Shown: positions 1-64,000, counted from the stretch's first letter. The stretch is DNA of 64,000 bases from Halomicrobium zhouii (GCF_900114435.1 NZ_FOZK01000004.1:186001-250000); one strand, 5' to 3'. Notes: generated by a model from the sequence alone, not told the origin. Translations and numbers: made by a program.

Positions 1-141
1 GCGTTGCTCGTGTTCGGCTGGTCCAGCTTCCGGTACCTCTTCTACGGCTTCGGGTTCGCGGTGTTCGCGAGCCTGCTGAGCGGGCTCTACCCGGCCTGGA
101 AGGCAGCCAACGACCGCCCGGTCGACGCGCTCAGGGGCTGA
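1..141 (+). CDS. FtsX-like ABC transporter permease, C-terminal end (partial)
   Basis: This is the last 46 codons of a gene that begins before the window. The frame is open from base 1 and ends with TGA at 139-141. A hydrophobic stretch leads into the segment SGLYPAWKAANDRPVDALRG. A final membrane helix followed by YPAWKAA and an ALR tail is typical of MacB/FtsX-type permeases, which work with an ATPase to export or extract substrates at the membrane. The substrate cannot be inferred from the fragment. Confidence 0.8.
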   Translation, partial: ALLVFGWSSFRYLFYGFGFAVFASLLSGLYPAWKAANDRPVDALRG

Positions 142-236
142 GCGAGCCGATTCCGGCCGGGATGTCGACGATAGCCGAACGCCAAACGTCCACCAGCGAC
201 CACAGGTCTATCCGGCTCCGGTGCCAAAAATGTAGA

Positions 237-836
237 ATGGCAGATAACAAATCGGGTCGAGACAAACAGGCCGACGACGAAGAGCGGCGCCAGCGGGAGC
301 GTGCTATCGAAACCGAGCTGGAACGCGGCGACGAACCCGAGCCGCCGGTCGACGAGGCGAACCTCGACGACGTCGAGTCGGACCTCGAGGCGGTGTCGTT
401 CCCGGCGACGGGGGCAGACGTCGTCGCGGCCATCGGCGACCGCGAGGTCGACGCGACCGACGAAAGCTACGCGGTCGCGGAGCTGGTCCCCGACTCGGAC
501 GCGGAGACGTTCGCGGCGCCCACCGACGTCCGGATCCGGGTCCAGCGACCGACGATCGCGACGGCCATGAAACGCGTCGTCGAAGCCACCGACCGACTGT
601 CCGGCGCGGACCTCGGCAGGTCACAGCGCGACGCCTACGAGAAGACGTTCCGGGAACTCGCGGCAATCGACGCGGACGACGACGACGAGGGAATCCGGGT
701 CATACGCGACTGGATCGTCGAGCAGATCCGCGAGAAGGAGAAGCTACCCGGATCCCGGGCAGTGCGCCGCGAAGCAGCGGATTTCTGCCGGTCGAACGGC
801 TACGAGGTCCGGGACGACGAGTGGCTCGGCGTCTAG
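237..836 (+). CDS. DUF5789-like haloarchaeal protein
   Basis: This encodes an acidic 199-residue soluble protein of unknown function. The frame is open upstream to 162, but the extra 25 residues are basic and unlike the rest, so the ATG at 237 (MADNKSGRDKQ) is preferred. The N-terminal third is charged and probably disordered. The C-terminal half contains RSQRDAYEKTFRELAAID and ends in NGYEVRDDEWLGV, which I recognise as the conserved part of the haloarchaeal DUF5789 family. No catalytic motif or membrane segment is seen. It stands alone between a permease on the same strand and a HalOD1 gene on the other. Confidence 0.75.
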   Translation: MADNKSGRDKQADDEERRQRERAIETELERGDEPEPPVDEANLDDVESDLEAVSFPATGADVVAAIGDREVDATDESYAVAELVPDSDAETFAAPTDVRIRVQRPTIATAMKRVVEATDRLSGADLGRSQRDAYEKTFRELAAIDADDDDEGIRVIRDWIVEQIREKEKLPGSRAVRREAADFCRSNGYEVRDDEWLGV

Positions 837-848
837 TCTGTCGGGCGG

Positions 849-1202
849 TCAGTCGAGCGCGGGCTGTTCGGTCGAGCGTTCGAGTCCATCGGCGTTCGAA
901 GACGTGACTGCGACCGTCCCGTAGCTGTACACGGTGATCTCGTCCTCGCCGACGGTAAACGAGACCGTGACGTCACCGTTGGTGCCACTCCGAACCCGGG
1001 TGAGCGAGTCGAGGGCGTCCGGGTCGACAGACTCGTAGAGCGGTGAGAGTTCGATCGGGGCGCAGTCCCGTACCGCAGACAGCAACGCGGTGACTGCCGC
1101 ACTCGCAGAGGTACGTTGCTGGTCGAACTCCGCCCTGTACGTCCCCGAGTCGCGGTCGAACGTCAGCGACTCCAGTTCGGTATTCGGATAAGTGGCGATC
1201 AA
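849..1202 (-). CDS. HalOD1 output-domain protein
   Basis: This is a 117-residue protein matching the HalOD1 output domain of haloarchaeal regulators. It has a charged N-terminal strand (RDSGTYRAEFDQQ), a helix, the segment ELSPLYESVDPDALDSL, and a C-terminal strand pair ending EITVYSYGTVAV. The frame is closed by a TAG only three codons upstream of a TTG at 1202, so TTG is the likely start. Stand-alone HalOD1 proteins are thought to be signalling outputs, but their partner is unknown. Two more HalOD1 genes lie at 12243-12539 and 19133-19417. Confidence 0.75.
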   Translation of the reverse strand: MIATYPNTELESLTFDRDSGTYRAEFDQQRTSASAAVTALLSAVRDCAPIELSPLYESVDPDALDSLTRVRSGTNGDVTVSFTVGEDEITVYSYGTVAVTSSNADGLERSTEQPALD

Positions 1203-1292
1203 AGGAATCTACTGTACTTAGAGACCGAACGCGGTTGATGAACTCCCCTGATTATACAGGAGGTTTTTACGAGTGGTCGACAGTTCACCAGG

Positions 1293-1934
1293 CTACGAGT
1301 TGACCAGCGTGCCGCCGATGAGGCGTCGGTGACCGCGACGGAGGCGCGAGGAGAGCGATTGCTGGCTGATCCCGAGTTCAGACGCCATCTCGTCGAGCGT
1401 CGTCTCGCGGGGTGAGTCGAAGTAGCCGCGTTCGTACGCCAGCACCAGTGCCTCCCGCTGGGCGTCCGTCAGTTCGATGCCGTCGCCCTTGACCGGGAGC
1501 AGCGCGTGGACGGCGGTAATCTCGATAGGGATGTCGTGTTCCTGGCAGAGCGTTCGGAACTCGCTGATCGCCGCCCGATCCTCCCCGCGAACCTCGAAGT
1601 CCCAGCCGTCGCTGGTCCCGACGCCCGTGAGAACGACGACGCTCGCCTCGGCGAGTGCACTCAGGATGCCGAAGTACTCAGACTCCCACTCCGCACGCAT
1701 GAGATATTCGCTATCGACGCTGTCGATGCGTTCGACATCGACGACGCCGGCGTGGGCCTCGAAGGCGGCTTCGACGTCGACCGCGTCCGCGCCACGAACC
1801 CAGAAGTACGGGATGATCATGGTCTCGTGGGGAATGAGCCGCTCCAGTTCGACTGTTACCGTCGGCAGGTTCTCGAAGATCGTTCCCAGCGGGAACTCGT
1901 CGGCCGGGCTGGTGAACTCCAGTACAGTCGCCAT
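1293..1934 (-). CDS. Bacterio-opsin-activator-like HTH transcriptional regulator
   Basis: This encodes a 213-residue regulator of the haloarchaeal Bat/HTH_10 family. Residues about 1-150 form the sensory-type N-terminal domain seen in these proteins (starting MATVLEFTSPADEFPLG). Residues about 155-210 form the HTH_10 domain, with LTDAQREALVLAYERGYFDSPRE followed by LDEMASELGISQQSLSSRLRRG. The open frame extends to 2030, but the added residues are arginine-rich and the family begins at MATVLEF, so 1934 is chosen. It probably acts as a DNA-binding activator whose regulon is unknown. An isolated copy of the origin-type repeat sits about 100 bp upstream. Confidence 0.85.
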   Translation of the reverse strand: MATVLEFTSPADEFPLGTIFENLPTVTVELERLIPHETMIIPYFWVRGADAVDVEAAFEAHAGVVDVERIDSVDSEYLMRAEWESEYFGILSALAEASVVVLTGVGTSDGWDFEVRGEDRAAISEFRTLCQEHDIPIEITAVHALLPVKGDGIELTDAQREALVLAYERGYFDSPRETTLDEMASELGISQQSLSSRLRRGHRRLIGGTLVNS

Positions 1935-2029
1935 GCGAGCGACTACGCTGCGGACACCGATAGTCCACGTGGGTGAGTCGCGTTCCCGGGTCACGGAACG
2001 CCGTGAAGCGAACCGTCGTGAACGACGCA

Positions 2030-2052
2030 CACACCCCGTGTGCGAAATGAAA
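2030..2052 (-). repeat. Isolated copy of the right-origin ORB-like repeat
   Basis: The forward strand reads CACCCCGTGTGCGAAATGA from 2032, with matching flanks on both sides. This is identical over its core to the copy at 9631-9653 in the right-hand origin. It lies alone, about 7.5 kb from that array, between the Bat-like gene and the xylanase gene. Confidence 0.8.
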
Positions 2053-2182
2053 CACCGGCCGGTGAGAAGAGGAGCGAAAGGGGGAACGAATTAGCAACCG
2101 GCGTGGGCGCCGAGCGTCGACTCCCGTGAGAGCGGTGGCGGCCCCGGATCATGGAGCGTTCCGTTCGGGGCCGGCCGGGCCG

Positions 2183-5100
2183 TCAGTTCTCCTCTTCCTC
2201 GCTCGTCGACCGGGTCAGATACCGACCGACGCCGATCAGGCCGGCGACGGCCGAGGCGACGCCCATGCCGGGGCCGGACTCGTCTGTCACCTCGGTCGCG
2301 GTCGATTCGTCGGTCTCCTGGGCCGGCGGCGCGCCGCCCGGAGTCGGCGACGGCGTCGCAGTCGATTCCTCGGTGGCAGTCGACGTCGCCGTCGGGGTTG
2401 GCGACGCCGTCGGCGTCGCCGTCGAGTCGGAGCTGGAACGTGAATCGTCGTGGTCATCGTCGTCGTCGGAACTGGAGCGGTACGCGTCCATCAGGTCGAC
2501 GTCCGGCTCCTCAGGCGGCTCGTAGCTCGTCGAGACGTCGACCTCGACGGTGCCCGTGTCGTCGGAGACCGTTGCGTACTTCGTCGTCTCCTCGTCGTCG
2601 ACGGTGACGATGATCGCGTACTCGCCCTTGAACGCTCCCGAGACGGCGAGCGAGCCCTCGCCGTCCGTCGCGCCGGTCTCGTTCGTCCACCACTGGTTGA
2701 ACACGAGGTCTTTGTACTTCGCGAGCGCCGGCTTGGGGTTCCACTCGGCGTCGAAGAACGGCGCGTCGTCCCGCCAGTGGTAGGCGTCGTTTATCCCCCA
2801 CACGTCGAACTCCGCGACGGCTTCGTGGCTGAACGCCATCTTCAGGAACTGGTAGAAGTAGGTTCCCTTGTCCTCGTCCGACCAGTCGCCGTCGGTCATG
2901 TCCAGCTCGGAAATCCGGAGGTCCACGTCGTACTGGGCGTACTGGTTGAACGTCTCCATGAGCCTGACCGGCGAGAGCGTGGTGGACTCGTCGCTAAAGT
3001 GCGACTGCATCCCGGCGATGTCGAGGCCCGCGTCCTGGTTCGCGAGGAATTCGATCTGGGACTCGTACTTGGTCTGCTTGCCGCCGTAGTTCCCGGTCAG
3101 CACGCTGTAGTCGTTGACCGCGAGCGACGTGCCCTCCGGCGCGGCGTCGCGGGCGGTCTGGTACCACGACGCCAGCGTGTCTGCGGTGAGGTACGCGTGG
3201 TCGCCGTCGGGCGTTTCGAGCAGGCCCGCGTCGTCGACGTCTTTCCCGTCGATGGCGGCCAGGAGGCCCGGCTTGTGGATGTGTTCGTTAGCGACCTCCC
3301 AGTCGTCGATGTAGTCGCCGTAATACTGGATGATCTCCTCGAGGTGCTCGTGCGTGCGTTCTTCGACGTATTCGGGGTCGAGTTCGGGGTCGGTGACGTT
3401 GCCGTCCTCGAACTCTACGCCCATCGCTCGCACGACGTCCATCGGGACCGCCCAGTTGCTGACGTCGCCCCACAGGGCCACGTGCCCGCGGACGTCGAGT
3501 CCGTTCTCGATGGCCCACTGGGTCCCGTAGTCGGCGGTGTACTTCTCTTCCTCCCAGAACCGCCACTTGTGCGCGTTCTCGAGGACGACCGTGTTGAACA
3601 GGTGTGGGATCTTCTCCCGGAACGTGTCTCCGGACTCCGTGTTCTCGACGAGGTGGGCGGCGTCGAGCGCCGTCCCGAAGTCGAACTCGTGTTCGTGCAT
3701 CGCGACCTGGACGTCCGCGTCGGAGACGGCGTTGCCGTCGCCGTCGACGACGTCCACCGAGAAGTCGGTCGTGCGGATGCTGTCGATGCGTGCGTCCGCG
3801 TTCGCCTCCCAGTTCTCGTTTCGCTCGTCCTCCCAGACCGGCAGGTCGGAGGTCGAGAGGTCCTGGCTGAAGTACAGCAGTGCCAGGCCACCGATGTCGA
3901 CGGTCTGGACGTCAGCACCGAGCCAGAACTCGGTCCACCAGGACTCGCCCTCGGCCGTCGGGTCGGACGCGTCACCAGCCTCGATCGGGAAGTAGTACCG
4001 TTTCCACTGCTGGCCGACCGAGGGATTGTTCTTCACGGTGAAGTCGGCGGACGAATCGGCCGAGTACCCCGTCTTGTAGGTGACATCGGCGCGTGAATTG
4101 TTGGGCGTCCGGAGGTACGCGACACCGAGCAGGACGTCCCCGCTCGAAATCGCTTGCTCAGGCACCTCGCCCTTGAAGGAGATGGCGTAATCGTTGCTGG
4201 GGTTCTGGGTGACGTCGAACCGGGCCGCCTCCGAGAACGGGACACCATCGCCGCTGACGTCGAGCGGGCGCGTCTTGTCACCGTATTCGCCCATGTCGAC
4301 GTCGTACGCCGCGAACGTGTCCGCTTCGTTGTTCGCGTAGACGAACTTCCCTGGCGAGAGTTCCATCGCGCTCAGGTCGTCGACCAGCGTCGAGTAGTAC
4401 TGGTCGTCGACGGCCGGCCACTCGGTGATGTCCTCGCCGCCGCCGCTGCCTGGAACACCACTTGGGAGCGAGTTGACGTCGGCATCTTGACCGAAGTCGA
4501 TCAGTGCGACGCCGCCGACCTCGACTGTCTGCTGCTGGAATCCGAGCTGGAACTGGACGTATGCATTGTCGGCATCGGAGTCCGTTCCGAATTCTATCGG
4601 GAAGTAGTAGCGCGTCCACTCGGAGGAAATCGTCGGCGATGTCGGTCCCTGATTATGGTTTCCGCTGTCGTTGCTGTCGACCGCGTGGAACTCGGCAATC
4701 GGACTATCCGACGGCGAGCGAAGGTATGCGACACCCAGCATGACGTCGCCCGCAGAGACCGCTCTAGGGAGCGTAGCGTACAGTTGAACGTCCCAGGGAT
4801 TGGCAGGCGACGACGTGATCTCGTACGCCCTCGCCTCCGCAAAGGGGGCGCCCTCCGCAGCCACGTCGATCGATGAGACCGAGCCGAAGTCTCCGGCTGT
4901 CTCGTAGAAGGTGTTTCGCGCAGCCGTTTCGCTCGTACCGTAGACGAACTCTCCCGAGGGAAGGCCCATCTCGCTCAGGTCGTCAGTCAGGTGGTCGTAG
5001 TACGGATCGACGAAGGTTCCTTGGGGTCCACGCGGGAGATCCCCGTAAGCAGCATTCTGGCCGAAGTTCAGGAGTGCAAACCCACCGACATCGACGGTTT

Positions 5101-5740
5101 GCTGGTCGAACCCGAGCCAGAACTGTACGTTCTGACCGGAACCGCTCGCATATTCAATTGGGCAATAGTATCGCTGCCACTCGGCCCCGATGTCGGGTTG
5201 CCACAGCGAGATATTGTTGGAGTTGGACGCGTAGAATTCGCCCGTGACGTTGCCCGCTGGGGCCCGGAGGTAGACAACTGCGAGCATCGCATCGTTCTCT
5301 TGAATTTCCGATGCAACGGTATCGGGAACATCAGCTTTGTATGCGACGTTCGTCTTCGCTTCGGGAGACGACGTGATATCGAACCGGGTCGCCTGCGTGA
5401 ACGGAACGTCGTCACCACTCACGTCGAGCGAACGGTCTACCGTTCCGTTTCCGCTAATATACGCGGAAACGTTATCGCTACTCCACGTATCGGCTTCGTT
5501 GTCGGCGAAAACGAACTCCGCTTCCGGGAGCCCCTGTCCGTTCTTGAGATCGTCGACGAGCGTCTGGTAGTACGGATCACCACCCGTATCCCACGTGTCC
5601 GGAGTCGCTGCGCTCGCGATTCCGGTCGCCGAACTTGCGATTCCACCCGCGACGCCGGCTGCTCCTATCGAACGCAGGAACGGACGACGCCCCACCCGAA
5701 GACGATCAGTTTCCTGATCATCCTGATCTGTATTCCGCAT
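2183..5740 (-). CDS. Secreted GH10 endo-1,4-beta-xylanase with three accessory modules
   Basis: This 1185-residue exported enzyme should hydrolyse beta-1,4-xylan outside the cell. A twin-arginine signal is present (RRPFLRS, residues 18-24, then an Ala/Gly-rich core). Three related modules follow at about 57-237, 247-427 and 448-633. Each starts with YYxxLxDDL and ends with a VxxGGxALxxFxQ pattern, resembling CBM4/9-type carbohydrate-binding folds. The GH10 domain covers about 650-1020, with the acid/base Glu819 in DWEVANE and the nucleophile Glu945 in RISELDM. A Ser/Thr/Pro-rich linker leads to a PGMG-hydrophobic-Arg tail near 1157-1180, resembling a PGF-CTERM sorting signal for archaeosortase. 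The gene is monocistronic with an AT-rich upstream region. The GH10 call is firm; binding specificity of the modules is unknown. Confidence 0.92.
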   Translation of the reverse strand: MRNTDQDDQETDRLRVGRRPFLRSIGAAGVAGGIASSATGIASAATPDTWDTGGDPYYQTLVDDLKNGQGLPEAEFVFADNEADTWSSDNVSAYISGNGTVDRSLDVSGDDVPFTQATRFDITSSPEAKTNVAYKADVPDTVASEIQENDAMLAVVYLRAPAGNVTGEFYASNSNNISLWQPDIGAEWQRYYCPIEYASGSGQNVQFWLGFDQQTVDVGGFALLNFGQNAAYGDLPRGPQGTFVDPYYDHLTDDLSEMGLPSGEFVYGTSETAARNTFYETAGDFGSVSSIDVAAEGAPFAEARAYEITSSPANPWDVQLYATLPRAVSAGDVMLGVAYLRSPSDSPIAEFHAVDSNDSGNHNQGPTSPTISSEWTRYYFPIEFGTDSDADNAYVQFQLGFQQQTVEVGGVALIDFGQDADVNSLPSGVPGSGGGEDITEWPAVDDQYYSTLVDDLSAMELSPGKFVYANNEADTFAAYDVDMGEYGDKTRPLDVSGDGVPFSEAARFDVTQNPSNDYAISFKGEVPEQAISSGDVLLGVAYLRTPNNSRADVTYKTGYSADSSADFTVKNNPSVGQQWKRYYFPIEAGDASDPTAEGESWWTEFWLGADVQTVDIGGLALLYFSQDLSTSDLPVWEDERNENWEANADARIDSIRTTDFSVDVVDGDGNAVSDADVQVAMHEHEFDFGTALDAAHLVENTESGDTFREKIPHLFNTVVLENAHKWRFWEEEKYTADYGTQWAIENGLDVRGHVALWGDVSNWAVPMDVVRAMGVEFEDGNVTDPELDPEYVEERTHEHLEEIIQYYGDYIDDWEVANEHIHKPGLLAAIDGKDVDDAGLLETPDGDHAYLTADTLASWYQTARDAAPEGTSLAVNDYSVLTGNYGGKQTKYESQIEFLANQDAGLDIAGMQSHFSDESTTLSPVRLMETFNQYAQYDVDLRISELDMTDGDWSDEDKGTYFYQFLKMAFSHEAVAEFDVWGINDAYHWRDDAPFFDAEWNPKPALAKYKDLVFNQWWTNETGATDGEGSLAVSGAFKGEYAIIVTVDDEETTKYATVSDDTGTVEVDVSTSYEPPEEPDVDLMDAYRSSSDDDDDHDDSRSSSDSTATPTASPTPTATSTATEESTATPSPTPGGAPPAQETDESTATEVTDESGPGMGVASAVAGLIGVGRYLTRSTSEEEEN

Positions 5741-6547
5741 TGATTCGGAAGTACATCTCCCTATAACCAGTTATAAAACTTATCAAAATTTTGTGATAAT
5801 GAGGGCACACTCATGATAATTCAGATTAAATTGCATACCAATAATTGGCGATTCGTCCGTTACGGGTTCGTAGAAGCATGTTTCACGGTATTTGTTTATT
5901 AATATATGAAGAGTAGTCTATGAACGTATTCGGCTGATTCGTATCGATCCCGGCCAAGTTTTAGTATTGAAATCGTCAACACCGCTCAAACAATTCCTTT
6001 CCCGGTTTAAGCGCCGGATTTTAGGTAGCTGATCTGGTTCGTGAGATACGTTCGACGCGTTTCGAGGGCGGACGTCTCCACCCGGATCGAGAGTTCACTC
6101 GGCACGATCCCGCCTCGGCCATCGAAGGTCGTTCGGATCCAGATCCGACACGGACGGGAGAAGCGCGCACGCGTGGTGAATCCCTCATCTCGTCGTCACT
6201 GTTAGTGAACACGAATCAGATCGTATGGCGATATCCGAGTCCTGGTCGTCTGCGAGTGGAGCGCGGATGAGGCGGATAACACGGGAGGGAGCACCGTCTC
6301 GATAGCGGGGAGTGTCGAGGGCAGCTCTCACGAGTTCACGCTACGAGGTCGAAGGAGTCGATGCAAATAGTCGTTGCAAACGATCGTTTGTAACACCCAT
6401 TACAAACGATGGCGCGGCTGTGAAACTGCCTCTAGTCGTGATACAGTGGCATCGGCGGCGTCCCCCCGATAGGTACAGTTGGGGCACGTTTCGTCGATTG
6501 TACCAGAAAAATTAATTTCAATCCCAGTGGCTTATTATTTGTCTAAC
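5741..6547. other. Intergenic region, AT-rich, divergent promoters
   Basis: No convincing gene is seen in these 800 bases. The part next to the xylanase gene is AT-rich (TTTTATAA on the minus strand near 5775-5785, a likely TATA box). The part next to the Tat-secreted gene has AATTAATTT and TTATTATTT stretches near 6510-6540 that probably hold its promoter. The low GC contrasts with the surrounding coding DNA. Confidence 0.5.
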
Positions 6548-7084
6548 ATGAAGAGCGAACGAGGCGGCGAGCGAGAGGAGGGCGAATCGAATTCGAAACA
6601 CCGGCGGGACGTACTCCGGCTGGGCGCCGGCGCGGCAGCCGCCGCAGTCGCAGTGCCAGCGCTCAGTGGCCAGGCTGCTGCACACTACCCGGACGAGCTT
6701 TCCGTCGACGTCAAACCGCACAGTGACGAGAACCGGATCGCGCAGCAGGGACACGGCTTCGTCCCGGTGGCGGTCGGCCAGACGGACGAGTTCGACCCGA
6801 CGAGTGAACCGGTTCGGTACCGGTTCGGAGCACCAGACGTCGTCAGCGACGGTGGCGGTGCACGACCGGTCCACGACGGCTATCCCCTGGACGTCGACGG
6901 CGACGGACGAGAGGACCTCCTCTTGCTGTTCCCAACCTGGCACGCCGGGTTCGACGGTGACGAATCCGAGGCCCGCCTCGAGTGGGAACGGGACGAATCC
7001 GGTGAGCACGGCCTCTCCGGAACCGATAGCGTGACTGTCGTCGGCCACCCGGAATGGAAACGAGGCGGGCACGGCGGCGAGTAG
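6548..7084 (+). CDS. Small Tat-exported protein of unknown function
   Basis: This encodes a 178-residue protein with a twin-arginine signal (RRDVLRLG followed by an Ala-rich hydrophobic core and a probable cleavage after GQAAA). The mature part is acidic, begins HYPDELSVDVKPHSDENRI, and contains DVDGDGREDLLLLF, a DxDxDG segment that could bind calcium. The upstream frame is open to 6479, but the ATG at 6548 places the Tat motif in the normal position. No enzymatic motif is recognised. It is probably a secreted or surface-bound haloarchaeal protein. Confidence 0.75.
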   Translation: MKSERGGEREEGESNSKHRRDVLRLGAGAAAAAVAVPALSGQAAAHYPDELSVDVKPHSDENRIAQQGHGFVPVAVGQTDEFDPTSEPVRYRFGAPDVVSDGGGARPVHDGYPLDVDGDGREDLLLLFPTWHAGFDGDESEARLEWERDESGEHGLSGTDSVTVVGHPEWKRGGHGGE

Positions 7085-7123
7085 CGAACCGACGGTCGAC
7101 CGGGGCGATCGGCGTCTATCGCG

Positions 7124-8371
7124 TCACTGATCGACGTCGACGCGCGCGGGGTCGGGGTCCATCTTGAAGACGACGCTGGGCTCCCAGAGAAGCCGATGTT
7201 CCTTGTACGTCCCCTTCCCCATCCCGCCGTGTTCCTGGTTCGACTCGGTGACTTCGAGGAAGGCGAGTTCGCTGAGGAGCCCGCGGACCGTGTCGGTCGT
7301 CAGGTCGTCCGTTCCCTCCGACTCGCAGACCTTCCGGTAGACGTCGTAGATGACGGTGGTCCGGAACCAGTCGCGGTCGTCGGGCGTCTTCGACGTGAGG
7401 TTGGCGAGCGCGTAGAGGACGTACTTGCTGTGGGGTGGGAGTCCGGCGATGAGTTCTTTGAGACGCTCGACCTCGGCCTGTTCCTGGGCGAGTTCGAGGT
7501 GGTCCTCCCTGACCTCGCCGACGCCGTTGTTCTTGGCGTAGTCGCCGGCGTGACGAAGGAGGCGGATCGCTTTGCGTGCGTCCCCGTGTCGCTGGGCCGC
7601 GAGCGCCGCCGTCTTCGGGATGACGCCCGGTTCCAGGACCCCTTCCTGGAACGCGTCCTTGCGGTTTTCGAGAATCTGGCGCAGCTGCTCGCCGTCGTAG
7701 GGGTCGAAGATGAACTCGTTGTGCCCGAGGCTGCTCTTGACGCGTTCGGTCATCTGCTCGCGGAAGTTGACCTTGTTCGAGATGGAGATGATACCGATGG
7801 GGACGTCGACTTTCCCGGCCTCGCGGGCACGTGAGAGTAACATCAGGACGTTGTCGTCGCCGAGCCGGTCGACTTCGTCGAGCGTGATCAGCGCGGCGTC
7901 GTACTCGCGGTCTAAGATCTCCCAGAGTCGGTTGTAGTACTCGTTGGTCGAGATACCGCGCGTCGGCACCTTGACGCCGGTGCCCGGGCGGTTGACGCTG
8001 TCGGCGACCGTCTGGATGGTGTCCGCCTCTCCCTTTGCCTGCGCGCAATCGACGGTGACAGTCGCGAGGCGATTGCCACGGCGCTCGGCCTCGTCACGAG
8101 CGCGTTCCATGACGTGATTCGCGACGAGTGACTTTCCCGACCCGGTCTTGCCGTACAGGATGACGGAGTTCGGCGGGACGCCCGTCACGGCCGGACCGAC
8201 CTCGTTGGCCAGCTCCCGGATGTGGTCGTCGCGACCGACGATCCGGTTCTGGTCCGGGACGTGGTCGATGTTCAGTAGCTCACGGTTCGCGAAGACGTCG
8301 TTCCCGCCGCCAGCGTCCACGTCGCTGAAGAGGTTGTCACCCCCGGATCCCCCGTCGCTCCCCTCGTTCAT
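7124..8371 (-). CDS. orc: Orc1/Cdc6 replication initiator A
   Basis: This is a 415-residue initiator ATPase that binds origin repeats and promotes origin opening and MCM loading. It has Walker A GKTGSGKS (residues 74-81), Walker B LITLDEVD (161-168), the Cdc6-type HGDARKAIRLLRHAG sensor-2 region, and a C-terminal winged helix. The frame stays open to 8494, but that extension would run through an origin repeat, so the ATG at 8371 is chosen. A TTTTTGAA element lies about 27 nt upstream, implying a leaderless transcript. A repeat copy at 8413-8425 directly abuts this promoter, which would allow autoregulation. It is divergent from the second orc gene at 10519. Confidence 0.93.
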   Translation of the reverse strand: MNEGSDGGSGGDNLFSDVDAGGGNDVFANRELLNIDHVPDQNRIVGRDDHIRELANEVGPAVTGVPPNSVILYGKTGSGKSLVANHVMERARDEAERRGNRLATVTVDCAQAKGEADTIQTVADSVNRPGTGVKVPTRGISTNEYYNRLWEILDREYDAALITLDEVDRLGDDNVLMLLSRAREAGKVDVPIGIISISNKVNFREQMTERVKSSLGHNEFIFDPYDGEQLRQILENRKDAFQEGVLEPGVIPKTAALAAQRHGDARKAIRLLRHAGDYAKNNGVGEVREDHLELAQEQAEVERLKELIAGLPPHSKYVLYALANLTSKTPDDRDWFRTTVIYDVYRKVCESEGTDDLTTDTVRGLLSELAFLEVTESNQEHGGMGKGTYKEHRLLWEPSVVFKMDPDPARVDVDQ

Positions 8372-8404
8372 ACAGACGCTATCCACGACCACATTCAAAA
8401 ACGT

Positions 8405-9400
8405 TACCACTAGATTCCGAGTTAGATCCCCTCCCTCGCGCCGATCCAGAGCCAGTACAGCGGTTTTCTGGGTAACTACGAATTCGGTTGACACCCCCCT
8501 GATTCCGAGTTAGCGGCTGTGTGCGGGCATCCCATAGTCTACCGGGACGGCGGTGAATCGATGGGAACACCGAGCGACCACCCCGACGAGATGTGGACCA
8601 ATAGCTGATCGGGTGAACCGGACGTGATCGTGTGAAGGTGAATCGAACGGCCGGTAGATAGTCGGAGCGCGTTCCCTCCCCGGGAAGGTGGACGACACAC
8701 CCGATTCCGAGTTAGATATCGACCGACCGAACGGCTTTCGAGACGGGGGCGAGGAGAGAGACACCTCATTCCGAGTTAGTATTCACCGGACGAGAAGCCG
8801 ATCAGAGAGGATTGTTCTGATCAACACACCCGATTCCGAGTTAGTAGCCCGGTCGGCTCGGCGGCGACGGTCAAACGAACGAGATGCGAGGGAGCCGGAC
8901 GGCCGAACGGCCGAGCGTCCGGTAGCGACCATCTCGTTCGTTCTACCCGCCATATTTGGATTTCGGAAGGGAACGTCTGGAGGGAAGGAGAGTTCGGTGA
9001 GGGACACACACACCTGATTCCGAGTTAGTTCGGCCGAGGGAGAGGGAGAGCAGTAGTGAAGGGAGCGGGAAGAGTAGCAGGCAAGAAGGTACGAAAGGTC
9101 GGAGAGAACACGCCGCCAAAAACGGTCTACTCGTTCGTACCCGAGTGCGACCTGGACCACCCCGTCTGGTTCTGTCGTCTTCCTCGTTCTTTCTCCTAAC
9201 TCTCTAGTACTCGTTCTAGTACTCGTTTTCTAGTACCCGTTCTCTAGTACTCGTCGTTTCCTCTATCTCGTTTCTTCTTCTAGCCTATTCTAGAAACTAG
9301 TAACTAGTATCGACACACCTGATTCCGAGTTAGTTCACGCCGCTCTCGACTCCTCCCCCTCGCTCGATACCCGACTAACTCGGAATCAGGTGTGTGTGTG
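8405..9400. other. Origin-like array A (GATTCCGAGTTAG repeats) next to orc A
   Basis: The core GATTCCGAGTTAG occurs on the plus strand at 8413, 8501, 8703, 8767 (first base C), 8832, 9016 and 9321, and inverted at 9375-9387. Most copies are preceded by GACACACC(T). The last direct copy and the inverted copy face each other across about 41 bp. The non-coding location beside an orc1/cdc6 gene and the repeat character match archaeal origin recognition boxes. Sequence spacing is irregular, so this is not a CRISPR. Origin activity is inferred. Confidence 0.8.
9204..9255 (+). repeat. CTAGTACTCGTT short tandem repeat inside origin array A
   Basis: Four near-identical 12-mers CTAGTACTCGTT start at 9204, 9216, 9230 and 9244, the last two with single changes. 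The stretch is pyrimidine-rich and AT-richer than its surroundings. More CTAG steps follow to about 9310. It could be the unwinding element of array A. Confidence 0.75.
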
Positions 9401-9494
9401 TCCCCGTCGACTTCTCACGAGTCGTGGACGTTTCCCGAGTGGAGGTGAGGGTTCGAGAGACGTCGACCGATCCTGGAGGTCAAGCCGGGACGGG

Positions 9495-10346
9495 ACACCG
9501 TGTGCGAAATGATTTCTAGAGGGATCTTCGAGCTTCCCATAGAGAGGGACTGTTCTGCCCGATCCTCACTTGTCTCTCGAATAGGAGGATGGAACGGGAA
9601 TCCCCGAGAAGAGGGTTTTAAAAACACACCCACACCCCGTGTGCGAAATGAAACGGGAAAATAGCGTGGGCGGGTGATCAGACGGCGTCCGAGCGTCAGG
9701 GTATCGGATTCGGCCGATGAACTTCGAGGGAAGACGCAGTCGAGGGGGGACCCCTGCGATGGAAACTCCAAACAGGAGAAAAGTTTATTTACGGGGGTGT
9801 CTAACCATATCCGTAGGACATCACCTCACAACAACTGTTAACTAAATATCCATTTCCTAGTTGGATATCGAGAAAACCCGCCAAAACATCCGGAAGAGAT
9901 GCTGTCCCGCCGCTCCACGGTGCGTCGTTCCGACTGACCCACTGCTGCCTCGTTCGAACCACCACACCTCTCCGCCGAATTCATTTCGCACACGGGGTGT
10001 GTGTCCCCTCCCCCTGGAGTCCCCCCAGTTCGCTCGACTCTCCTCGAATCACCCCCAGTTCGCTCGATCCCCCCTCGAACCATCCCACTCGATCGAGACT
10101 ATCCGGGCGATGTCGTATCCCGACTGGCCGAAAATCGGTCCCAGCCGGATCCAGATTGGGTTCGACGGATCGTTCCGGTCGTCTCTTCCCACCTCAGATG
10201 TCCGTAAACGCCACATTTCATTTCGCACACGGGGGGTGGGCAACCGTCTCTCCGGCGATGCAACCGTTTCTCCGGCGATACTTCGCTAGCGGTCGAACTC
10301 CTCGCGGTTTCCTCGCGGTTTCATTTCGCACACGGGGTGTGTCCCC
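9495..10346. other. Origin-like array B (CACCCCGTGTGCGAAATGA repeats) next to orc B
   Basis: Copies of a second repeat flank an AT-rich segment. Two lie to the left, in one orientation: a degenerate copy at 9495-9512 and a full copy at 9631-9653. Three lie to the right, in the opposite orientation: 9982-10008, 10216-10240 and 10319-10346. Inverted origin recognition boxes around an AT-rich duplex unwinding element, beside an orc1/cdc6 gene, are the standard layout of a haloarchaeal origin. A partial copy (ATCGCACACGG) lies at 10468-10477, just upstream of the orc B TATA box. Origin activity is inferred. Confidence 0.85.
9771..9885. other. Candidate duplex unwinding element of origin B
   Basis: This is the AT-richest segment between the inverted repeats. 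It contains AGTTTATTTACG, TGTTAACTAAATATCC and an inverted repeat (ATATCCA at 9846-9852 and TGGATAT at 9862-9868). Its position between oppositely oriented repeats makes it the likely site of strand opening. Confidence 0.6.
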
Positions 10347-10488
10347 AGCCAGGCACAACTCCTCCCGGCGGGCTGGCGGTAATTCCTGAACTCGTTCGCG
10401 GTGTATTGTAAGAATTCCTATACGGGGGATAGAGGCCCGGAGGTGTCGGATTCAGAAATATTTGCCATCGCACACGGTTGGCGTACTT

Positions 10489-10495
10489 TTTTATA
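10489..10495 (+). promoter_or_regulatory. TATA box of orc B
   Basis: TTTTATA lies 24-30 nt before the ATG at 10519, which implies a leaderless transcript. A partial array-B repeat sits immediately upstream, consistent with initiator autoregulation. Confidence 0.65.
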
Positions 10496-10518
10496 CTTTC
10501 CACTACCAGTACTCTCCA

Positions 10519-11871
10519 ATGTCTGAGGGGGAGGAACAGGTCTCGGTCGACGACGACCAGCAGTCCATCCAGGAACGGCTCCAGGCCGGGACGCACAAGT
10601 CGGTGTTCCGGGACAAGAGCCTCGTCGAGCCCGACACCATCATCGACGAGAACCGCATCGTCGGCCGGGACGACCAGCTCGACGACATCATCACCTATCT
10701 CCGCCCCTCGATCCAGGGGGACCGGCCGCCAAACATGCTCCTGTACGGGCCATCCGGGACGGGGAAGTCGCTCATCATCAACGCCGTCTGCGAACAGATC
10801 GTCGAGATATCCGACTCGAACGGCCAGCGCTTCGGCGTCGTCGAGATCAACTGCCAGACGATCAAGTCTCACGATCGCGCGGTGTACAAGCTCGTGGAGA
10901 CGGCCGCCGACAGCATCGGCATCGACCCCGGCGTCCCGCGCAAGGGCATCTCCACAGACGAGAAACTCGACCGGCTCTACGAGCTGATCAACGACAACTT
11001 CGACTCCGTCATCATCATCCTCGACGAGATCGACCTCCTCCACGGTCGTCGTCGCGGAACCGACGAGGAGCCCGCCTACTCCCGTCTCCTCTACCAGCTC
11101 TCGCGAGCGGAGAAACTCGGCAAGATAGAGGGCTGTGTCTCCGTCGCGGCGCTCACCAACGACCCGGGGTTCATGGAGGACCTGGACGGGCGCGCGGAGA
11201 GTTCGTTCAACCCCCAGGACGTCGCGTTCCCGGACTACGACGCCAACCAGCTCCGGTCGATCCTCCGGCGTCGGCGCGACGCGTTCCGCGAGGACGCGTT
11301 GAAGGAGGACGTCATCCCGCTCATCGCCGCGTTCGCGGCCCAGAGCCACGGCGACGCGCGGAAGGCCATCGACCTCTTCCGGAAGGCCGGCGAGATCGCG
11401 AACCGGAACGACGCCGACGTCGTCACCGAGCCCCACGCCCGGAACGCCCAGGAGGAGTTCGAGAAGGACCGGACGCTCACCCAGATCGAGGGCCTCTCGA
11501 CCCAGAAGAAGCTCTCGCTGTACGCGACGGCGGCGGTGCAGGTGTACGCGGACGAGGACATCGACTCGGTCCCGGGGACCGTCGGCTTCGCGGTGTACGA
11601 GTACCTCACCGACCTGCTCGACACCGACGAGAAGTCCCGCGACACCTACCTGCGGTACATGAACGAACTCGACACCTATGGCATGGTCACGTCCGAACGG
11701 CGGAGTCGCGGGTTCGGCCGGGGCGTCCACAAGGAGTACACGTTCACCGACGACCCCGACGTCGTCGCCGAGACGCTTCGCGAGGACTCGCGTCTCTCCG
11801 ACCTCGAGGCGGACGAGGACCTGGTTCGCTCCGTCGTCAACGCGCAGGTCGCGGACTTCCTCAGCAAGTGA
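10519..11871 (+). CDS. orc: Orc1/Cdc6 replication initiator B
   Basis: This 450-residue AAA+ initiator is distinct from initiator A. It has Walker A GPSGTGKS (77-84), Walker B IIILDEID (165-172), the HGDARKAIDLFRKAGEIA region and a C-terminal winged-helix domain ending with FGRGVHKEYTF and a helical tail. A TTG at 10462 opens the same frame, but the ATG at 10519 has the right distance from a TATA box and begins the usual acidic N-terminus. It lies directly right of array B, and one more array-B repeat follows the gene at 12059. The pairing suggests that this protein reads the array-B repeats, which is inference. Confidence 0.94.
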   Translation: MSEGEEQVSVDDDQQSIQERLQAGTHKSVFRDKSLVEPDTIIDENRIVGRDDQLDDIITYLRPSIQGDRPPNMLLYGPSGTGKSLIINAVCEQIVEISDSNGQRFGVVEINCQTIKSHDRAVYKLVETAADSIGIDPGVPRKGISTDEKLDRLYELINDNFDSVIIILDEIDLLHGRRRGTDEEPAYSRLLYQLSRAEKLGKIEGCVSVAALTNDPGFMEDLDGRAESSFNPQDVAFPDYDANQLRSILRRRRDAFREDALKEDVIPLIAAFAAQSHGDARKAIDLFRKAGEIANRNDADVVTEPHARNAQEEFEKDRTLTQIEGLSTQKKLSLYATAAVQVYADEDIDSVPGTVGFAVYEYLTDLLDTDEKSRDTYLRYMNELDTYGMVTSERRSRGFGRGVHKEYTFTDDPDVVAETLREDSRLSDLEADEDLVRSVVNAQVADFLSK

Positions 11872-12058
11872 CCGCCGTTCGGTCGTGCACGGTTTCTGGA
11901 CCTGTCGCCAGGTGCACTCGGAGCTGTCCCAACGTGCCCTGTGGACCCGTAGGAGGCCGTTTCTCTTGCCGTAAACCACTCCTACTCAGATTCTCTCGTT
12001 CGGATATTCCGATCTGAAAACCGCCACCAAAACCTCTGTATCGGCGGTTCTGTACACA

Positions 12059-12083
12059 TTTCATTTCGCACACGGGGGGTGGG
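12059..12083 (+). repeat. Array-B repeat downstream of orc B
   Basis: TTTCATTTCGCACACGGGG, followed by GGTGGG, matches the 10216-10240 copy base for base. It lies 190 bp after the orc B stop codon. Confidence 0.8.
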
Positions 12084-12150
12084 TTCAGCACGCCGACCGA
12101 CCGCCGAAACGAAAGACGATGGTCGACCCGCAAAACGACCAGACTCCCTT

Positions 12151-12218
12151 CGCCGAAACGACTGTATTTCCTCCGCTGAAACGACTGTATTTCCCCCGCC
12201 GAAACGACCAGACTCACC
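12151..12218 (+). repeat. Three degenerate tandem copies of a ~22-bp unit
   Basis: CGCCGAAACGACTGTATTTC starts at 12151. A second copy begins at 12173 with one base changed, and a third begins at 12197 and diverges in its last third. The related stretch AAACGACCAGACTC also occurs at 12133. The block lies between an array-B repeat and a HalOD1 gene. No function is known. Confidence 0.7.
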
Positions 12219-12242
12219 GTTCGAGTTCCCACGCGGTCGGGG

Positions 12243-12539
12243 CTAGCGTCTCTCGTCGAAGGTGATACGGCCGCTGCAGTGAACGGTCACCGCGAAGCCG
12301 CTGTAGTCGAAGGAGACGGACGCGTCGCTCTCCGATTCGGCCGATCGTCCATCGAAGACCGCTGTCAGGGACTCCGTGTCGATGACCTCACCGAGCGGCG
12401 GCAGCGAAACCGGGTCCTGGTCGAGTATCTCTCCGATGGCGACGACGACCGCCCTGCCGACGTCGGACGACCCGTCGAGCGGCATATCGACGTAGTACTG
12501 GTCTACCCTGGCATCGTATTCGAGGAGAATTCCATCCAT
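12243..12539 (-). CDS. HalOD1 output-domain protein
   Basis: This encodes a 98-residue stand-alone HalOD1 domain. It contains SSDVGRAVVVAIGEILDQDPVSLPPLGEVIDTESLTAVFDGR and ends in a beta strand pair FDYSGFAVTVHCSGRITF. A much longer frame continues upstream on the same strand, but its residues are Arg/Pro-rich out-of-frame shadow, so the ATG at 12539 is taken. It is separate from its neighbours and probably has a regulatory role. Confidence 0.8.
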   Translation of the reverse strand: MDGILLEYDARVDQYYVDMPLDGSSDVGRAVVVAIGEILDQDPVSLPPLGEVIDTESLTAVFDGRSAESESDASVSFDYSGFAVTVHCSGRITFDERR

Positions 12540-12931
12540 GGAATAAACTGTAAACGAAACGAGCGCCCGACACTCAATATGTCTACTGGTGTCAGTTAAG
12601 ATGGGGGACTGGATCCCGCCGTTCCCACCGGGTCGGCAGGACGGAGAGACTGTCCTCCCGCGACGCTGGGCCGTCACAGGCCGTCGAACCGGTGCGTCGG
12701 TGGTCTGGAGTCGGACGGCGTCCGGAACGAATCCGGAGGCGGGCGGACAGTGGGCGCCCTGGGAGACAGAGGGCCGTCCCCAGAGCGCGGTCGGACAGGA
12801 GACGCTTCGAGGGCGGACGCCGCGGTTCCACGTGCCCCGGGCGGGACGACCGACCGGCCTCCGACAACGGCCCCCTTCGAGGCCGGGATGTGGTCGGATC
12901 TCGAGGAAAGGACGGGGCGAGCCTGATGACG

Positions 12932-13534
12932 CTACTCGTCGGCCGAGGCCGTGTACGTCTGGTAGGCGGCGAGGCCGAGATAGGCGGCGACGACGGCGCC
13001 CAGGAGCACCTGGGTGAGCGCCGCGGTCAGGCCGGCGGCGAGCGAGAGGGCGATGGCGCCGACCCCGAGCCCGGAGAGCCAGAGGTAGTAGGTGTGCCAG
13101 CGCTGCTCGTCCGTCGTCACGGGGTCGAGGTACGGGTCGAGCTGGTCGACGTTGGCGCCGAGCTCGACGTAGCCCCGGTCCTGGTTGAAGTTCACGATGT
13201 CCATGTCGTCCATCTTCGGCAGATGGCACTGGTAGAGGCCGACGTAGACGCGCTTGCGCTGACTCGACGTCAGCGCCTGCGTCGTCGTGTCGTTCTCCAG
13301 GGCGGCGACGTGCTCGGCGAGGTCGCTGAGCGACGTTCGCTCGCCCCGTTCTTCGAGATATCGGATGACGTCACGCCGACGTCGGTTCTTCAGGACCTCG
13401 AATATCAGGTCGAGGGACAGCTCTTCGGGTTCGGCGGGTGCTGTCGTCTCCGTCTGTTCGCTTTCGTTCTCTACGTCCTCTGAGTCGACGTCGTATTCCT
13501 GGCTTCGTTGTGGTGCTGTATTCTGTGCGCTCAT
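12932..13534 (-). CDS. DUF7344 winged-helix protein with C-terminal membrane helices
   Basis: This is a 200-residue protein. An acidic N-terminal tail (1-40) precedes a winged-helix domain, with DLIFEVLKNRRRRDVIRYL and the family hallmark CHLPKMDDMDIVNFNQDRGYVEL. Two hydrophobic helices follow at about 145-190 (LWLSGLGVGAIALSLAAGL and LLGAVVAAYLGLAAY). It is likely a membrane-anchored transcription regulator. It sits at the left edge of the glycan locus and has a close relative at 17838-18368. Two shorter relatives without membrane helices lie at 55667 and 58405. Confidence 0.8.
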   Translation of the reverse strand: MSAQNTAPQRSQEYDVDSEDVENESEQTETTAPAEPEELSLDLIFEVLKNRRRRDVIRYLEERGERTSLSDLAEHVAALENDTTTQALTSSQRKRVYVGLYQCHLPKMDDMDIVNFNQDRGYVELGANVDQLDPYLDPVTTDEQRWHTYYLWLSGLGVGAIALSLAAGLTAALTQVLLGAVVAAYLGLAAYQTYTASADE

Positions 13535-13943
13535 TTTGTGACCCCCTCACGGCCGCACGATGTGTGACCGTCAGTTCGTATTTCGGCGTTACACGCCGAG
13601 AGTAGTACGCGCCATCGGTGCGACGCACACCGGGCCGATCCGATTCCGGATGATCTCTCTCCGATTTGCCCACCGGGGCGAGCCCCCGAGTGCGTCCAAG
13701 TTACCGAAGCTCAGACACTTAATGGTTTGTAATTTTAAGACTGGTATACATGTGTTACTCTCTACCCAACTCCTGGTAATCGGGTCCAAAAGCGGGGTAA
13801 TACCCCATTACTATCCGATAGAACGGCTGACGACGGCCCGTGTCCCCGGTTCCACAGGGTCACGCTATCTGTCGAGGCGGTGACGACTCGTTCAGCGAGG
13901 CGAGGCGAGAACGGTCCCGATGGACTCTGGGGCTAACGATACG
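13535..13943. other. Intergenic region with AT-rich segment and short hairpin
   Basis: No gene is supported. An AT-rich stretch (TTAATGGTTTGTAATTTTAAG, split around 13720-13740) is followed by a perfect short palindrome, GGGGTAATACCCC, at 13794-13806. It could be a regulatory site or a terminator between two minus-strand units. Confidence 0.4.
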
Positions 13944-15314
13944 TTACTTCGTGCCGCGTCCGAGGGCGTAATGGGGCCGATCGTGGGTCCCAGACGCCAG
14001 CGCGCGGCGCGTGTCGAGGATGGCCGCGTCGCCGAACGCCGCCGGATCCAGCGACTCGAACTCGTCGTGGGCCGTCAGGAGCACGACGGCGTCGAAGGCG
14101 TCTGTCTCGACGTCCGTCGTGGGCACGAAGGTCCCGGGCCACGAGGCGACGTCGTCGGCCTCGAGCATCGGGTCGGTCAGCGTGACGTCGGCACCGAGCT
14201 CGACGAGGTGCCGTGCGACTGCGCGTGCCGGTGCCTTGCGCGTCTCGGCGACGCCAGCGCGGTAGGTGGCGCCGAGCAACAGGACGGTCGAATCATCCAG
14301 GGCCTGGCCCCGGTCCGCGAGCAACTGGTCGACTTTCCGGACGACGAACTCCGACATCCGGTCGTTGACCGCTCGCGCGGTCCGGACCAGCGGGAGGTCG
14401 TAGTCGACCTGCTCGGTCAGGAAGTACGGGTACACCGGGATGCAGTGGCCGCCGACGCCCGGGCCGGGCGTGTGGATGTCGCAGAACGGCTGGGTGTTCG
14501 CGACGTCGATCGCCTCGGTGACGTCGACCGCCAGGTCGTCGGTGAGCCGGCCGAGTTCGTTCGCCAGCGCGATGTTGACGTCGCGGTAGACGCCCTCGAA
14601 CACCTTCACGCACTCCGCCGTCGTCGCGTCGCTCGCCTCGATGACGTCGTTGTCGGTGACCTGGTCGTAGATCAGCGCGGCGACGCGCGTACTCTCGTCG
14701 TCGACGCCGCCGACGACCTTCGGGTACGACCCCCTGATGTCTTCGAGCGCCCGGCCGCTGGAGGTCCGTTCGGGACAGAAGGCGAGGCCGAACGCGCCCT
14801 CGTCCAGCCCGCTCTCCGCACACAGCAGGGGCAAGACGACGTCGCGACACGTGCCCGGCGGGACCGTCGACTCGATGACTACGACGTCTCCCTCACTCAG
14901 CCCTGCACCGATCGACTCGACCGCGGCCCGTAGTGTCGCGAGGTCGGGTTCGTTGTCGTCGGTGAGCAACGTCGGGACGATGACGACGTGGACGCTCGCC
15001 TCGGCCGCGGCCGCCGTCGGCTCGTGGGTCGCCGACAGCGCGCCTTCGTTCACTCGCTCTTCGACCAGTTCGGCGAGGCCAGGTTCGCCCTCGACGTGAC
15101 AGCCGCCGGAATTCACCGTCCGGGCCACCGACTCGTCGACGTCGACGCCGACGACGTTGCCGGTCACCTCGGCGTAGACGCCGGCAAGCGGTAGTCCCAT
15201 CTTGCCGAGGCCGTAGACTGCCACCGGCACCTCGCCGCTGACGAGTGCGACTCGCTGGCGTGCCTCGTCGATGTCGGCGTCGTAGAGGCCCCGCTCAGAC
15301 TGTCGTGACTTCAC
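13944..15314 (-). CDS. Nucleotide-sugar 6-dehydrogenase (UDP-ManNAcA/UDP-GlcNAcA type)
   Basis: This 456-residue enzyme belongs to the UDP-glucose/GDP-mannose dehydrogenase family, which oxidises C6 of a UDP-sugar to the uronic acid using two NAD+. The Rossmann motif VAVYGLGKMGLPLAG is at 31-45. The conserved Lys is in AECVKVFEGVYRDVNIAL (near 237). The catalytic Cys291 is in GPGVGGHCIPV. A C-terminal NAD/UDP-binding lobe has LLLGATYRAGVAETRKAP. The sequence resembles WecC/WbpA more than UDP-glucose dehydrogenase. It overlaps the preceding oxidoreductase gene by 20 nt, so the aminotransferase, oxidoreductase and dehydrogenase genes form one operon for an acetamido-uronic acid. Confidence 0.88.
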   Translation of the reverse strand: MKSRQSERGLYDADIDEARQRVALVSGEVPVAVYGLGKMGLPLAGVYAEVTGNVVGVDVDESVARTVNSGGCHVEGEPGLAELVEERVNEGALSATHEPTAAAAEASVHVVIVPTLLTDDNEPDLATLRAAVESIGAGLSEGDVVVIESTVPPGTCRDVVLPLLCAESGLDEGAFGLAFCPERTSSGRALEDIRGSYPKVVGGVDDESTRVAALIYDQVTDNDVIEASDATTAECVKVFEGVYRDVNIALANELGRLTDDLAVDVTEAIDVANTQPFCDIHTPGPGVGGHCIPVYPYFLTEQVDYDLPLVRTARAVNDRMSEFVVRKVDQLLADRGQALDDSTVLLLGATYRAGVAETRKAPARAVARHLVELGADVTLTDPMLEADDVASWPGTFVPTTDVETDAFDAVVLLTAHDEFESLDPAAFGDAAILDTRRALASGTHDRPHYALGRGTK

Positions 15315-16296
15315 TCGGGTTCACCTCCGCTTCCCCGTGGACCCGGGAGGTCGCGATGTCGCTTATCTGTCCGGCGACCGAGAGCGCCCGGAGCCCGTCG
15401 GCGCCGGTCACCTTCGGCTCCTCGCCCTCGCGCACCGCATCGACGAACGAGCGGAGTTCGCGCTTGAGCGGTTCGCCGCTGTCGACCGACGGGCGCTCGA
15501 CGACGCTCTCGTGGCGGAAGCGCACGTCGCCGTCCTCGGTCTCGTACTCCGGCGACGAGTGACGGTGTATCTCGACTGACTGGTCCATGTAGTCGACGTG
15601 GACCAGGCAGTCCCGGGCCGTGATCGACAGGTCGCGGATCTTCTCCTGGGTGACGCGGCTCGCGGTGAGCGAGCCGACGACGTCGCCCGAGAACTGCAAC
15701 TGGGCGGCGACGTGGTCCTTGCCGCGTGCGCTCATGGCGGCGACGGCCTCCAGGTCACGCTCGACCAGCGAGAGGACCAGGTCGATGTCGTGGATCATCA
15801 GGTCCATCACGATGTCGTCGTTGCCGTCGCGGTCGACTGGCGGGCCCAGCCGTCGGGCGGCGACGGCGATGACGTCCAGGTCGGGCAGCAGGTCGGCGAG
15901 GACGTCCACGACCGGGTTGAACCGCTCGATGTGGCCGACCTGGAGCGTCAGGCCCCGATCCCGGGCCATGCGGATCAGGTCCCGCCCCTTCTCGGCGTCC
16001 GTGACGAACGGCTTCTCGACGAGGACGGACACGTCCCGTTCCATGGCCGACGTGGCGACGTCGTGGTGGTAGCCGGTCGGGACGGAGATGGACGTCACGT
16101 CCACGGCGTCGAGGAGATCCTCGGTCGGGACGGCCTCGGTCCCGTAGGTGTTCGCAGTCGATTCCGCACGCGAGGCGTCCGCGTCGGCGACCCCGACGAG
16201 TTCGACGTTCGGCAATTCGTTGTAGACCCGTGCGTGGTGGCTTCCCATGGAGCCGACGCCGACGACGCCGGCCCGCAGTATCTCTCTGTTAGTCAT
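15295..16296 (-). CDS. Gfo/Idh/MocA-family sugar oxidoreductase
   Basis: This is a 333-residue NAD(P)-dependent oxidoreductase. The N-terminal Rossmann fold carries GVVGVGSMGSHHARVY (10-25). The conserved VLVEKPF motif is near 90, and GHIERFNPVV and a MDLMIHDIDLVL segment with the typical HD lie in the substrate domain. In bacterial amino-sugar pathways a member of this family (WbpB/WlbA) oxidises C3 of UDP-GlcNAc uronate before transamination. The gene lies between an aminotransferase (8-nt overlap) and a dehydrogenase, which fits that role here. The exact substrate is inferred. Confidence 0.85.
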   Translation of the reverse strand: MTNREILRAGVVGVGSMGSHHARVYNELPNVELVGVADADASRAESTANTYGTEAVPTEDLLDAVDVTSISVPTGYHHDVATSAMERDVSVLVEKPFVTDAEKGRDLIRMARDRGLTLQVGHIERFNPVVDVLADLLPDLDVIAVAARRLGPPVDRDGNDDIVMDLMIHDIDLVLSLVERDLEAVAAMSARGKDHVAAQLQFSGDVVGSLTASRVTQEKIRDLSITARDCLVHVDYMDQSVEIHRHSSPEYETEDGDVRFRHESVVERPSVDSGEPLKRELRSFVDAVREGEEPKVTGADGLRALSVAGQISDIATSRVHGEAEVNPSEVTTV

Positions 16297-17398
16297 GTGA
16301 GTACTCGGCGAGTGCAGTCGCGACGGCGGTCCGGTCGCGGTCGGTGAGGTTCGGGTGGACGGGGATCGAGAGGACGTCTTCGGTCGCCTGCTCGGCGTTG
16401 GGCGCCCCGTGGTCGACGTCGTCGTAGGCGGGCTGTTCGTGGATGGCAGTCGGGTAGTACACCGCCGAGTCGACGCCGTACTCGCTCAGGTGCGCCTGGA
16501 GGTCGTCGCGGTCCTCGGCCCGGATCGTGTACTGGTGGTACGAGTGGCGATACCCGTTCGGTTCGACCGGCGCCCGGATCGGACTGTCGCGCAGCGCGTC
16601 CGTGTACCGGGCGGCGTTCTCCCGGCGCGCCTGGACGTACCCGGAGAGCTTCTGGAGCTGGACGCGGCCGATGGCGGCTGCCAGGTCGGTCATACGGAAG
16701 TTGTGACCGACGCGCTGGTGGCGGCCGTCGTCGTCGCGCCCGTGGTTGATGAACGCGGCCGCGCGCTCGGCCACGTCCGCGCGGTCGGTGGTTATCATCC
16801 CGCCCTCGCCCGTGGTCATGTTCTTCGTCGGGTAAAAGGAGAAACAGGCCACGTCGCCGAGCGAGCCGACCCGGTCGCCGTCGAATTCGGCCCCGTGGGC
16901 CTGGGCGGCGTCCTCGATCAGCGGGACGTCGTAGCGGTCGGCGACGTCCCGGAGACGGTCCATCGGGGCGGGGAGCCCGTACAGGTGGACGGCCAGGATG
17001 GCGTCGACGTCGCCGTCCAGGGTACGAATCTTCGCCTCGACCGCGCTCGGGTCGAGGTTGTACGTCGACGGGTTGACGTCGGCGAAGACCGGGTCGGCCC
17101 CGACGAGGCGGACGGCGTTCGCCGTCGCGACGAACGACAGGGGCGTGGTGAGGACCGTGTCCCCCTCACCGAGATCGAGGGCTTCCAGCGCGGTGTGGAG
17201 GGCCGTCGTTCCGTTGCTCGTCGCGACGCCGTGGTCGACGCCGCAGTAGCTGGCGAACTCCGTCTCGAACGACTGGACGGTTTCGCCGGCGCTGAGCTGG
17301 CCCGACGCGAGCACGTCGCGGACGCTGGCCATCTCGCGTTCACCGACGTCCGGGTCGGCGATAGCGACCGTCGGTCGGACGTCCTGCGAGGTGGTCAC
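16289..17398 (-). CDS. DegT/DnrJ/EryC1/StrS sugar aminotransferase (first)
   Basis: This 369-residue PLP enzyme transfers an amino group to a keto-nucleotide sugar. The PLP lysine is Lys192 in FSFYPTKNMTTGEGG, and other family motifs are GVATSNGTTALHTAL, PLSFVATANA and IEDAAQAHGA. It starts with GTG at 17398, preceded by GGAGGTGG, a good ribosome-binding site. It is the first full gene of the aminotransferase-oxidoreductase-dehydrogenase operon. Such a trio makes a 2,3-diamino-uronic acid in WbpB/WbpE-type pathways. A 46-codon ORF upstream ends in GTGA overlap with this start. Confidence 0.88.
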   Translation of the reverse strand: MTTSQDVRPTVAIADPDVGEREMASVRDVLASGQLSAGETVQSFETEFASYCGVDHGVATSNGTTALHTALEALDLGEGDTVLTTPLSFVATANAVRLVGADPVFADVNPSTYNLDPSAVEAKIRTLDGDVDAILAVHLYGLPAPMDRLRDVADRYDVPLIEDAAQAHGAEFDGDRVGSLGDVACFSFYPTKNMTTGEGGMITTDRADVAERAAAFINHGRDDDGRHQRVGHNFRMTDLAAAIGRVQLQKLSGYVQARRENAARYTDALRDSPIRAPVEPNGYRHSYHQYTIRAEDRDDLQAHLSEYGVDSAVYYPTAIHEQPAYDDVDHGAPNAEQATEDVLSIPVHPNLTDRDRTAVATALAEYSHD

Positions 17399-17535
17399 GT
17401 CCGTCCACCTCCGCGCGGCGAAGCGGTCCGGGCGGGAACCGGGCGGCGGCCCGTAAATCCGGGATTACGCCGCCGAACTGCCCGTCTTCCATCGGCGACA
17501 GTGGCAATCACTGCGACTGTAGTGCGTTCCGTCAC
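17395..17535 (-). CDS. Possible leader mini-ORF of the amino-sugar operon
   Basis: A GTG at 17535 lies exactly 35 nt after the ATAACAA promoter element. It opens a 46-codon frame that ends with TGA overlapping the GTG of the aminotransferase (GTGA). The peptide is Arg-rich and resembles nothing I know. Translation is unproven; the support is its position and coupling geometry. Confidence 0.3.
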   Translation of the reverse strand: MTERTTVAVIATVADGRRAVRRRNPGFTGRRPVPARTASPRGGGRT

Positions 17536-17560
17536 AGTCACAGCTATCGATCAAATGACG

Positions 17561-17570
17561 TTTTGTTATG
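17561..17570 (-). promoter_or_regulatory. ATAACAA promoter element
   Basis: The minus strand reads CATAACAAAA. It lies 35 nt before the GTG of the mini-ORF that leads the amino-sugar operon. Confidence 0.6.
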
Positions 17571-17837
17571 TGCGCGTTTTCGGTGGTAAAGCGCCGCTTC
17601 GGGGGATACGGCGGTCTTACCGCCAGAACTGGTGAAATAATCCTGTCTTGAACAGCCGCCCCATTCCCGTCGCAGGGGCCTCCTGCGGCCGATCGAATGC
17701 GGCGCCTTTACTGATTGATTGTTGATAAGCTGGTTGTAACAAAGGGGTGGACACTTGTTTCGTCGGTGTGGTCATCGCTTCGCCTACTGACTGCCCGCAA
17801 CCAGCGTACTCCCGGTGAAAACCACTCGTAGGTCCTG

Positions 17838-18368
17838 ATGTCGTCAAAACACCCAGACATCTCACAAAGTGACGTGTTCGACGTCTTGAGCAATCCGAGA
17901 CGTCGGTTCGTCCTGTACTATCTGCGTGAGATCGACGATACAGTCGAACTGAACGAGCTGGCAAAGGCGATCGCTGCGTGGGAGAACGACACCGACGAAT
18001 CAGAACTCACAGACCAGGATCGAAAGCGAGTGTACGTCTCACTGTATCAGACCCACATCCCGAAGCTCACCGACGTCGGGCTCGTGGAGTACGACCAGGA
18101 CAGCGGCACCGTGCACCTCACGGACCGGACCTCGGTCATCGACGACTATCTCACCGATAGCGATTCGTCGATTCCGTGGCACTACCTGTACCTGGGACTG
18201 TCGGCCGTGGGCGCGCTCGTGTTCGTACTCGCGTGGCTCGAGGTCGGCCTGTTCGGGGCCATCCCGCTCCTGGCGGTCGGTGGCCTCCTGGTGGCGAGTT
18301 TTCTGGTTCTCTCGGTGGCCCACTACGTCTCGACCGCTCGCCAGCACATCGAGATGCCGCCGGAGTGA
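17838..18368 (+). CDS. DUF7344 winged-helix protein with two membrane helices
   Basis: This 176-residue protein starts MSSKHPDISQSDVFDVLSNPRRRFVLYYL, a winged-helix start in which the NPRRR box is the family signature. The hallmark THIPKLTDVGLVEYDQDSGTVHL follows. The C-terminal part has two hydrophobic helices (about 113-160). It closely resembles 12932-13534 in layout, including the ENDT and QDRKRVYVSLYQ segments. It is divergent from the amino-sugar operon and may regulate it. A membrane-anchored DNA-binding protein is the simplest reading. Confidence 0.82.
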   Translation: MSSKHPDISQSDVFDVLSNPRRRFVLYYLREIDDTVELNELAKAIAAWENDTDESELTDQDRKRVYVSLYQTHIPKLTDVGLVEYDQDSGTVHLTDRTSVIDDYLTDSDSSIPWHYLYLGLSAVGALVFVLAWLEVGLFGAIPLLAVGGLLVASFLVLSVAHYVSTARQHIEMPPE

Positions 18369-18549
18369 GTGATGGTTCCGCGCTCGTACCGACAAACGTC
18401 CGCCTACTGTAAACGGGAAACCAGAAACGACGAAATGACTAAACACGACACTCTCGAACTCCGAGACGGAAACCGACCGATAGCACGTGCCGACCGTAGC
18501 GGGCGAGTCAGCGTCCGGCGCTGCTGTCGGGGAGGATCTGGATACTGAC

Positions 18550-18828
18550 ATGGTCGCGACCGAATGGGACGACGTGAGCTACGTCATCAGCTCCCGGTAC
18601 AGGATCGCAACGCTTCGGCGTCTGTCCGACGGACCGGCGACGCCCTCGCGGATCGCTGACGACACCGGCCTGAGCGTCGCGCACGTCTCACGTGCGCTCC
18701 AGGAACTACGGGACCACGAACTCGTCGAGCTCCTGGTATCAGAAGACAGGAAGAAGGGACGCGTCTACGGCATCACCGACCGGGGCAATCAGGTGTGGGA
18801 GACGATCGAGACCGAGAACATGACTTGA
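18550..18828 (+). CDS. Small winged-helix transcriptional regulator
   Basis: This is a 92-residue ArsR/MarR-like protein. It reads WDDVSYVISSRYRIATLRRL, then a winged helix with TPSRIADDTGLSVAHVSRALQELRDHELVELL, and a wing with RKKGRVYGITDRG. Haloarchaea carry many close relatives beginning at the WDDVSYVI segment. A GTG at 18487 opens the same frame, but ATG 18550 has GGGGAGG about 14 nt upstream and fits the family length. The target is unknown. Confidence 0.8.
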   Translation: MVATEWDDVSYVISSRYRIATLRRLSDGPATPSRIADDTGLSVAHVSRALQELRDHELVELLVSEDRKKGRVYGITDRGNQVWETIETENMT

Positions 18829-18880
18829 TCGTCGGTCGCAACGACGCAACCCTCGGTCGGTATCGCGTAACCGTTACCCG

Positions 18881-19036
18881 TTATCTGTCCCGTCGCGCGC
18901 CCTCGGCACCGTCTCTGTTCTCCGAGAGCGTCTCGCCACCTTCCGGGAGCAACTGCTCGGGACAGCGCTGGTGCTTCGGTGTCTCCGCGAACTCCGCGAT
19001 ACGCTGCCATTCGCTTTCCGTCAATCGACCGTTCAT
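18881..19036 (-). CDS. Small conserved haloarchaeal protein (51 aa)
   Basis: This short frame starts with ATG at 19036 and ends with TAA at 18881-18883. It begins MNGRLTESEWQRIAEFAETP, continues with a KHQRCPEQLLPEGGE segment and ends with a charged tail. The pattern of a Trp-containing helix followed by KxxRxPEQLLP is one I recognise from short haloarchaeal proteins of unknown function. It lies on the same strand as the HalOD1 gene, about 96 bp downstream of it. Confidence 0.6.
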   Translation of the reverse strand: MNGRLTESEWQRIAEFAETPKHQRCPEQLLPEGGETLSENRDGAEGARRDR

Positions 19037-19132
19037 GAACACGCGATCACAGGGGTCTCGGACCGAAAGTAATGTCCTGCTTAGCGAGTGGGTGCAGACC
19101 GGTAGCCAATCGGACCTGCAGTCAAGTAGCGA

Positions 19133-19417
19133 TTACTCGACGTCGACGGGATCGACGAGCACGTCCCCGTTCCCAGTGACCGTGATCGTGAATCCCTCGT
19201 GACGGAACGTCACGTAGGCGTTCTCCGCCGCTCGGCCGTCGAAGAGCGCGTCTAATGCCTCCGGGTCGATAGACTCGGCCAGCGGTCGGAGCGCCTCGAT
19301 CGCCGTGTCGCTTTCCTCGGCCAGTCGATACGCCACGCGCGTGCTGGGTGGGTTCGAAGGGTTCTCGCTCGCAGGTGCTGGCACCCCTTCCCCACCATCG
19401 GTACTGGGATAGGTCAT
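19133..19417 (-). CDS. HalOD1 output-domain protein
   Basis: This is a 94-residue stand-alone HalOD1 domain. It contains RVAYRLAEESDTAIEALRPLAESIDPEALDALFDGR and ends in the strand pair VTFRHEGFTITVTGNGDVLV. A TATA-like ATATAGG element on the minus strand near 19441-19447 precedes the ATG closely, implying a short leader. It lies in a group of small regulators at the left edge of the glycan locus. Confidence 0.8.
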   Translation of the reverse strand: MTYPSTDGGEGVPAPASENPSNPPSTRVAYRLAEESDTAIEALRPLAESIDPEALDALFDGRAAENAYVTFRHEGFTITVTGNGDVLVDPVDVE

Positions 19418-19749
19418 ATCCTGTCGATCACTCGTTTCCCTATATGTGTTTGTTGGTCGTTCGAATCGGTCCGCTCCGCGTCCGGCGAACTCGATCCGGC
19501 GGCTCCCGGCGGTAGCGACTTCCTTACCGACCGAACGGTCGGGTCATTTATCAGGGAACGCGTTCACGGATCGGCGACTCGTCGGTTCGGCCAGTTGGGA
19601 GGGAGCTCCGAGGACGGCCGCTCGCGACCGAGGACGACCGATCCGGTCCGATCCGGCGATTCGATGTCGACGGTCAGGCGGGTTCGGGCCCTCGTCTCAG
19701 CCCGGAGTGGCGCGCGCCTGGAAAAAACGCGATCAGCAGGTGGTAGCCA
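19418..19749. other. Intergenic region
   Basis: No gene is supported in these 330 bases. The HalOD1 promoter occupies the left end. Nothing else distinctive was seen. Confidence 0.4.
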
Positions 19750-20664
19750 CTACGCGATCGTCGTCGCGAGTCCGTCCCGGAGCGAGACGGTCGGTTCGAA
19801 CCCGAGTTCGTCTCTGGCCTTCGAGACGTCGGCGCAACTGCGCTGGATGTCGTTGGGCCGCGGGTCGACGTGTTCGATGGGGACGTCCGCGCCGACCACG
19901 TCGCGGACGATTTCCGCCAGTTCGCGGACCGTGACGCTCGACCCGGTGCCGACGTTGTACGCACTGCCCGGTTCTGCCGTCGTCGCCGCCAGTCGATTCG
20001 CCGCTACCACGTCGTCGACGTGGACGAAATCCCGCGTCTGGTCGCCCTCGCCCTCGACGGTGATCGGGTCGCCGGCGCGGGCCTGGTCGAGGAAGACGCT
20101 GATGACGCCGCTGTACTGACCGGTCTGGCGCGGCCCGTAGATGTTGAAATAGCGCAGCGCGACGGTCTCCAGTTCGTACTGCTCCGCGTACACGCGCGCG
20201 TACTCGTCGTTCGTCAGCTTCTCGACGCCGTAGGGCGAGGCGGGGCGTTTGGGGGCCGACTCCGGGACCGGGACCGACTCGGGGTGGCCGTAGATCGCTG
20301 CACTCGACGCCAGCACGACCCGGCTGTCGGTCTGTCGGGCGACGTCGAGCAACTGGAGCGTCGCCGTCCCGTTCACGCCGTGGCAGTCCATCGGGGCCTC
20401 GACGGAGGCGGGGACGGAGACCATCGCCGCCTCGTGGAAGACGACGTCCGCGCCGTCCATCGCCTCCCGCACCGTCGCCCGGTCGCGGACGTCGCCCTCG
20501 ATGAGTCTCGCGTGCGCGGGGACGTCCGCAGCGTCGCCGTTCGAGAGGTCGTCGAGGACGCGCACCTCGGCCGCGTCTGTCAGCGATTCGGCGAGGTGGC
20601 TCCCGACGAACCCCGCGCCGCCGGTCACGAGCACCGTCTGTCCGGTCAGGTCGCTGTCGGTCAT
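19750..20664 (-). CDS. NAD-dependent nucleotide-sugar epimerase/dehydratase
   Basis: This 304-residue short-chain dehydrogenase is of the UDP-glucose 4-epimerase type. The NAD motif TGGAGFVGSHLAE is near residues 13-25. The active site has Ser in LASSAAIYG and the YxxxK pair in SPYGVEK. The C-terminal substrate region has ALRYFNIYGPRQ and DFVHVDDV. The start at 20664 (MTDSDLTGQTVLVTGGAGF) is preferred over a longer upstream frame. It stands alone on the minus strand and probably interconverts UDP-hexoses or UDP-HexNAc for the glycan locus; the exact sugar is not determinable. Confidence 0.87.
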   Translation of the reverse strand: MTDSDLTGQTVLVTGGAGFVGSHLAESLTDAAEVRVLDDLSNGDAADVPAHARLIEGDVRDRATVREAMDGADVVFHEAAMVSVPASVEAPMDCHGVNGTATLQLLDVARQTDSRVVLASSAAIYGHPESVPVPESAPKRPASPYGVEKLTNDEYARVYAEQYELETVALRYFNIYGPRQTGQYSGVISVFLDQARAGDPITVEGEGDQTRDFVHVDDVVAANRLAATTAEPGSAYNVGTGSSVTVRELAEIVRDVVGADVPIEHVDPRPNDIQRSCADVSKARDELGFEPTVSLRDGLATTIA

Positions 20665-20849
20665 GTTGTCCCCGACGATTCGAGGAACGCGTAAAGTAAT
20701 ACCGCTACCAACATGTTCCGCCGAGGGGAAGTCGGCGCTTTCGTACAGCGTCGTTCGTCGTCGAATTCCCAGCACCGATTCGCGAGCCGAACGGCTGACC
20801 AGATACCGCGCGACAAAATTCTATAGTGGTGCGGCTACGAGACACTCCC

Positions 20850-21344
20850 GTGACAGACGAGCCGACTTCGCCCCCCGACTCATCGCTCGCCGACGAACTT
20901 TCCGCGGAGCTGGCGTCACAGCCGGCCGACGAACGCGTCTATCGCGTGGCGCTCCAGCTTCACGAGCCGGCGCGGGCTGCGACGGTAGCGGAGCAGGTCG
21001 ACTGCGCCGTCGATACTGCGCGCAGGCACCTCCGGAAACTGGCCGATATCGGTGTCCTCGAACAGACGGGCGAAAGTCCGGACGCGTTCGCTCGCAACGA
21101 GTCGTACTTCGAGTGGCGAAAGCGAGACCGTCTCACACAGCCGTCGCAGGCCAATATACGGGACCGACTGCACCACCTACTGGACCAAGACGCGTCGTTC
21201 CGACAGCGGTTCGACGCGGAGGATCCGTCCGGTGTCGACGCGCTCGAACACGCCGACCATGTCGACGTCGAAGCCGTGTGGCGTGCACTCGATGACTGGG
21301 AGACGGTTCGCGAACAGATCGAACGTCTGGAAGCAGTTCGATAA
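20850..21344 (+). CDS. DUF7342-like winged-helix regulator
   Basis: This is a 164-residue protein with a winged helix near its N-terminus. It reads PADERVYRVALQLHEPARAATVAEQVDCAVDTARRHLRKLADIGVLEQTG, followed by a characteristic NESYFEWRKRDRL segment and a helical C-terminus. I recognise this as the haloarchaeal DUF7342 type. GTG codons at 20826, 20829 and 20850 are all possible starts; 20850 (VTDEPTSPPDSS) matches the family N-terminus best. It probably represses or activates nearby glycan genes. Confidence 0.75.
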   Translation: MTDEPTSPPDSSLADELSAELASQPADERVYRVALQLHEPARAATVAEQVDCAVDTARRHLRKLADIGVLEQTGESPDAFARNESYFEWRKRDRLTQPSQANIRDRLHHLLDQDASFRQRFDAEDPSGVDALEHADHVDVEAVWRALDDWETVREQIERLEAVR

Positions 21345-21524
21345 CGATGCACCGGCGGCTGGAAGTCATCTGAGACGGACTCGCTGGAAAACGAACTCGA
21401 TTCCTGACGACAGGCACTCCCTGTCGCCTACTTCCCCGCGGTTCCAGATCGCCGTCAGTTACCGGCAACATCTTCCGATCGCGTTCAGCGACGCCTAAAA
21501 CCGGGGGCTCTGGGGTACTTTCTC

Positions 21525-21534
21525 TATAACAAAC
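21525..21534 (+). promoter_or_regulatory. ATAACAA promoter element
   Basis: TATAACAAAC lies 35 nt before the ATG at 21560. Confidence 0.65.
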
Positions 21535-21559
21535 CGTCCGCGAGTGGCCGGTATAGTCG

Positions 21560-22666
21560 ATGACGGAATCGGTTGCGTTTACAGATATCAAAGTGGACGA
21601 CGAGATGGTCGCTCGCGTCGAGGAGGCCCTCCGCTCGGGGCGATTCGTCAAGGGGCCGCTCGTCGAACAGTTCGAAGCGGCGTTTGCGGACGCGTGCGAC
21701 GCCGAGCACGCCGTCGCGGTCAACAGCGGGACGGACGCCATCTACCTGGCGCTGAAGTCGGTCGGCGTCGGCGAGGGCGACCAGGTCATCGTCCCGGCCC
21801 ACACCTTCTTCGCGAGCGCGAGCCCGATACTCGAACTCGGCGCCGAACCGGTGTTCGTCGACGTCGACCCGCTGACCTACACCGTCGACGTCGACCACCT
21901 CGGCCGGGCGGCCGAGCGCAGCGAGGACGCCGAGGCCATCGTCCCCGTACACCTCTACGGCCATCCGGCGGACATGAAGGGGATCCGGCGCGTGGCGCGC
22001 CGGCACGACCTCGCCGTCGTCGAGGACTCCTGTCAGGCCCACGGCGCGACCTACGAGGGCCAGCCGACGGGGAGCCTGGGCGACGTGGGCTGTTTCAGCT
22101 TCTACCCGTCGAAGAACATGACCGTCGGCGGCGACGGCGGTATCCTGACGACGGACGACGCCGAAATCGCCCGGCGCGCCCGCGAGTACCGCAACCACGG
22201 GCGCAACGACGACGGCGAACACGTCCGCCTGGGGCTGAACCACCGGATGGACGACGTCAGCGCCGCGTTTGGCCTCGAACAGCTCTCCCATCTGGCCGAC
22301 TGGAACGCCGGGCGCCAGCGGGCGGCCGAGCGCTACCGCGACCGCCTCGAATCGGTGACGGCGGTCCGCCTGCCGACCGAGCGGGACGACGTCGACCACG
22401 TCTACCACCTGTTCGTGATCCAGAGCGACGAGCGCGACGAGCTCCGGGACCACCTCGAATCGCAGGGCATCGACACGGGCATTCACTACGAGACGCCGGT
22501 CCACCAGACTGAGGCAATTCGCGCCGAGATGGCGTCGGTGCCGACGCTGCCCCGAACCGAGCGACTCGTCGACCGCATCCTCTCGCTGCCGATGCACCCG
22601 CGCATCACCGACGCGGAGGTCGACCGCGTGTGTGACGAGATCGAGCGCTTCTACGGTGAACGATGA
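21560..22666 (+). CDS. DegT/DnrJ/EryC1/StrS sugar aminotransferase (second)
   Basis: This 368-residue PLP enzyme is a paralogue of 16289-17398. The PLP lysine is Lys185 in FSFYPSKNMTVGGDGG, with VAVNSGTDAIYLAL and VEDSCQAHGA also present. It aminates a keto-nucleotide sugar. It overlaps the next oxidoreductase gene by ATGA, so the two are translationally coupled. It begins 35 nt after an ATAACAA promoter element. It may make a different amino sugar from the first operon, possibly the substrate of the formyltransferase at 24830. Confidence 0.88.
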   Translation: MTESVAFTDIKVDDEMVARVEEALRSGRFVKGPLVEQFEAAFADACDAEHAVAVNSGTDAIYLALKSVGVGEGDQVIVPAHTFFASASPILELGAEPVFVDVDPLTYTVDVDHLGRAAERSEDAEAIVPVHLYGHPADMKGIRRVARRHDLAVVEDSCQAHGATYEGQPTGSLGDVGCFSFYPSKNMTVGGDGGILTTDDAEIARRAREYRNHGRNDDGEHVRLGLNHRMDDVSAAFGLEQLSHLADWNAGRQRAAERYRDRLESVTAVRLPTERDDVDHVYHLFVIQSDERDELRDHLESQGIDTGIHYETPVHQTEAIRAEMASVPTLPRTERLVDRILSLPMHPRITDAEVDRVCDEIERFYGER

Positions 22667-23712
22667 ACTACGGCGTCGTCGGCACGGGCTACTGGGGGAA
22701 GAACCACGTCAGGGTCGCCGCGGAGCTGCGCGACCAGGGCCGCATCGACGACATCGTCCTCTGCGACGTCGACGAGGACCGCGTCTCGGAGATGGCCGAG
22801 ACCTACGGTGTCGACTACGTCACCGACGTCGGCGATCTGGAGGTCGACGCCGCGACGGTCGCGACCCCTTCTACTACCCACGAAGGTATCGCGACGGATC
22901 TCCTCTCGCGGGACACCGACCTCCTGGTCGAGAAGCCCCTCGCGCTGGACAGCGACGCCGCCTGGGCCATCGTCGACGCGGCCGAGCGCAACGACTGCTC
23001 GCTCGGCGTCGGTCACATCTTCCGCTACCACCCCGCACTGGGCGAACTCAAACGGCGCATCGACCGCGGCGAGCTCGGCCGGATCAAGTACCTCCACACC
23101 CGACGGTACACCTTCCGCATCCCGCGTGACACCACGGGCGTGCTCTACTCGCTGGCGGTCCACGACGTCGACACGTACAACTACCTGCTCGACGGCCTGC
23201 CGGAGTCGATCCACTGCAAGATGGACGACTTCGTCCGTGAGGGCATCGACGAGACGGCGACGATGACGCTGGACTACGGGAACACGACCGGCGTGATCAA
23301 CTCCTCGTGGCAGGTCCCCGCCTTCGGCAAGACCCGCGACCTGGTCGTCGTCGGCTCCAACCGCTCGGCGCGGCTGGACTACCTCGAGAACACGGAACTG
23401 GAGATCTTCGACGCGGAGGTGTACTCGGACCGCGACGGCCAGCTCACCTCCCGTAACGACGGCTCCATCGTCCACACCACGGAGAAGCGCGAGCCGCTGA
23501 AAGCCGAGATAGAGGCGTTCGTCGACGCGAGCCTGGAGGGCGAGGACCCGCCCGCCAGCGGCCGCGTCGGCGCCCAGACCGTCGAACTGCTCGAACGCGC
23601 CGAGGAATCGGCCGACGAGGGTCGCGTCGTCCACCCGACCGACGTCGGTCGCTCCGAACGGCAGCCGACCGCCGTCAACTCCGCCGTCAACTCCGAAAGC
23701 AGCGACGACTAG
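22663..23712 (+). CDS. Gfo/Idh/MocA-family sugar oxidoreductase
   Basis: This 349-residue Rossmann-fold oxidoreductase has GVVGTGYWGKNHVRVA near the start, LLVEKPLALD near 88 and GHIFRYHPAL near 118. An AVHDVDTYNYLL segment supplies the usual HD pair. GYWGKNHVR is typical of family members acting on UDP-sugars in the 3-keto step before DegT transamination. It is coupled to the upstream aminotransferase by a 4-nt overlap. The Asn/Ser-rich C-terminal tail is probably disordered. Confidence 0.85.
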   Translation: MNYGVVGTGYWGKNHVRVAAELRDQGRIDDIVLCDVDEDRVSEMAETYGVDYVTDVGDLEVDAATVATPSTTHEGIATDLLSRDTDLLVEKPLALDSDAAWAIVDAAERNDCSLGVGHIFRYHPALGELKRRIDRGELGRIKYLHTRRYTFRIPRDTTGVLYSLAVHDVDTYNYLLDGLPESIHCKMDDFVREGIDETATMTLDYGNTTGVINSSWQVPAFGKTRDLVVVGSNRSARLDYLENTELEIFDAEVYSDRDGQLTSRNDGSIVHTTEKREPLKAEIEAFVDASLEGEDPPASGRVGAQTVELLERAEESADEGRVVHPTDVGRSERQPTAVNSAVNSESSDD

Positions 23713-23845
23713 CGCCGTCGGTTTTCTTCGTTTCTTCGGGATTCGGCTGCCGCTCAAACTGTCTGCTGCTCGCGAGCACGTTCAGGTCCTGTGAGCGGTC
23801 TGCGATCGATATTAATTGCCACAGGCCTCACAACGACTAAGTCGT

Positions 23846-23863
23846 GTCAACGCTAACGTTGAC
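23846..23863. promoter_or_regulatory. Palindromic operator before the vapBC pair
   Basis: GTCAACG-CTAA-CGTTGAC is a perfect 7-bp inverted repeat ending 6 nt before the antitoxin ATG. Antitoxin autoregulation through such a site is known for VapBC systems; here it is inferred. Confidence 0.65.
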
Positions 23864-23869
23864 GCAAAT

Positions 23870-24121
23870 ATGGCAACGGCTGACGACCAGATCCGGGTCA
23901 GCGACCGGGTGAAGCGGGAACTCGATCGCCGACGGCGAGAGGGGGAAAGCTACAACGACGTCCTCGAACGCGTCCTCGAAGAGGGAGTGGAGACGGGCGA
24001 CTTCTACGACGGATTCGGTCGCTGGTCGGACGACGAGACAGAGCGCGTCCGTGAGGGACGAAGACGGTCGAAAGAGAAGCGGAAGCGACGGATGCGGGAG
24101 CGTGCCGAGGACACTACATGA
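23870..24121 (+). CDS. vapB: VapB-type antitoxin
   Basis: This 83-residue protein starts MATADDQIRVSDRVKRELDRRRREGESYNDVLERVLEE, a short DNA-binding domain of the type found in archaeal VapB antitoxins. A charged C-terminal tail would wrap the toxin. A longer frame to 23816 exists, but it would run through the palindromic operator. The last codons overlap the toxin start (ATGA). It neutralises the downstream PIN nuclease and probably represses its own promoter. Confidence 0.85.
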   Translation: MATADDQIRVSDRVKRELDRRRREGESYNDVLERVLEEGVETGDFYDGFGRWSDDETERVREGRRRSKEKRKRRMRERAEDTT

Positions 24122-24516
24122 AGGTCCTCGACGCGACGTTTCTCATCGACTATCTCGATGGCCTCGAGGCAACTCGCGAATTCTACGAGGCGAATGGTGG
24201 TGAGGAGGAACGGTGGGTGATGCCAGTTGTCGCGTACGCGGAGGCGCTCGTGGGCGAGGGAAACCTACCGGGCGGTGATGTTGCGGGAGCACGGGCCGAT
24301 CTCTCGTGGGGTGAGAAGTACACGGCCGATGAGCGAACAGCGGTGACTGCCGGGGAGATCGCCGACGAGATCGCTCCCGGAGGCCCCTATCTCGATGGTC
24401 CCGATGCTCTCATCGCAGCGACCGGACGCGAACTGGACGCGCCAGTCGTCTCTGATGACGGCGATCTCACCCACGACGAGACGAAGAAAGTCGTCGACGT
24501 CGTCGAGTATCGCTGA
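24118..24516 (+). CDS. vapC: VapC-type PIN-domain toxin
   Basis: This 132-residue PIN ribonuclease has acidic metal-binding residues in LDATFLIDYL (Asp5), PVVAYAEALVGEG, LDGPDALIAATG and VVSDDGDL. These match the four-acid active site of VapC toxins, which cleave RNA to stop growth. It overlaps the antitoxin gene by 4 nt. Lying inside the glycan locus, it may act as an addiction element that helps retain the region. Confidence 0.87.
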   Translation: MKVLDATFLIDYLDGLEATREFYEANGGEEERWVMPVVAYAEALVGEGNLPGGDVAGARADLSWGEKYTADERTAVTAGEIADEIAPGGPYLDGPDALIAATGRELDAPVVSDDGDLTHDETKKVVDVVEYR

Positions 24517-24829
24517 TGTCGGGATGGGAATATATAAACGAACGTTACAGCGTTATCTATTCTTGACTACGATTTCGGGGAGTACGCATTCGCAACCCAT
24601 CTAATCGTGAGGAAGAGATCGAGATGAACTGTTGTCTCCTTCGCCAGACTTCATATTCTGAGGAACACTCCGATATCTGAGGCAGATGTATATATAGTTT
24701 ATATCAGAACGGGTGGCTCCTTTTTATTCGATACTGCGGCCAAGCCATCGTGCAACGATCAGACGAAGTCACTCCAGCCGATGAGGAAGCGAGCTGATGA
24801 CGCTTCCGAAGTGACGTCCTCTCCGTATC
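24517..24829. other. AT-rich intergenic region
   Basis: No gene is seen. AATATATAAACG near 24530 and GTATATATAGTTTATATC near 24690 are strong TATA-like stretches on the plus strand but lead to no recognisable ORF. This could be remnant DNA around the toxin-antitoxin insertion. Confidence 0.4.
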
Positions 24830-25639
24830 TCACTCGTCTGCCGCTATCTCGTCGAGCACGTACTCGTAGTCCGACGCCGTGAGATACAGCTTCCGGCCGT
24901 CGTCGAGTTCGACCCAGGCGGGCTCGAACGGCGGGAAGTCGAGCGCCCGGACCTTGTCGTACACCTCGTCCTCCTTCTCGGGGTCGGTCAGCGTCTCGGG
25001 GTCGATGGCCTTCTCGCCGTCGAGGCTGGCCTTGGTGTAGAAGTAGCGCTCGCCGGGGTACTCCTCCTGGGGCGTGCCCATCTCCAGGATCTCGCCGGAG
25101 ACCATCGCGGGGAGCATCTCGTCGAACAGGTCGACCGAGGCGCCCTCGATGCGCTCGTAGAGCTCTCGGGCCGTGTCGTCCTCGCCGATCTCCACGAAGT
25201 TCCGGGCGATGACGTCGCCGGCGTCGACCTCCTCGGCCATGAAGTGCATCGTCGTCCCGTACTGCCAGTGGTCGTCGTCGCGGGCGTTCATGATCGCGTG
25301 GCTGATCACGTTCGACCCGCGGTAACGGGGCAACTCGGCCTGGTGGAGGTTGATCGCGGCGTCGTTGGGGTGGTTCAGCATCTCCGCGCCGAGGATGTTG
25401 GGGTAGTACACCGAGAGGAGATAGTCGACGTCGGTCTCCAGTACCTGGGACTCCTCGTCGATGGTCACGACGTCGTGGCCCATGTCGGTCGCCAGGTCGT
25501 ACAGCGACCCCTCCCACCAGTTGTCCTCGTCGGGGCCGTAGGTGACGACCAGTTCGACGTCGGTGTCGGGATGTTCCGTCGCGATTTCGAGACACTGCTC
25601 GCCGAGCGGGTGACTGCCCATGAACGCTATCGACGTCAT
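24830..25639 (-). CDS. Formyltransferase-family enzyme, probably sugar N-formyltransferase
   Basis: This 269-residue protein belongs to the formyl-transferase family, which uses 10-formyltetrahydrofolate. The active-site strand AINLHQAELPRYRGSN (Asn97 and His99) and the following EEVDAGDVIA loop give the Asn-His-Asp pattern. The length and lack of a tRNA-binding C-terminal domain make methionyl-tRNA formylation unlikely, and archaea initiate with unformylated Met. The context of aminotransferases and an epimerase points to N-formylation of an amino sugar. A 36-nt spacing from an ATAACAA element sets the start. Confidence 0.82.
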   Translation of the reverse strand: MTSIAFMGSHPLGEQCLEIATEHPDTDVELVVTYGPDEDNWWEGSLYDLATDMGHDVVTIDEESQVLETDVDYLLSVYYPNILGAEMLNHPNDAAINLHQAELPRYRGSNVISHAIMNARDDDHWQYGTTMHFMAEEVDAGDVIARNFVEIGEDDTARELYERIEGASVDLFDEMLPAMVSGEILEMGTPQEEYPGERYFYTKASLDGEKAIDPETLTDPEKEDEVYDKVRALDFPPFEPAWVELDDGRKLYLTASDYEYVLDEIAADE

Positions 25640-25665
25640 CTGGTAGTGGCTCGCACCTACGGAGA

Positions 25666-25675
25666 GTTTGTTATA
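25666..25675 (-). promoter_or_regulatory. ATAACAA promoter element
   Basis: The minus strand reads TATAACAAAC, 36 nt before the ATG of the formyltransferase gene. Confidence 0.65.
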
Positions 25676-25792
25676 TCCGGCCTGCGGTGCCGCGGCATCG
25701 GTCGTAACGCAGTAACCGACCGGCTACTGAATGACTTTTCTCGGCAGGAGGCGATTCGAGGCTGTTGTAGACCAGGTTCGATCGGTGCGCTA

Positions 25793-26257
25793 TCAGACGT
25801 TCTCGAATTTCGATAGCACATCCTCGGGTACCGGATTGACGTACTCGAAGGGCTCGTCGGCACAGAGGGCTTCGAAATCACGGTCCGTAGTGACGAGCCT
25901 GTCTGCATCGGCGGCGCGTGCGAGGGCGACGTAGAAACTATCGTAGACGTCGTGGTTCTTCTCGGCGCTGATCGCGTACGCGTCGCGGATCGTCTCGTCG
26001 TCGACATCGACGAACTCCATTGGATACTGCAGCAGCGACGAGACCGCGTTCCTGGCACCGACGCTATCGAATCCCAGGTCCTCGAGTACCCACTGGATTC
26101 GCAATGGGAGATAACCGAACATGAGCAGTGTGTCCTGACCGCTGAGAGCCGGGACGAGTTCGTTCGCGACGGCAGCGTGCCCCGGGTGGTCGTCGACGAG
26201 CTGGATCGAAATGGCGTTGAGGTCTGGAAGAATTCGATCCCCACCCATCGGTGTCAC
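25793..26257 (-). CDS. PIN-domain toxin paired with an AbrB-type antitoxin
   Basis: This protein has about 154 residues. The start is GTG at 26257, overlapping the antitoxin stop as GTGA; an ATG three codons later (26248) is an alternative. PIN features are DRILPDLNAISIQLVDDHPGHAAVAN at the N-terminus, with Asp in PDLN, and VYDSFYVALARAADADRLVTTDRDFEAL toward the C-terminus, supplying the acidic residues. It is probably an RNase toxin controlled by the upstream AbrB-like protein. Confidence 0.8.
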   Translation of the reverse strand: MTPMGGDRILPDLNAISIQLVDDHPGHAAVANELVPALSGQDTLLMFGYLPLRIQWVLEDLGFDSVGARNAVSSLLQYPMEFVDVDDETIRDAYAISAEKNHDVYDSFYVALARAADADRLVTTDRDFEALCADEPFEYVNPVPEDVLSKFENV

Positions 26258-26511
26258 CGCCCCCCGAAGGTGGCGTCCCCCGCATCCCGAAACGCCTCGT
26301 CTCCCCACTCTTCGTCCCGCGTGAGCGTTTCGAGTTCCGGCAGGCGCCGGACCAGTCGGATGTCCCCGCCTTCACGGACGACCTCGAACTCGGTTCCCGC
26401 ATCGAGATGCAACTCTTCGCGGAGCGCTTTGGGAATCGTCAGCCGTCCACGATCGTTGATCTCGGCCGTACCGTACGTGTCGCCGTTGTCACCGCCGTCA
26501 GACGAAGCCAT
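26254..26511 (-). CDS. AbrB/SpoVT-type antitoxin
   Basis: This 85-residue swapped-hairpin AbrB protein has the motif YGTAEINDRGRLTIPKALREELHLDAGTEFEVVREGGDIRLV. The C-terminal tail DEEWGDEAFRDAGDATFGGR probably binds the toxin. It overlaps the PIN gene by 4 nt and is likely autoregulatory. The same tail pattern is preserved in the broken antitoxin at 44684-44937, which helped identify that pseudogene. Confidence 0.85.
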   Translation of the reverse strand: MASSDGGDNGDTYGTAEINDRGRLTIPKALREELHLDAGTEFEVVREGGDIRLVRRLPELETLTRDEEWGDEAFRDAGDATFGGR

Positions 26512-26610
26512 TGTATCACCCTCTGAAAATCAGTACGAACCAGTCACCAAAAAATATGGTGATCCGTATGATCGAAGTGAATTGATCCGATTACGGGTCA
26601 CGCCCTCTGT

Positions 26611-27024
26611 TCACGTCACCTCAGGCCGCGGCGCGTTCTCGTACTTGACTATCTTCTCGGGCTTGTCCGCGATGGTCTCGTACATTCGCTGGAGGGTCTC
26701 CTCGGCCTGAAGCAGGTTGTGGTCGTCGAGGAACCGCCGACCCTCGTCGGTCAGCCGGTAGAACTTCCAGGGGTAGCCCTGCCGGCGCTCGTCGTCGGGG
26801 AGTTCGACGGCCTCCAGCACGCCGGCGTCGACGAGCTTCTGGACGTGTTTGTACACGGTGGCGTCGCTGAGGCTGGGGTTCAGCTGTTCGAGTTCGTACA
26901 TCGACGCCAGTCCCTCGGGATGCTGGAGGACGTTCGCGACCAGCGCGAAGCGGGTCTGCTGGGTCACGAAGTGCAGCAGCTCGCGCGGGTCGGACCCGTC
27001 GCCGGTCCCCGGGTCGGTGCTCAT
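26611..27024 (-). CDS. PadR/MarR-like winged-helix regulator
   Basis: This 137-residue regulator has TQQTRFALVANVLQHPEGLASMYELEQLNPSLSDATVYKHVQKLVDAGVLEAVEL followed by the wing YPWKFYRLTDEGRRFL and a helical tail ending ADKPEKIVKYENAPRP. I recognise this as a widespread haloarchaeal family. ATG 27024 is preferred to 27048 because the TAAA element in the upstream palindrome is 35 nt from it, giving a leaderless message. Confidence 0.82.
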   Translation of the reverse strand: MSTDPGTGDGSDPRELLHFVTQQTRFALVANVLQHPEGLASMYELEQLNPSLSDATVYKHVQKLVDAGVLEAVELPDDERRQGYPWKFYRLTDEGRRFLDDHNLLQAEETLQRMYETIADKPEKIVKYENAPRPEVT

Positions 27025-27051
27025 GTGACGTGCTACGGGGTCATCCATCGA

Positions 27052-27075
27052 GTAGTTTACCCCAGGGCAAACTAC
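27052..27075. promoter_or_regulatory. Long palindromic operator over the regulator promoter
   Basis: GTAGTTTACCC (27052-27062) and GGGCAAACTAC (27065-27075) form 11-bp inverted arms with a 2-bp spacer and one mismatch. The right-hand arm on the minus strand contains the TATA-like TAAAC of the regulator gene, so binding would block transcription. Confidence 0.7.
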
Positions 27076-27326
27076 CGATTAGAGATCGGTCCAGCGGTCT
27101 CTCTTCGAATGGGGGTGAACTGGGTGACGCTAGTCGACTGTGACGCTGGCGAACGGAGGACGACTTGGTCGAAACGGCCGGCGAAATCCCCTGACGACTC
27201 GTCGAAGACTGCTACTGGAAAGATTCTCTTTCCACGGAAAGAATTCCTGACCAGGAGTTCCCGTCGCTTGGCCACGAGTGGGTCTGTACCGACGAGAACT
27301 GAGAACGCCCTCCCAGCGCAGTGCCC

Positions 27327-28472
27327 TCACCGCGTGTCCTGATCGGCGAAGGTCACCAGCCAGTCGTCCATCCGGCGGATGTTGCGGCCGTCGATGGACC
27401 AGGAGCCGTTCTCGGTCAGTGGGTGACTCGCCAGCGCGCTCGGCGAGGAAACCAGCGACAGGGGCACGTCGGTGTCGGCGAGGAAGCCCAGGGAGGACAG
27501 CAGGTCGGCAGGAATCGCGTGGCCGCTGACGGCGATCACGTCCGCGTCGGCGTGGCGCTCGCAGACCCGTTCGAGGGCGGCTCTGAGCGCCCGGAGCCGG
27601 GCGCCGCCGGCCAGCGGGGCGACGTCGACGACGTTCGCGACGTCCTGGCCGTCGATGGTACTCGTGCCGACGACGACGCCGACGTCGGGTTCGGAGAGCC
27701 TTCCCGACGAACCCGCCAGGCCGGCGAGGTAGGTCTGGTAGGTCCACTTCGGGTTCTCGAACCGCCAGTCGTAGAACGCCGCCGACCGCTCGACGTGGAG
27801 TTCGTCGGGAACCGCTCGCTCGTAGAGGTCGGCGAGGACGTCGGCGGGGACGTCCTCGTTCTCCTCGACGGTGACGCCCGGCGGTGACGAGGGGGCCAGT
27901 TTCCCCCGGGCCGTCAGGTAGGCGTCGAAGACCGGGTCGAGCAGGTCGAGGCCCCGGTCGAGCGGGGCCGGGAGTTCCCCACCGACTATTCCGCGAGTGC
28001 GCTGGATCCGGTAGTAGGTGGGGACCCGGCCCACCTCGACCCAGCCGTGTTTCTTGCCGCCGGCGAGCGTCATCTCGTTCGGGAAGTTGAAGAACAGCTG
28101 CTGGGACCGGTCGGCGTAGCGCTCCTTCATGACCTCCGTCATCCGGGAGAACAGCCCCTGTCGGCGGTGGGCGGGGTCGACCATGGTGTCGGCGGGCTGG
28201 AGGGCGTCGACGGCCCGGTCGCCGACTCGGACTCGCTGGGGGACGGCGGATTTGGCGCCGACGACGCTGTCGCCGTCAGTTGCGACGACGATCGGGACGT
28301 GGTCGGCGAAGGGGTTATCCGCGTACTTCCACGCGAACCACTCGTCGTCGCCGCCGCTGAGGACGCGGTCGAAGAGAGTGAGATACTCCGCCCGGTCGCC
28401 GGGTTCGAAGGGGCGGATCTCGTACTGGTCGGTGGCGCCGGCCGCCTGTCGAGTGGAGGGACGCTGGGACAT
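27327..28472 (-). CDS. GNAT-family N-acyltransferase (surface-polysaccharide type)
   Basis: This 381-residue protein opens MSQRPSTRQAAGATDQYEIRPFEPGDRAEYLTLFDRVL, then has a GNAT core with VDPAHRRQGLFSRMTEVMKERY, the acyl-CoA-binding R/Q-x-x-G-x motif, and a second half with lower similarity ending LTENGSWSIDGRNIRRMDDWLVTFADQDTR. Proteins of this two-lobed kind sit in exopolysaccharide loci. The start at 28472 is chosen over a 50-codon extension with shadow-like composition. An ATAACAA element lies 55 nt upstream. Confidence 0.78.
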   Translation of the reverse strand: MSQRPSTRQAAGATDQYEIRPFEPGDRAEYLTLFDRVLSGGDDEWFAWKYADNPFADHVPIVVATDGDSVVGAKSAVPQRVRVGDRAVDALQPADTMVDPAHRRQGLFSRMTEVMKERYADRSQQLFFNFPNEMTLAGGKKHGWVEVGRVPTYYRIQRTRGIVGGELPAPLDRGLDLLDPVFDAYLTARGKLAPSSPPGVTVEENEDVPADVLADLYERAVPDELHVERSAAFYDWRFENPKWTYQTYLAGLAGSSGRLSEPDVGVVVGTSTIDGQDVANVVDVAPLAGGARLRALRAALERVCERHADADVIAVSGHAIPADLLSSLGFLADTDVPLSLVSSPSALASHPLTENGSWSIDGRNIRRMDDWLVTFADQDTR

Positions 28473-28517
28473 GGGAAACTGAGAGCCGCGGGTGCCAGCA
28501 CCGACGCCGGCAGCGGC

Positions 28518-28527
28518 TATTGTTATA
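28518..28527 (-). promoter_or_regulatory. ATAACAA promoter element
   Basis: The minus strand reads TATAACAATA, 55 nt before the GNAT gene ATG, a longer leader than at other sites. Confidence 0.5.
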
Positions 28528-28575
28528 ATCGTGTTTCCAGTCGTTGTTCGAGGACGGCGGTCGATTCCTCCACCG

Positions 28576-29508
28576 TTACTCGGGGACGGCGGCCGGATCG
28601 TTCGACCGTACTCGGCTGGCAACGTCGGCCATCGTCTCGATCCGGACCCGGTGCCGGTTGGCGTCGAGGGAAGCGAGGATTCGCTCGATGCGGCGCCGCT
28701 GGAGCGGACTGGTCAGGTTGTTCGGGTGCAGCCACATGTGATAGAGCCCGCCGGATTCGGCCGCGGCGTCGATGCCGAGACGGGCCTGGGCGACGACGGG
28801 GTCGCCGACGGTCGCCTCGGCGATCTCGTGGTAGATTCCCTCGAAGCCGAAGAGGTACTGCGAGGGCGGAACGAACACGAGGCCGTACTCGTCGACCGTC
28901 GGCTCCGGGAGGTGTGGGTCGTACGTCCCCAGCAGCGACTCGGCGGCCGTCCGGAGCGTGGATCCGTCGGGGGCGCGCCCGCCGCGGTATGCTTCGACGC
29001 CGAACTCGGCGAGCACGTCGCGGTGGCCGACCTGGTTGCGTGGGAAGACGAACGAGGCGAAGTCGAGGCCGGCGTCGGCGAAGGCCTGGCGGGACTGTTC
29101 CAGTTCGGCCACGGCGACCTCTCGCGAGGTGTCGCCGTCGCCGAACAGGACGTGGCTGAACGTGTGGCAGGCGATCTCGTGGTCGACGGGCGAGTCGGCG
29201 ACGCGGTCGACGAGGCCGTCGGCGAACCGCAGGTCGCGCCGTCCCTCGCCGTCCCAGGTGAACCACTCCTCGCCAGCGGGATGGTCCGCGTGAGTCCCGT
29301 CGCAGTCGTCGAGCAACAGGTGGCCAACGATGGCCCACGTCGCTGGAATCTCGTACTCGCCGAGGAGATTGGCCAGCACCAGCCACCCCTCGCGACTGCG
29401 CTCGATGCGCTCCCGGGGCGGTGACTCGAGGTCGTGGAAGCCCCAGCCGAGTTCGGCGTCGATGGAGATGACGACCGATCCCCGCCGATCGGTTCCGTCG
29501 CCGTGCAT
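28576..29508 (-). CDS. Polysaccharide deacetylase family protein (NodB fold)
   Basis: This 310-residue protein has the NodB catalytic start GSVVISIDAELGWGF, with Asp-Ala-Glu where most have Asp-Asp, the metal-binding HEIACHTFSHVLF (HxxxxH) and the FVFPRNQVGHRDVLAEFG segment. NodB enzymes remove N-acetyl or O-acetyl groups from sugars. No signal peptide is present, so it would act in the cytoplasm on lipid-linked or nucleotide-linked glycans, or be exported in some other way. It lies downstream of the flippase gene on the same strand. Confidence 0.83.
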   Translation of the reverse strand: MHGDGTDRRGSVVISIDAELGWGFHDLESPPRERIERSREGWLVLANLLGEYEIPATWAIVGHLLLDDCDGTHADHPAGEEWFTWDGEGRRDLRFADGLVDRVADSPVDHEIACHTFSHVLFGDGDTSREVAVAELEQSRQAFADAGLDFASFVFPRNQVGHRDVLAEFGVEAYRGGRAPDGSTLRTAAESLLGTYDPHLPEPTVDEYGLVFVPPSQYLFGFEGIYHEIAEATVGDPVVAQARLGIDAAAESGGLYHMWLHPNNLTSPLQRRRIERILASLDANRHRVRIETMADVASRVRSNDPAAVPE

Positions 29509-29632
29509 GTGGTCGTCAATTCCTGGAAACCACTTAGTAAAACGCTCACAGCGGCCGGGACACCAGCGCGTAGTCGGTCGGTACTCCCGGGCCCGTGCGA
29601 CGCCGCCTGCGCGGCCGGCGTGGCTGCCGTCG

Positions 29633-31102
29633 CTAGCCCAGGAACGTCCGGATCTCGGCGGGGTCGAGCAGGCCGCTCAGCACGACGAGGACGGCCCAGA
29701 CGACCCCACCGAGCAGTATCGCGCCGGCCAGTGTCGCCAGGCCGGTGACGTAGGGGAGCGCGAGCACGACGCCGCCGGCCATCACCGACGTGACGGCGAG
29801 GATGTGGGCGATCCGTCTGGCCAGGAACCCGAGGCGGAGCGCGAACTCGCGGTGGATGTAGTAGACGTTTACAGCTGTGTACAGCGTATACGTCGTCACG
29901 GTGGCCAGCCCGGCGCCGACGGCGCCGTACTCGGGGATCAACAGCACGTTCAGGCCGACGTTGCCGAGCGCCGTCGTCGTCCGCGCGATAGCGCGGATAC
30001 GGGCCAGGCCGAGGTAGTCCAGCCCGCTGCCGGTGATCTTGTGGACGGCCCGGACGAGGATGAACAGCGAGAACAGCTGGACGACGGGGACGGCCCCGAG
30101 GTAGTCCTCGGTGAACACGTACCGGATCGCCGGCTCGGCGACGAGGACGAGCCCGACGCCCGCCGGGATGTACAGCAGCAGTACGTTCTCCAGGGAGCGC
30201 TCGTAGAGGCGCGCGCCGCGCGAGGACTGGTCGGCGGCCTTCTGCTCGCCCAGCGCGGGCGTGATGGTGTAGCCGAGCGACTGGGCCGGGACGATGCAGA
30301 CGTCGGCGATCTGGCGGGCGACCGTGTAGAACCCGACCGCGACGGGGCCGGCGAGGACGCCCAGCAGGAGGCTGTCAACCCGGCTGTCGAGGACGACGCC
30401 GGCCCGCGTCGCCGCCGTCGGGATACTGTACTCCAGCAGGCGACGCAGGAGTCCCGCTTCCGGTTCGGCCGCGCGCTCGTAGCGCCGGTAGAACTTCGCG
30501 TAGAGAATCCCCAGGCCGAGGAGACTGGACAGGACGTACGCGGCGACGTAGCCGGCCAGCGCCCCGAGCGCGCCGTACCCCGCGAGGACGAAGACGGTCG
30601 CGAGGACGAGCCTGGCCACACCGTTGGTGGCGCTGACGACGGCGCTGTAGGTGACGCGGTTGAACCCCTGGAACAGCGTCTTCACGTACGTCTGGAGGGA
30701 CTTCGCGGCGACGTGGACGGCGCCGATCAGGAGGAACGGTTCGAGGCCGGGCTCACCGAGCAGCTCCGCGATGAGGCCGCGGCCGCCGGCGAGGGCGAGC
30801 GCGACGAGCCCGCTCAGAACGAGCAGGACCAGCAGCGAGCGCTCGATCAGGTACGGTATCTGGCGCTGGTCTTTCTCGACGTACTCGGTGACGTAGCGGG
30901 CGGTCGCCTTGGGGATGCCCAGCGCCGAGAACAGGAGCGCGATCCCAAGCACCGACAGCGCGAAGTAGAGCTGGCCGTACTCGCCGGGTTCGAGCAGGTA
31001 CCGCGTGAGGACGATCAACAGCGCGGAGTTGGTCGCGATGTAGACGACCCGGGCGATCAGCGACGCCTTGACGCCGCGGGCGACGCGCTCGGCGAGGCTC
31101 AC
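29633..31102 (-). CDS. Wzx-like polysaccharide flippase (MATE/MOP superfamily)
   Basis: This 489-residue integral membrane protein has about 12-14 hydrophobic segments. It starts MSLAERVARGVKASLIARVVYIATNSALLIVLTRYLL, with EPGEYGQLYFALSVLG as in RfbX/Wzx flippases, which move lipid-linked glycans across the membrane. It follows the membrane glycosyltransferase-like gene by 16 nt, so both probably share one transcript. It is the only flippase in the locus, so it likely serves the whole glycan pathway. Confidence 0.88.
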   Translation of the reverse strand: MSLAERVARGVKASLIARVVYIATNSALLIVLTRYLLEPGEYGQLYFALSVLGIALLFSALGIPKATARYVTEYVEKDQRQIPYLIERSLLVLLVLSGLVALALAGGRGLIAELLGEPGLEPFLLIGAVHVAAKSLQTYVKTLFQGFNRVTYSAVVSATNGVARLVLATVFVLAGYGALGALAGYVAAYVLSSLLGLGILYAKFYRRYERAAEPEAGLLRRLLEYSIPTAATRAGVVLDSRVDSLLLGVLAGPVAVGFYTVARQIADVCIVPAQSLGYTITPALGEQKAADQSSRGARLYERSLENVLLLYIPAGVGLVLVAEPAIRYVFTEDYLGAVPVVQLFSLFILVRAVHKITGSGLDYLGLARIRAIARTTTALGNVGLNVLLIPEYGAVGAGLATVTTYTLYTAVNVYYIHREFALRLGFLARRIAHILAVTSVMAGGVVLALPYVTGLATLAGAILLGGVVWAVLVVLSGLLDPAEIRTFLG

Positions 31103-31118
31103 GCTTGCCCCCCGCGAA

Positions 31119-32972
31119 TCATCTCATGCACGTGGATCCTTCGGGCGCGACGACGTACAGTCGGAAGTCACCGTTCGACTGGACCCGGTGGATGCGTGGG
31201 TCGGTCTCCATCCGTTCGAAGCCTGCCTCGCTGTAGCGGAAGCCGTCGTAGAGGCCGACCTCCCGCTGGTAGTCGGACTGCTCGAGGGCGACGTAGCGAC
31301 ACCGGGAGTAGAACTCCGTCATGTTGTTCCCCCACACACCGAACGGTATCATCTCGTCTTTGCCCTCGAAGGTCGTCCCGTCCGCGGCCGTGTTCGACCC
31401 GGTCGTCCCGTGGTACGCGTCGACGTAGCGGCGCGGGCCGCCGCGGACGCCCGTGTGCCACACCTCGGGGTCGCGCTGTTCGAACGAGGTCTCGTACCCC
31501 TCCATCGTCCGCTCGGTCACCTGGCTTGAGGGCTGGTAGATGTACGGCGAGGAGAACACCATCGCCAGCTGGGGGACCAGCAGGAGGGCGAACACGCCCA
31601 CCGCCAGCGTCGTCCGCGTCGTCGGCGACCGTATCGGCAGCCCGAACGGGATTCCGTCGGCGACGGCCACGGCGACGAAGATGGTGACGAACACCATGAT
31701 AAAGCCCAGGTAGCGGAACTGCTGGACGGAGAGGCTCGCGACCATGAACGCCAGGAACAGCACGAAGATGGGCGCGAAGGCGACGGTGAGATAGGTCAAC
31801 AGCGCGTTGCGGTCCGGCGCGTCGTCGAGGCGCCGGGTCAGCGTCGCGAGCATCACCAGGCCGGCGACCAGCGAGAGGACGCCGCTGACGAGGAACATCT
31901 TGAGGAACAGCTCCTCGATGCCGCCGCCGAGGGTCGCCAGCGACGTCCCCTTGGCCTCGATGGTCCCGCCGGGGTCGGCGCCGGACACCAGCAGGGTGAC
32001 GAGCGTCCCGACGGTGTCCTGGGCGCGGTCGAACCGTGGCGTCCACAGCAGGAAGAAGCCGCCGACGACGGCCGCCGGTGCGACGATCGCCCGGTGGGCG
32101 CTGATCGCGGTGGACCCGACCCACCGCCGCGACGCCCGGGCGAGTACCTGGAGACCGAGGACGGTGAACAGGATCGCGATGACGTTGGCGCCGACCTGTG
32201 GATGATAGAGGATCGCGGCGACGCCGGCGATTCCGAGCAACACGCCGAACGGCGTCAGGAGCGTGCGGTCGCCGAGGCGGGCCACCGACCCCTCGTCCGT
32301 CACGTACCGGAACAGCGCGTACAGCACCAGCGGCGAGAAGAAGATGGCCGCCGTCGTCGGGTACGCGACGATGTAGGTGTGGACGTTGTTGATCGGGAGG
32401 ACCAGGAGCGCGGCGAAACAGCCGGCGACGACGCCGTTTCGGCTCGTCGAGATCCGACCGACCACGAGCGTCACCGAGACGACGAACGCGGCGAACAGCA
32501 GGGGCGGGATCAGCAGCAGCGACCGGCGGAGCGTGATGCCGGTCGTCTGGGCGACGAAGATCGCGGTGCTCTCGATGCCCGGATAGAGTAACTCGACGGG
32601 ATTGAGCTGTTCGTCGGCGATGAGGCGCGCCCAGCCGAGGTAGCTCAGCGCGTCCCCGGCCCCGAAGAAGTAGTAGCCGCGCAGGACCGGGAGCGCGACC
32701 ACCGATACTATCGCCATCGGCCCCAGGAGGAGGCCGAGGCGGCGCGGGACGCTCTTCGGTGGGGCGCTAAGCGCGACGATGGCCGCCGCGAGAGCGGCGA
32801 GGACGACGCCGGCCCAGAACGTCGGCGGCGTCGCCTCGTAGATGGACAGCTCGTAGCCGTCGATGGGCGTCGAGCGCGCCGCCAGGATCGCCGCCGTCAG
32901 TGCGAGGAATCCGACCGCGAGGACGCCGGTGAACCGTCGCCGTCTCGACCGCGGGAGGCTAGTGCTCGTCAT
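31119..32972 (-). CDS. Multi-pass membrane protein, GT-C glycosyltransferase-like
   Basis: This is a 617-residue protein with about 11-13 membrane segments and a soluble C-terminal domain (from about 500). The first extracytoplasmic loop has FFGAGDALSYLGWARLIADEQL, with an Asp placed like the GT-C catalytic acid. A polyprenyl-phosphate-sugar-dependent glycosyltransferase or polymerase is the best guess. ATGs at 33071, 33008 and 32972 are possible; an ATAACAA element at 33006-33015 overlaps the 33008 codon, so 32972 (MTSTSLPRSRRRR) is preferred. It is co-transcribed with the flippase. Confidence 0.72.
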   Translation of the reverse strand: MTSTSLPRSRRRRFTGVLAVGFLALTAAILAARSTPIDGYELSIYEATPPTFWAGVVLAALAAAIVALSAPPKSVPRRLGLLLGPMAIVSVVALPVLRGYYFFGAGDALSYLGWARLIADEQLNPVELLYPGIESTAIFVAQTTGITLRRSLLLIPPLLFAAFVVSVTLVVGRISTSRNGVVAGCFAALLVLPINNVHTYIVAYPTTAAIFFSPLVLYALFRYVTDEGSVARLGDRTLLTPFGVLLGIAGVAAILYHPQVGANVIAILFTVLGLQVLARASRRWVGSTAISAHRAIVAPAAVVGGFFLLWTPRFDRAQDTVGTLVTLLVSGADPGGTIEAKGTSLATLGGGIEELFLKMFLVSGVLSLVAGLVMLATLTRRLDDAPDRNALLTYLTVAFAPIFVLFLAFMVASLSVQQFRYLGFIMVFVTIFVAVAVADGIPFGLPIRSPTTRTTLAVGVFALLLVPQLAMVFSSPYIYQPSSQVTERTMEGYETSFEQRDPEVWHTGVRGGPRRYVDAYHGTTGSNTAADGTTFEGKDEMIPFGVWGNNMTEFYSRCRYVALEQSDYQREVGLYDGFRYSEAGFERMETDPRIHRVQSNGDFRLYVVAPEGSTCMR

Positions 32973-33005
32973 CTGGTTCGTTGCCGGCGATATCCCCAGC
33001 ACGTC

Positions 33006-33015
33006 CATTGTTATG
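33006..33015 (-). promoter_or_regulatory. ATAACAA promoter element
   Basis: The minus strand reads CATAACAATG, 43 nt before the ATG at 32972. Its ATG overlaps the alternative start at 33008, which argues against that start. Confidence 0.55.
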
Positions 33016-33144
33016 CTGTCGTTGCAAAATCGTATGAGTCCGTTTCCCCCGCAGTCCCGCGACGTGTCCACCGAGCGGCTTCACTTCCCCTGGTCCTTGC
33101 GCGGCCCCTGGTCCCTGTGCGGCTCCTGGTCCCCGCGCGGGCGG

Positions 33145-34170
33145 TCAGTTTTCGACGATTCGCTCCGAACGGGATTCGCCGTCGTTCCCCCCGCCGTCGT
33201 TGCGTCCGGGCCCCGGGACCTCCTGGCCGAGCACCTCCTCGTACACGCCGTGGATCCGCTCGGCCATGCGCTCGGTGCTGAGGGGACGGATCGCGTCCCG
33301 GCCGTCGGAGCGCTCGCCACGCCTGAGGACGGCCTCGACGGCGCCGACCAGGCGGTCCTCGCTGGCGGCGACGTGGGAGTTCGCGACTCCCTCGAGACGG
33401 GACCGGACGTCGCCGACGTCGGTGGCGACGACGGGGAGGTTGCAGGCCATCGCCTCCTTGACCGTGTTGGGCGACCCCTCGCGTTCGGAGGTCAGCAACA
33501 GGACGTCGGCGGCGTTGAAGAGGGTCGGCATCAGCTCGTGGGGGATGCCGCTGGCGATCTGGAGTTCGACCGGCCGGTCGACGCGCTCGCGAACTCGCTC
33601 GACGACGCGCTCGGCGCGCGGGTAGTTCTTGACCTCGCGTCCCTTCGGGTAGGGAAAGAGTACGTGGTGGGCGTCCGGGTCCCAGCCCATCTCGTCGCGC
33701 GCGGCCGTCCGCGGCATCGGCTCGAACCGGTCGAGGTCGACGCCGTGGGGGATGACGTGGCACTCGCGGTCGAGTTCCGCGGCCATCTCCTCGGACATCA
33801 CGATGACGGCATCGCAGTGGTTCGCGCAGAACTCCGAGACGGGACCGTAGGTGCCCATCAGGTCCGAGCCCCACAGCGAGAGGACGACCGGGAGGTTCGG
33901 CTGGGCGATGGCCGCCGGCGCGGTCAGCCCGTAGTTGGCGTGGACGAGGTCGTAGTCCGCGAAGGAGCGCCTGAGTACCGGGGGGTAGAACTTCACGTAG
34001 TCGACGAGCGACCGGGAGGCCGAGCCCTCGGTGTCCTCGTCTGCGACGCCGTACTGGTGGTCGCCGGGGACGGCGAGCGTCGTGCTGTCGACGCCACGGT
34101 CTTCGAGCATCGAGACCTGGGTCTTGTAGAACTGGGAGTCGGCGTTCGTGACGAGGTTCAGGACGCGCAT
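33145..34170 (-). CDS. Glycosyltransferase family 4 (GT-B fold)
   Basis: This 341-residue retaining glycosyltransferase starts MRVLNLVTNADSQFYKTQVSMLEDRGVDSTTL. The acceptor domain includes DYDLVHANYGLTAPAA. The donor-binding domain has VIPHGVDLDRFEPM and the GT4 signature SEREGSPNTVKEAMACNLPVVATDVGDV, with the catalytic Glu-x7-Glu pattern. It transfers a sugar from a nucleotide donor to a lipid-linked glycan at the inner face of the membrane. It follows the FemAB-like gene by 4 nt and is in the same operon. Confidence 0.9.
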   Translation of the reverse strand: MRVLNLVTNADSQFYKTQVSMLEDRGVDSTTLAVPGDHQYGVADEDTEGSASRSLVDYVKFYPPVLRRSFADYDLVHANYGLTAPAAIAQPNLPVVLSLWGSDLMGTYGPVSEFCANHCDAVIVMSEEMAAELDRECHVIPHGVDLDRFEPMPRTAARDEMGWDPDAHHVLFPYPKGREVKNYPRAERVVERVRERVDRPVELQIASGIPHELMPTLFNAADVLLLTSEREGSPNTVKEAMACNLPVVATDVGDVRSRLEGVANSHVAASEDRLVGAVEAVLRRGERSDGRDAIRPLSTERMAERIHGVYEEVLGQEVPGPGRNDGGGNDGESRSERIVEN

Positions 34171-34174
34171 CGGA

Positions 34175-35179
34175 TCACCGTTTCAGCGTCTGGTACGTCG
34201 CCTTCGCGACGTCCATCCCGATGGAGTCCGACTCGACGACGTAGTAGGGGACCAGGTCGGCGGCGAACTTGGACTTGTACTTGCACAGGCGTTTCGTGTT
34301 CGCCCCCATCAGGTCGTAGCCGGTGACGTGGTCGAGGGCGGGGTCTTCGAGGATGTCGGTGATGATCCGCCAGTGGAGCAGGCTGTTGACGCTCGTGCCG
34401 TCGTAGTCCGCGCGGGTTCCGCCCTGCCAGAAGTAGGCGTCGTCTGTCGAGTACAGCACCGTGATCCCGCTGAGGAACTCGCCCTCGGGACCCCGGACGA
34501 CGTAGACGCGGGCATGCTCGTCGAGACGCTCGACCAGGTCGCGGACGTACTCCCAGGATAGCGGAAACCCGCGACCCTGTTCTTCGTAGCGCGCTTTCGT
34601 CTGCTCGTAGACGTCGCGGGCGCCGTGGATCCCCTCGATCTCGACGGTGACGGGCAGGTCCTCGGCGTCGCGGATGTCGCGCCGGAGCCCGCTACTGAAC
34701 GAGGCGAGCACGTCGTCGGCGTCCCTCTCTGCGAGATCGAGGACGTAGGTGAACTGCGTCGAGAGGTCGTACTCGGCCCATCGGTAGGGCCGTGGGTCGG
34801 CGTAGTCGCTGTGACAGATCGTCCGGAACAGCGAGAGCGACCCGTCGATGTCCACCTCCGCGAGTACTTCCTCGGTGAAATCCCGGTTGACGCTCTCTCG
34901 TTTGCGTTGCTTCGGGCTGGTCGGCATCACGACGGGGCCCAGGCGCGGCACGTTCATCGACGGCGGCGGCGACGTCACCGTCGTTCCCACAAACTTCGAG
35001 GATTTGAACACCGGCAACAGCCCGATCGGTTCGTCTCCCTTGAACCCCCCGTACAGCTCCAGGTCCCCGGCGGTGTGGTCGTCGAGGGTCGCCAGCGCTT
35101 CCGGGCGATGGAAGACCTCGATCCCGCTGTCCGGGAGCGCCTCGCGCCACTCCGACAGGTCGAGTTGTTCGATTTGCAT
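34175..35179 (-). CDS. FemAB-like aminoacyl/acyltransferase (first)
   Basis: This 334-residue protein has two GNAT-like lobes of the FemA/FemB or CelD/BcsL type. The first lobe has YGGFKGDEPIGLLPVFKSSKFVGTTVTSPPPSMNVPRLGPVV; the second has FSSGLRRDIRDAEDLPV, FLSGITVLYSTDDAYFWQGGTRADY and the terminal VTGYDLMGANTKRLCKYKSKFAADLVPYYVVE. FemAB proteins add amino acids from aminoacyl-tRNA to cell-wall precursors; other relatives act in surface polysaccharide loci. Haloarchaea lack murein, so the acceptor here is unknown. It is coupled to the GT4 gene; a paralogue lies at 54592-55596. Confidence 0.82.
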   Translation of the reverse strand: MQIEQLDLSEWREALPDSGIEVFHRPEALATLDDHTAGDLELYGGFKGDEPIGLLPVFKSSKFVGTTVTSPPPSMNVPRLGPVVMPTSPKQRKRESVNRDFTEEVLAEVDIDGSLSLFRTICHSDYADPRPYRWAEYDLSTQFTYVLDLAERDADDVLASFSSGLRRDIRDAEDLPVTVEIEGIHGARDVYEQTKARYEEQGRGFPLSWEYVRDLVERLDEHARVYVVRGPEGEFLSGITVLYSTDDAYFWQGGTRADYDGTSVNSLLHWRIITDILEDPALDHVTGYDLMGANTKRLCKYKSKFAADLVPYYVVESDSIGMDVAKATYQTLKR

Positions 35180-35210
35180 TCGGCGTACAGCAGACCCCTC
35201 GCGGTGCGGC

Positions 35211-35220
35211 CTTTGTTATC
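35211..35220 (-). promoter_or_regulatory. ATAACAA promoter element
   Basis: The minus strand reads GATAACAAAG, 41 nt before the FemAB-like gene ATG. Confidence 0.6.
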
Positions 35221-35301
35221 GGCGCCCTACGGGGACTGTTCGATTGCAGGGCCCGATGAGCCACCGGTTACGACCCAGTAACAGTGGAAAATGGCACTAC
35301 G

Positions 35302-36228
35302 TCAGTCGGCCGACTGGCTGGCGCGCTCTTCGGCGACGGCCTGCGGCATCGACTGGTGGTCGAGGGTCTCGTACAGCGTCCCCGGCGCGCCGACCCAGGC
35401 GTCCATCTCCAGGGCTCTCTCGACGATGCGCCGGTAGATCACGTCGTAGCTCTGGTAGTCGTCGCTGAAGAAGCGCGGGTGCCAGAGGACGGACATGACG
35501 GCGTCGTTGGCGCGGGCTTCGGTCAGCAACCGCTCGCAGATCTGCCAGGCCTTCTCGACGTTCGTCCCCGGGTCGGGCAGGGCACACTCCATCAGCGTCA
35601 GGGGGAAGACGACGAACTCGTCGTCGAAGGGCCGGTAGGGGTCGTAGCCGTCGTGGAAGCCGTAGTCGCTCGGCGACCCCGGGGTCGCGTCGTACTGGAG
35701 GCCGGCGGCGCGCTGGTAGGTCCACGTCTCCGGCCGTTCGATGTTGAGGTAGTGCTGGCGGCCGCCGGTCACCTCGTGGCCGAGGACGTCCTCGAGGTGG
35801 CGCTTCTCGGTGGCGAGCATCTCGCGGTCCGCGTAGGACTCGTAGGAGCCGTGGAGACCGACCTCCCAGCCGCGGTCGTCGATCTCGCGGATGAGCGAGA
35901 TGATCTCCGGGTCTTCGATGTCGTACCGGCCGGCGTAGAGCTGCCAGGCCGTCCCGGAGAGCCAGTCCCGGGGCGGGCGGTCGGCGAACAGGTCCTGCTC
36001 GTTGAGGAAGTAGAACGCCGACGTGACCCCCAGTTCGGACTCGAGGTCGAGCATCTCCTGGAAGGTCCAGTAGGGGTTCGAGCCGGGCAGCAGGCCCCGG
36101 AGGTGGGAGGGGTCCCGCTCCTTGAGCGCGTAGTACAGCGACTGGTAGGTCTTGTACGGCCGGTCGACGTCGTGGGTGAGACAGAGGGCGAACTCGTGGT
36201 CCCCCGGGACCCACTCGCTCTCACTCAT
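35302..36228 (-). CDS. Polysaccharide deacetylase-like protein
   Basis: This 308-residue protein has the NodB start FALCLTHDVDRPYKTYQSLYYALK, with the paired Asp motif, followed by STAFYFLNEQDLF-like and GWEVGLHGSYESYADREMLATEKRHLE segments that hold the metal-binding His residues. It overlaps the DUF354 gene by 8 nt. It resembles the exopolysaccharide-associated deacetylases that modify glycans before or after export. The exact substrate is unknown. It is the last gene of a four-gene operon starting at 38612. Confidence 0.82.
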   Translation of the reverse strand: MSESEWVPGDHEFALCLTHDVDRPYKTYQSLYYALKERDPSHLRGLLPGSNPYWTFQEMLDLESELGVTSAFYFLNEQDLFADRPPRDWLSGTAWQLYAGRYDIEDPEIISLIREIDDRGWEVGLHGSYESYADREMLATEKRHLEDVLGHEVTGGRQHYLNIERPETWTYQRAAGLQYDATPGSPSDYGFHDGYDPYRPFDDEFVVFPLTLMECALPDPGTNVEKAWQICERLLTEARANDAVMSVLWHPRFFSDDYQSYDVIYRRIVERALEMDAWVGAPGTLYETLDHQSMPQAVAEERASQSAD

Positions 36229-37267
36229 CGCGACCAGCCTCCAGGACGACGTCGACGATGGTGTCGGTGACGTCGACGCTCTCGTCGATCAGGTCCCGAC
36301 GCCGCTCCTCCCAGCGGGCCTGCGTGTCGGGGTCCTCGACGAGTTCCTTCGTCGTCTCGACGGCCGCCCGCTCGTCGCCGAAGGAGTGCAACAGGCCGTA
36401 CTCCTCCTCCAGGGCGGTGACGTTCGAGACGTCGTCGCTGTCGGCGAAGGAGTTCGACCGGATGGCAGGCGTGCCGAGGATGCCGGCCTCCATCGCCATC
36501 GTCTGGGAGTCGCCGACGTAGCCGTTGGCGTAGTACAGCAGGTCGTGGATCGCGGCGGGGTCGACCGGGAGCCGGTAGTCCTCGAACGCCGCGGGGAGCG
36601 GGTCCTCGCTGGTGATGTACACCTGGCCCCGTTCGTCGAGGTACTCGACGAGTTCGCGCTTGGCCGACCGCGAGAAGCCGGACTCGCCGACGTCGTGGTG
36701 GGCGCCCCAGGCGACGAATCGGAGGACGTAGTACGGTTCGTCGACGGCGACGCCGCGTTCTGTCAGACAGTCCGGGTCGGGCTCGAACCGGTCCGGGTGG
36801 AGGTAGGCCAGTTCGTGGAACCCCTCGTAGGTCCGGTGGTCCCCGTTCAGCTCGTTCCGGAAGCAGGCAGGCGTGACGACGACGCTGGTGAAGGGGTGCG
36901 TGACCGACCCGAGCGTCTCGACGGCCACCTCGTCGTCGTTGAAGATGACGCTCGGCGTGCCGGTGACGGCCGCCGCGTGGGCCGCGCCCGGGTTGAAGTG
37001 GCTCGCGATGACGTCGGCGTCGAAGCGCCGGACGTGCCAGGCGAGTTTCAACTCGCGAACGAGCCACTCCTTGGCCAGGTCGAGCGTCGTCGTCCCCTTC
37101 TTCGAGATGGGGACGTGGTCGATCTCGTAGGCGTCCAGGAGCTGCGTCGTCACTTCCTTCTCCCGGGATGTGACGAGCGTGTCGTGGCCGCGCTGCTCGA
37201 CCTCGTCGATGGCGTGTTTGAACAGGTGGACGTGCGCCGGGTGACCGACGTCGAAGTGAACCTTCAT
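36221..37267 (-). CDS. DUF354 family GT-B-like protein
   Basis: This 348-residue protein starts MKVHFDVGHPAHVHLFKHAIDEVEQRGHDTLVTSREKEVT, the signature of DUF354. That family has a GT-B fold like UDP-GlcNAc 2-epimerase and MurG-type glycosyltransferases. A later segment reads NGYVGDSQTMAMEAGILGTPAIRSNSF, the nucleotide-sugar-binding part. It lies in a 4-gene operon with overlaps of 4 nt upstream and 8 nt downstream. A glycosyltransferase or epimerase in surface-glycan assembly is likely. Confidence 0.87.
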   Translation of the reverse strand: MKVHFDVGHPAHVHLFKHAIDEVEQRGHDTLVTSREKEVTTQLLDAYEIDHVPISKKGTTTLDLAKEWLVRELKLAWHVRRFDADVIASHFNPGAAHAAAVTGTPSVIFNDDEVAVETLGSVTHPFTSVVVTPACFRNELNGDHRTYEGFHELAYLHPDRFEPDPDCLTERGVAVDEPYYVLRFVAWGAHHDVGESGFSRSAKRELVEYLDERGQVYITSEDPLPAAFEDYRLPVDPAAIHDLLYYANGYVGDSQTMAMEAGILGTPAIRSNSFADSDDVSNVTALEEEYGLLHSFGDERAAVETTKELVEDPDTQARWEERRRDLIDESVDVTDTIVDVVLEAGRDE

Positions 37268-38037
37268 GGTAGTAGCTGCAATCCTCGCTTGGCGGCGTTG
37301 ACGGCGGCGTCTCTGGTCCGCTCCGCGACGAACTCGGAGTAGCTGTCCGCCCAGCGGTTGGGGTGTGCGTGCAGGCAGGCGCGACTGACCCGCCGCTTGC
37401 GAAAGAGGTCGACCAGGTCGGCAGTCCGGTCGGCCTGGACAGTCTTGAACCGCTGGCCGACGACGTGGTCGTCGCCCTTCAGGGGGCAGTCACGCCAGGT
37501 CCGCCCCGCGTCGGAGAAGTAGGTGACGTCCGCGAAGTCGACCGAGAGGTACGCCTCCCCGAGCAGGTCGTAGCGGTCGAAGTCTGGGTCCTCGCCCCAC
37601 ATCTCGCGGTTGTCGAAGGTCGTCAGCGGGTTGCCGTGCATACAGGCGGTGTCGACGGTGGCGTACTCGCGCAACTGGGCGAGGTTGGTCGCGAACGAGC
37701 GGTGCGCCTCGGCGGGGTCGCCGTTGGCCCGGTCGAGGTCCTCGTAGTGGTACCCAATTTCGTGACCGAGCGTCTCGACGCGCCCGATGACGCGGGGGTC
37801 GAGCGTCCGGTCGACGGTCCGGAAGTAGTAGGTGGCCGCGACGTCGCGCTCGGCCTCGATGCGGGAGAAATCGAGCGCGTTGGCAGGCTTCCGGTCGACG
37901 TCGTGGCGCAAGAGTAGAAACCGCGGTGGCAGCGTCTCCCGCTCGAGGTACTCCCGGACCGTCAGGAACTCGTAGCCGGCGTCGACGGCCGCGTCGAGCA
38001 TGCGCGCGTAGGTTCGATAGGTGAAGTCCCGCGTCAT
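37264..38037 (-). CDS. Polysaccharide deacetylase-like protein (short)
   Basis: This 257-residue protein has LPPRFLLLRHDVDRKPANALDFSRIEAERDVAATYYFRTV, a NodB-like first strand with the HDVD motif, and GHEIGYHYEDLDRANGD with metal-binding His residues. It is shorter than typical NodB proteins and resembles the haloarchaeal deacetylase-like group found in glycan loci. It overlaps both neighbours by 4 nt (ATGA), so translation is coupled. Enzyme activity is inferred. Confidence 0.78.
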   Translation of the reverse strand: MTRDFTYRTYARMLDAAVDAGYEFLTVREYLERETLPPRFLLLRHDVDRKPANALDFSRIEAERDVAATYYFRTVDRTLDPRVIGRVETLGHEIGYHYEDLDRANGDPAEAHRSFATNLAQLREYATVDTACMHGNPLTTFDNREMWGEDPDFDRYDLLGEAYLSVDFADVTYFSDAGRTWRDCPLKGDDHVVGQRFKTVQADRTADLVDLFRKRRVSRACLHAHPNRWADSYSEFVAERTRDAAVNAAKRGLQLLP

Positions 38038-38612
38038 TCCTGCAGGTTCGTGGCGTCGAGCGCCGGTGGCAGCGGGCGGTGCTCCGCCGGGACGCCGATG
38101 GCGAGCGTCTCCGGCGGGACGTCTTCCGTGACGACCGAGCCGGCGGCGACGAACGACCGGTCGCCGACGGTCACGCCTGGCAGGATGGTCGCGTTCGCCC
38201 CCACGCTGACGTCCTCGCCGAGCGTCGGGCCGACGAGGTCGCAGTCCTGCCTGAGCGGGTAGGGGTCGTTCGTCAGGACCGCGTTCGGCCCGAGGAACGC
38301 CCGGTCGCCGACGTCGCTGTAGGGTGGGACGTAGACGCCCGTCTGGAGGCTGGCGCCGTCGCCGATCTCGCAGCGCCCGTCGAGCACGGTCTTCGTCCCC
38401 AGGACGACGTCGTCGCCGACGACCGTCTGCTCGCGCACGACGACGTGGTGGCCCGTCTGCAGGCCGTCGCCGACGACCACGTCGGGGTAGATGATCGTCC
38501 CCGACCGGACGGTGGCGCCGTCGCCGATCCGCGGGGCCGCCCCGTCGCCTGAACTGGGGACGTCGACCGTGTCGTCGACGACGCAGCCGTCGCCGAGGCG
38601 TAGGTCGGTCAT
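38034..38612 (-). CDS. Left-handed beta-helix acyltransferase (WbpD/WbbJ-like)
   Basis: This 192-residue protein consists of hexapeptide repeats (IGDGATVRSGTIIYPDVVVGDGLQTGHHVVVREQTVVGDDVVLG and onward), the left-handed beta-helix fold of sugar O- or N-acetyltransferases. The segment FLGPNAVLTNDPYPLRQ and the end VAAGSVVTEDVPPETLAIGVPAE match the UDP-3-amino-GlcNAcA N-acetyltransferase (WbpD) group. That would complete the amino-sugar pathway begun by the operon at 13944-17398. It starts a four-gene operon and may be coupled to a 25-codon ORF. Confidence 0.87.
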   Translation of the reverse strand: MTDLRLGDGCVVDDTVDVPSSGDGAAPRIGDGATVRSGTIIYPDVVVGDGLQTGHHVVVREQTVVGDDVVLGTKTVLDGRCEIGDGASLQTGVYVPPYSDVGDRAFLGPNAVLTNDPYPLRQDCDLVGPTLGEDVSVGANATILPGVTVGDRSFVAAGSVVTEDVPPETLAIGVPAEHRPLPPALDATNLQE

Positions 38613-38686
38613 CGTCTCCCCCCGGTGTTCGTCGTCGCTGGCGCGGCGTCAGTTCGCTCCCGACTGGCTGGATTTTCGACGTACAT
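38609..38686 (-). CDS. Possible leader mini-ORF before the acetyltransferase operon
   Basis: An ATG at 38686 opens 25 codons that end with TGA overlapping the ATG of the acetyltransferase gene (ATGA). A G-rich stretch (GGGGGGAG) inside it serves as ribosome-binding site for that gene. The nearest ATAACAA element is 71 nt upstream of this ATG. Coding status is uncertain. Confidence 0.25.
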   Translation of the reverse strand: MYVENPASRERTDAAPATTNTGGRR

Positions 38687-38747
38687 TGCTATCAACTCGG
38701 TGCAGGCACCCTCGGGTGCGTTGGTAACAATACACCGACAGGCTGTG

Positions 38748-38757
38748 CTTTGTTATA
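38748..38757 (-). promoter_or_regulatory. ATAACAA promoter element
   Basis: The minus strand reads TATAACAAAG. The nearest minus-strand ATG is 71 nt downstream and the acetyltransferase ATG 145 nt downstream, so the leader is long. Confidence 0.5.
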
Positions 38758-38813
38758 GGGAGCCTGACGACCTCCTGTCACGTTAGCCTCCCCCGATCTG
38801 TCTCGGACCACTA

Positions 38814-39542
38814 TCAGTCGGCGGCCGGCGCCTGTTCCTGGAGACGCGCTTCGGCCCGTTCGCGGTCCTCGGGATAGCCCACGTCGATGCGCCACCCGTC
38901 CATCCGGATGGCGTCGATGGTGCGCCCGCTCTTGAGTAGCAGGTCCACCGCGTCGGAGATCTCGTACTCGCCCCGGTCCGAGGGCTGGACGAGGTGGCAG
39001 GCGTGGAAGATGGCCGGCGTGAACGTGTAGAAGCCGGTCATCACCAGGTTCGACGGCGGGTCGTCGGGCTTTTCGAGCACCTCCGTTATCTCGCCGTACT
39101 TGTTGGTGTCACAGACGCCGTAGCGGGAGGCTTCCTCCCAGGGGACGTCCTCGACGAGGAAGGCGGCGTCCGTGCGCTGTTCGCGCTGGCGCCGGACGAC
39201 GTCCTCCAGGTTGGCGTCGAAGACGTTGTCGCCCAGCATCAGCATGAACTCCTCGCCGATGTCCTCTTCGACGGTGAGCAGCGCGTGAGCGAGGCCGGCC
39301 TGTTCGCGCTGGTGCGCGTACGTGATCGGTATCCCCTCGAACTCGTCGCCGTAGTGGCTGATGACGTCCTCTTTCCGGTAGCCCACGACGACGTGAAACT
39401 GGGTGGCGTCGAGTTCGGCGAGCTGTTCGAAGCAGTGGGTGAGGATGGGCTTGCCGTCGACCTCGACCATCCCCTTCGGCTTGTCGTCGGTCAGCGGGCG
39501 GAGGCGCGTCCCCTGGCCCGCCGCGAGAACGACCGCGTGCAT
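38814..39542 (-). CDS. Sugar-1-phosphate nucleotidyltransferase (AglF/RfbA type)
   Basis: This 242-residue nucleotidyltransferase activates a sugar-1-phosphate to an NDP-sugar. It begins MHAVVLAAGQGTRLRPLTDDKPKGMVEVDGKPIL, the nucleotide-binding signature, and has MLGDNVFD with the metal-binding Asp and VLEKPDDPPSNLVMTGFYTF. It lacks the C-terminal acetyltransferase domain of bifunctional GlmU proteins. The haloarchaeal AglF, a glucose-1-phosphate uridylyltransferase, is the closest named type. ATG 39542 is chosen over a 10-codon extension; a variant element (CATACCAAT) lies about 37 nt before it. Confidence 0.88.
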   Translation of the reverse strand: MHAVVLAAGQGTRLRPLTDDKPKGMVEVDGKPILTHCFEQLAELDATQFHVVVGYRKEDVISHYGDEFEGIPITYAHQREQAGLAHALLTVEEDIGEEFMLMLGDNVFDANLEDVVRRQREQRTDAAFLVEDVPWEEASRYGVCDTNKYGEITEVLEKPDDPPSNLVMTGFYTFTPAIFHACHLVQPSDRGEYEISDAVDLLLKSGRTIDAIRMDGWRIDVGYPEDRERAEARLQEQAPAAD

Positions 39543-39787
39543 GTGTCTCCTAGCTGGGCGATCTGTCACCATTGGTATGCGGAGGCTTCCGGCCCGGCGA
39601 GGGTGCTCGCCGGCGCTGTAGCTGCCGGGTACTCGTGGTCCTGACGGAGAGAACGGGGAGATGGAGAGAGTAGGGAGATGGAGAGAACGGGGAGATGGAG
39701 AGAGCGGGAGAGAGAACGTGGCGGTGGAGGGCCGTCGGGCGTCAGCGGAGGACGGAACGGAGCGAGTACCGGCTCAGCGAACGGTAC

Positions 39788-39982
39788 TCACCGGTCGGGC
39801 GTGCAGACCGCGTCGGCGTCCGCGATGATGAACGCCTCGTCGTCGAGGTGGCTCTCCGCCGCGGGGAGGAACACGACGTGGGACTCCGTCGGCGATTCGA
39901 CGACGGTGAGGTCCTCGATGTCGTAGCCCAGGTCCTGCCTGGGGTCCGGGTCTTCCGGCACACGTTGCCAATTACTCGACAT
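39788..39982 (-). CDS. Small conserved acidic protein (64 aa)
   Basis: This short protein starts MSSNWQRVPEDPDPRQDLGYDIEDLTVVESPTES and continues HVVFLPAAESHLDDEAFIIADADAVCTPDR. The pattern of DLGYDIxDLxVVE followed by a strand and DxxFIIADAxxVC is one I recall from small haloarchaeal proteins of unknown function. It starts 5 nt after the stop codon of the beta-helix gene, so it is likely its downstream partner in a two-gene operon. Confidence 0.65.
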   Translation of the reverse strand: MSSNWQRVPEDPDPRQDLGYDIEDLTVVESPTESHVVFLPAAESHLDDEAFIIADADAVCTPDR

Positions 39983-39987
39983 CGAGA

Positions 39988-41937
39988 TCACAGGTGAACG
40001 ATGGTGAACGTCGCGTCGCCCCGGACGTCGATGTCGGTGACGTTCCCGGTGTAGCCGAAGGCGTCGACGCCGTTGCCGACGACGCCGACCACTCGCTGGC
40101 CGCTGACGCTGTCAGACAGCCGGTCCCAGGCGATGCCGTCGTCACGGACTTCCGACCGGTTCTCGTCGCGCACGACGTCGCCCGAGACGGTGAACGTGTA
40201 CCGGGCCGTCTCCTCGGCGTCGCCGGTGCCGTCGATGACGAGGACCTTGTCGTAGTCGACGTCGCCGTCCGACCCGCCGCCGGACGTCTCCGTCTCCGTC
40301 TCGGTCTGCTGGGGCGTCTCCGTCTGGACGTCGGCCGGGACGAACTCGAGCTGGTCGATGTGCCCGGAGTCCTCGCCGGTCGTCTCGATGGCGATGACGT
40401 TCTCGCCCTCCTCGAGCGTCGCGGTGACCGCCATGCGCTCCCAGACGTCCCAGCCGCCGGTCGGCTCGAACGTTATCTCGCTGGTCTCGCCGTTGACGGT
40501 CAGGTCGGCCGTGCGGGACTCGCTGTCGCCCTGCGAGTGGGTGAAGACGACGTCGTAGGTGCCGGCCGCGGCCACGTCGAGCGTCCACTCGACGGTGCCG
40601 CCGGACGGGGGTTCGAGGTCGACGAAGCCGTCGCCGGAGTAGCCGTCGTGGACGGTGCGGACGCTCGAGTCGCCGCCGACCGTCCCCTTCTCGGCTTGGA
40701 CGAGCGTCTGGCCGTCGACCGGGATGGCTTCGGACGACCCGGAGTCGGCCGTCGCGGTGGCCGTCGCCGTCGCGGTGGCCGTCGCGGTCGCCGTGGAGTC
40801 GCCGGAGCCGCCCGACCCGCCGGAGCCGCCCGAGCTGCCGTCGCCGTTCTGGGGCGTCCAGATGGCGTAGTCGGTGTTCGGGGACTTCGCGTTCGAGCCG
40901 GTCACCGTGTCGAAGCTGCTCGGCGCGTCGTGGGTCCCGCTCCCGGTGAGGTGGATGTTCTCGCCGTCCCAGTTGCTGCCGGCGCCCCACTCGTCGATGA
41001 AGGTCGGGTTCGAGCTCTCGTTCTCGATGCGGAGGTTCCGCATGACGCCGGAGCCACCCTCGCCCTTGTCGTCGAAGTTGATCGCCATCGTCCCCGGGTC
41101 GTGCCAGAGGAAGTCACAGTCCTCGATGAGGACGTCGTCACCGGCGTCGTCGATCTTGATGCCGCGCTGGTTCCAGCCGACGTGGCTGGAGGCGGCCTTC
41201 TCGGTGGACTCGAAGTAACAGCGCCGCACCTCGCTGTTGTCGGGGGCCAGGCGCAGCGCGGACATCCCCGTGTTGACGAAGTCGCAGTCCTCGACGACGA
41301 CCTTGCCGTTCCCCTCGACGTAGGGGTCGGAGACGTACAGCGCGATGTTGCCGAAGTCAGAGAAGTAGCAGTGCCGGACGGTGAGCGTGCCAGCGTGGTC
41401 GGTGCCCGCGTAGATGCCGGTCGTGTCGGAGCCGTCGACGGTGCCGTCGGGCATGTTGACGTTGACGATCTGGACTTCCGCGTCGGAGGCCGCGCCGACG
41501 CGCCAGCGGGACTGCTCCTCGCCGCACTTGCCCTTGACCGTGATGTTCTCGATGCGGACCGTGCCGGAGTCGGCCCAGAGCGTGGGTCGAATGACGGTGT
41601 CCGTGCTCGGTCGCTTGAACGTGACACCCTCGGGCGAGCCGATCAGCGCGCAGTTGGACTTGTCGCCGCCGATGCCGTCGCCGGTGTACTCGTACTCGCC
41701 GGCCGGGATGTGGACTTCGTTGCCGCTCACGAAGTGTTCCTCGAGGTAGGAGTCGATGTTGTCGCCGTTAGAGAGTCCTTTCTCGGCGAGGTCGACGGTC
41801 GTGGCGGCCGATCCGCGCTTACCGACGGCGACGGTTCCGACCGCGGCCGTCGCGGCCAGGCCGACCGTCTTCATGAACGCGCGTCGATTTGTCTTGCTCG
41901 TGTCGGGCGTCTCCTCTTCCGCACTTCGTCGTGCCAT
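39988..41937 (-). CDS. Tat-exported beta-helix protein with carbohydrate-binding domain
   Basis: This is a 649-residue secreted protein with a twin-arginine signal RRAFMKTVG (18-26). Residues about 60-350 form a right-handed parallel beta-helix, as in pectate lyases, with repeated EDCDF/RHCYF-type turns. A Gly/Ser and Thr-Ala dipeptide linker (about 365-400) leads to a CBM35/6-like jelly roll (about 410-535, starting VQAEKGTVGG). A Thr/Glu-rich spacer and a C-terminal beta domain (565-649, from DYDKVLVIDGTGDAEETARYTF) follow. It could be a polysaccharide lyase, a depolymerase or a structural surface protein; catalytic residues are not identifiable. A second beta-helix protein is at 44997. Confidence 0.82.
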   Translation of the reverse strand: MARRSAEEETPDTSKTNRRAFMKTVGLAATAAVGTVAVGKRGSAATTVDLAEKGLSNGDNIDSYLEEHFVSGNEVHIPAGEYEYTGDGIGGDKSNCALIGSPEGVTFKRPSTDTVIRPTLWADSGTVRIENITVKGKCGEEQSRWRVGAASDAEVQIVNVNMPDGTVDGSDTTGIYAGTDHAGTLTVRHCYFSDFGNIALYVSDPYVEGNGKVVVEDCDFVNTGMSALRLAPDNSEVRRCYFESTEKAASSHVGWNQRGIKIDDAGDDVLIEDCDFLWHDPGTMAINFDDKGEGGSGVMRNLRIENESSNPTFIDEWGAGSNWDGENIHLTGSGTHDAPSSFDTVTGSNAKSPNTDYAIWTPQNGDGSSGGSGGSGGSGDSTATATATATATATATADSGSSEAIPVDGQTLVQAEKGTVGGDSSVRTVHDGYSGDGFVDLEPPSGGTVEWTLDVAAAGTYDVVFTHSQGDSESRTADLTVNGETSEITFEPTGGWDVWERMAVTATLEEGENVIAIETTGEDSGHIDQLEFVPADVQTETPQQTETETETSGGGSDGDVDYDKVLVIDGTGDAEETARYTFTVSGDVVRDENRSEVRDDGIAWDRLSDSVSGQRVVGVVGNGVDAFGYTGNVTDIDVRGDATFTIVHL

Positions 41938-42272
41938 AGTCGGGTAGCCTGGACTTACCTCATTAACGCTTCTGACCAGAAGGGGCTACTAAGTCGGTAA
42001 TAGGGCCCTACTTTCGGCCAGATACGTACCACTTGGGTGCTGGATGCGTGGCACCGTCCGTTAATTATCCCCTACGACGTGTAAATTCCGCGGCGGATTG
42101 TAGTCACGAATCGTCAGACGCACTCACCGCGCTAGGATCGTATTACCGGATCGAAGCGGCCCGTATGGCAGTCGTACTGCGGATCCGAGCCGGGTCTAAG
42201 GGCGGATTAACGCGGTCTGAACGGCCGGAATGACGACTATAACAAACCGCTGGCCGCCGTCTGTCACGGTAG
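41938..42272. other. Divergent promoter region
   Basis: No gene is present. The minus-strand side (GTTAATG near 41963-41969) lies about 30 nt before the beta-helix gene and is a likely TATA site. The plus-strand side holds the ATAACAA element for the phosphatase-superfamily gene. Nothing else was found. Confidence 0.5.
42238..42247 (+). promoter_or_regulatory. ATAACAA promoter element
   Basis: TATAACAAAC lies 35 nt before the ATG at 42273. Confidence 0.65.
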
Positions 42273-43883
42273 ATGCAGACGCTGTTACTGGGGCTGGATG
42301 GGACCTGCCGGTCCATCCTCGCGCCGCTGTTCGAGGACGGGGTGATGCCGCACGTGGAGGCGCTGTTCGACGACGGGACCAGCGGTCCGCTCACGTCGCA
42401 ACTCCCGCCGTGGACGCCGAGCGCCTGGCCGTCGCTGTACACCGGCGTGAATCCGGGCAAGCACGGCGTGTTCGGGTTCCTCCGCTTCGACGGCTACGAG
42501 TGGGACGTGGTGAACCGCTCCGACGTCGAGGAGTTCGCGCTCTGGGAACTGCTCGACCGGCACGGTCTCACGAGCGTCGTGGTCAACGTCCCGGTCACCC
42601 ATCCAGCGCGCGAGTTCGACGGCGCGCTCCTGCCCGGCTACATCGCGCCCGAGAATCCGGCGTGCCACCCCGAGGGGATCCTCGGTGAGGTCGAGGATGC
42701 CGTCGGCGACTACGACGTCTACAGTCCGCTCGACAGGCCGGGGGAGACGGACCTCGACGAGGCCGCCGCCCACGCGCGCAGCCGCGGCGAGGCCTTCTGC
42801 TTCCTCGCCGACCGGTACGACCCGGACTTCGGCTTCCTGGAGTTCCAGCAGACCGACAGCGTGTTCCACGTGCGCCCGGAGGACGACGAGGCGGTGCGCC
42901 GGGTCTACGGCGCCGTCGACGACGCGGTCGGCCGGGTCCTCGACCAGTGCGACCCCGACAACGTCCTCGTCGTCAGCGACCACGGGATGGGCGAGTACGA
43001 CGGGTACGACGTCCGCCTCAACGAGTACCTCCGCGAGACCGGGTTCGTCGAATCGACGACGGAGGGGACGGGAATGCCGTCCTGGGACGCCATCGCGCGC
43101 AACCAGCTCCAGGACGGCGCGGACGGTGGCCAACCGTCCCCCGGCGCCGCCGAGCGCCTCGCCGCGACGGCCTCGAAGCTCGGCGTGACCAGTCAGCGAA
43201 TCCAGGCCGTCCTCGAACCGCTGGGCCTCGCCGAGTTCGTCGCGCGCCACGCGCCCACCGACGCGGTACGCGCCGGCACGGAGCAGGTCGACTTCCACGC
43301 CTCGCGCGCGTTCGTCCGCGACCGCATCGAACTGGGCGTCCGGCTCAACGTCGCGGGCCGCGAGCCCGACGGCGTCGTCCCGTCGGGGGACTACGACGAC
43401 CACCGGGACGAACTGATCGACGCGCTCGGTTCGCTGGCGACGCCCGACGGCGACCCGGTCTTCGAGGACGTGCTTCCCCGCGAGGACGTGTTCTCCGGCC
43501 CCTACGTCGAGCGCGCACCGGACGTCGTGACCGTGCCGACCGACTTCGAGCACACCCTGAACGTCTCGCTGCTGGGCGAACTGTTCGACGACGAGCCGTT
43601 CGAACCCTGGAACCACAAGCGGGACGGCATCGTCGCGGCCACCGGCGAGGCCTTCGACGAGACGGCGTCGCTCGCGGACGCGCACCTCTTCGACGTCGCC
43701 CCGACGGTACTCACCTCGCTGGGGATTCCCCGCAGCGACCGGATGGACGGCGAGCCCCTCCCCGTCGTCGACGAGACGCCCGTGCGCCGCTATCCGGAGT
43801 TCGAAGCGAGAGACCGGACCGACACCGACGACGAGGCCGTCGAGGAGCGCCTCGCGCACCTGGGCTACCTCTCCGGGGAGTAA
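42273..43883 (+). CDS. Alkaline-phosphatase-superfamily phosphodiesterase/phosphotransferase
   Basis: This 536-residue protein has the fold of type I phosphodiesterases and nucleotide pyrophosphatases. It starts LLLGLDGTCRSILAPLFEDGVMPH, with metal-binding Asp, then PPWTPSAWPSLYTGVNPGKHGVFGF with the Thr/Ser nucleophile region, VVSDHGMGEYD with the metal-binding DHG, and HKRDGIVAATG near the end. No signal peptide is seen. In glycan loci such enzymes hydrolyse or transfer phosphate groups on glycans or lipid carriers. It is a single gene with its own promoter element. Confidence 0.83.
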   Translation: MQTLLLGLDGTCRSILAPLFEDGVMPHVEALFDDGTSGPLTSQLPPWTPSAWPSLYTGVNPGKHGVFGFLRFDGYEWDVVNRSDVEEFALWELLDRHGLTSVVVNVPVTHPAREFDGALLPGYIAPENPACHPEGILGEVEDAVGDYDVYSPLDRPGETDLDEAAAHARSRGEAFCFLADRYDPDFGFLEFQQTDSVFHVRPEDDEAVRRVYGAVDDAVGRVLDQCDPDNVLVVSDHGMGEYDGYDVRLNEYLRETGFVESTTEGTGMPSWDAIARNQLQDGADGGQPSPGAAERLAATASKLGVTSQRIQAVLEPLGLAEFVARHAPTDAVRAGTEQVDFHASRAFVRDRIELGVRLNVAGREPDGVVPSGDYDDHRDELIDALGSLATPDGDPVFEDVLPREDVFSGPYVERAPDVVTVPTDFEHTLNVSLLGELFDDEPFEPWNHKRDGIVAATGEAFDETASLADAHLFDVAPTVLTSLGIPRSDRMDGEPLPVVDETPVRRYPEFEARDRTDTDDEAVEERLAHLGYLSGE

Positions 43884-43907
43884 GGGAAAACGGCGCCCGG
43901 CCCTTTC

Positions 43908-44252
43908 TCAGCCTTCGACGGCGTTCAGCGCGCTGTTGAGTTCGAAGAGTTCCTGCACGACGTCGCTCTCGGCGAGCCGGTACCGCTGGGGCGACGTGTT
44001 CGGTACTTCTTCGACGACGTCGAGTTCCAGCAGCAGATCGATGTAGGTACTGACCGTCTGGCGCGTCACGCCCGCGTGTTCCGCGAACTCGGTCTTGTTC
44101 ATCTCCCGACCTGGCGGCAAGTCCAGCAGCGCGTCGACGAGGATGGGAACGCTCTCGTGTTTCGTGAGCGCGAGGAATCCGCTCGGATGTTCCAGCCGGG
44201 CGGCTTTGGTATTGCGCTCTTCGGCAGGGGGAGTCGATGTCGATTCGCTCAT
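43908..44252 (-). CDS. Winged-helix transcriptional regulator
   Basis: This 114-residue protein has an N-terminal tail and the winged-helix segment ALTKHESVPILVDALLDLPPGREMNKTEFAEHAGVTRQTVSTYIDLLLELDVVEEVPNTSPQRYRL. The recognition helix is GVTRQTVSTYIDLL. A 20-codon extension to 44312 is rejected because the start ATG at 44252 sits at the end of a palindrome. It lies between the phosphodiesterase and a small gene, and probably controls its own expression. Confidence 0.75.
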   Translation of the reverse strand: MSESTSTPPAEERNTKAARLEHPSGFLALTKHESVPILVDALLDLPPGREMNKTEFAEHAGVTRQTVSTYIDLLLELDVVEEVPNTSPQRYRLAESDVVQELFELNSALNAVEG

Positions 44253-44278
44253 ACACGGACATTGGCGTCCTCGTGTAT
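44251..44278. promoter_or_regulatory. Imperfect palindrome at the regulator start
   Basis: ATACACGGAC (44251-44260) and GTCCTCGTGTAT (44267-44278) form an inverted repeat with one extra base in the right arm. It overlaps the start codon region and the TATA stretch of the minus-strand regulator, so it is a candidate operator. Confidence 0.5.
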
Positions 44279-44343
44279 ACATTTTTCCATCAGTGTAAAT
44301 GTGAATTACCATGATTTAAGGGATGGTCCTTTGAAACTCAGGT

Positions 44344-44661
44344 ATGCGGAAACCGTCCGTGAAATGTGCTCTCCTGGCTGCGATGGTGGCGAAACACAAG
44401 TGGGGGACCCCTATCGACGAAGAGAGTCTGCTCTCGGTCGCTGCAATTGAGTCGACTGACTATCCGAAGGCGAGTCAAATGTTCGACGAACTCCGGACCG
44501 AACACTACGTTACGAACCGGGGAAACCGAGGGATCGAGCTCAACAATAGTGAGTTCGGTTTGCTCGCCGACGTTCTCTACAGTGAGTGTGGCTGGGAACC
44601 ATTCCACATCAAGAGTCGACTCAAGCATTACGAAGGCTGGGACCAGCACGACTGGGCTTGA
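44344..44661 (+). CDS. Small conserved protein of unknown function (105 aa)
   Basis: This protein begins MRKPSVKCALLAAMVAKHKWGTPIDEESLLSV and ends HIKSRLKHYEGWDQHDWA, with GNRGIELNNSEFGLLADVLYSECGW between. The final HYEGWD motif is one I recall from small haloarchaeal proteins. The base composition is less GC-rich than the flanking genes. A TTTAAGG element about 25-30 nt upstream gives a leaderless start. It converges with the broken AbrB gene. Function is unknown; a helix-turn-helix-like fold is possible. Confidence 0.65.
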   Translation: MRKPSVKCALLAAMVAKHKWGTPIDEESLLSVAAIESTDYPKASQMFDELRTEHYVTNRGNRGIELNNSEFGLLADVLYSECGWEPFHIKSRLKHYEGWDQHDWA

Positions 44662-44683
44662 CGCGTAACTTCGGGGGTTCTGT

Positions 44684-44937
44684 TCAACTTTGATCGTCCT
44701 CGCGCCGGAAATCTTCGAAGAGCGCTTCGCCCGCGTCGAGGAACGCTTCGGAACCGAAGTCGTCCTTTCAGATTTCAGCGGCTCGAACGGCGGCCGGAGA
44801 CGGACGAACCCGCTCTCGTCGTCGACGACGAGCCGGTCACCTGCTTCGAGGCCGAGACGCGTTCTGATCGATTCGGGTATCGTGATTCGCCCGTCGCCGT
44901 CGATAGATACCGTGTCGCGGCTGCTGTCCTCCTCCAT
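44684..44937 (-). pseudogene. Frameshifted AbrB/SpoVT-type antitoxin
   Basis: The N-terminal part reads MEEDSSRDTVSIDGDGRITIPESIRTRLGLEAGDRLVVDDESGFVRLRPPFEPLKSE, a normal AbrB swapped hairpin. Near 44763-44775 the reading frame is lost. In the frame one base off, the remainder reads DDFGSEAFLDAGEALFEDFRREDDQS and stops at 44684. This tail matches the end of the intact antitoxin at 26254-26511. A single-base deletion (or a sequencing error) explains both parts. No toxin gene follows, so this is probably an orphan remnant. Confidence 0.75.
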
Positions 44938-44996
44938 GTTCGTTCACCCAACGTGTAGAACGAACGACCGATAAAATGTCCTGATTTCGCCCGACT

Positions 44997-46406
44997 TCAC
45001 TCCCGCTGGCAGTTCCCGCCACTGGCGGCCGCGTTCGCGCCGAGTCGACTCGTGCGCAGCGCCTCGCGGGTGACCGTGGCGTCGTTGAGCACGACTGGCC
45101 TGCCCGTCACGCTGATCGAACTGTTCGAGAGCGTCGAGTCGCTGACGCGGGTGCACTGGATGCCGTCGCGGGCCTGGCCCGTCTGGACGATGCAGGCGTT
45201 GTCGACGAGACAGCCCTCGCGTTCGAGCAGGCGGACGGCGGCGGTGTCGCTGGCCGACCCGGAGATGGTGACGTTCTCGACGCGGATGCGGTAGTCGTCG
45301 CTGTCGGCGTCGACCTCGTCGGGTCGGTCGGTCGGCGACTTCGCGAGGATGGCCGCGACGTCGTCGGCGTTGACCGTGACGGTCGTGTCGCGGATGGTCG
45401 CCTGGTCGAGCCAGCTCGACATGGTGATGCCGCCGTCGCTCCCGGTCACCTTCTCCATCTGGACGTCGCAGTTCTCGACCAGGACGTTCGAGCCCTCTCG
45501 GAGTCGGATGCCGCGCATGTTGCCGAACCCCTTCGGGGCCCTGTCACAGCGGACGGTGACGCCGCGGACCTCGGCCGGGCCGCTGACGCGGACGTTCGAG
45601 ACGTTGTTGTTCTCGTAGCGCCCCCCTTCGACGACCACCTTGCCGGTCGCCGAGGAGGCGTAGAGGCCGTTGTCGGGGAAGCCGGCGATGTGACAGTCGA
45701 CGAAGCGCAACGTCCCGGTGTGGGACTCGCCGACGTAACAGCCCGTGATGGGGTACTCGGCGGTGGCGCCGTCGGGCAGGTTCATCCGCTTCACGACGCC
45801 GTTCCCCTGGGGGTCCGTGACGTCGAAGCGCATCACGTCCTGGTCGACGTCGACGGTGCCGATGACGCTGACGTCCGTCACCGAGAGGCCGTCCGTCACG
45901 ATGCCGTGGATGGGCCGCCCGCCCGTCTTCGGTGCGCTGAAGTCGAACGCCAGGCCCTCGATGGTCAGCCCGGTCGCGCTGTCCGCGTTCCCGAGGACGA
46001 ACAGGGAGTCGTCGAACCCCTCCTCGACGCGGAGCGTCGCGTCCCGGCCGACGACGCTGAGGTCGGTGAGGTCCCTGACGCGCCACTCCTGTGTGAGGAG
46101 GTACTCGCCGGGCGGGAAGTACAGCGTCTTGCCGTCGCCGACGACCTCCTCCAGGACGGGGACGGTCGGCTCGTCGCCGTCGGGGCTGGCCCCCGCCTCG
46201 ACGAGGTCGATCACGTTCTCGCCGCTGGGTGGTTCCGGCGGCGTCTCCGTTTCGTCTGGCATCTCCGTTTCGTCTGGCGTCGGTGTCTCCGTCTCCGACG
46301 GCCCCGGGCCCGGATCGAGCCAGGAACACCCCGCTATCGCTGCGAGACCCGCGACCCCGCCGAGCGTTTTCAGATATCGCCGCCGGGTTCGATTGTCGTC
46401 AGTCAC
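44997..46406 (-). CDS. Tat-type lipoprotein with parallel beta-helix
   Basis: This 469-residue protein has a twin-arginine motif RRRYLKTLGG followed by a lipobox (LAAIAGC, Cys27), so it should be exported and lipid-anchored. A Pro/Glu/Thr-rich linker (30-63) leads to a right-handed beta-helix (about 65-440) of pectate-lyase type, with repeated VENCDV, RFVDCHI and NVRVSGPAEVRGV turns. It is shorter than the protein at 39988-41937 and lacks its carbohydrate-binding tail. It starts 36 nt after an ATAACAA element, so it belongs to the same regulon. Confidence 0.82.
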   Translation of the reverse strand: MTDDNRTRRRYLKTLGGVAGLAAIAGCSWLDPGPGPSETETPTPDETEMPDETETPPEPPSGENVIDLVEAGASPDGDEPTVPVLEEVVGDGKTLYFPPGEYLLTQEWRVRDLTDLSVVGRDATLRVEEGFDDSLFVLGNADSATGLTIEGLAFDFSAPKTGGRPIHGIVTDGLSVTDVSVIGTVDVDQDVMRFDVTDPQGNGVVKRMNLPDGATAEYPITGCYVGESHTGTLRFVDCHIAGFPDNGLYASSATGKVVVEGGRYENNNVSNVRVSGPAEVRGVTVRCDRAPKGFGNMRGIRLREGSNVLVENCDVQMEKVTGSDGGITMSSWLDQATIRDTTVTVNADDVAAILAKSPTDRPDEVDADSDDYRIRVENVTISGSASDTAAVRLLEREGCLVDNACIVQTGQARDGIQCTRVSDSTLSNSSISVTGRPVVLNDATVTREALRTSRLGANAAASGGNCQRE

Positions 46407-46432
46407 TTGTCCGTCACTCTAGTGGGATCCCA

Positions 46433-46442
46433 GATTGTTATG
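46433..46442 (-). promoter_or_regulatory. ATAACAA promoter element
   Basis: The minus strand reads CATAACAATC, 36 nt before the beta-helix lipoprotein ATG. Confidence 0.65.
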
Positions 46443-46476
46443 ATGGGCCAAGAAGCGCTGGCAACCGGCTTACCGT

Positions 46477-47526
46477 TCAGTCCCGCTGGCGGATCTGGGT
46501 CCGCTGGTCGGCCTCCTCGACCATCGACTGCTCGATGGAGTCCGGTTCCGGTTTCCACTCGGTCTGGCCGTCGAGGTGGTCGTCGTGCTCGCGGTCGATG
46601 GCCAGGATGGCGAACACGGCGGTCCCGAACAGCGTCGCCAGAGTCCCGAGACGCGACGTCCCGTCGCCGAGGCCGGCGACGCGCTTGAGGAGGCTGCCGA
46701 CGCCGGCGACGCCGGCCAGCGCCGCGACGCCAGCCAGCAGCGCGATCGGGTGGTGCTCGCGGACGACGTACTTCGCCCAGACGCGCCAGAGGGCGTTCCG
46801 GGCGAGCATGCCCGAGACCTTCGGGATGTACGTCCGGTAGTCGATGTGGCTCTCCTCGTCGTCGTAGACGGCCTGGCGCGGGACGTCCACCACGCGCATG
46901 CCCGCGACGTTGAGTTTGACGAGCAGGTCGTTACAGTAGCCGTAGAACTCGTACATCTCCTCGATCTCGACCTCCTCGAGCGCGTGCAGCGAGATGGCCG
47001 TGTAGCCGTTCTGGGGGTCGCCGACGTTCCAGTAGCCGCTGGCGATCTTCGTCAACAGCGTCAGGATACGGTTGCCGACGTAGCGGAAGCGCGGCATGTC
47101 GGCGTGGAACTGCTCGTCGAGCAGGCGGTTGCCCTTTGCGTAGTCGGCCCGGCCCGTGGCGACAGGTTCGACGATCAGCTCCAGGGCCTCGGGGCGCATC
47201 TGGCCGTCCCCGCCCATCACGGCGGTGACGTCGATGGCGTCCTCACGTGCCCGGAGGTAGCCGGTCTTGATCGCGCCGCCGACGCCGCGGTTCTCCGCGT
47301 GCTGGATGGGCACGACGCGGTCCTCGAAGGGACTGTCCCGGTCGAGGCCGGCGTCGTTCACCCGCTCGGCGGCCCCCTGGATCGCCGCCCAGGTGTCGTC
47401 GGTCGAGCAGTCGTCGACGGGGTAGACGCGGTCCACGAAGTCGGGGACGGTCTCGACGACGCCGGCGATGAACGCTTCCTCGTTGTACGCCGGGATCACG
47501 ACGGCGACGGTCTTGTCGTTATACAT
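46477..47526 (-). CDS. Family 2 glycosyltransferase with membrane tail (AglJ/dolichyl-phosphate type)
   Basis: This 349-residue protein starts MYNDKTVAVVIPAYNEEAFIAGVVETVPDFVDRVYPVDDCSTDDT, the GT2 nucleotide-sugar-binding start. It continues AVMGGDGQMRPEAL, with the DxD-like metal site, and GDPQNGYTAISLHAL. Two hydrophobic stretches at about 260-320 anchor it in the membrane. It resembles dolichyl-phosphate hexosyltransferases, which charge the lipid carrier at the start of glycan assembly. ATGTATAAC at the start is overlapped by a 25-codon upstream ORF, and a GGGGG ribosome-binding site precedes it. Confidence 0.87.
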   Translation of the reverse strand: MYNDKTVAVVIPAYNEEAFIAGVVETVPDFVDRVYPVDDCSTDDTWAAIQGAAERVNDAGLDRDSPFEDRVVPIQHAENRGVGGAIKTGYLRAREDAIDVTAVMGGDGQMRPEALELIVEPVATGRADYAKGNRLLDEQFHADMPRFRYVGNRILTLLTKIASGYWNVGDPQNGYTAISLHALEEVEIEEMYEFYGYCNDLLVKLNVAGMRVVDVPRQAVYDDEESHIDYRTYIPKVSGMLARNALWRVWAKYVVREHHPIALLAGVAALAGVAGVGSLLKRVAGLGDGTSRLGTLATLFGTAVFAILAIDREHDDHLDGQTEWKPEPDSIEQSMVEEADQRTQIRQRD

Positions 47527-47596
47527 CGGACCCCCTGTGCGTTAACGACGGTGTCGTCTGTGGCGCGTCGAACGTCCGTCTGTTCAGTCGCGTCAT
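47519..47596 (-). CDS. Possible leader mini-ORF before the GT2 gene
   Basis: An ATG at 47596 lies exactly 36 nt after an ATAACAA element. It opens a 25-codon frame that ends with TAA 8 nt inside the glycosyltransferase gene. The predicted peptide has no recognised similarity. Coding status is uncertain. Confidence 0.28.
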   Translation of the reverse strand: MTRLNRRTFDAPQTTPSLTHRGSDV

Positions 47597-47622
47597 TGTT
47601 GTCTGTATGACCGTGAGAGGCG

Positions 47623-47632
47623 GTTTGTTATG
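47623..47632 (-). promoter_or_regulatory. ATAACAA promoter element
   Basis: The minus strand reads CATAACAAAC, 36 nt before the mini-ORF ATG and 106 nt before the glycosyltransferase ATG. Confidence 0.6.
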
Positions 47633-47666
47633 GTGGGCCTGTGGCCCTGATGCGGTCGTTTCCCGG

Positions 47667-48161
47667 TCATTCCGGTGCGGCGTGCCAGTCGCTGCGGAAG
47701 TGCGTCAGCGGCGTCGCGGTCCGGTTCAGCACGTCCGCGCTCTCCACGGCCCCGACGTAGATGGTGTGGTCGCCCGTCTCGTAGCTGTCGTGGACCGAAC
47801 AGTCGATGTAGGCCAGCGACTCCTCGAACACGGGCGCGTCGGAGGCCGCCGTCCGGACCGGCTCGGCGACGAAGGGGTTCTCCGAGAGGTCGGCGACGTC
47901 CGCGAAGTACCGGCCGAGGCGGCGCTGGTCGGCGGTGAGGACGTTCAGACAGAACCCGCCGATGGAGGTCTCCTGGAGCAGTTCGTGGGCCTTCGTCCCG
48001 TCGGGGAGCGCGATGGACACCAGCGGCGGCGACAGCGACACCATGTCGAAGGAGTTGACCGTCACCCCGTGCGGGCAGGCGGCCGGCGGCAACGTGACGA
48101 CCGCCACCCCCGTCGGCACCATCCCCGCCGTCTCCTGGAACTTCGTCCGTTCGATGGGCAT
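47667..48161 (-). CDS. Flavin reductase family protein
   Basis: This 164-residue protein is of the flavin reductase-like FMN-binding family (MPIERTKFQETAGMVPTGVAVVTL, then HGVTVNSFDMVSLSPPLVSIAL and GGFCLNVLTADQ). Such proteins reduce FMN or FAD with NAD(P)H for a partner monooxygenase. No oxygenase is nearby, so the partner is unknown. It is an unusual member of the glycan locus but has its own ATAACAA element 36 nt upstream, which suggests co-regulation. Confidence 0.85.
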   Translation of the reverse strand: MPIERTKFQETAGMVPTGVAVVTLPPAACPHGVTVNSFDMVSLSPPLVSIALPDGTKAHELLQETSIGGFCLNVLTADQRRLGRYFADVADLSENPFVAEPVRTAASDAPVFEESLAYIDCSVHDSYETGDHTIYVGAVESADVLNRTATPLTHFRSDWHAAPE

Positions 48162-48187
48162 ATTGTCGACAGCGCGCGGTCTGACCC

Positions 48188-48197
48188 CTTTGTTATC
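48188..48197 (-). promoter_or_regulatory. ATAACAA promoter element
   Basis: The minus strand reads GATAACAAAG, 36 nt before the flavin reductase ATG. Confidence 0.65.
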
Positions 48198-48394
48198 CTT
48201 CTCGGGACGGCCGGTAAGGTGGGTCTAGCCGCCTGGCTCGCGAAATGGGTGCGAGCGACGCCGTCTGCCGCAGGCCCGGACGTCGACGCCGTCCGCCGCA
48301 CGCGTGTACAGTCCAGCTAACTATACCGCTCCGTCACCCAGGAGACGACGATGAGCACTCCCGACCGTAGCAGGGTGAGTAGCCGCCAGTAGCG

Positions 48395-48970
48395 ATGTGG
48401 CCGTGGGACCACCTCGCCATCGGCTACCTCGTCGTGTCGCTGTGGCGTCGCGGCCGGAGCAGGCGCCCGCCGGGTGAAGCCGAGGCAATCGCGGCCGTCG
48501 TCGGCTCGCAGCTACCCGACCTGATCGACAAGCCGCTGGGCTGGCGGACGTCGCTGCTCCCCTCGGGCCACTCGCTGGCCCACTCCCTGACCGTCGCCGC
48601 CCCGACCGCCGTCGTCGTCTACCTCCTCGCGCGCCGGTACGGGCGGGCGGACGTGGGCGCGGCGTTCTCGCTGGCGTACCTCGTCCACCTCCCGGCGGAC
48701 GTCGTCTACCCGATGGTGCTGGGCGACCCGCCGAACCTGGCCTTCCTCTTCTGGCCGTTCGTCGACATCCCGCCGTCCCAGACGGACGCGTTCGCGGGTC
48801 GGGTCCTCGAACTCGTCGTCCAGTTCCTCGCCTTCCTGCGGACGCCACAGGGCCTCACCTTCCTCCTCGTCGAGCTATCGCTGCTCGGCGTCGCCCTCCT
48901 GCTGTGGCGCCGGGACGGCTGGCCGGGCGTCGCGTCGGTCGTCCGCGCCGTCGACCCTCGAAGCGTGTGA
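48395..48970 (+). CDS. Membrane-bound metal-dependent hydrolase (DUF457/YdjM-like)
   Basis: This 191-residue membrane protein starts MWPWDHLAIGYLVVSLWRRG and contains AAVVGSQLPDLIDKPLGW and LLPSGHSLAHSLTVAA, the Asp/His-rich segments of the YdjM (DUF457) family, plus four or so hydrophobic helices. The function of the family is unclear, but metal-dependent hydrolysis is assumed. No ATAACAA element is present; a TATA-like ACTATACC lies near 48319-48326, and a 13-codon ORF (48351-48392) ends 2 nt before this gene. Confidence 0.8.
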   Translation: MWPWDHLAIGYLVVSLWRRGRSRRPPGEAEAIAAVVGSQLPDLIDKPLGWRTSLLPSGHSLAHSLTVAAPTAVVVYLLARRYGRADVGAAFSLAYLVHLPADVVYPMVLGDPPNLAFLFWPFVDIPPSQTDAFAGRVLELVVQFLAFLRTPQGLTFLLVELSLLGVALLLWRRDGWPGVASVVRAVDPRSV

Positions 48971-49050
48971 CGAACGAATACGACGTATACGACGACGACC
49001 GATTCGCCCAGCGGCGGCGGTATATCGGGGTTATCGGGCCCAACTCCCAC

Positions 49051-49060
49051 CATAACAATG
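49051..49060 (+). promoter_or_regulatory. ATAACAA promoter element
   Basis: CATAACAATG lies 35 nt before ATG 49086 and so argues for that start rather than 49068 or 49077. Confidence 0.65.
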
Positions 49061-49085
49061 GCCTCACGTGGCGCTGATGTCTACA

Positions 49086-50195
49086 ATGTCACTTACGACT
49101 GCGGTAGTCGGTGGCGGGACTGTTTCGGACAGGCACCTCGACGGGCTGGCCAAGCTCGCGATGACCGACCTCGTCGCCATCTGCGACGTTGACGAGGACA
49201 CGGTCCGCGAGAAGGCCCGCGAGTACGACCTGAAGGCCTACACCGACGTCGAGGCGATGCTGGCGCGGGAGGACCTCGACTGGGTCCACCTCTGTACCCC
49301 CGTCCAGACGCACCTCGACCTGGCGACGACGATCATCGAGGATGGCGTCCCCGTCCAGATAGAGAAGCCCGTCACCGAGACGGTGGCCGAGGCCGAGGAG
49401 CTGGCCCGCGTCGCCGAGCGCCACGACGTGCCCGTCTCCGTGGTCCACAACCACAACTTCGACCCGGCGATGCGGAAGGCCCAGGCCGCCATCGAGCGCG
49501 GCGACATCGGGCAGGTCCGCTCGGTCGACATGCTGTACGCCGGCGAGACCTGGCCCGACGAGGTCAAGCGCGGCGCCTGGGCCCACGAACTCCCCGGCGG
49601 CGAGTTCGAGGAAGGGTTCCCCCACCCCATCTACATGCTGCTGAATCTCGGAGGATACCCGAAGAGCGCCGACGACATCGACGCCAGCACCCAGCGTCGG
49701 CGCGAGTACGACGGCGAGTTCGCCTACGACGGCGTCCAGTTCCAGTTCACGAGCGAGGACGACGTGCTCTGTAGCGGCACCATCGTCGCCAGCGAGATCC
49801 CCCACAAGACGCTCACGATTCACGGCGACGACGGCAGCATCGTCGTCGACGTCGTCTCCCAGACCGTCACGACCCTCGACCGGGACTACCAGTCCTCCCC
49901 GGTCTTGCGCGCGATGACGAACGTCGACCACGTCATCGACCGGGTCAGGGGGACGCTGGAGAACGTCTACGACGTCGTCGAACGCAAGCGCGACGACAGC
50001 TGGGAGGTCGAGCGCGACGCCGTCCCGCACTACTACCAGTTCGACGCCGAGGCCGCCGCGCTCATTCAGGGCAGCGACCTGCCCTCGCCGCTGGAGGAGG
50101 CCCACTGGACCATCCAGATCATGGAGACGATCCGCGAGAGCGCCCTGGATGACGAGCCCAGGGTCGTGGCCCAGCGACCGATGGACCAGGACTAG
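49086..50195 (+). CDS. Gfo/Idh/MocA-family sugar oxidoreductase
   Basis: This 369-residue protein starts MSLTTAVVGGGTVSDRHLDGLAKLAMTDLVAICDVDEDT. It continues VQIEKPVTETVAEAEELARVAERHDVPVSVVHNHNFDPAMRKAQ, the EKP motif and substrate loop of the family. It oxidises or reduces a sugar or nucleotide sugar. Starts at 49068 and 49077 are possible, but the promoter element fixes 49086. It is the third Gfo/Idh/MocA protein in the locus and is single-gene here, so it may serve yet another sugar. Confidence 0.85.
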   Translation: MSLTTAVVGGGTVSDRHLDGLAKLAMTDLVAICDVDEDTVREKAREYDLKAYTDVEAMLAREDLDWVHLCTPVQTHLDLATTIIEDGVPVQIEKPVTETVAEAEELARVAERHDVPVSVVHNHNFDPAMRKAQAAIERGDIGQVRSVDMLYAGETWPDEVKRGAWAHELPGGEFEEGFPHPIYMLLNLGGYPKSADDIDASTQRRREYDGEFAYDGVQFQFTSEDDVLCSGTIVASEIPHKTLTIHGDDGSIVVDVVSQTVTTLDRDYQSSPVLRAMTNVDHVIDRVRGTLENVYDVVERKRDDSWEVERDAVPHYYQFDAEAAALIQGSDLPSPLEEAHWTIQIMETIRESALDDEPRVVAQRPMDQD

Positions 50196-50284
50196 CGAGA
50201 CTGGCGGGACAAACGGCGACCCACCGGCCCGCGTAGGAGCCCGTTTAATGCGACATTCACGTCCCTTGGCTGCAGTCACCTCAC

Positions 50285-50294
50285 CATAACAAAG
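50285..50294 (+). promoter_or_regulatory. ATAACAA promoter element
   Basis: CATAACAAAG lies 19 nt before GTG 50304 and 64 nt before ATG 50349 of the PKD gene. Confidence 0.5.
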
Positions 50295-50348
50295 GCCTGT
50301 TCAGTGACAACTACCCGTTACTGCCTGGTACGGCGTACCCTCCGAACA

Positions 50349-53015
50349 ATGACACATTCGAAACTCGGCTCTCTTATCATCGTCTCAGTGCTGATACTGG
50401 TGGTCCTCGCGCCCGTGCTCACGTTCGCGAGCGCGCCCGCGACGGCCGCGAACACCTCCGACACGGCCGACACCTACGTCGTCGAGCAGGGTGGCGAGTG
50501 TATCCTGCTCGAACCGCACGGCGACGGCACGGAGACAGTCGAAGCGTTCTACGACTACCGCACCCCGTACACGGATCCGTCGGCCTGGGATTACTCCTCC
50601 TACGGGACCGAGCACCTGCAGGACAACCAGGTGAGCAAGGTGTTCGTCTACGAGGGGGCCGAGGGGACGAGCCTCGTCTTCCTCCACGACGAGCGCAGCG
50701 AAGACGGCGAGCCCCAGCCCTACGGGAGCACCATAACGATGCAGATATCCGACCTCCCCGAGGGGGTGTGGGCCGTCCAGGACGACACGTACCAGAACGA
50801 CAGTCAGGACGACAACTGGGAGATCGGCGACTCGTCGACTACAGTCGACTGGATGTGGCAGCCCGACCGCTCCGACGGCGGCGCCTACCGCGGCCTCCAC
50901 GGGATGGACGCCGAAGACGCCATCACGGTCGATCCCTCGTTCAACGAGGAGGCCGACCACTGGGGCGAGTGGAACTGGTCCGGCGACGACGACAACCGGA
51001 CCGAGCGCTGGGTCGCCCGCTCCGGCGACGGCACGGAGACCGAACTCGACACGACCGAGCCGATAACGATCCAGCGCGGCATCTGCGGCGCGGACGAGAC
51101 GGCGCCCGAGGCGAACGCGGACGTCTCGCCGACGACCGTCGCGCCCGGCGAGGACGTCACCTTCGACGCGAGCGAGTCGACGGACGACCTCGGTGTCGAG
51201 GGCTACGAGTGGGAGTTCGGCGACGGCAGCGAGCCGGCCACCGGCGAGACGGTCACGCACGCCTACGCCGAGAACGGGACCTACGATGCGACGCTGACGG
51301 TGACGGACGGCGCGAACAACACGGACACCGCCACCGTCCCGGTCACCGTCGAGGCCGAGGACACCGACGCAGCACCGACGGCCGTCCTCGAGGCCCCCGA
51401 GTCGGTGATGGCCGGCGAGCCAGCGACGTTCGACGCGCGCAACTCGACCGACGACGAGGGGATCGTCTCGTACCAGTGGACGGTCGACGGGGCGAGCGTC
51501 GACGCCGATGGCCCGACGCTGGAACGGACCTTCGCGGACGCCGGCACCTACACCGTCGGCGTGACGGTCGTCGACGGGAGCGACCAGACGAACGCCACGA
51601 CCACCGACGTGACCGTCGAGGCCGCGCCCGACGAGCCGCCGATGGCGGCGGCCAGCGCCGACCCGACGACCGTCGCACCCGGCGAGCCGGTGGCGTTCGA
51701 CGGTACCGCCTCGACCGACGACGGGGAGATAACGGCCTACGAGTGGGGGTTCGGCGACGGGAACGCGAGCGACGGCGCCACGGCCTCGCACGCGTACGCG
51801 AGCGCGGGAGAGTACGAGGCGACCCTCACGGTGACCGACGACGCGAACAACTCAGCCGACGCGACCGTGCCGGTGACCGTGGAAGCCGAGGAGACCGACG
51901 ACGACTCCGAAGACGAGAGCGGTGACGACGAGTCGGACGGCTCCGACGACGCCGACGATCGCGACGACAGCGGCGATTCTGACGACGCCGACGACAGCGA
52001 CGACTCGGACGGGCCGGACGAGACGGACGATTCCGGTGACGACAGTCCCAGCAGTAGCCCGAGTGACGGGAGCCCCAGCAGCGGCGGCAGCTCCGGCGGC
52101 ACCGGCGGCGCCGCGCCGCCCGCTGACGAGTCGTCCAGCGCGAGCGTCTCCCAGACCGACGACGGGCGACTCGTCGTCACTGTCGAGAACGCCGCCGAGG
52201 GCGAGGCCGTCTCGGCCGACGTCCCCGGCGACGAGAACGCCACGGGACTGCGTTCCGTCGAACTCGTCCCCGACACCGACGCCGACGAGCTGAACGTTAC
52301 CCTGTCCCCCAGTGACGACGTGAGCGCACCGAACGGGACCGACGCCGGGCTGTACGAGGTGCGCACCGAGAACGGGTCGACCGTCCGAAACGTCACTTAC
52401 CGGTTCGCGGTCGACCGCGCTGCCATCGGCGAGTCGGGCGAACTCCGGGTCCTGGCTGGCGACGGCTCGAACGTGACGGCGCTGAACCACACCGTCGTCG
52501 AGAACGGGTCGACGACCGTCCTCGATGCGACGACCGCCGACGTCGATCGGGTCGTGGTCGCGGCCGTCGCCCCCGACGTGTCGGCGACGGCCATCGGCAC
52601 CAACGGCACGGCGACGGCCGGCGAGCCCGCGACCGTCGAGGCGACGCTCGCCAACGACGGCCACCTCGACGCCAACCGGACGGTGAATCTCACCGTCGAC
52701 GGGGCGGTCGTCGACTCGCAGACCGTCACCGTCCGCGCGGGCGAGACGGCGAACGTCTCCTTCGAGACGACCTTCGACGCGGCGGGCGATGCGCGCATCT
52801 CGGTGGCCGGCACCGAGGCGACGATCACCGTCGCGTCGGCCGACGGCAGCACCGACACGGAGGGCGATACCGTCACCGGGGGCGACGCCGAGAGTTCGGA
52901 CACCGATACCGAGAGCACGGACGCTGCGCCGACCAGCGGCCAGAGCACGGAACTGGCCCTCGCCGGCCTCGGCATCCTGGTAATCGGCGCCGTGGGACTG
53001 ATCCGGATCTTGTAG
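50349..53015 (+). CDS. Secreted PKD-domain surface protein
   Basis: This is an 888-residue exported protein. An N-terminal hydrophobic signal (MTHSKLGSLIIVSVLILVVLAPVLTFASAPATAA) precedes a unique domain (40-250). Three PKD domains follow (about 255-336, 342-426, 431-513), each with the YxWxFGDG or equivalent segment and HAYA. An Asp/Ser-rich linker (515-600), a beta domain (595-690) and a CARDB-like domain (745-828) lead to a C-terminal membrane helix (868-888). Many N-glycosylation sequons (NGT, NAT, NVS) are present. It could be a surface adhesin or a glycoprotein that is an acceptor for the locus. A GTG at 50304 opens the same frame, adding 15 residues. Confidence 0.85.
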   Translation: MTHSKLGSLIIVSVLILVVLAPVLTFASAPATAANTSDTADTYVVEQGGECILLEPHGDGTETVEAFYDYRTPYTDPSAWDYSSYGTEHLQDNQVSKVFVYEGAEGTSLVFLHDERSEDGEPQPYGSTITMQISDLPEGVWAVQDDTYQNDSQDDNWEIGDSSTTVDWMWQPDRSDGGAYRGLHGMDAEDAITVDPSFNEEADHWGEWNWSGDDDNRTERWVARSGDGTETELDTTEPITIQRGICGADETAPEANADVSPTTVAPGEDVTFDASESTDDLGVEGYEWEFGDGSEPATGETVTHAYAENGTYDATLTVTDGANNTDTATVPVTVEAEDTDAAPTAVLEAPESVMAGEPATFDARNSTDDEGIVSYQWTVDGASVDADGPTLERTFADAGTYTVGVTVVDGSDQTNATTTDVTVEAAPDEPPMAAASADPTTVAPGEPVAFDGTASTDDGEITAYEWGFGDGNASDGATASHAYASAGEYEATLTVTDDANNSADATVPVTVEAEETDDDSEDESGDDESDGSDDADDRDDSGDSDDADDSDDSDGPDETDDSGDDSPSSSPSDGSPSSGGSSGGTGGAAPPADESSSASVSQTDDGRLVVTVENAAEGEAVSADVPGDENATGLRSVELVPDTDADELNVTLSPSDDVSAPNGTDAGLYEVRTENGSTVRNVTYRFAVDRAAIGESGELRVLAGDGSNVTALNHTVVENGSTTVLDATTADVDRVVVAAVAPDVSATAIGTNGTATAGEPATVEATLANDGHLDANRTVNLTVDGAVVDSQTVTVRAGETANVSFETTFDAAGDARISVAGTEATITVASADGSTDTEGDTVTGGDAESSDTDTESTDAAPTSGQSTELALAGLGILVIGAVGLIRIL

Positions 53016-53355
53016 TCGCTAACGTCTGGCTGTTTTTCCCTCGCCGTTACTCGTTCCGTCTGTCTCCTCAGATCGGCTTGTCTTCACAGCTCGTTCCGGG
53101 TATGGCCACGCTATCGTAGCGTCGTAGCAACGGGAAAGCACACGGTGCGGGCGCCCGACTTGTCGACCACGAGAGACGCGCCGAACGAAACGACAGTCCC
53201 CGTCGCTCCCGACGACAGCGGACGGCGACGACGAGACACGCGCACCGATGACTCTCAGAGAGGAGCGACAGCGTGATTCCGACCACGTCGCCGAGAGGTT
53301 CGGGGACGATAGCGCCTGACGAGAATAGGTGTTCTGGCCGCGTGAGACTACCGCA
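53016..53355. other. Intergenic region
   Basis: No gene is supported. TGTTTTTCCC at about 53031-53040, just after the PKD stop codon, may act as a T-rich terminator. The rest shows nothing distinctive. Confidence 0.4.
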
Positions 53356-54369
53356 CTACTGCACTGTCACCCAGAGGTGGACGTGCCCCTCGGCGTTCTC
53401 GGCGGACGGCGTCTCGGGGGCCTCGCCGCGGTAGACGTAGTAGGCCAGGCGGAGGTCCTCGCCGGTCATCGACGGCTCGACCTGGTGGGTGGCCCGCCAG
53501 GTCTCGTTGGCCGGAACCTGCGACGCCAGCGTCTGGAGGCGCTCGCGCTCGGTCACCGCCACGCCGTCGGTCCCGTTCCGGTCCACTCGCTGGAGTTCGA
53601 CGACGGCGGTGTAGTCGGCGGGCTCCTCGTAGCGGTTCTCGACTTCGAGCGTGAGCTCGTGGGCCTCGCCGGCGGTGAGGTTCGTCGGGTAGCCGGAAGC
53701 GACGTAATCGCCGTCCGACGACTCGGTGACCAGCGAGACGCTGGTGTAGGACTCGCCCTGGGTCGGGCCCGTCAGCCCGAAGGCGAGGCTCCCGACGGCC
53801 AGCAGGACGGCGACGACGAGGACGGCGCTGAGGACGGTGTCGGTCGCCGTCCCCGCGGCCAGCCAGTCCCGGGTCCGCGCGCCGAATCCCAGGAGTGAGG
53901 GCGGACTGTACCGTTCGTTCGGCGAGAGCGCGAACCGGCGGACGATGCCGACGATCGAGAGCGCGACCACCAGGACGGTGACGCTGGTGACGACGGTGGC
54001 CGTCTCGAAAGGAATCCCGAGCAGGCCGTGGATCACCGCGAGAATCGGCAGGAGGGCGAGGCTGAAGCCGAACGAGAGCCCGAACCGCTCGATGGTCCCG
54101 GGGCTGTACGCCGACGCGCTCACTGGGTGTGAGCGCGTTCCGGTGGGGCGTCCGGGGAACAGCGCGGCGACGAGCGCGTAGCCGGGCAAGACGAGGACGA
54201 ACACCATCCCGACGAGCGCCCGCGGCCACGAGTAGCCGGCGTCCGAGCCCAGCAGGACCGCGAAGACGAGCGCGGTCAGGACGACGACGGCCAGGAGGTC
54301 GAGTGGGAACCCCGCCAGGAGCGAGCGTATCCGCCCCGGTTCGCTGTCCGTCGACGATGCTGTCGTCAT
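53356..54369 (-). CDS. DUF1616 family membrane protein
   Basis: This 337-residue protein has four or five membrane helices in its first 200 residues, with the segment LLGSDAGYSWPRALVGMVFVLVLPGYALVAALFPG and SPGTIERFGLSFGFSLALLPILAVI typical of DUF1616. A soluble C-terminal beta domain follows (about 215-337). Its role is unknown, but the family appears in archaeal surface-glycan loci. It is divergent from the second FemAB-like gene, with an ATAACAA element about 110 nt upstream. Confidence 0.83.
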   Translation of the reverse strand: MTTASSTDSEPGRIRSLLAGFPLDLLAVVVLTALVFAVLLGSDAGYSWPRALVGMVFVLVLPGYALVAALFPGRPTGTRSHPVSASAYSPGTIERFGLSFGFSLALLPILAVIHGLLGIPFETATVVTSVTVLVVALSIVGIVRRFALSPNERYSPPSLLGFGARTRDWLAAGTATDTVLSAVLVVAVLLAVGSLAFGLTGPTQGESYTSVSLVTESSDGDYVASGYPTNLTAGEAHELTLEVENRYEEPADYTAVVELQRVDRNGTDGVAVTERERLQTLASQVPANETWRATHQVEPSMTGEDLRLAYYVYRGEAPETPSAENAEGHVHLWVTVQ

Positions 54370-54440
54370 CGGTCATCACCCGTCCCGGAACCGCCCCTGG
54401 CCGCTGCGGTCGGTGCGCACGACTGCTGAGTCCCGAACAT
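54366..54440 (-). CDS. Possible leader mini-ORF before the DUF1616 gene
   Basis: An ATG at 54440 opens 24 codons that end with TGA overlapping the DUF1616 start (ATGA). It lies 42 nt after an ATAACAA element. Coding status is uncertain. Confidence 0.25.
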   Translation of the reverse strand: MFGTQQSCAPTAAARGGSGTGDDR

Positions 54441-54472
54441 CACTGGTTACGACAACCTAGTCGCAACGAGCG

Positions 54473-54482
54473 TTTTGTTATA
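54473..54482 (-). promoter_or_regulatory. ATAACAA promoter element
   Basis: The minus strand reads TATAACAAAA, 42 nt before the mini-ORF ATG that leads the DUF1616 gene. Confidence 0.55.
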
Positions 54483-54547
54483 GATACCCTTCGCCTCAGA
54501 CGCCGCCAAATAACATTTCTACCGGGGTGCGTGGGACGGTGTGTTGA

Positions 54548-54595
54548 ATGGGTGCTTCACGACACCGGCCAGGACGTAGGGTGGCCACGCGATGA
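54548..54595 (+). CDS. Possible leader mini-ORF before the second FemAB-like gene
   Basis: An ATG at 54548 opens 15 codons that end with TGA overlapping the ATG of the FemAB-like gene (ATGA). A related element (AATAACATT) lies about 38 nt upstream. Coding status is uncertain. Confidence 0.22.
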   Translation: MGASRHRPGRRVATR

Positions 54596-55596
54596 GTATC
54601 GAAATCGAGGCGTTCACGCGCGAGCAGCGTTCGGAGTGGGACCGGCTGGTCGAGCAGTCGCCGGGCGCGACGCCGTTCCACCGGTTCGCGCTCCTGGAGG
54701 TCGTCGCCGACCACGCGGGTGCGACCCTCCACCCCCTCGTGGGGTACAAGGGCCAGGAACCGGTCGGGCTCTTCCCGGTCTTCGTCGTGCGGAAGGGCCC
54801 CGTCGCGACGGCGTTCTCGCCGCCGCCGAGCCTGAAGATCACCTACCTGGGTCCGACGCTGCTCAACGTCGCGAAGCTGAAACCGAGCAAGGCGGAACGT
54901 CGCAATCGCCGGTTCGTCGAGGGCTGTCTCGACTACGTCGACGAGCAGTTCGGCCCGCGCTACGTCCACGTGCGGACGCACACACGCTACTGCGACACCC
55001 GACCGTTCACCTGGAAAGGGTACGAGTCGACGCCGAACTTCACCTACGTCGTCGACCTCTCGGACGGCCCGGACGCGCTGTTCGACCGGTTCAGCCGCGA
55101 CGCGCGAAAGAACGTCCGCGACGCCCAGGACGCCGATTGCGTCGTCGAGGAGCGCGGCGCCGACGCCGCCTGCACCATCGTCGACCAGGTGCGCCGGCGC
55201 CACGAGGAACAGGACGAGTGGTACCCCCTGACGACCGACTTCGTCACCGACCTGTACGAGCGGGCGCCCGAGGGCGTCGTCCGACCCTACGTCTGTGAGG
55301 TTGACGGCAGGACCGTCGGTGGCTCGCTCACGCTCGAACACGGCGACACGGCCTACGGGTGGCAGGGCGTCGTCAAACCCGACGTGGACCTCGACGTCAA
55401 CGACGTCGTCCACTGGCACGTCATCAACGAGGCCGCCGACCGCGGTGTCACCCGGTACGACCTCGTCGGCGCGAACGAGCCACGTCTCTCCCGGTACAAG
55501 GCGAAGTTCGCGCCGACGCTCGAGTCCTACGACGGCCTGGAGAAGTCCAGCCCCGGGATGTCGCTCGCAGCGAAGACGTACAAACGACTCCGTTGA
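54592..55596 (+). CDS. FemAB-like aminoacyl/acyltransferase (second)
   Basis: This 334-residue paralogue of 34175-35179 has the same two-lobed layout. The first lobe has VGYKGQEPVGLFPVFVVRKGPVATAFSPPPSLKITYLGPTLL and the second FDRFSRDARKNVRDAQDADCVV, TVGGSLTLEHGDTAYGWQGVVKPD and YDLVGANEPRLSRYKAKFAPTLESYDGLEKSS. The final segment closely matches that of the first copy. Acceptor and donor are unknown. It starts after a 15-codon ORF overlapping in ATGA and is at the right edge of the glycan locus. Confidence 0.82.
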   Translation: MSIEIEAFTREQRSEWDRLVEQSPGATPFHRFALLEVVADHAGATLHPLVGYKGQEPVGLFPVFVVRKGPVATAFSPPPSLKITYLGPTLLNVAKLKPSKAERRNRRFVEGCLDYVDEQFGPRYVHVRTHTRYCDTRPFTWKGYESTPNFTYVVDLSDGPDALFDRFSRDARKNVRDAQDADCVVEERGADAACTIVDQVRRRHEEQDEWYPLTTDFVTDLYERAPEGVVRPYVCEVDGRTVGGSLTLEHGDTAYGWQGVVKPDVDLDVNDVVHWHVINEAADRGVTRYDLVGANEPRLSRYKAKFAPTLESYDGLEKSSPGMSLAAKTYKRLR

Positions 55597-55666
55597 TAGC
55601 GGTCTCTGCTGACAGTTCCGGCTACGGCCTCGTCAAAAAAGCACGATTCTCGCGTCCGGTCGACCG

Positions 55667-56020
55667 TCAGTCTTCGTCGATCCGGTCGATCTGGTCGACC
55701 CACTGTTCGATGTGCGGGTCGCCGCGGTACTGGACGGTGCCGTCGTCGGGGTCGTACTCGACGACTTCCGCGTCGTCGAGTTTCGGCAGGTGGGTGTGGT
55801 GGAGCGAGGACCGCAGGTACGTGCAGTTCGACGATTCTTCCCCGATGTCGCCGTAGGTCTCCTCGATAGCGTTGACGATGTCCTCGATCCGATGCGTCGC
55901 GTTGGGTTCCTCCATCAGCGCCCGCATGACTGCCCGACGGCGTTCCGGCGCGAGTAACCGAAGAACCGAACTCGGAAGTCGGTCTGGTGCGTCGCGCCGC
56001 GCCGTAGTATCCTGACCCAT
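55667..56020 (-). CDS. DUF7344 winged-helix regulator (soluble)
   Basis: This 117-residue protein has the DUF7344 signature: VLRLLAPERRRAVMRALMEEPNATHRIEDIVNAIEE, then SLHHTHLPKLDDAEVVEYDPDDGTVQY. It lacks the C-terminal membrane helices of the two larger relatives in the window. It starts 35 nt after an ATAACAA element, the last member of the apparent regulon with a recognisable gene, so it may be its regulator or a member of it. Confidence 0.82.
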   Translation of the reverse strand: MGQDTTARRDAPDRLPSSVLRLLAPERRRAVMRALMEEPNATHRIEDIVNAIEETYGDIGEESSNCTYLRSSLHHTHLPKLDDAEVVEYDPDDGTVQYRGDPHIEQWVDQIDRIDED

Positions 56021-56045
56021 TGGAACCTCCTCAGAGACGGCGGGG

Positions 56046-56055
56046 TATTGTTATG
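56046..56055 (-). promoter_or_regulatory. ATAACAA promoter element
   Basis: The minus strand reads CATAACAATA, 35 nt before the DUF7344 gene ATG. Confidence 0.65.
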
Positions 56056-56247
56056 ACGCCTTTTTCGAGGTGGTAACGCTTCCTTATGGCTACCGGAGAT
56101 CGCTACGGAGAAGCCGCAATTCGTGGGATGATAGGCGTCTGCCCTCATCCGGTGCGACCGTGTCACGGACTACCGAGACGCTAGACAGATCGCGGACGGC
56201 CAGGTCGAAATCAGCCCATAGCATCGCACGAATTCGGATAACTGAGT

Positions 56248-56257
56248 TATAACAATA
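56248..56257 (+). promoter_or_regulatory. Orphan ATAACAA element
   Basis: TATAACAATA matches the motif, but the only ATG close by is 13 nt downstream and opens 29 codons. No recognised gene follows on the plus strand for 500 bases. Confidence 0.4.
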
Positions 56258-56759
56258 GGGATGGCTCGCCTGTACCCCACTGGGGAAGTCGGCTATCGCT
56301 TCCCTGCGCGATGTGACTGCCCACCCCAGCACGCTCTCACCCCACCCTGAATCCCACCCCAAGTGCCCCTTTTTACCGCTCTTTCGTGCCCGCGACTGCG
56401 CTCACGATATCCGGTTCCACTCCATCCAGGGCCGGGGTGACAGCGTGAATCCCCACTGCGTTCGATTCCGTCACGGGTTCGTGTTTTCCCGCACCTACTC
56501 GAAACGCCCCCGAGCGTCAGCCGTGGCTTAGGGTCCAGTAGTATCCACCAGGCGGACTGAACAGTGGGGCGCGTTTAATAGACGGTGTCCCCCTGTGTCG
56601 GGCACGACGTTCGCGTTGACGTGGGAGTGCGCTCGAATCCAGTCCGACCGTGAACGAACAGCGACGCCCCGTTCCGTCCGCCCGCGAGGTGCCGCCTCGG
56701 ACCCGTCGAGCGCTCACGTGACCGACTGACTGCGAACGGAGCCAGGAGGACCACCGACG

Positions 56760-57245
56760 ATGGAAGGCACGACACAACGGAGAGTCGAACTGTACGTCCG
56801 CTCGCTCGCGCCGTGCGGAACGAGCACCGAACAGAACGAGATCGTCGAGCGACTGCGAGATCTCGAACGCCGCGACGTCGTCGACGACGTCGACCTGACA
56901 GTGTGGGGTGACGCCGTCTGTCTCGACGGTGCCAGCGCGACCGTCGGGACGGGCAGGCACGTCGCCGACCGCGTCCGGGAGTTCCACAGCTGGTGTGGGG
57001 ACGGACGGACGTCGCTCGACCCGTTCTTCACCTGGTCGACGGTCGAGTCGTCGCTCTCGGGCGACTCGTTCCGGCGCGTCGTCCTCCCCCAGCGATGTCT
57101 CGCGCTCTACGACGACGGCCAGTTACAGGAGGTGTATCCCCGGCAGGTCGACGGCGCCGTGGAGTCGCTGGCGGACGGGGTGCGGTCGCTCGAGTCGGCC
57201 ACGAACGGGAACGCGGACCCGTCGCTCGCCTTCGAGGAGGTTTAG
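56760..57245 (+). CDS. Conserved haloarchaeal protein (161 aa), possible HTH-type
   Basis: This protein starts MEGTTQRRVELYVRSLAPCGTSTEQNEIVERLRDLERRDVVDDVDLTVWGDAVCLD and has FFTWSTVESSLSGDSFRRVVLPQRCLALYDDGQLQEVYP. I recognise the VELYVRSLAP start and VxDVxxxVWGxxVCLD segment from a haloarchaeal family of unknown function sometimes annotated as an HTH-domain protein. The last 4 nt overlap the stop of the convergent DUF5658 gene. No other feature supports a function. Confidence 0.72.
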   Translation: MEGTTQRRVELYVRSLAPCGTSTEQNEIVERLRDLERRDVVDDVDLTVWGDAVCLDGASATVGTGRHVADRVREFHSWCGDGRTSLDPFFTWSTVESSLSGDSFRRVVLPQRCLALYDDGQLQEVYPRQVDGAVESLADGVRSLESATNGNADPSLAFEEV

Positions 57246-57631
57246 CCGGCGTTGAGGATGGTGAGGACGTTGAGCGTGACGGCGATTCCCTGTGGGAGCG
57301 CCAGGCCCGCCATCGCGGCGACGCCGTAGCGCCGTCCCAGGACGTGCCAGATGATCGCGACCCAGGAGACGGCGACGAGTTTGAGGACGACCAGTCCGGC
57401 GACCCCGTACTGCGAGAGGATGGCGAGGACGAACGGGTTCTGCTCGCGCAACCCGATTCCGAGCCCGTAGACGGTCGTCACGAGATCCCCGAGGACTGCG
57501 GCGGCGCCCAGGGCGCAGACGGCGCCGACGACGGGAGTCGTCGTCAACACCCCCCAGCCGGACCGGTCCGGGGGCGAGTCGTTCGTCGTCTGCTGCGTCG
57601 TGGCGTGGTCCGCCTGAACAGGGTCGGGCAT
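57242..57631 (-). CDS. DUF5658 family membrane protein
   Basis: This 129-residue protein has a disordered N-terminal tail and about three membrane helices. The segment GDLVTTVYGLGIGLREQNPFVLAILSQYG is the DUF5658 signature (TTxYGLxxGLxExNP). The start at 57631 (MPDPVQADH) is preferred to 57655. Its function is unknown. It overlaps the upstream convergent gene by 4 nt at the 3-prime ends. Confidence 0.8.
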   Translation of the reverse strand: MPDPVQADHATTQQTTNDSPPDRSGWGVLTTTPVVGAVCALGAAAVLGDLVTTVYGLGIGLREQNPFVLAILSQYGVAGLVVLKLVAVSWVAIIWHVLGRRYGVAAMAGLALPQGIAVTLNVLTILNAG

Positions 57632-58404
57632 CGATGGATCGCGCAGAGAGCGCACGCAAACCGACGCGCGATGCCCGTTTGGTTACTCAGTCGCTATCCG
57701 GGAGTACATTCGCCATAGGACGGGAGGGCGCCCGGATTGGCGCCGAGCACTCCTGTCGTGCCGGGGCGTCGCCGCCGGTGGGTACGCCCTTCCTACGACC
57801 AGTCCGGGGCTATCGTAACCCGGGACTGCCGTGACCCAGGACTGCCATGACCCGGGACTGCCGTGACCCGGGACTGTCCTTCCGTGGCCTGCTCGGCCCT
57901 GACAGGCCCTGTCCAGATGGGCCCCTCCCCTACCGTCGCTGTTCGACGGAGCGTGACGGGCGGCCCCAACCTCTAGTTTCGCTTACGTCTAAATATTACT
58001 GCAGCTGAAACGATACGTTCTGGCACGCGGCCCGCGCGGGTAGATCTCCACCGACAGCGGGCCACGTCGAGGGCCGTCCCTGTTCCGCTACCGGGCCACA
58101 TCGACCGCAGAACCGCCCCGTCGTCGCCCCGCGCCGCTACTCGACGGGTGGTGCCTCCCGGTCCGTTCGGCCCGTCCGTCGTTGGCGCCGCCTCCAGCGT
58201 TTCGCACCGAAATCCCATCTCACGGCAGTTCTACGGGCGTTCCACGACGACAGTCGCTGTCGTGGCCCTCGTCAGCCGCGCACCACCGAACGTCGGACTT
58301 ATCGGTTTCTAGAATAATGGGTGGCGCTGACAAACGTGACAGGGGGTGCCAATCCCGGGGCGGCCCTGGAGCGCTCCCTCGTTCGCTGGCGATGAGTCGC
58401 CGCG
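57632..58404. other. Intergenic region containing a tandem repeat
   Basis: No gene is supported in about 770 bases. A 16-bp tandem repeat lies at 57814-57877. A TATA-like ATTACTG stretch near 57995 has no clear gene after it. Confidence 0.45.
57814..57877 (+). repeat. Four tandem copies of a 16-bp unit
   Basis: The unit CGTGACCCGGGACTGC repeats at 57814, 57830, 57846 and 57862 with one or two changes per copy. It lies in non-coding DNA. The copies are contiguous with no spacers, so it is not a CRISPR. Confidence 0.8.
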
Positions 58405-58758
58405 TCACTCGATGTCGATGGGGACGCCGTCGGTGGCGCTCGTCGGAGCGACGGTGCGGTCGTCGTGGTCGTAGTCGAGGAGTCCCGCGTCGTCGAGTTT
58501 CGGCAGGTGGCGGTGGTGGAGGGAGACGTGCACGTCGCGGACCGTCGACTCCGGGACGGTCATCGCGGCGGCGTCCGCCTCCTGGGCGGCGACGTCCTGT
58601 GCCAGCCGCTCGACGGGGACTGGCGAATCGTAGCCTCTCATAATCGAGAGGACGCGGCGACGCCGTTCCGTGGTGAGTACGTCGAACAGTTCGTCGACGG
58701 ACGATTCGTCGGTCGCGACCGATCGGACGTCGGAGTTCGTGGGTACAGTGTTGCTCAT
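58405..58758 (-). CDS. DUF7344 winged-helix regulator (soluble)
   Basis: This 117-residue protein has the DUF7344 layout: ELFDVLTTERRRRVLSIMRGYDSPVPVERLAQDVAAQE, then VHVSLHHRHLPKLDDAGLLDYDHDDRTVAPT. The frame extends to 58836, but the extra residues are Arg/Trp-rich and not family-like; ATG 58758 (MSNTVPTNSD) is chosen. It is the fourth DUF7344 protein in the window. A small soluble DNA-binding regulator is likely. Confidence 0.8.
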   Translation of the reverse strand: MSNTVPTNSDVRSVATDESSVDELFDVLTTERRRRVLSIMRGYDSPVPVERLAQDVAAQEADAAAMTVPESTVRDVHVSLHHRHLPKLDDAGLLDYDHDDRTVAPTSATDGVPIDIE

Positions 58759-59115
58759 TGTTGCTCTCGTCCACACCCATCGCGTGGTGTACCTGGGTAG
58801 AGAACAGACGGGGAGGTAAGCCCTCCCCGTAACCAATTAGGTATGTGACGACGGTCGAACACAACTGGAAACTATCCCGTGAATACCTCGCCGTCTTCCG
58901 ATTTTCTCGTGTACGGTCGAGTGATCACTGCTCGGTATCGTCGGCCGTCGCACCACTCCACCAGCGGTCCCGACCCCGCTCGAAGCGACCGGTCCGCTCG
59001 CCGACCACGGCCACGTTTACCGCGTCTAATGCGCGGCTACGACGGCGAACGATCGGTCCGTTATACCGGCCTCATCGGAGTACCGCCGGATGGCTCCCCG
59101 GAGCCACGAGTACCA

Positions 59116-59670
59116 ATGTCGCAGCAAAACCCACAGTTCCAGCCAGGAGTACAGTTCGAGCACCAGACGAGCGGTCAGGAGATGGGCGGTCAGGAGATGG
59201 GCGGCCAGCGAATGAGCGGACAGCAGACGGGCGGTCAACAGACAGGCGGCCAGGAGATGGGCGGCCAAGGGATGGGCGGTCAGGGAATGGGCGGCCAGAT
59301 GCAGGGGCGTCTCTCGGCCCAGCAGCGGAGCGCGCTCACGAACGTCACCCAGGCCATCGAGGTGTGTGAGTGGTGCGCCGACCAGTGCGTCCAGGAGGCC
59401 GACCCCAGCATGATAGAGTGCATCCGCCTGTGCGAGGACGTCGCGGAGCTGGGCGAGACGGTGCTGGCGCTGGCCCCGCGAAACTCGCGGTACACCCAGT
59501 CTGTCCTCCAGGCGTTCCAGCAGGCCCTACAGGCCTGTGCCCAGGAGTGCGGCCGCCACCAGCACGCCCACTGCCAGGAGTGCGCGCAGGTCCTCTCGCA
59601 GGTGACCCAGGCGACCCAGTCGCTCCAGCAGCAGCCCCAGCAACAGAGTCAGCAGATGGCGATGCGGTAG
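59116..59670 (+). CDS. Csp-like four-helix cysteine-rich protein with Met/Gln/Gly repeat tail
   Basis: This 184-residue protein has an N-terminal repeat region (about 18-64) of GGQxMGGQ-type units and a C-terminal four-helix domain (66-165). The domain contains nine Cys, at 84, 87, 91, 102, 106, 141, 145, 153 and 156, in CxxCxxxC, CxxxC and CxxC spacings, together with several His. This matches the copper-storage protein (Csp, DUF326) family, which packs Cu(I) inside a helix bundle. The Met residues of the tail could also bind Cu(I), which is inference. The longer upstream frame to 58879 is rejected as shadow-like. It is a single gene. Confidence 0.8.
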   Translation: MSQQNPQFQPGVQFEHQTSGQEMGGQEMGGQRMSGQQTGGQQTGGQEMGGQGMGGQGMGGQMQGRLSAQQRSALTNVTQAIEVCEWCADQCVQEADPSMIECIRLCEDVAELGETVLALAPRNSRYTQSVLQAFQQALQACAQECGRHQHAHCQECAQVLSQVTQATQSLQQQPQQQSQQMAMR

Positions 59671-59693
59671 CGCGCCGAAGCACCCTCAGCTGC

Positions 59694-60215
59694 TCACTCC
59701 GGGGTCCCCCGTGACCCCAGCCACGCCCCGAGCGTGATACCGTAGATCGCGTGCCCGAGGTGGAAGATCAGCTCCTCGTCGGCCGCTAGCTCCTCGTCCA
59801 GTAGCCCGTTCAGGAGCACCCGCAGTCCGAACGCCGACAGGCCGAGGCTGTAGACGACCGCAGTGACGACGCCGCGCAGTTCGGCCCTGGCCTCGGACGA
59901 CCGGGTGGCGTCTGTTCCGGCGAGTCGCGGTTCCAGCGCCACGTACGCGACGCCCGCACCCGCGCCGTAGAGCAGGTGCAAGAAGAGCGCCGGGACCGTC
60001 GCGCTGCCCGTCCCGTCCCTGCGCACGTACCGCCGCCAGAACTCGTCGGTCGGCGGGAGCGAGCGACTGATCGGCAGCCGGAACGCCGTCATGACCACCG
60101 TCGCGACGAGCCCACCCACGGCGCCGACCCGGATTCGCCCGAGCGCCCCCTGCCGGCCGCTGTCGTCGTCGATTCCGCGCCGCTGCTCGTCCGCCGTCGG
60201 TCTCGATCGGATCAT
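59694..60215 (-). CDS. Conserved haloarchaeal membrane protein
   Basis: This 173-residue protein has about four hydrophobic segments: RVGAVGGLVATVVMTAFRLPISRSLPPTDEFW, FLHLLYGAGAGVAYVAL, GVVTAVVYSLGLSAFGLRVLL and HLGHAIYGITLGAWLGS. The alternation with HLLYG and HLGHAIYG, each with His, is characteristic of a haloarchaeal membrane family of unknown function. It starts MIRSRPTADEQRRGI at 60215. A shadow frame in 59686-60249 is rejected. Confidence 0.72.
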   Translation of the reverse strand: MIRSRPTADEQRRGIDDDSGRQGALGRIRVGAVGGLVATVVMTAFRLPISRSLPPTDEFWRRYVRRDGTGSATVPALFLHLLYGAGAGVAYVALEPRLAGTDATRSSEARAELRGVVTAVVYSLGLSAFGLRVLLNGLLDEELAADEELIFHLGHAIYGITLGAWLGSRGTPE

Positions 60216-60407
60216 CCGGCCGGAGAGACGGGCGCCACTCCCAAATCACCTGTCACGATCGCCCGGCGCCCGCCCCAGTGAGCACCCTCACCGACAAAAA
60301 GGAACGACCCCCTGATCGGCTAAGCCGATGTTTACGAACGGGGGGAGATTGGACGGCTGTCACCGTATTTAGTCGTCGAGACCCTAGCCGTGATCGGAGG
60401 GACACAA

Positions 60408-60896
60408 ATGAGCGATAGCGACGCATACGACGACCGAACCGAGGTACGGGACCGCGACGACGACTACGACCGCACCGACGAGTACGACGCGCGCGGCGTC
60501 GACACCAATCCCACCGAACGGGGCAAGTGGATCTCGGCCCTCGTCGCGCTGCTCGGCCTGTGGCTCGTCGTCGAGCCGTTCCTGTTCGAGATGACGGCGG
60601 CGAACTTCTGGAACGACGTGATAATCGGCCTCGCGCTGATAGCCCTCGGCGCGTACAACTACTATCGACGCGCGGACGAGCGACTCGGCAGCGTCGCAGT
60701 CGGCGCGTTCGTCGCGCTGCTCGGCCTGTGGCTTCTCGCCGCGCCGTTCGTGTTCGGCACCGACGCCGCCGTGACCGAGGCGACCGGCGCGACCTTCTGG
60801 AACGACGTCGTGGTCGGCGCACTCGTGGTGATACTTGGCGCGTACAGCGCGTACGAGGCCCGGGACACCGACGTCGCACGTCCCGCGCGAACGTAG
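60408..60896 (+). CDS. SPW-repeat membrane protein
   Basis: This 162-residue protein has a charged N-terminal tail (1-40) and two SPW-type repeats, each of two helices. The first reads WISALVALLGLWLVVEPFLFEMTAANFWNDVIIGLALIALGAYN and the second VGAFVALLGLWLLAAPFVFG through FWNDVVVGALVVILGAYSAY. The family is a small membrane protein of unknown function found in bacteria and haloarchaea. The start at 60408 is chosen over 60390. Confidence 0.85.
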   Translation: MSDSDAYDDRTEVRDRDDDYDRTDEYDARGVDTNPTERGKWISALVALLGLWLVVEPFLFEMTAANFWNDVIIGLALIALGAYNYYRRADERLGSVAVGAFVALLGLWLLAAPFVFGTDAAVTEATGATFWNDVVVGALVVILGAYSAYEARDTDVARPART

Positions 60897-60962
60897 GAGA
60901 AAGGCGAAACGACGGCCCGGCCGGCGAGACGGCGGGCGGTTCGTCTGGCGAGGCGGGACCGT

Positions 60963-61214
60963 TCACTCGACCCGGTCGATATTTTTCGTCAGTTGCGAGA
61001 GTCGGAAGGTGACGAGGTGATAGCGCGTCACCATCGCGGAGAAGATTCCCATCGCCACGCAGAACGCCAGCGCGAACAGGATGGAGCCGTCGTTGAGGAA
61101 GCTGTTTAAGAACTGGAGCAGGCCGAAGACGATCGGCCCGACCGTGAACAGTACCGTCCTGACCGGATGGGTTCGGACCATCCTACCGAGGTAATCCCTT
61201 TCGCGTCGTGCCAT
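60963..61214 (-). CDS. Small membrane protein (83 aa)
   Basis: This protein has two hydrophobic segments (VRTVLFTVGPIVFGLLQFLNSFL and SILFALAFCVAMGIFSAMVTRYHL) flanked by charged ends. No family is recognised. It is single-gene, between the SPW protein and an oxidoreductase. The intact frame, an ATG start and ordinary haloarchaeal composition make coding likely. Confidence 0.6.
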   Translation of the reverse strand: MARRERDYLGRMVRTHPVRTVLFTVGPIVFGLLQFLNSFLNDGSILFALAFCVAMGIFSAMVTRYHLVTFRLSQLTKNIDRVE

Positions 61215-61315
61215 TATGGTTCTGTTTACGGCAGGCGTAAAAACAGCTTCGGTCAGACCGACTGGCCCGTCCGGCGACGCGGTCCCGGAAAGGCGACCTT
61301 AGCGAGCGGCCCCCT

Positions 61316-62947
61316 TTAATCGCTGCCGGGAGTCGAGTCGGGGGCGTCGCGGTCAGGCGCGTCGCGGACGGGCGATTCGTGAGCCACGTCTCCGAGGTCG
61401 ATCGGTTCCAGCGGATCGTTGGCCGGTGTGTCCAGGACCGCCCCGTCGACGTCGAACCGCGAGCCGTGGCAGGCGCAGTCCCACGAGCGTTCGCCGTCGT
61501 TCCAGGACACCTGACAGCCCATGTGCGTGCAGACGGCCGACACCGCGTGGATCTGGCCGCCGTCGTCGCGATACACCGCGACCGGGTCGACCCCGTCGTC
61601 GAAGACGTCGCCCTCGCCGGGGCCCAGCGAGTCGAGGTCGACGTCCGGCCGCTGTCTGAGGACGTCCTTCGCGAGGTGCGTCATCGAGTGGACGTTGTGC
61701 GAGAGGAGTTCCGTCTTCGACGCCCGAGCGCGCAGTCTGGTCGGCGCGTACACCGACTCCCATGGGTTCTCTCGTCCCGTGATCAGGTCGGCCAGCAGGA
61801 CGCTCGCGGCGGTACCGTTGGTCATCCCCCACCCGCCGAACCCGGTCGCGACGTAGACGTTGCTGGCCCCCGGGCCGGCGGGGCCGACGAACGGCACCCG
61901 GTCGACCGACCTGTAGTCCTGCGTCGACCACCGATACTCGATCGAGTCGACGTCGAAGTGGTTGCGGGCCTGGGCCTCGAGTTTCTCGTACCGCGTCTCC
62001 GTACTGCCCCCCTCGCCCGTGCGGTGGTTCTGGCCGCCGACGAGGACCATCGGCTCGTCGCTGTCCGGGTAGGGACGGACGGAGAAGTACGGGTCGTAGG
62101 GCTGGTAGTACATCCCCTCGGGCGCGTCCTCGTTCAGCGTCGCCGCGACGACGTAGGAGCGCTTCGGGGTCAGCCGCGCGAAGTAGGCGGCGTCGTCGCG
62201 GACGGGGAAGTGGGTCGCGAGGACGACGTCGTCGGCCGTCACGGTCCCGCGGTCCGTCTCGACGGTGCAGGGGTCGCCCCCGTCCACGTCCTCGACTGTC
62301 GTCTCCTCGAAGACGTGGCTGCCGTCGCCGGGGACCCGCCGCGCGAGTTCGAGCAGGTAGTTCCGGGGGTGGAAGTGGGCCTGATCGTCGACGCGAATCG
62401 CCCCGCCGACGTCGTAGGGCAGGTCGGTCTCCTCGACGAACGACGCGTCCAGCCCTGCGCGCCTGGCGGCCTCGACTTCGTTTCGTATCGCTCGGCGGTG
62501 CCGGCGGTAGTCCGGGTCCTCGGCCCGCTCGGGGGTGTACGTGTACGCCGGCGCCCGCTCGAAGTCGCAGTCGACGTCGTACTCGGCGACGGTCTCCGCG
62601 ACGTCGTCGATGGCCGCCTCGTTGGCCTCGGCGTACAGGCGGGCCTGCTCCTCGCCGACGTGGTCGGTCAGGTAGTCGTAGATCAGCCCGTGTAACGCGG
62701 TGAGCTTGGCCGTGGTGTGGCCGGTCACGCCCAGCACGATCCGGTCGCGTTCGAGCAGCGCGACCGACTTGCCCCGTTCTGTCAGTTTCAGGGCCGTCGT
62801 GACGCCGACGATGCCGCCCCCGACGACGGCGACGTCGACGTCCAGGCCGCCGTCGAGCGGGTCGTAGTCGGTCGATTCGGACCGGTCGATCCAGATCGGT
62901 TCGTGTGCTCCTCGGTGACCGTCGTGGGATGCTGTGTCAGAATTCAT
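61316..62947 (-). CDS. FAD-dependent oxidoreductase with C-terminal Rieske domain
   Basis: This 543-residue protein fuses a DAO-type flavin oxidoreductase (about 36-400) to a Rieske 2Fe-2S domain (about 445-520). The FAD motif VAVVGGGIVGVTTALKLTERGKSVALLE is at 39-66, and the second FAD-binding part has VYVATGFGGWGMTNGTAASVLLADLI. The Rieske ligands are Cys473 and His475 in CTHMGC and Cys491 and His494 in CACHGS. Similar fused enzymes exist in bacteria and haloarchaea; the substrate is not known. It is single-gene. Confidence 0.9.
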   Translation of the reverse strand: MNSDTASHDGHRGAHEPIWIDRSESTDYDPLDGGLDVDVAVVGGGIVGVTTALKLTERGKSVALLERDRIVLGVTGHTTAKLTALHGLIYDYLTDHVGEEQARLYAEANEAAIDDVAETVAEYDVDCDFERAPAYTYTPERAEDPDYRRHRRAIRNEVEAARRAGLDASFVEETDLPYDVGGAIRVDDQAHFHPRNYLLELARRVPGDGSHVFEETTVEDVDGGDPCTVETDRGTVTADDVVLATHFPVRDDAAYFARLTPKRSYVVAATLNEDAPEGMYYQPYDPYFSVRPYPDSDEPMVLVGGQNHRTGEGGSTETRYEKLEAQARNHFDVDSIEYRWSTQDYRSVDRVPFVGPAGPGASNVYVATGFGGWGMTNGTAASVLLADLITGRENPWESVYAPTRLRARASKTELLSHNVHSMTHLAKDVLRQRPDVDLDSLGPGEGDVFDDGVDPVAVYRDDGGQIHAVSAVCTHMGCQVSWNDGERSWDCACHGSRFDVDGAVLDTPANDPLEPIDLGDVAHESPVRDAPDRDAPDSTPGSD

Positions 62948-63195
62948 CGGTCGCCTCCGGCGACGCCGCTCGCGGTGGCCCGACCGGTGCCGGCCGGGGC
63001 CACACGCTCGTCAGCCGATGCCCCTGGACCGTCGTCCGGACAGCCATTGAAGATTGACCCGGCCGTCGCAGGGGTCTTTTCCGGGTGGAACGCGAGCGAC
63101 GATTCCGGGCCGACAGTATAAGTGTGAGGCCCCCGTCACTTCGGACGTATGCTTCGCGTCAGTCGGGACGGTCCGGAACGGGGTGATCGATTGCC

Positions 63196-64000
63196 GTGTC
63201 GCTGAGTCTCGGCGGCAGTAGCGGGCGCGCCACGTCCGTACTGCGAGCTATCGCCGCGGAGTTCAAGGAAGAGAACATCACCTTCATGGCCGGTTCCATC
63301 GCCTACTACGCGTTCGTCTCGATGTTCCCCCTGCTGTTGCTCGCGCTACTGGTCGCGTCCATCGTCGGTGGCCAGGCGTTCGCCGACGTCGTGATCGGTC
63401 TGACCCAGCAGTACCTGACGCCCGCCGCACAGGGGATAGTGACCGACTCTATCACCCAGGCCAGCAACGCCGCCAGCTTCTCGATCATCGGGATCGTGGC
63501 GCTGCTGTGGTCCGTGCTGAAGGTGTTCCGCGGGCTCGACGTCGCGTTCGCGTCGCTGTACCACTCGCCAGGCGACAACGGCATCCTCGACCAGGTGAAA
63601 GACGGCGTCATCGTCCTGGGCGGCATCGTCGTCGCAGTCGCTGCGATGGTGGTTGCCGGCTTCCTCGTCAGGTTCGTCCCCGACGTCCCGTACATCGGTG
63701 CGCTGAGCTTCGTGTTCCTCATCGCTGCCCTGACGGCCGCCTTCTTCCCGATATACTACGTCTTCCCCGACGTGGACGTCTCCGTCCGCGACGTGATTCC
63801 TGGCACCGTCGTCGCCGCCGTCGGGTGGGCGATCCTCCAGAGCCTCTTCCGCGTGTACACGACGTACTCCTCGACGGGCGAACTGTACGGGGCCATCGGC
63901 GGCGTCATCCTGCTGGTGACCTGGCTCTACTTCGGCGCGCTCGTCCTGTTGCTCGGTGTCGCGGTCAACGTCGTGCTCGCCGGCCAGTCGGAGGCGGCGA
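63196..64000 (+). CDS. YihY/BrkB-family membrane protein (partial, 3-prime end outside)
   Basis: The frame begins at GTG 63196 and continues to the window end (268 codons seen). The N-terminal segment EFKEENITFMAGSIAYYAFVSMFPLLLLALLVASIVGG and the later ALLWSVLKVFRGLDVAFASLY and STGELYGAIGGVILLVTWLYFGALVLLLGVAVNVVLAG match the YihY/BrkB family, a six-helix membrane protein whose role is not settled. An 18-codon ORF (63149-63205) overlaps the start. The C-terminus lies beyond the window. Confidence 0.85.
   Translation, partial: MSLSLGGSSGRATSVLRAIAAEFKEENITFMAGSIAYYAFVSMFPLLLLALLVASIVGGQAFADVVIGLTQQYLTPAAQGIVTDSITQASNAASFSIIGIVALLWSVLKVFRGLDVAFASLYHSPGDNGILDQVKDGVIVLGGIVVAVAAMVVAGFLVRFVPDVPYIGALSFVFLIAALTAAFFPIYYVFPDVDVSVRDVIPGTVVAAVGWAILQSLFRVYTTYSSTGELYGAIGGVILLVTWLYFGALVLLLGVAVNVVLAGQSEAA

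Follow-up and report, generated by a model that had tools for sequence, protein, structure and literature searches.

A 64,000-nucleotide stretch of the Halomicrobium zhouii genome (hereafter the window; C4:186001-250000 of a 4.25 Mb genome in six contigs) contains what is probably a double-origin replicator, in which two complete haloarchaeal modules, both of mostly plasmid-borne kinds, appear to be joined head to head. The parts are ordinary, known kinds of origin; their joining is rare.

The locus consists of two intact, divergent orc1/cdc6 genes flanking a gene-free intergenic gap of 2147 bp (Table 1). Both Orc proteins contain the complete set of AAA+, Cdc6 lid (Pfam Cdc6_lid) and winged-helix Cdc6_C domains, and both exceed 300 aa, as expected of the adjacent initiator of a haloarchaeal orc1/cdc6-associated origin. 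They are not local duplicates of each other, because the Orc tree places them in separate clades. Local duplication of one origin was ruled out by the same separation, together with the 35–37% identity of the two proteins and the different cores of their ORBs. Neither groups in the tree with the orc on the main contig (L001), which we take to be oriC1-like; on this assignment, the locus is not of the oriC1 kind. A preliminary description of the region had listed the divergent orc1/cdc6 pair, about 2.1 kb between the genes, eight repeats beside the left gene and five beside the right; all of these were recovered on counting. The right-half repeats, described there as inverted around an AT-rich segment, are indeed so arranged, with the copies at 9637 (−) and 9982 (+) bracketing 9750–9899.

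Table 1. Features of the double-origin locus, in window coordinates.
Feature	Position	Strand	Details
Outlying full-length ORB-R	2028-2052	-	core at 2036; ~5 kb left of left orc
Left initiator orc1/cdc6, left-type clade	7124-8371	-	415 aa; TIGR02928, 439.6 bits
ORB-L doublet, promoter-proximal	8408-8513	+	copies at 8413 and 8501, spaced 88 bp
ORB-L copies 3-6	8695-9028	+	8703, 8767, 8832, 9016; same orientation
Left AT-rich segment, candidate unwinding element	9150-9308		AT 0.52-0.59, against ~0.40 around
ORB-L copy 7	9313-9333	+	
ORB-L copy 8, inverted, G/T-rich tail	9375-9405	-	outer edge of left module
Inter-module junction	9406-9494		~90 bp; no gene, no ORB-L or ORB-R; same order in HArc-gm2
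ORB-R copy 1, tail variant ACACCG	9495-9514	-	
ORB-R copy 2, left arm of inverted pair	9629-9653	-	
Right AT-rich segment, candidate unwinding element	9750-9899		AT 0.58-0.59
ORB-R copy 3, right arm of inverted pair	9979-10003	+	
ORB-R copies 4 and 5	10216-10342	+	10219, 10322
Right initiator orc1/cdc6, right-type clade	10519-11871	+	450 aa; TIGR02928, 381.5 bits
ORB-R copy 6, just 3' of right orc	12059-12083	+	standing feature of the right-type origin family

The left half is defined by the repeat GATTCCGAGTTAG (ORB-L), of which eight copies with at most one mismatch occur in the window between 8413 and 9387, seven on the + strand and one on the − strand. Shuffles gave a mean of 1.08 copies, and none of 100 reached 8. 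An exact search of the whole genome (4.25 Mb) with the core TTCCGAGTTAG returned the same eight sites only. The first copy lies ~42 bp from the start codon of the left orc, a position kept in all four loci compared. The AT content of the left half peaks at ~0.59 (9200–9299), and its AT-rich segment lies in the interval from ORB-L copy 6 to the inverted copy 8, the same arrangement as in a stand-alone left-type locus (L119). Inverted arms are found at 9004–9059 and 9344–9399. An inverted pair thus also brackets an AT-rich segment in this half, a feature additional to those of the preliminary description.

The right half carries five exact copies of CATTTCGCACACGG (ORB-R) in the gap, two on the − strand (9498 and 9637) and three on the + strand (9982, 10219 and 10322). 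Two further exact copies, at 12062 and 2036, make seven in the window; shuffles gave a mean of 0.40, and none reached 7. An exact search of the 4.25 Mb genome with the ORB-R core returned these seven sites only. The AT peak falls between the inverted copies at 9637 and 9982, with surroundings of ~0.40, and this inverted pair spans 345 bp, compared with ~324–409 bp in solo loci. The ORB-R family extends outside the gap, a second addition to the preliminary description. Its outlying member at 2036 is a 25-nt perfect match to the origin copies, is retained in HArc-gm2 and adjoins the 5' end of a BAT/HTH_10 regulator gene (1293–2030, − strand; Pfam).

Several ORBs are inverted around an AT-rich segment in each half, as in other haloarchaeal origins. 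Chance occurrence of the repeats was ruled out, as shuffles fall short of the observed counts and the exact cores are restricted genome-wide to the sites given above. ORB-L and ORB-R differ in their cores, but both have a G/T-rich tail that ends in GTGTGTCCCC, similar to the halophile G-string. Such a halophile-specific G-string has been described at one end of the ORB (PMC4010727), and it is present here in the tails of both ORB-R (GGGGTGTGTG) and ORB-L (GGTGTGTGTG). Within the gap, the ORB-L series stops at 9405, and ORB-R takes over from 9495.

The principal reason to assign each half a specificity of its own is the linkage between Orc and ORB across genomes. Eight other loci, on plasmids or chromosomes, encode a left-type Orc at 73–87% identity, and all of them have ORB-L. 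The carriers include plasmids of Haloarcula marina and Halocatena marina and the chromosome of H. marismortui, among others; the solo Orc of the Haloarcula marina plasmid is 87% identical to the left Orc. Most solo left-type loci with the upstream region present keep the promoter-proximal ORB-L doublet, with the copies 86–88 bp apart in L119, L120, L161, L162, L163 and L166. One locus that starts at a contig end (L165) has a single ORB-L copy, located downstream. ORB-L as a set is absent from all ~20 loci whose Orc is at most 57% identical to the left Orc, and the two of this group that were inspected (L121 and L122) contain a related but different repeat.

A similar linkage is observed for the right half. 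Right-type Orcs at 63–73% identity occur with ORB-R at ~35 solo loci, where the usual layout comprises an inverted ORB-R pair ~350 bp apart, at least one copy nearer the gene and several copies 3' of orc, at ~+1350 to +1640. Loci whose Orc is at most 62% identical to the right Orc have no ORB-R or just one or two weak copies. No cross-linkage was detected, as ORB-R occurs in no solo left locus and the ORB-L set in no solo right locus. Some of the solo carrier plasmids have a single Orc, such as Halorarius halobius unnamed4 and H. mukohataei NC_013201 (pHmuk01). By the family criterion of at least 80% Orc identity taken from Wu et al. 2012 (PMC3528665), the left module belongs to a left-type family that has the same ORB (Orc identity ~81–87%, ORB-L present). 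The right module falls outside the pHmuk01-like, right-type family at this threshold, with a best identity of 72.7%, to plasmid Orcs, outside HArc-gm2; judged from the shared ORB and layout, it is a diverged relative of that family.

Stand-alone versions of each module exist elsewhere, alike in repeats and layout, and so strongly imply two specificities, with one Orc clade per ORB family. They also uphold the earlier view that the locus comprises a pair of complete-looking origins, with a separate repeat family and initiator for each. The linkage also agrees with the Orc–ORB linkage published for haloarchaea (PMC3528665) and with Haloarcula hispanica, where each Cdc6 serves its own adjacent origin (PMC3936714).

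C4, which carries the locus, is 260,211 bp long and is probably a circular, plasmid-like secondary replicon of 260 kb, because the same 95 bases occur at both of its ends, as expected of a closed circle. The shared bases have an exact match nowhere else, although a local tandem repeat weakens the case made by the matching ends. The double-origin locus need not be the only origin of C4, because C4 carries another complete orc, its third, at 70 kb, together with repeats linked to that gene. A broken orc remnant lies near this third gene, and a low-GC stretch at ~30–95 kb suggests that C4 is a mosaic replicon. The GC skew of C4 has no clear start at the double-origin locus and gives no usable signal for an active origin.

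Haloarchaeal replicons often have several origins, a situation explained in the literature by the capture of mobile replicator modules. Of the three explanations suggested in the preliminary description, a captured second replicon best fits how the arrangement arose. The likely history is a recombination event that joined two plasmids, or the capture of one origin by the plasmid of the other. In the double-origin replicator, the left Orc would load on ORB-L and melt the segment at 9.2–9.3 kb, while the right Orc would load on ORB-R and melt that at 9.75–9.9 kb. Either origin could then start bidirectional replication, with forks leaving in both directions and each orc transcribed outward, along with the fork. 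The left Orc may also regulate its own gene through the promoter-proximal ORB-L, as suggested by the copy kept ~42 bp from the start codon in four loci.

The arrangement is conserved in HArc-gm2 (L022; G281 C15), which has the same orc pair in the same order and with the same junction. Misassembly was ruled out, as the same junction is present in this separate assembly, where nucleotide identity is ~92–96% for the greater part of the region. Comparison of the window strain with HArc-gm2 gives dS values of 0.16 (left orc) and 0.15 (right orc) and dN/dS values of 0.065 and 0.026, respectively. Purifying selection on both genes is strong, and the left orc is free of stops. The repeats are better conserved than the DNA around them. 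In a two-piece alignment of the strains, split at an insert in HArc-gm2, identity is 95.7% in ORB-L against 67.3% elsewhere in the left half (7 of 20,000 random placements were as good), and 99.2% in ORB-R against 81.4% elsewhere in the right half (5 of 20,000). The insert, which is absent from the window strain, is 1.4 kb long, lies between ORB-L copies 2 and 3 and encodes an IS605 OrfB/TnpB-type protein. All eight ORB-L are retained in HArc-gm2 across the insertion. Full function of the left origin may not be needed in HArc-gm2, where the left module is split by the IS605-type element.

These strain differences bear on a reading that we regard as possible but do not favor, in which a single half (most likely the right) fires while the other survives from a plasmid fusion as a relic, dormant or decaying, and is retained as a regulated gene or as a backup. 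Between the strains, divergence is faster in the left half (non-ORB identity of 0.673 versus 0.814), the TnpB-type element splits it in HArc-gm2, and dormant haloarchaeal origins are documented in Haloferax mediterranei (PMC4595724). Against this reading stand the low dN/dS and uninterrupted reading frame of the left orc, the eight ORB-L kept even across an insertion, and a layout that matches stand-alone origins.

Close head-to-head pairs of this kind are unusual, as had been proposed: a census of ~284 Orcs at E 1e-60 in 45 genomes contains no divergent pair closer than 5 kb, and none of 72,556 plasmid records matches most of the present pair. The census threshold excludes short or distant Orcs, and pairs were read by eye; the nearest divergent gaps, of 5.15 and 5.5 kb, have ORFs between the genes. 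Four apparent pairs across contig starts were discounted once contig ends were accounted for. Close divergent pairs of short or distant Orcs, outside the scope of the census, occur in G198 and G217, and no direct-repeat family was found in the gap of the former. A divergent pair in G182 was also set aside; its genes are 3.5 kb apart, two ORFs separate them, and only one side carries inverted repeats. Among 57 right-type loci, some of which end at contig ends, a divergent orc within 4 kb upstream is found only in L022, L074 and L077, and no such partner occurs at any other left-type locus. Searches of open-licence papers returned no report of two ORB families in the gap of a close divergent orc pair.

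The Halosimplex pelagicum R2 chromosome (L074) provides an independent example of a head-to-head pair, for which no published description was found in open-licence papers. Its divergent orc genes are ~1.6 kb apart and likewise have two ORB families. Five direct GTTTGGAGTGAG repeats and one inverted copy surround an AT-rich stretch on the left side; on the right side, an inverted TACACATCGCAA..GGGGG pair surrounds a second AT-rich stretch, and this family recurs 3' of the right orc. This pair differs from the present one in being chromosomal, in its ORBs and in its Orcs, which are 38% (left) and 47% (right) identical to those described here. A locus in J07AB56 (L077) may be a partial third pair, with Ns in the gap obscuring the left origin. 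The left partners at all three loci fall in one broad Orc clade of the tree and the right partners in another; the deep branches are long and partly without support, and the pattern fits either recurrence or an old pairing with losses.

Such pairs raise the possibility, which we consider unlikely, that the locus is one composite origin at which both initiators bind and the two repeat sets cooperate or exclude each other, timing initiation at a single locus. The modules abut within 90 bp, Halosimplex pelagicum has a second pair, which uses two other repeat families, J07AB56 has a partial third, and all three draw their partners from the same two broad clades. Nevertheless, the modules are complete and occur solo elsewhere, and cooperation is therefore not required; in Haloarcula hispanica, the Cdc6 proteins each act on their own adjacent origin (PMC3936714). 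The related and similarly doubtful proposal is that close head-to-head pairs across the two clades represent a recurrent, selected composite origin in haloarchaea, assembled more than once, with initiators that differ in specificity, share the locus and affect each other's firing. It is highly improbable that the repeats are mainly Orc-dependent regulatory sites rather than origins: the four compared loci all have an ORB-L ~42 bp from the left orc start, and the outlying ORB-R adjoins a regulator gene, but inverted pairs around AT-rich segments with conserved spacing are published marks of haloarchaeal origins (PMC3936714), and the solo carriers are plasmids, which need an origin.

As a probable double-origin replicator, the locus presents two intact modules already joined, with selection acting on them in two strains, which opens origin capture to study at one locus. 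It also offers a small, naturally occurring setting in which to ask whether initiator systems separated by 90 bp act independently, compete or cooperate, and whether origin specificity resides wholly in the Orc–ORB pair.

Both halves have relatives among known origins. The left module has the same ATTCCGAGTTAG ORB as the origins of the 187 kb plasmid of Haloarcula marina, the 317 kb plasmids of Halocatena marina and the chromosome of Haloarcula marismortui; these have Orcs 81–87% identical to the left Orc, a doublet 88 bp apart and inverted copies around an AT-rich segment, as here. This left-type origin is solo in all other genomes examined except HArc-gm2. The right module shares the CATTTCGCACACGG ORB with the family of pHmuk01, Haloterrigena turkmenica NC_013745 and Halorarius halobius unnamed4 (Orc identity 68–73%), as well as the inverted pair of ~350 bp and the ORBs 3' of orc. 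That family is solo elsewhere, whereas the Halomicrobium copy is abutted by a second origin. Published parallels are Hla_3512 of Halorubrum lacusprofundi and HQ2959A of Haloquadratum walsbyi, where two candidate origins lie beside one orc (Wu et al. 2012, PMC3528665). These loci also have two ORB families and separate candidate AT-rich regions in neighboring intergenic DNA. However, they have one orc serving two repeat families (Wu 2012, Fig. 3), whereas the present locus has two orc genes, each with its own repeats: a cognate orc for each half, and for each half a stand-alone counterpart elsewhere.

The replicon that carries the double origin (C4) holds a third full orc gene, at a locus (L156) that contains TTTTTCACATCGATCACGGGG-like repeats and a second repeat family, with a fragment of a broken orc nearby. 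This combination of a full orc, a broken orc fragment and two repeat families may reflect origin turnover. Bases 1-95 and 260117-260211 of C4 are identical, and a tandem partial copy is also present; the matching contig ends are consistent with a circular replicon.

In HArc-gm2, which has the same double-origin junction, the left origin is split by an insert that separates ORB-L copy 2 from copy 3. This insert is absent from the window strain. The gene for a predicted secreted protein in the window is missing at the corresponding HArc-gm2 site, where its flanks lie ~0.3 kb apart. A BAT/HTH_10 regulator gene in the window has an outlying ORB-R at its 5' end, ~7.5 kb away from those in the origin. 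This repeat is conserved in HArc-gm2, and the gene is possibly Orc-controlled.

Coordinates of the features
Feature	Source	Position
Third full orc, with repeats	C4 (L156:9271-12700)	69270-72700
Insert with IS605 OrfB/TnpB-type gene (417 aa)	HArc-gm2	L022:6745-8144
Head-to-head orc pair	Halosimplex pelagicum R2 chromosome	L074:7063-11520
Outlying ORB-R, single, full-length	window	2028-2052
Predicted secreted protein (1185 aa), GH10 (xylanase family) domain	window	2183-5740
Right-type locus		L190:8477-14400
Right-type relative (61%)		L061:9000-10010

The right-type locus L190 has 14 ORB-R copies, which flank its orc on either side across ~6 kb. L061 seems to combine two ORB variants within a single origin, with ACACCCCGTGTGCAAAATGA to one side and TTTCACTTCGATGATGGGGGG to the other. 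Another head-to-head orc pair, in Halosimplex pelagicum R2, has two AT-rich segments and two different ORB families.
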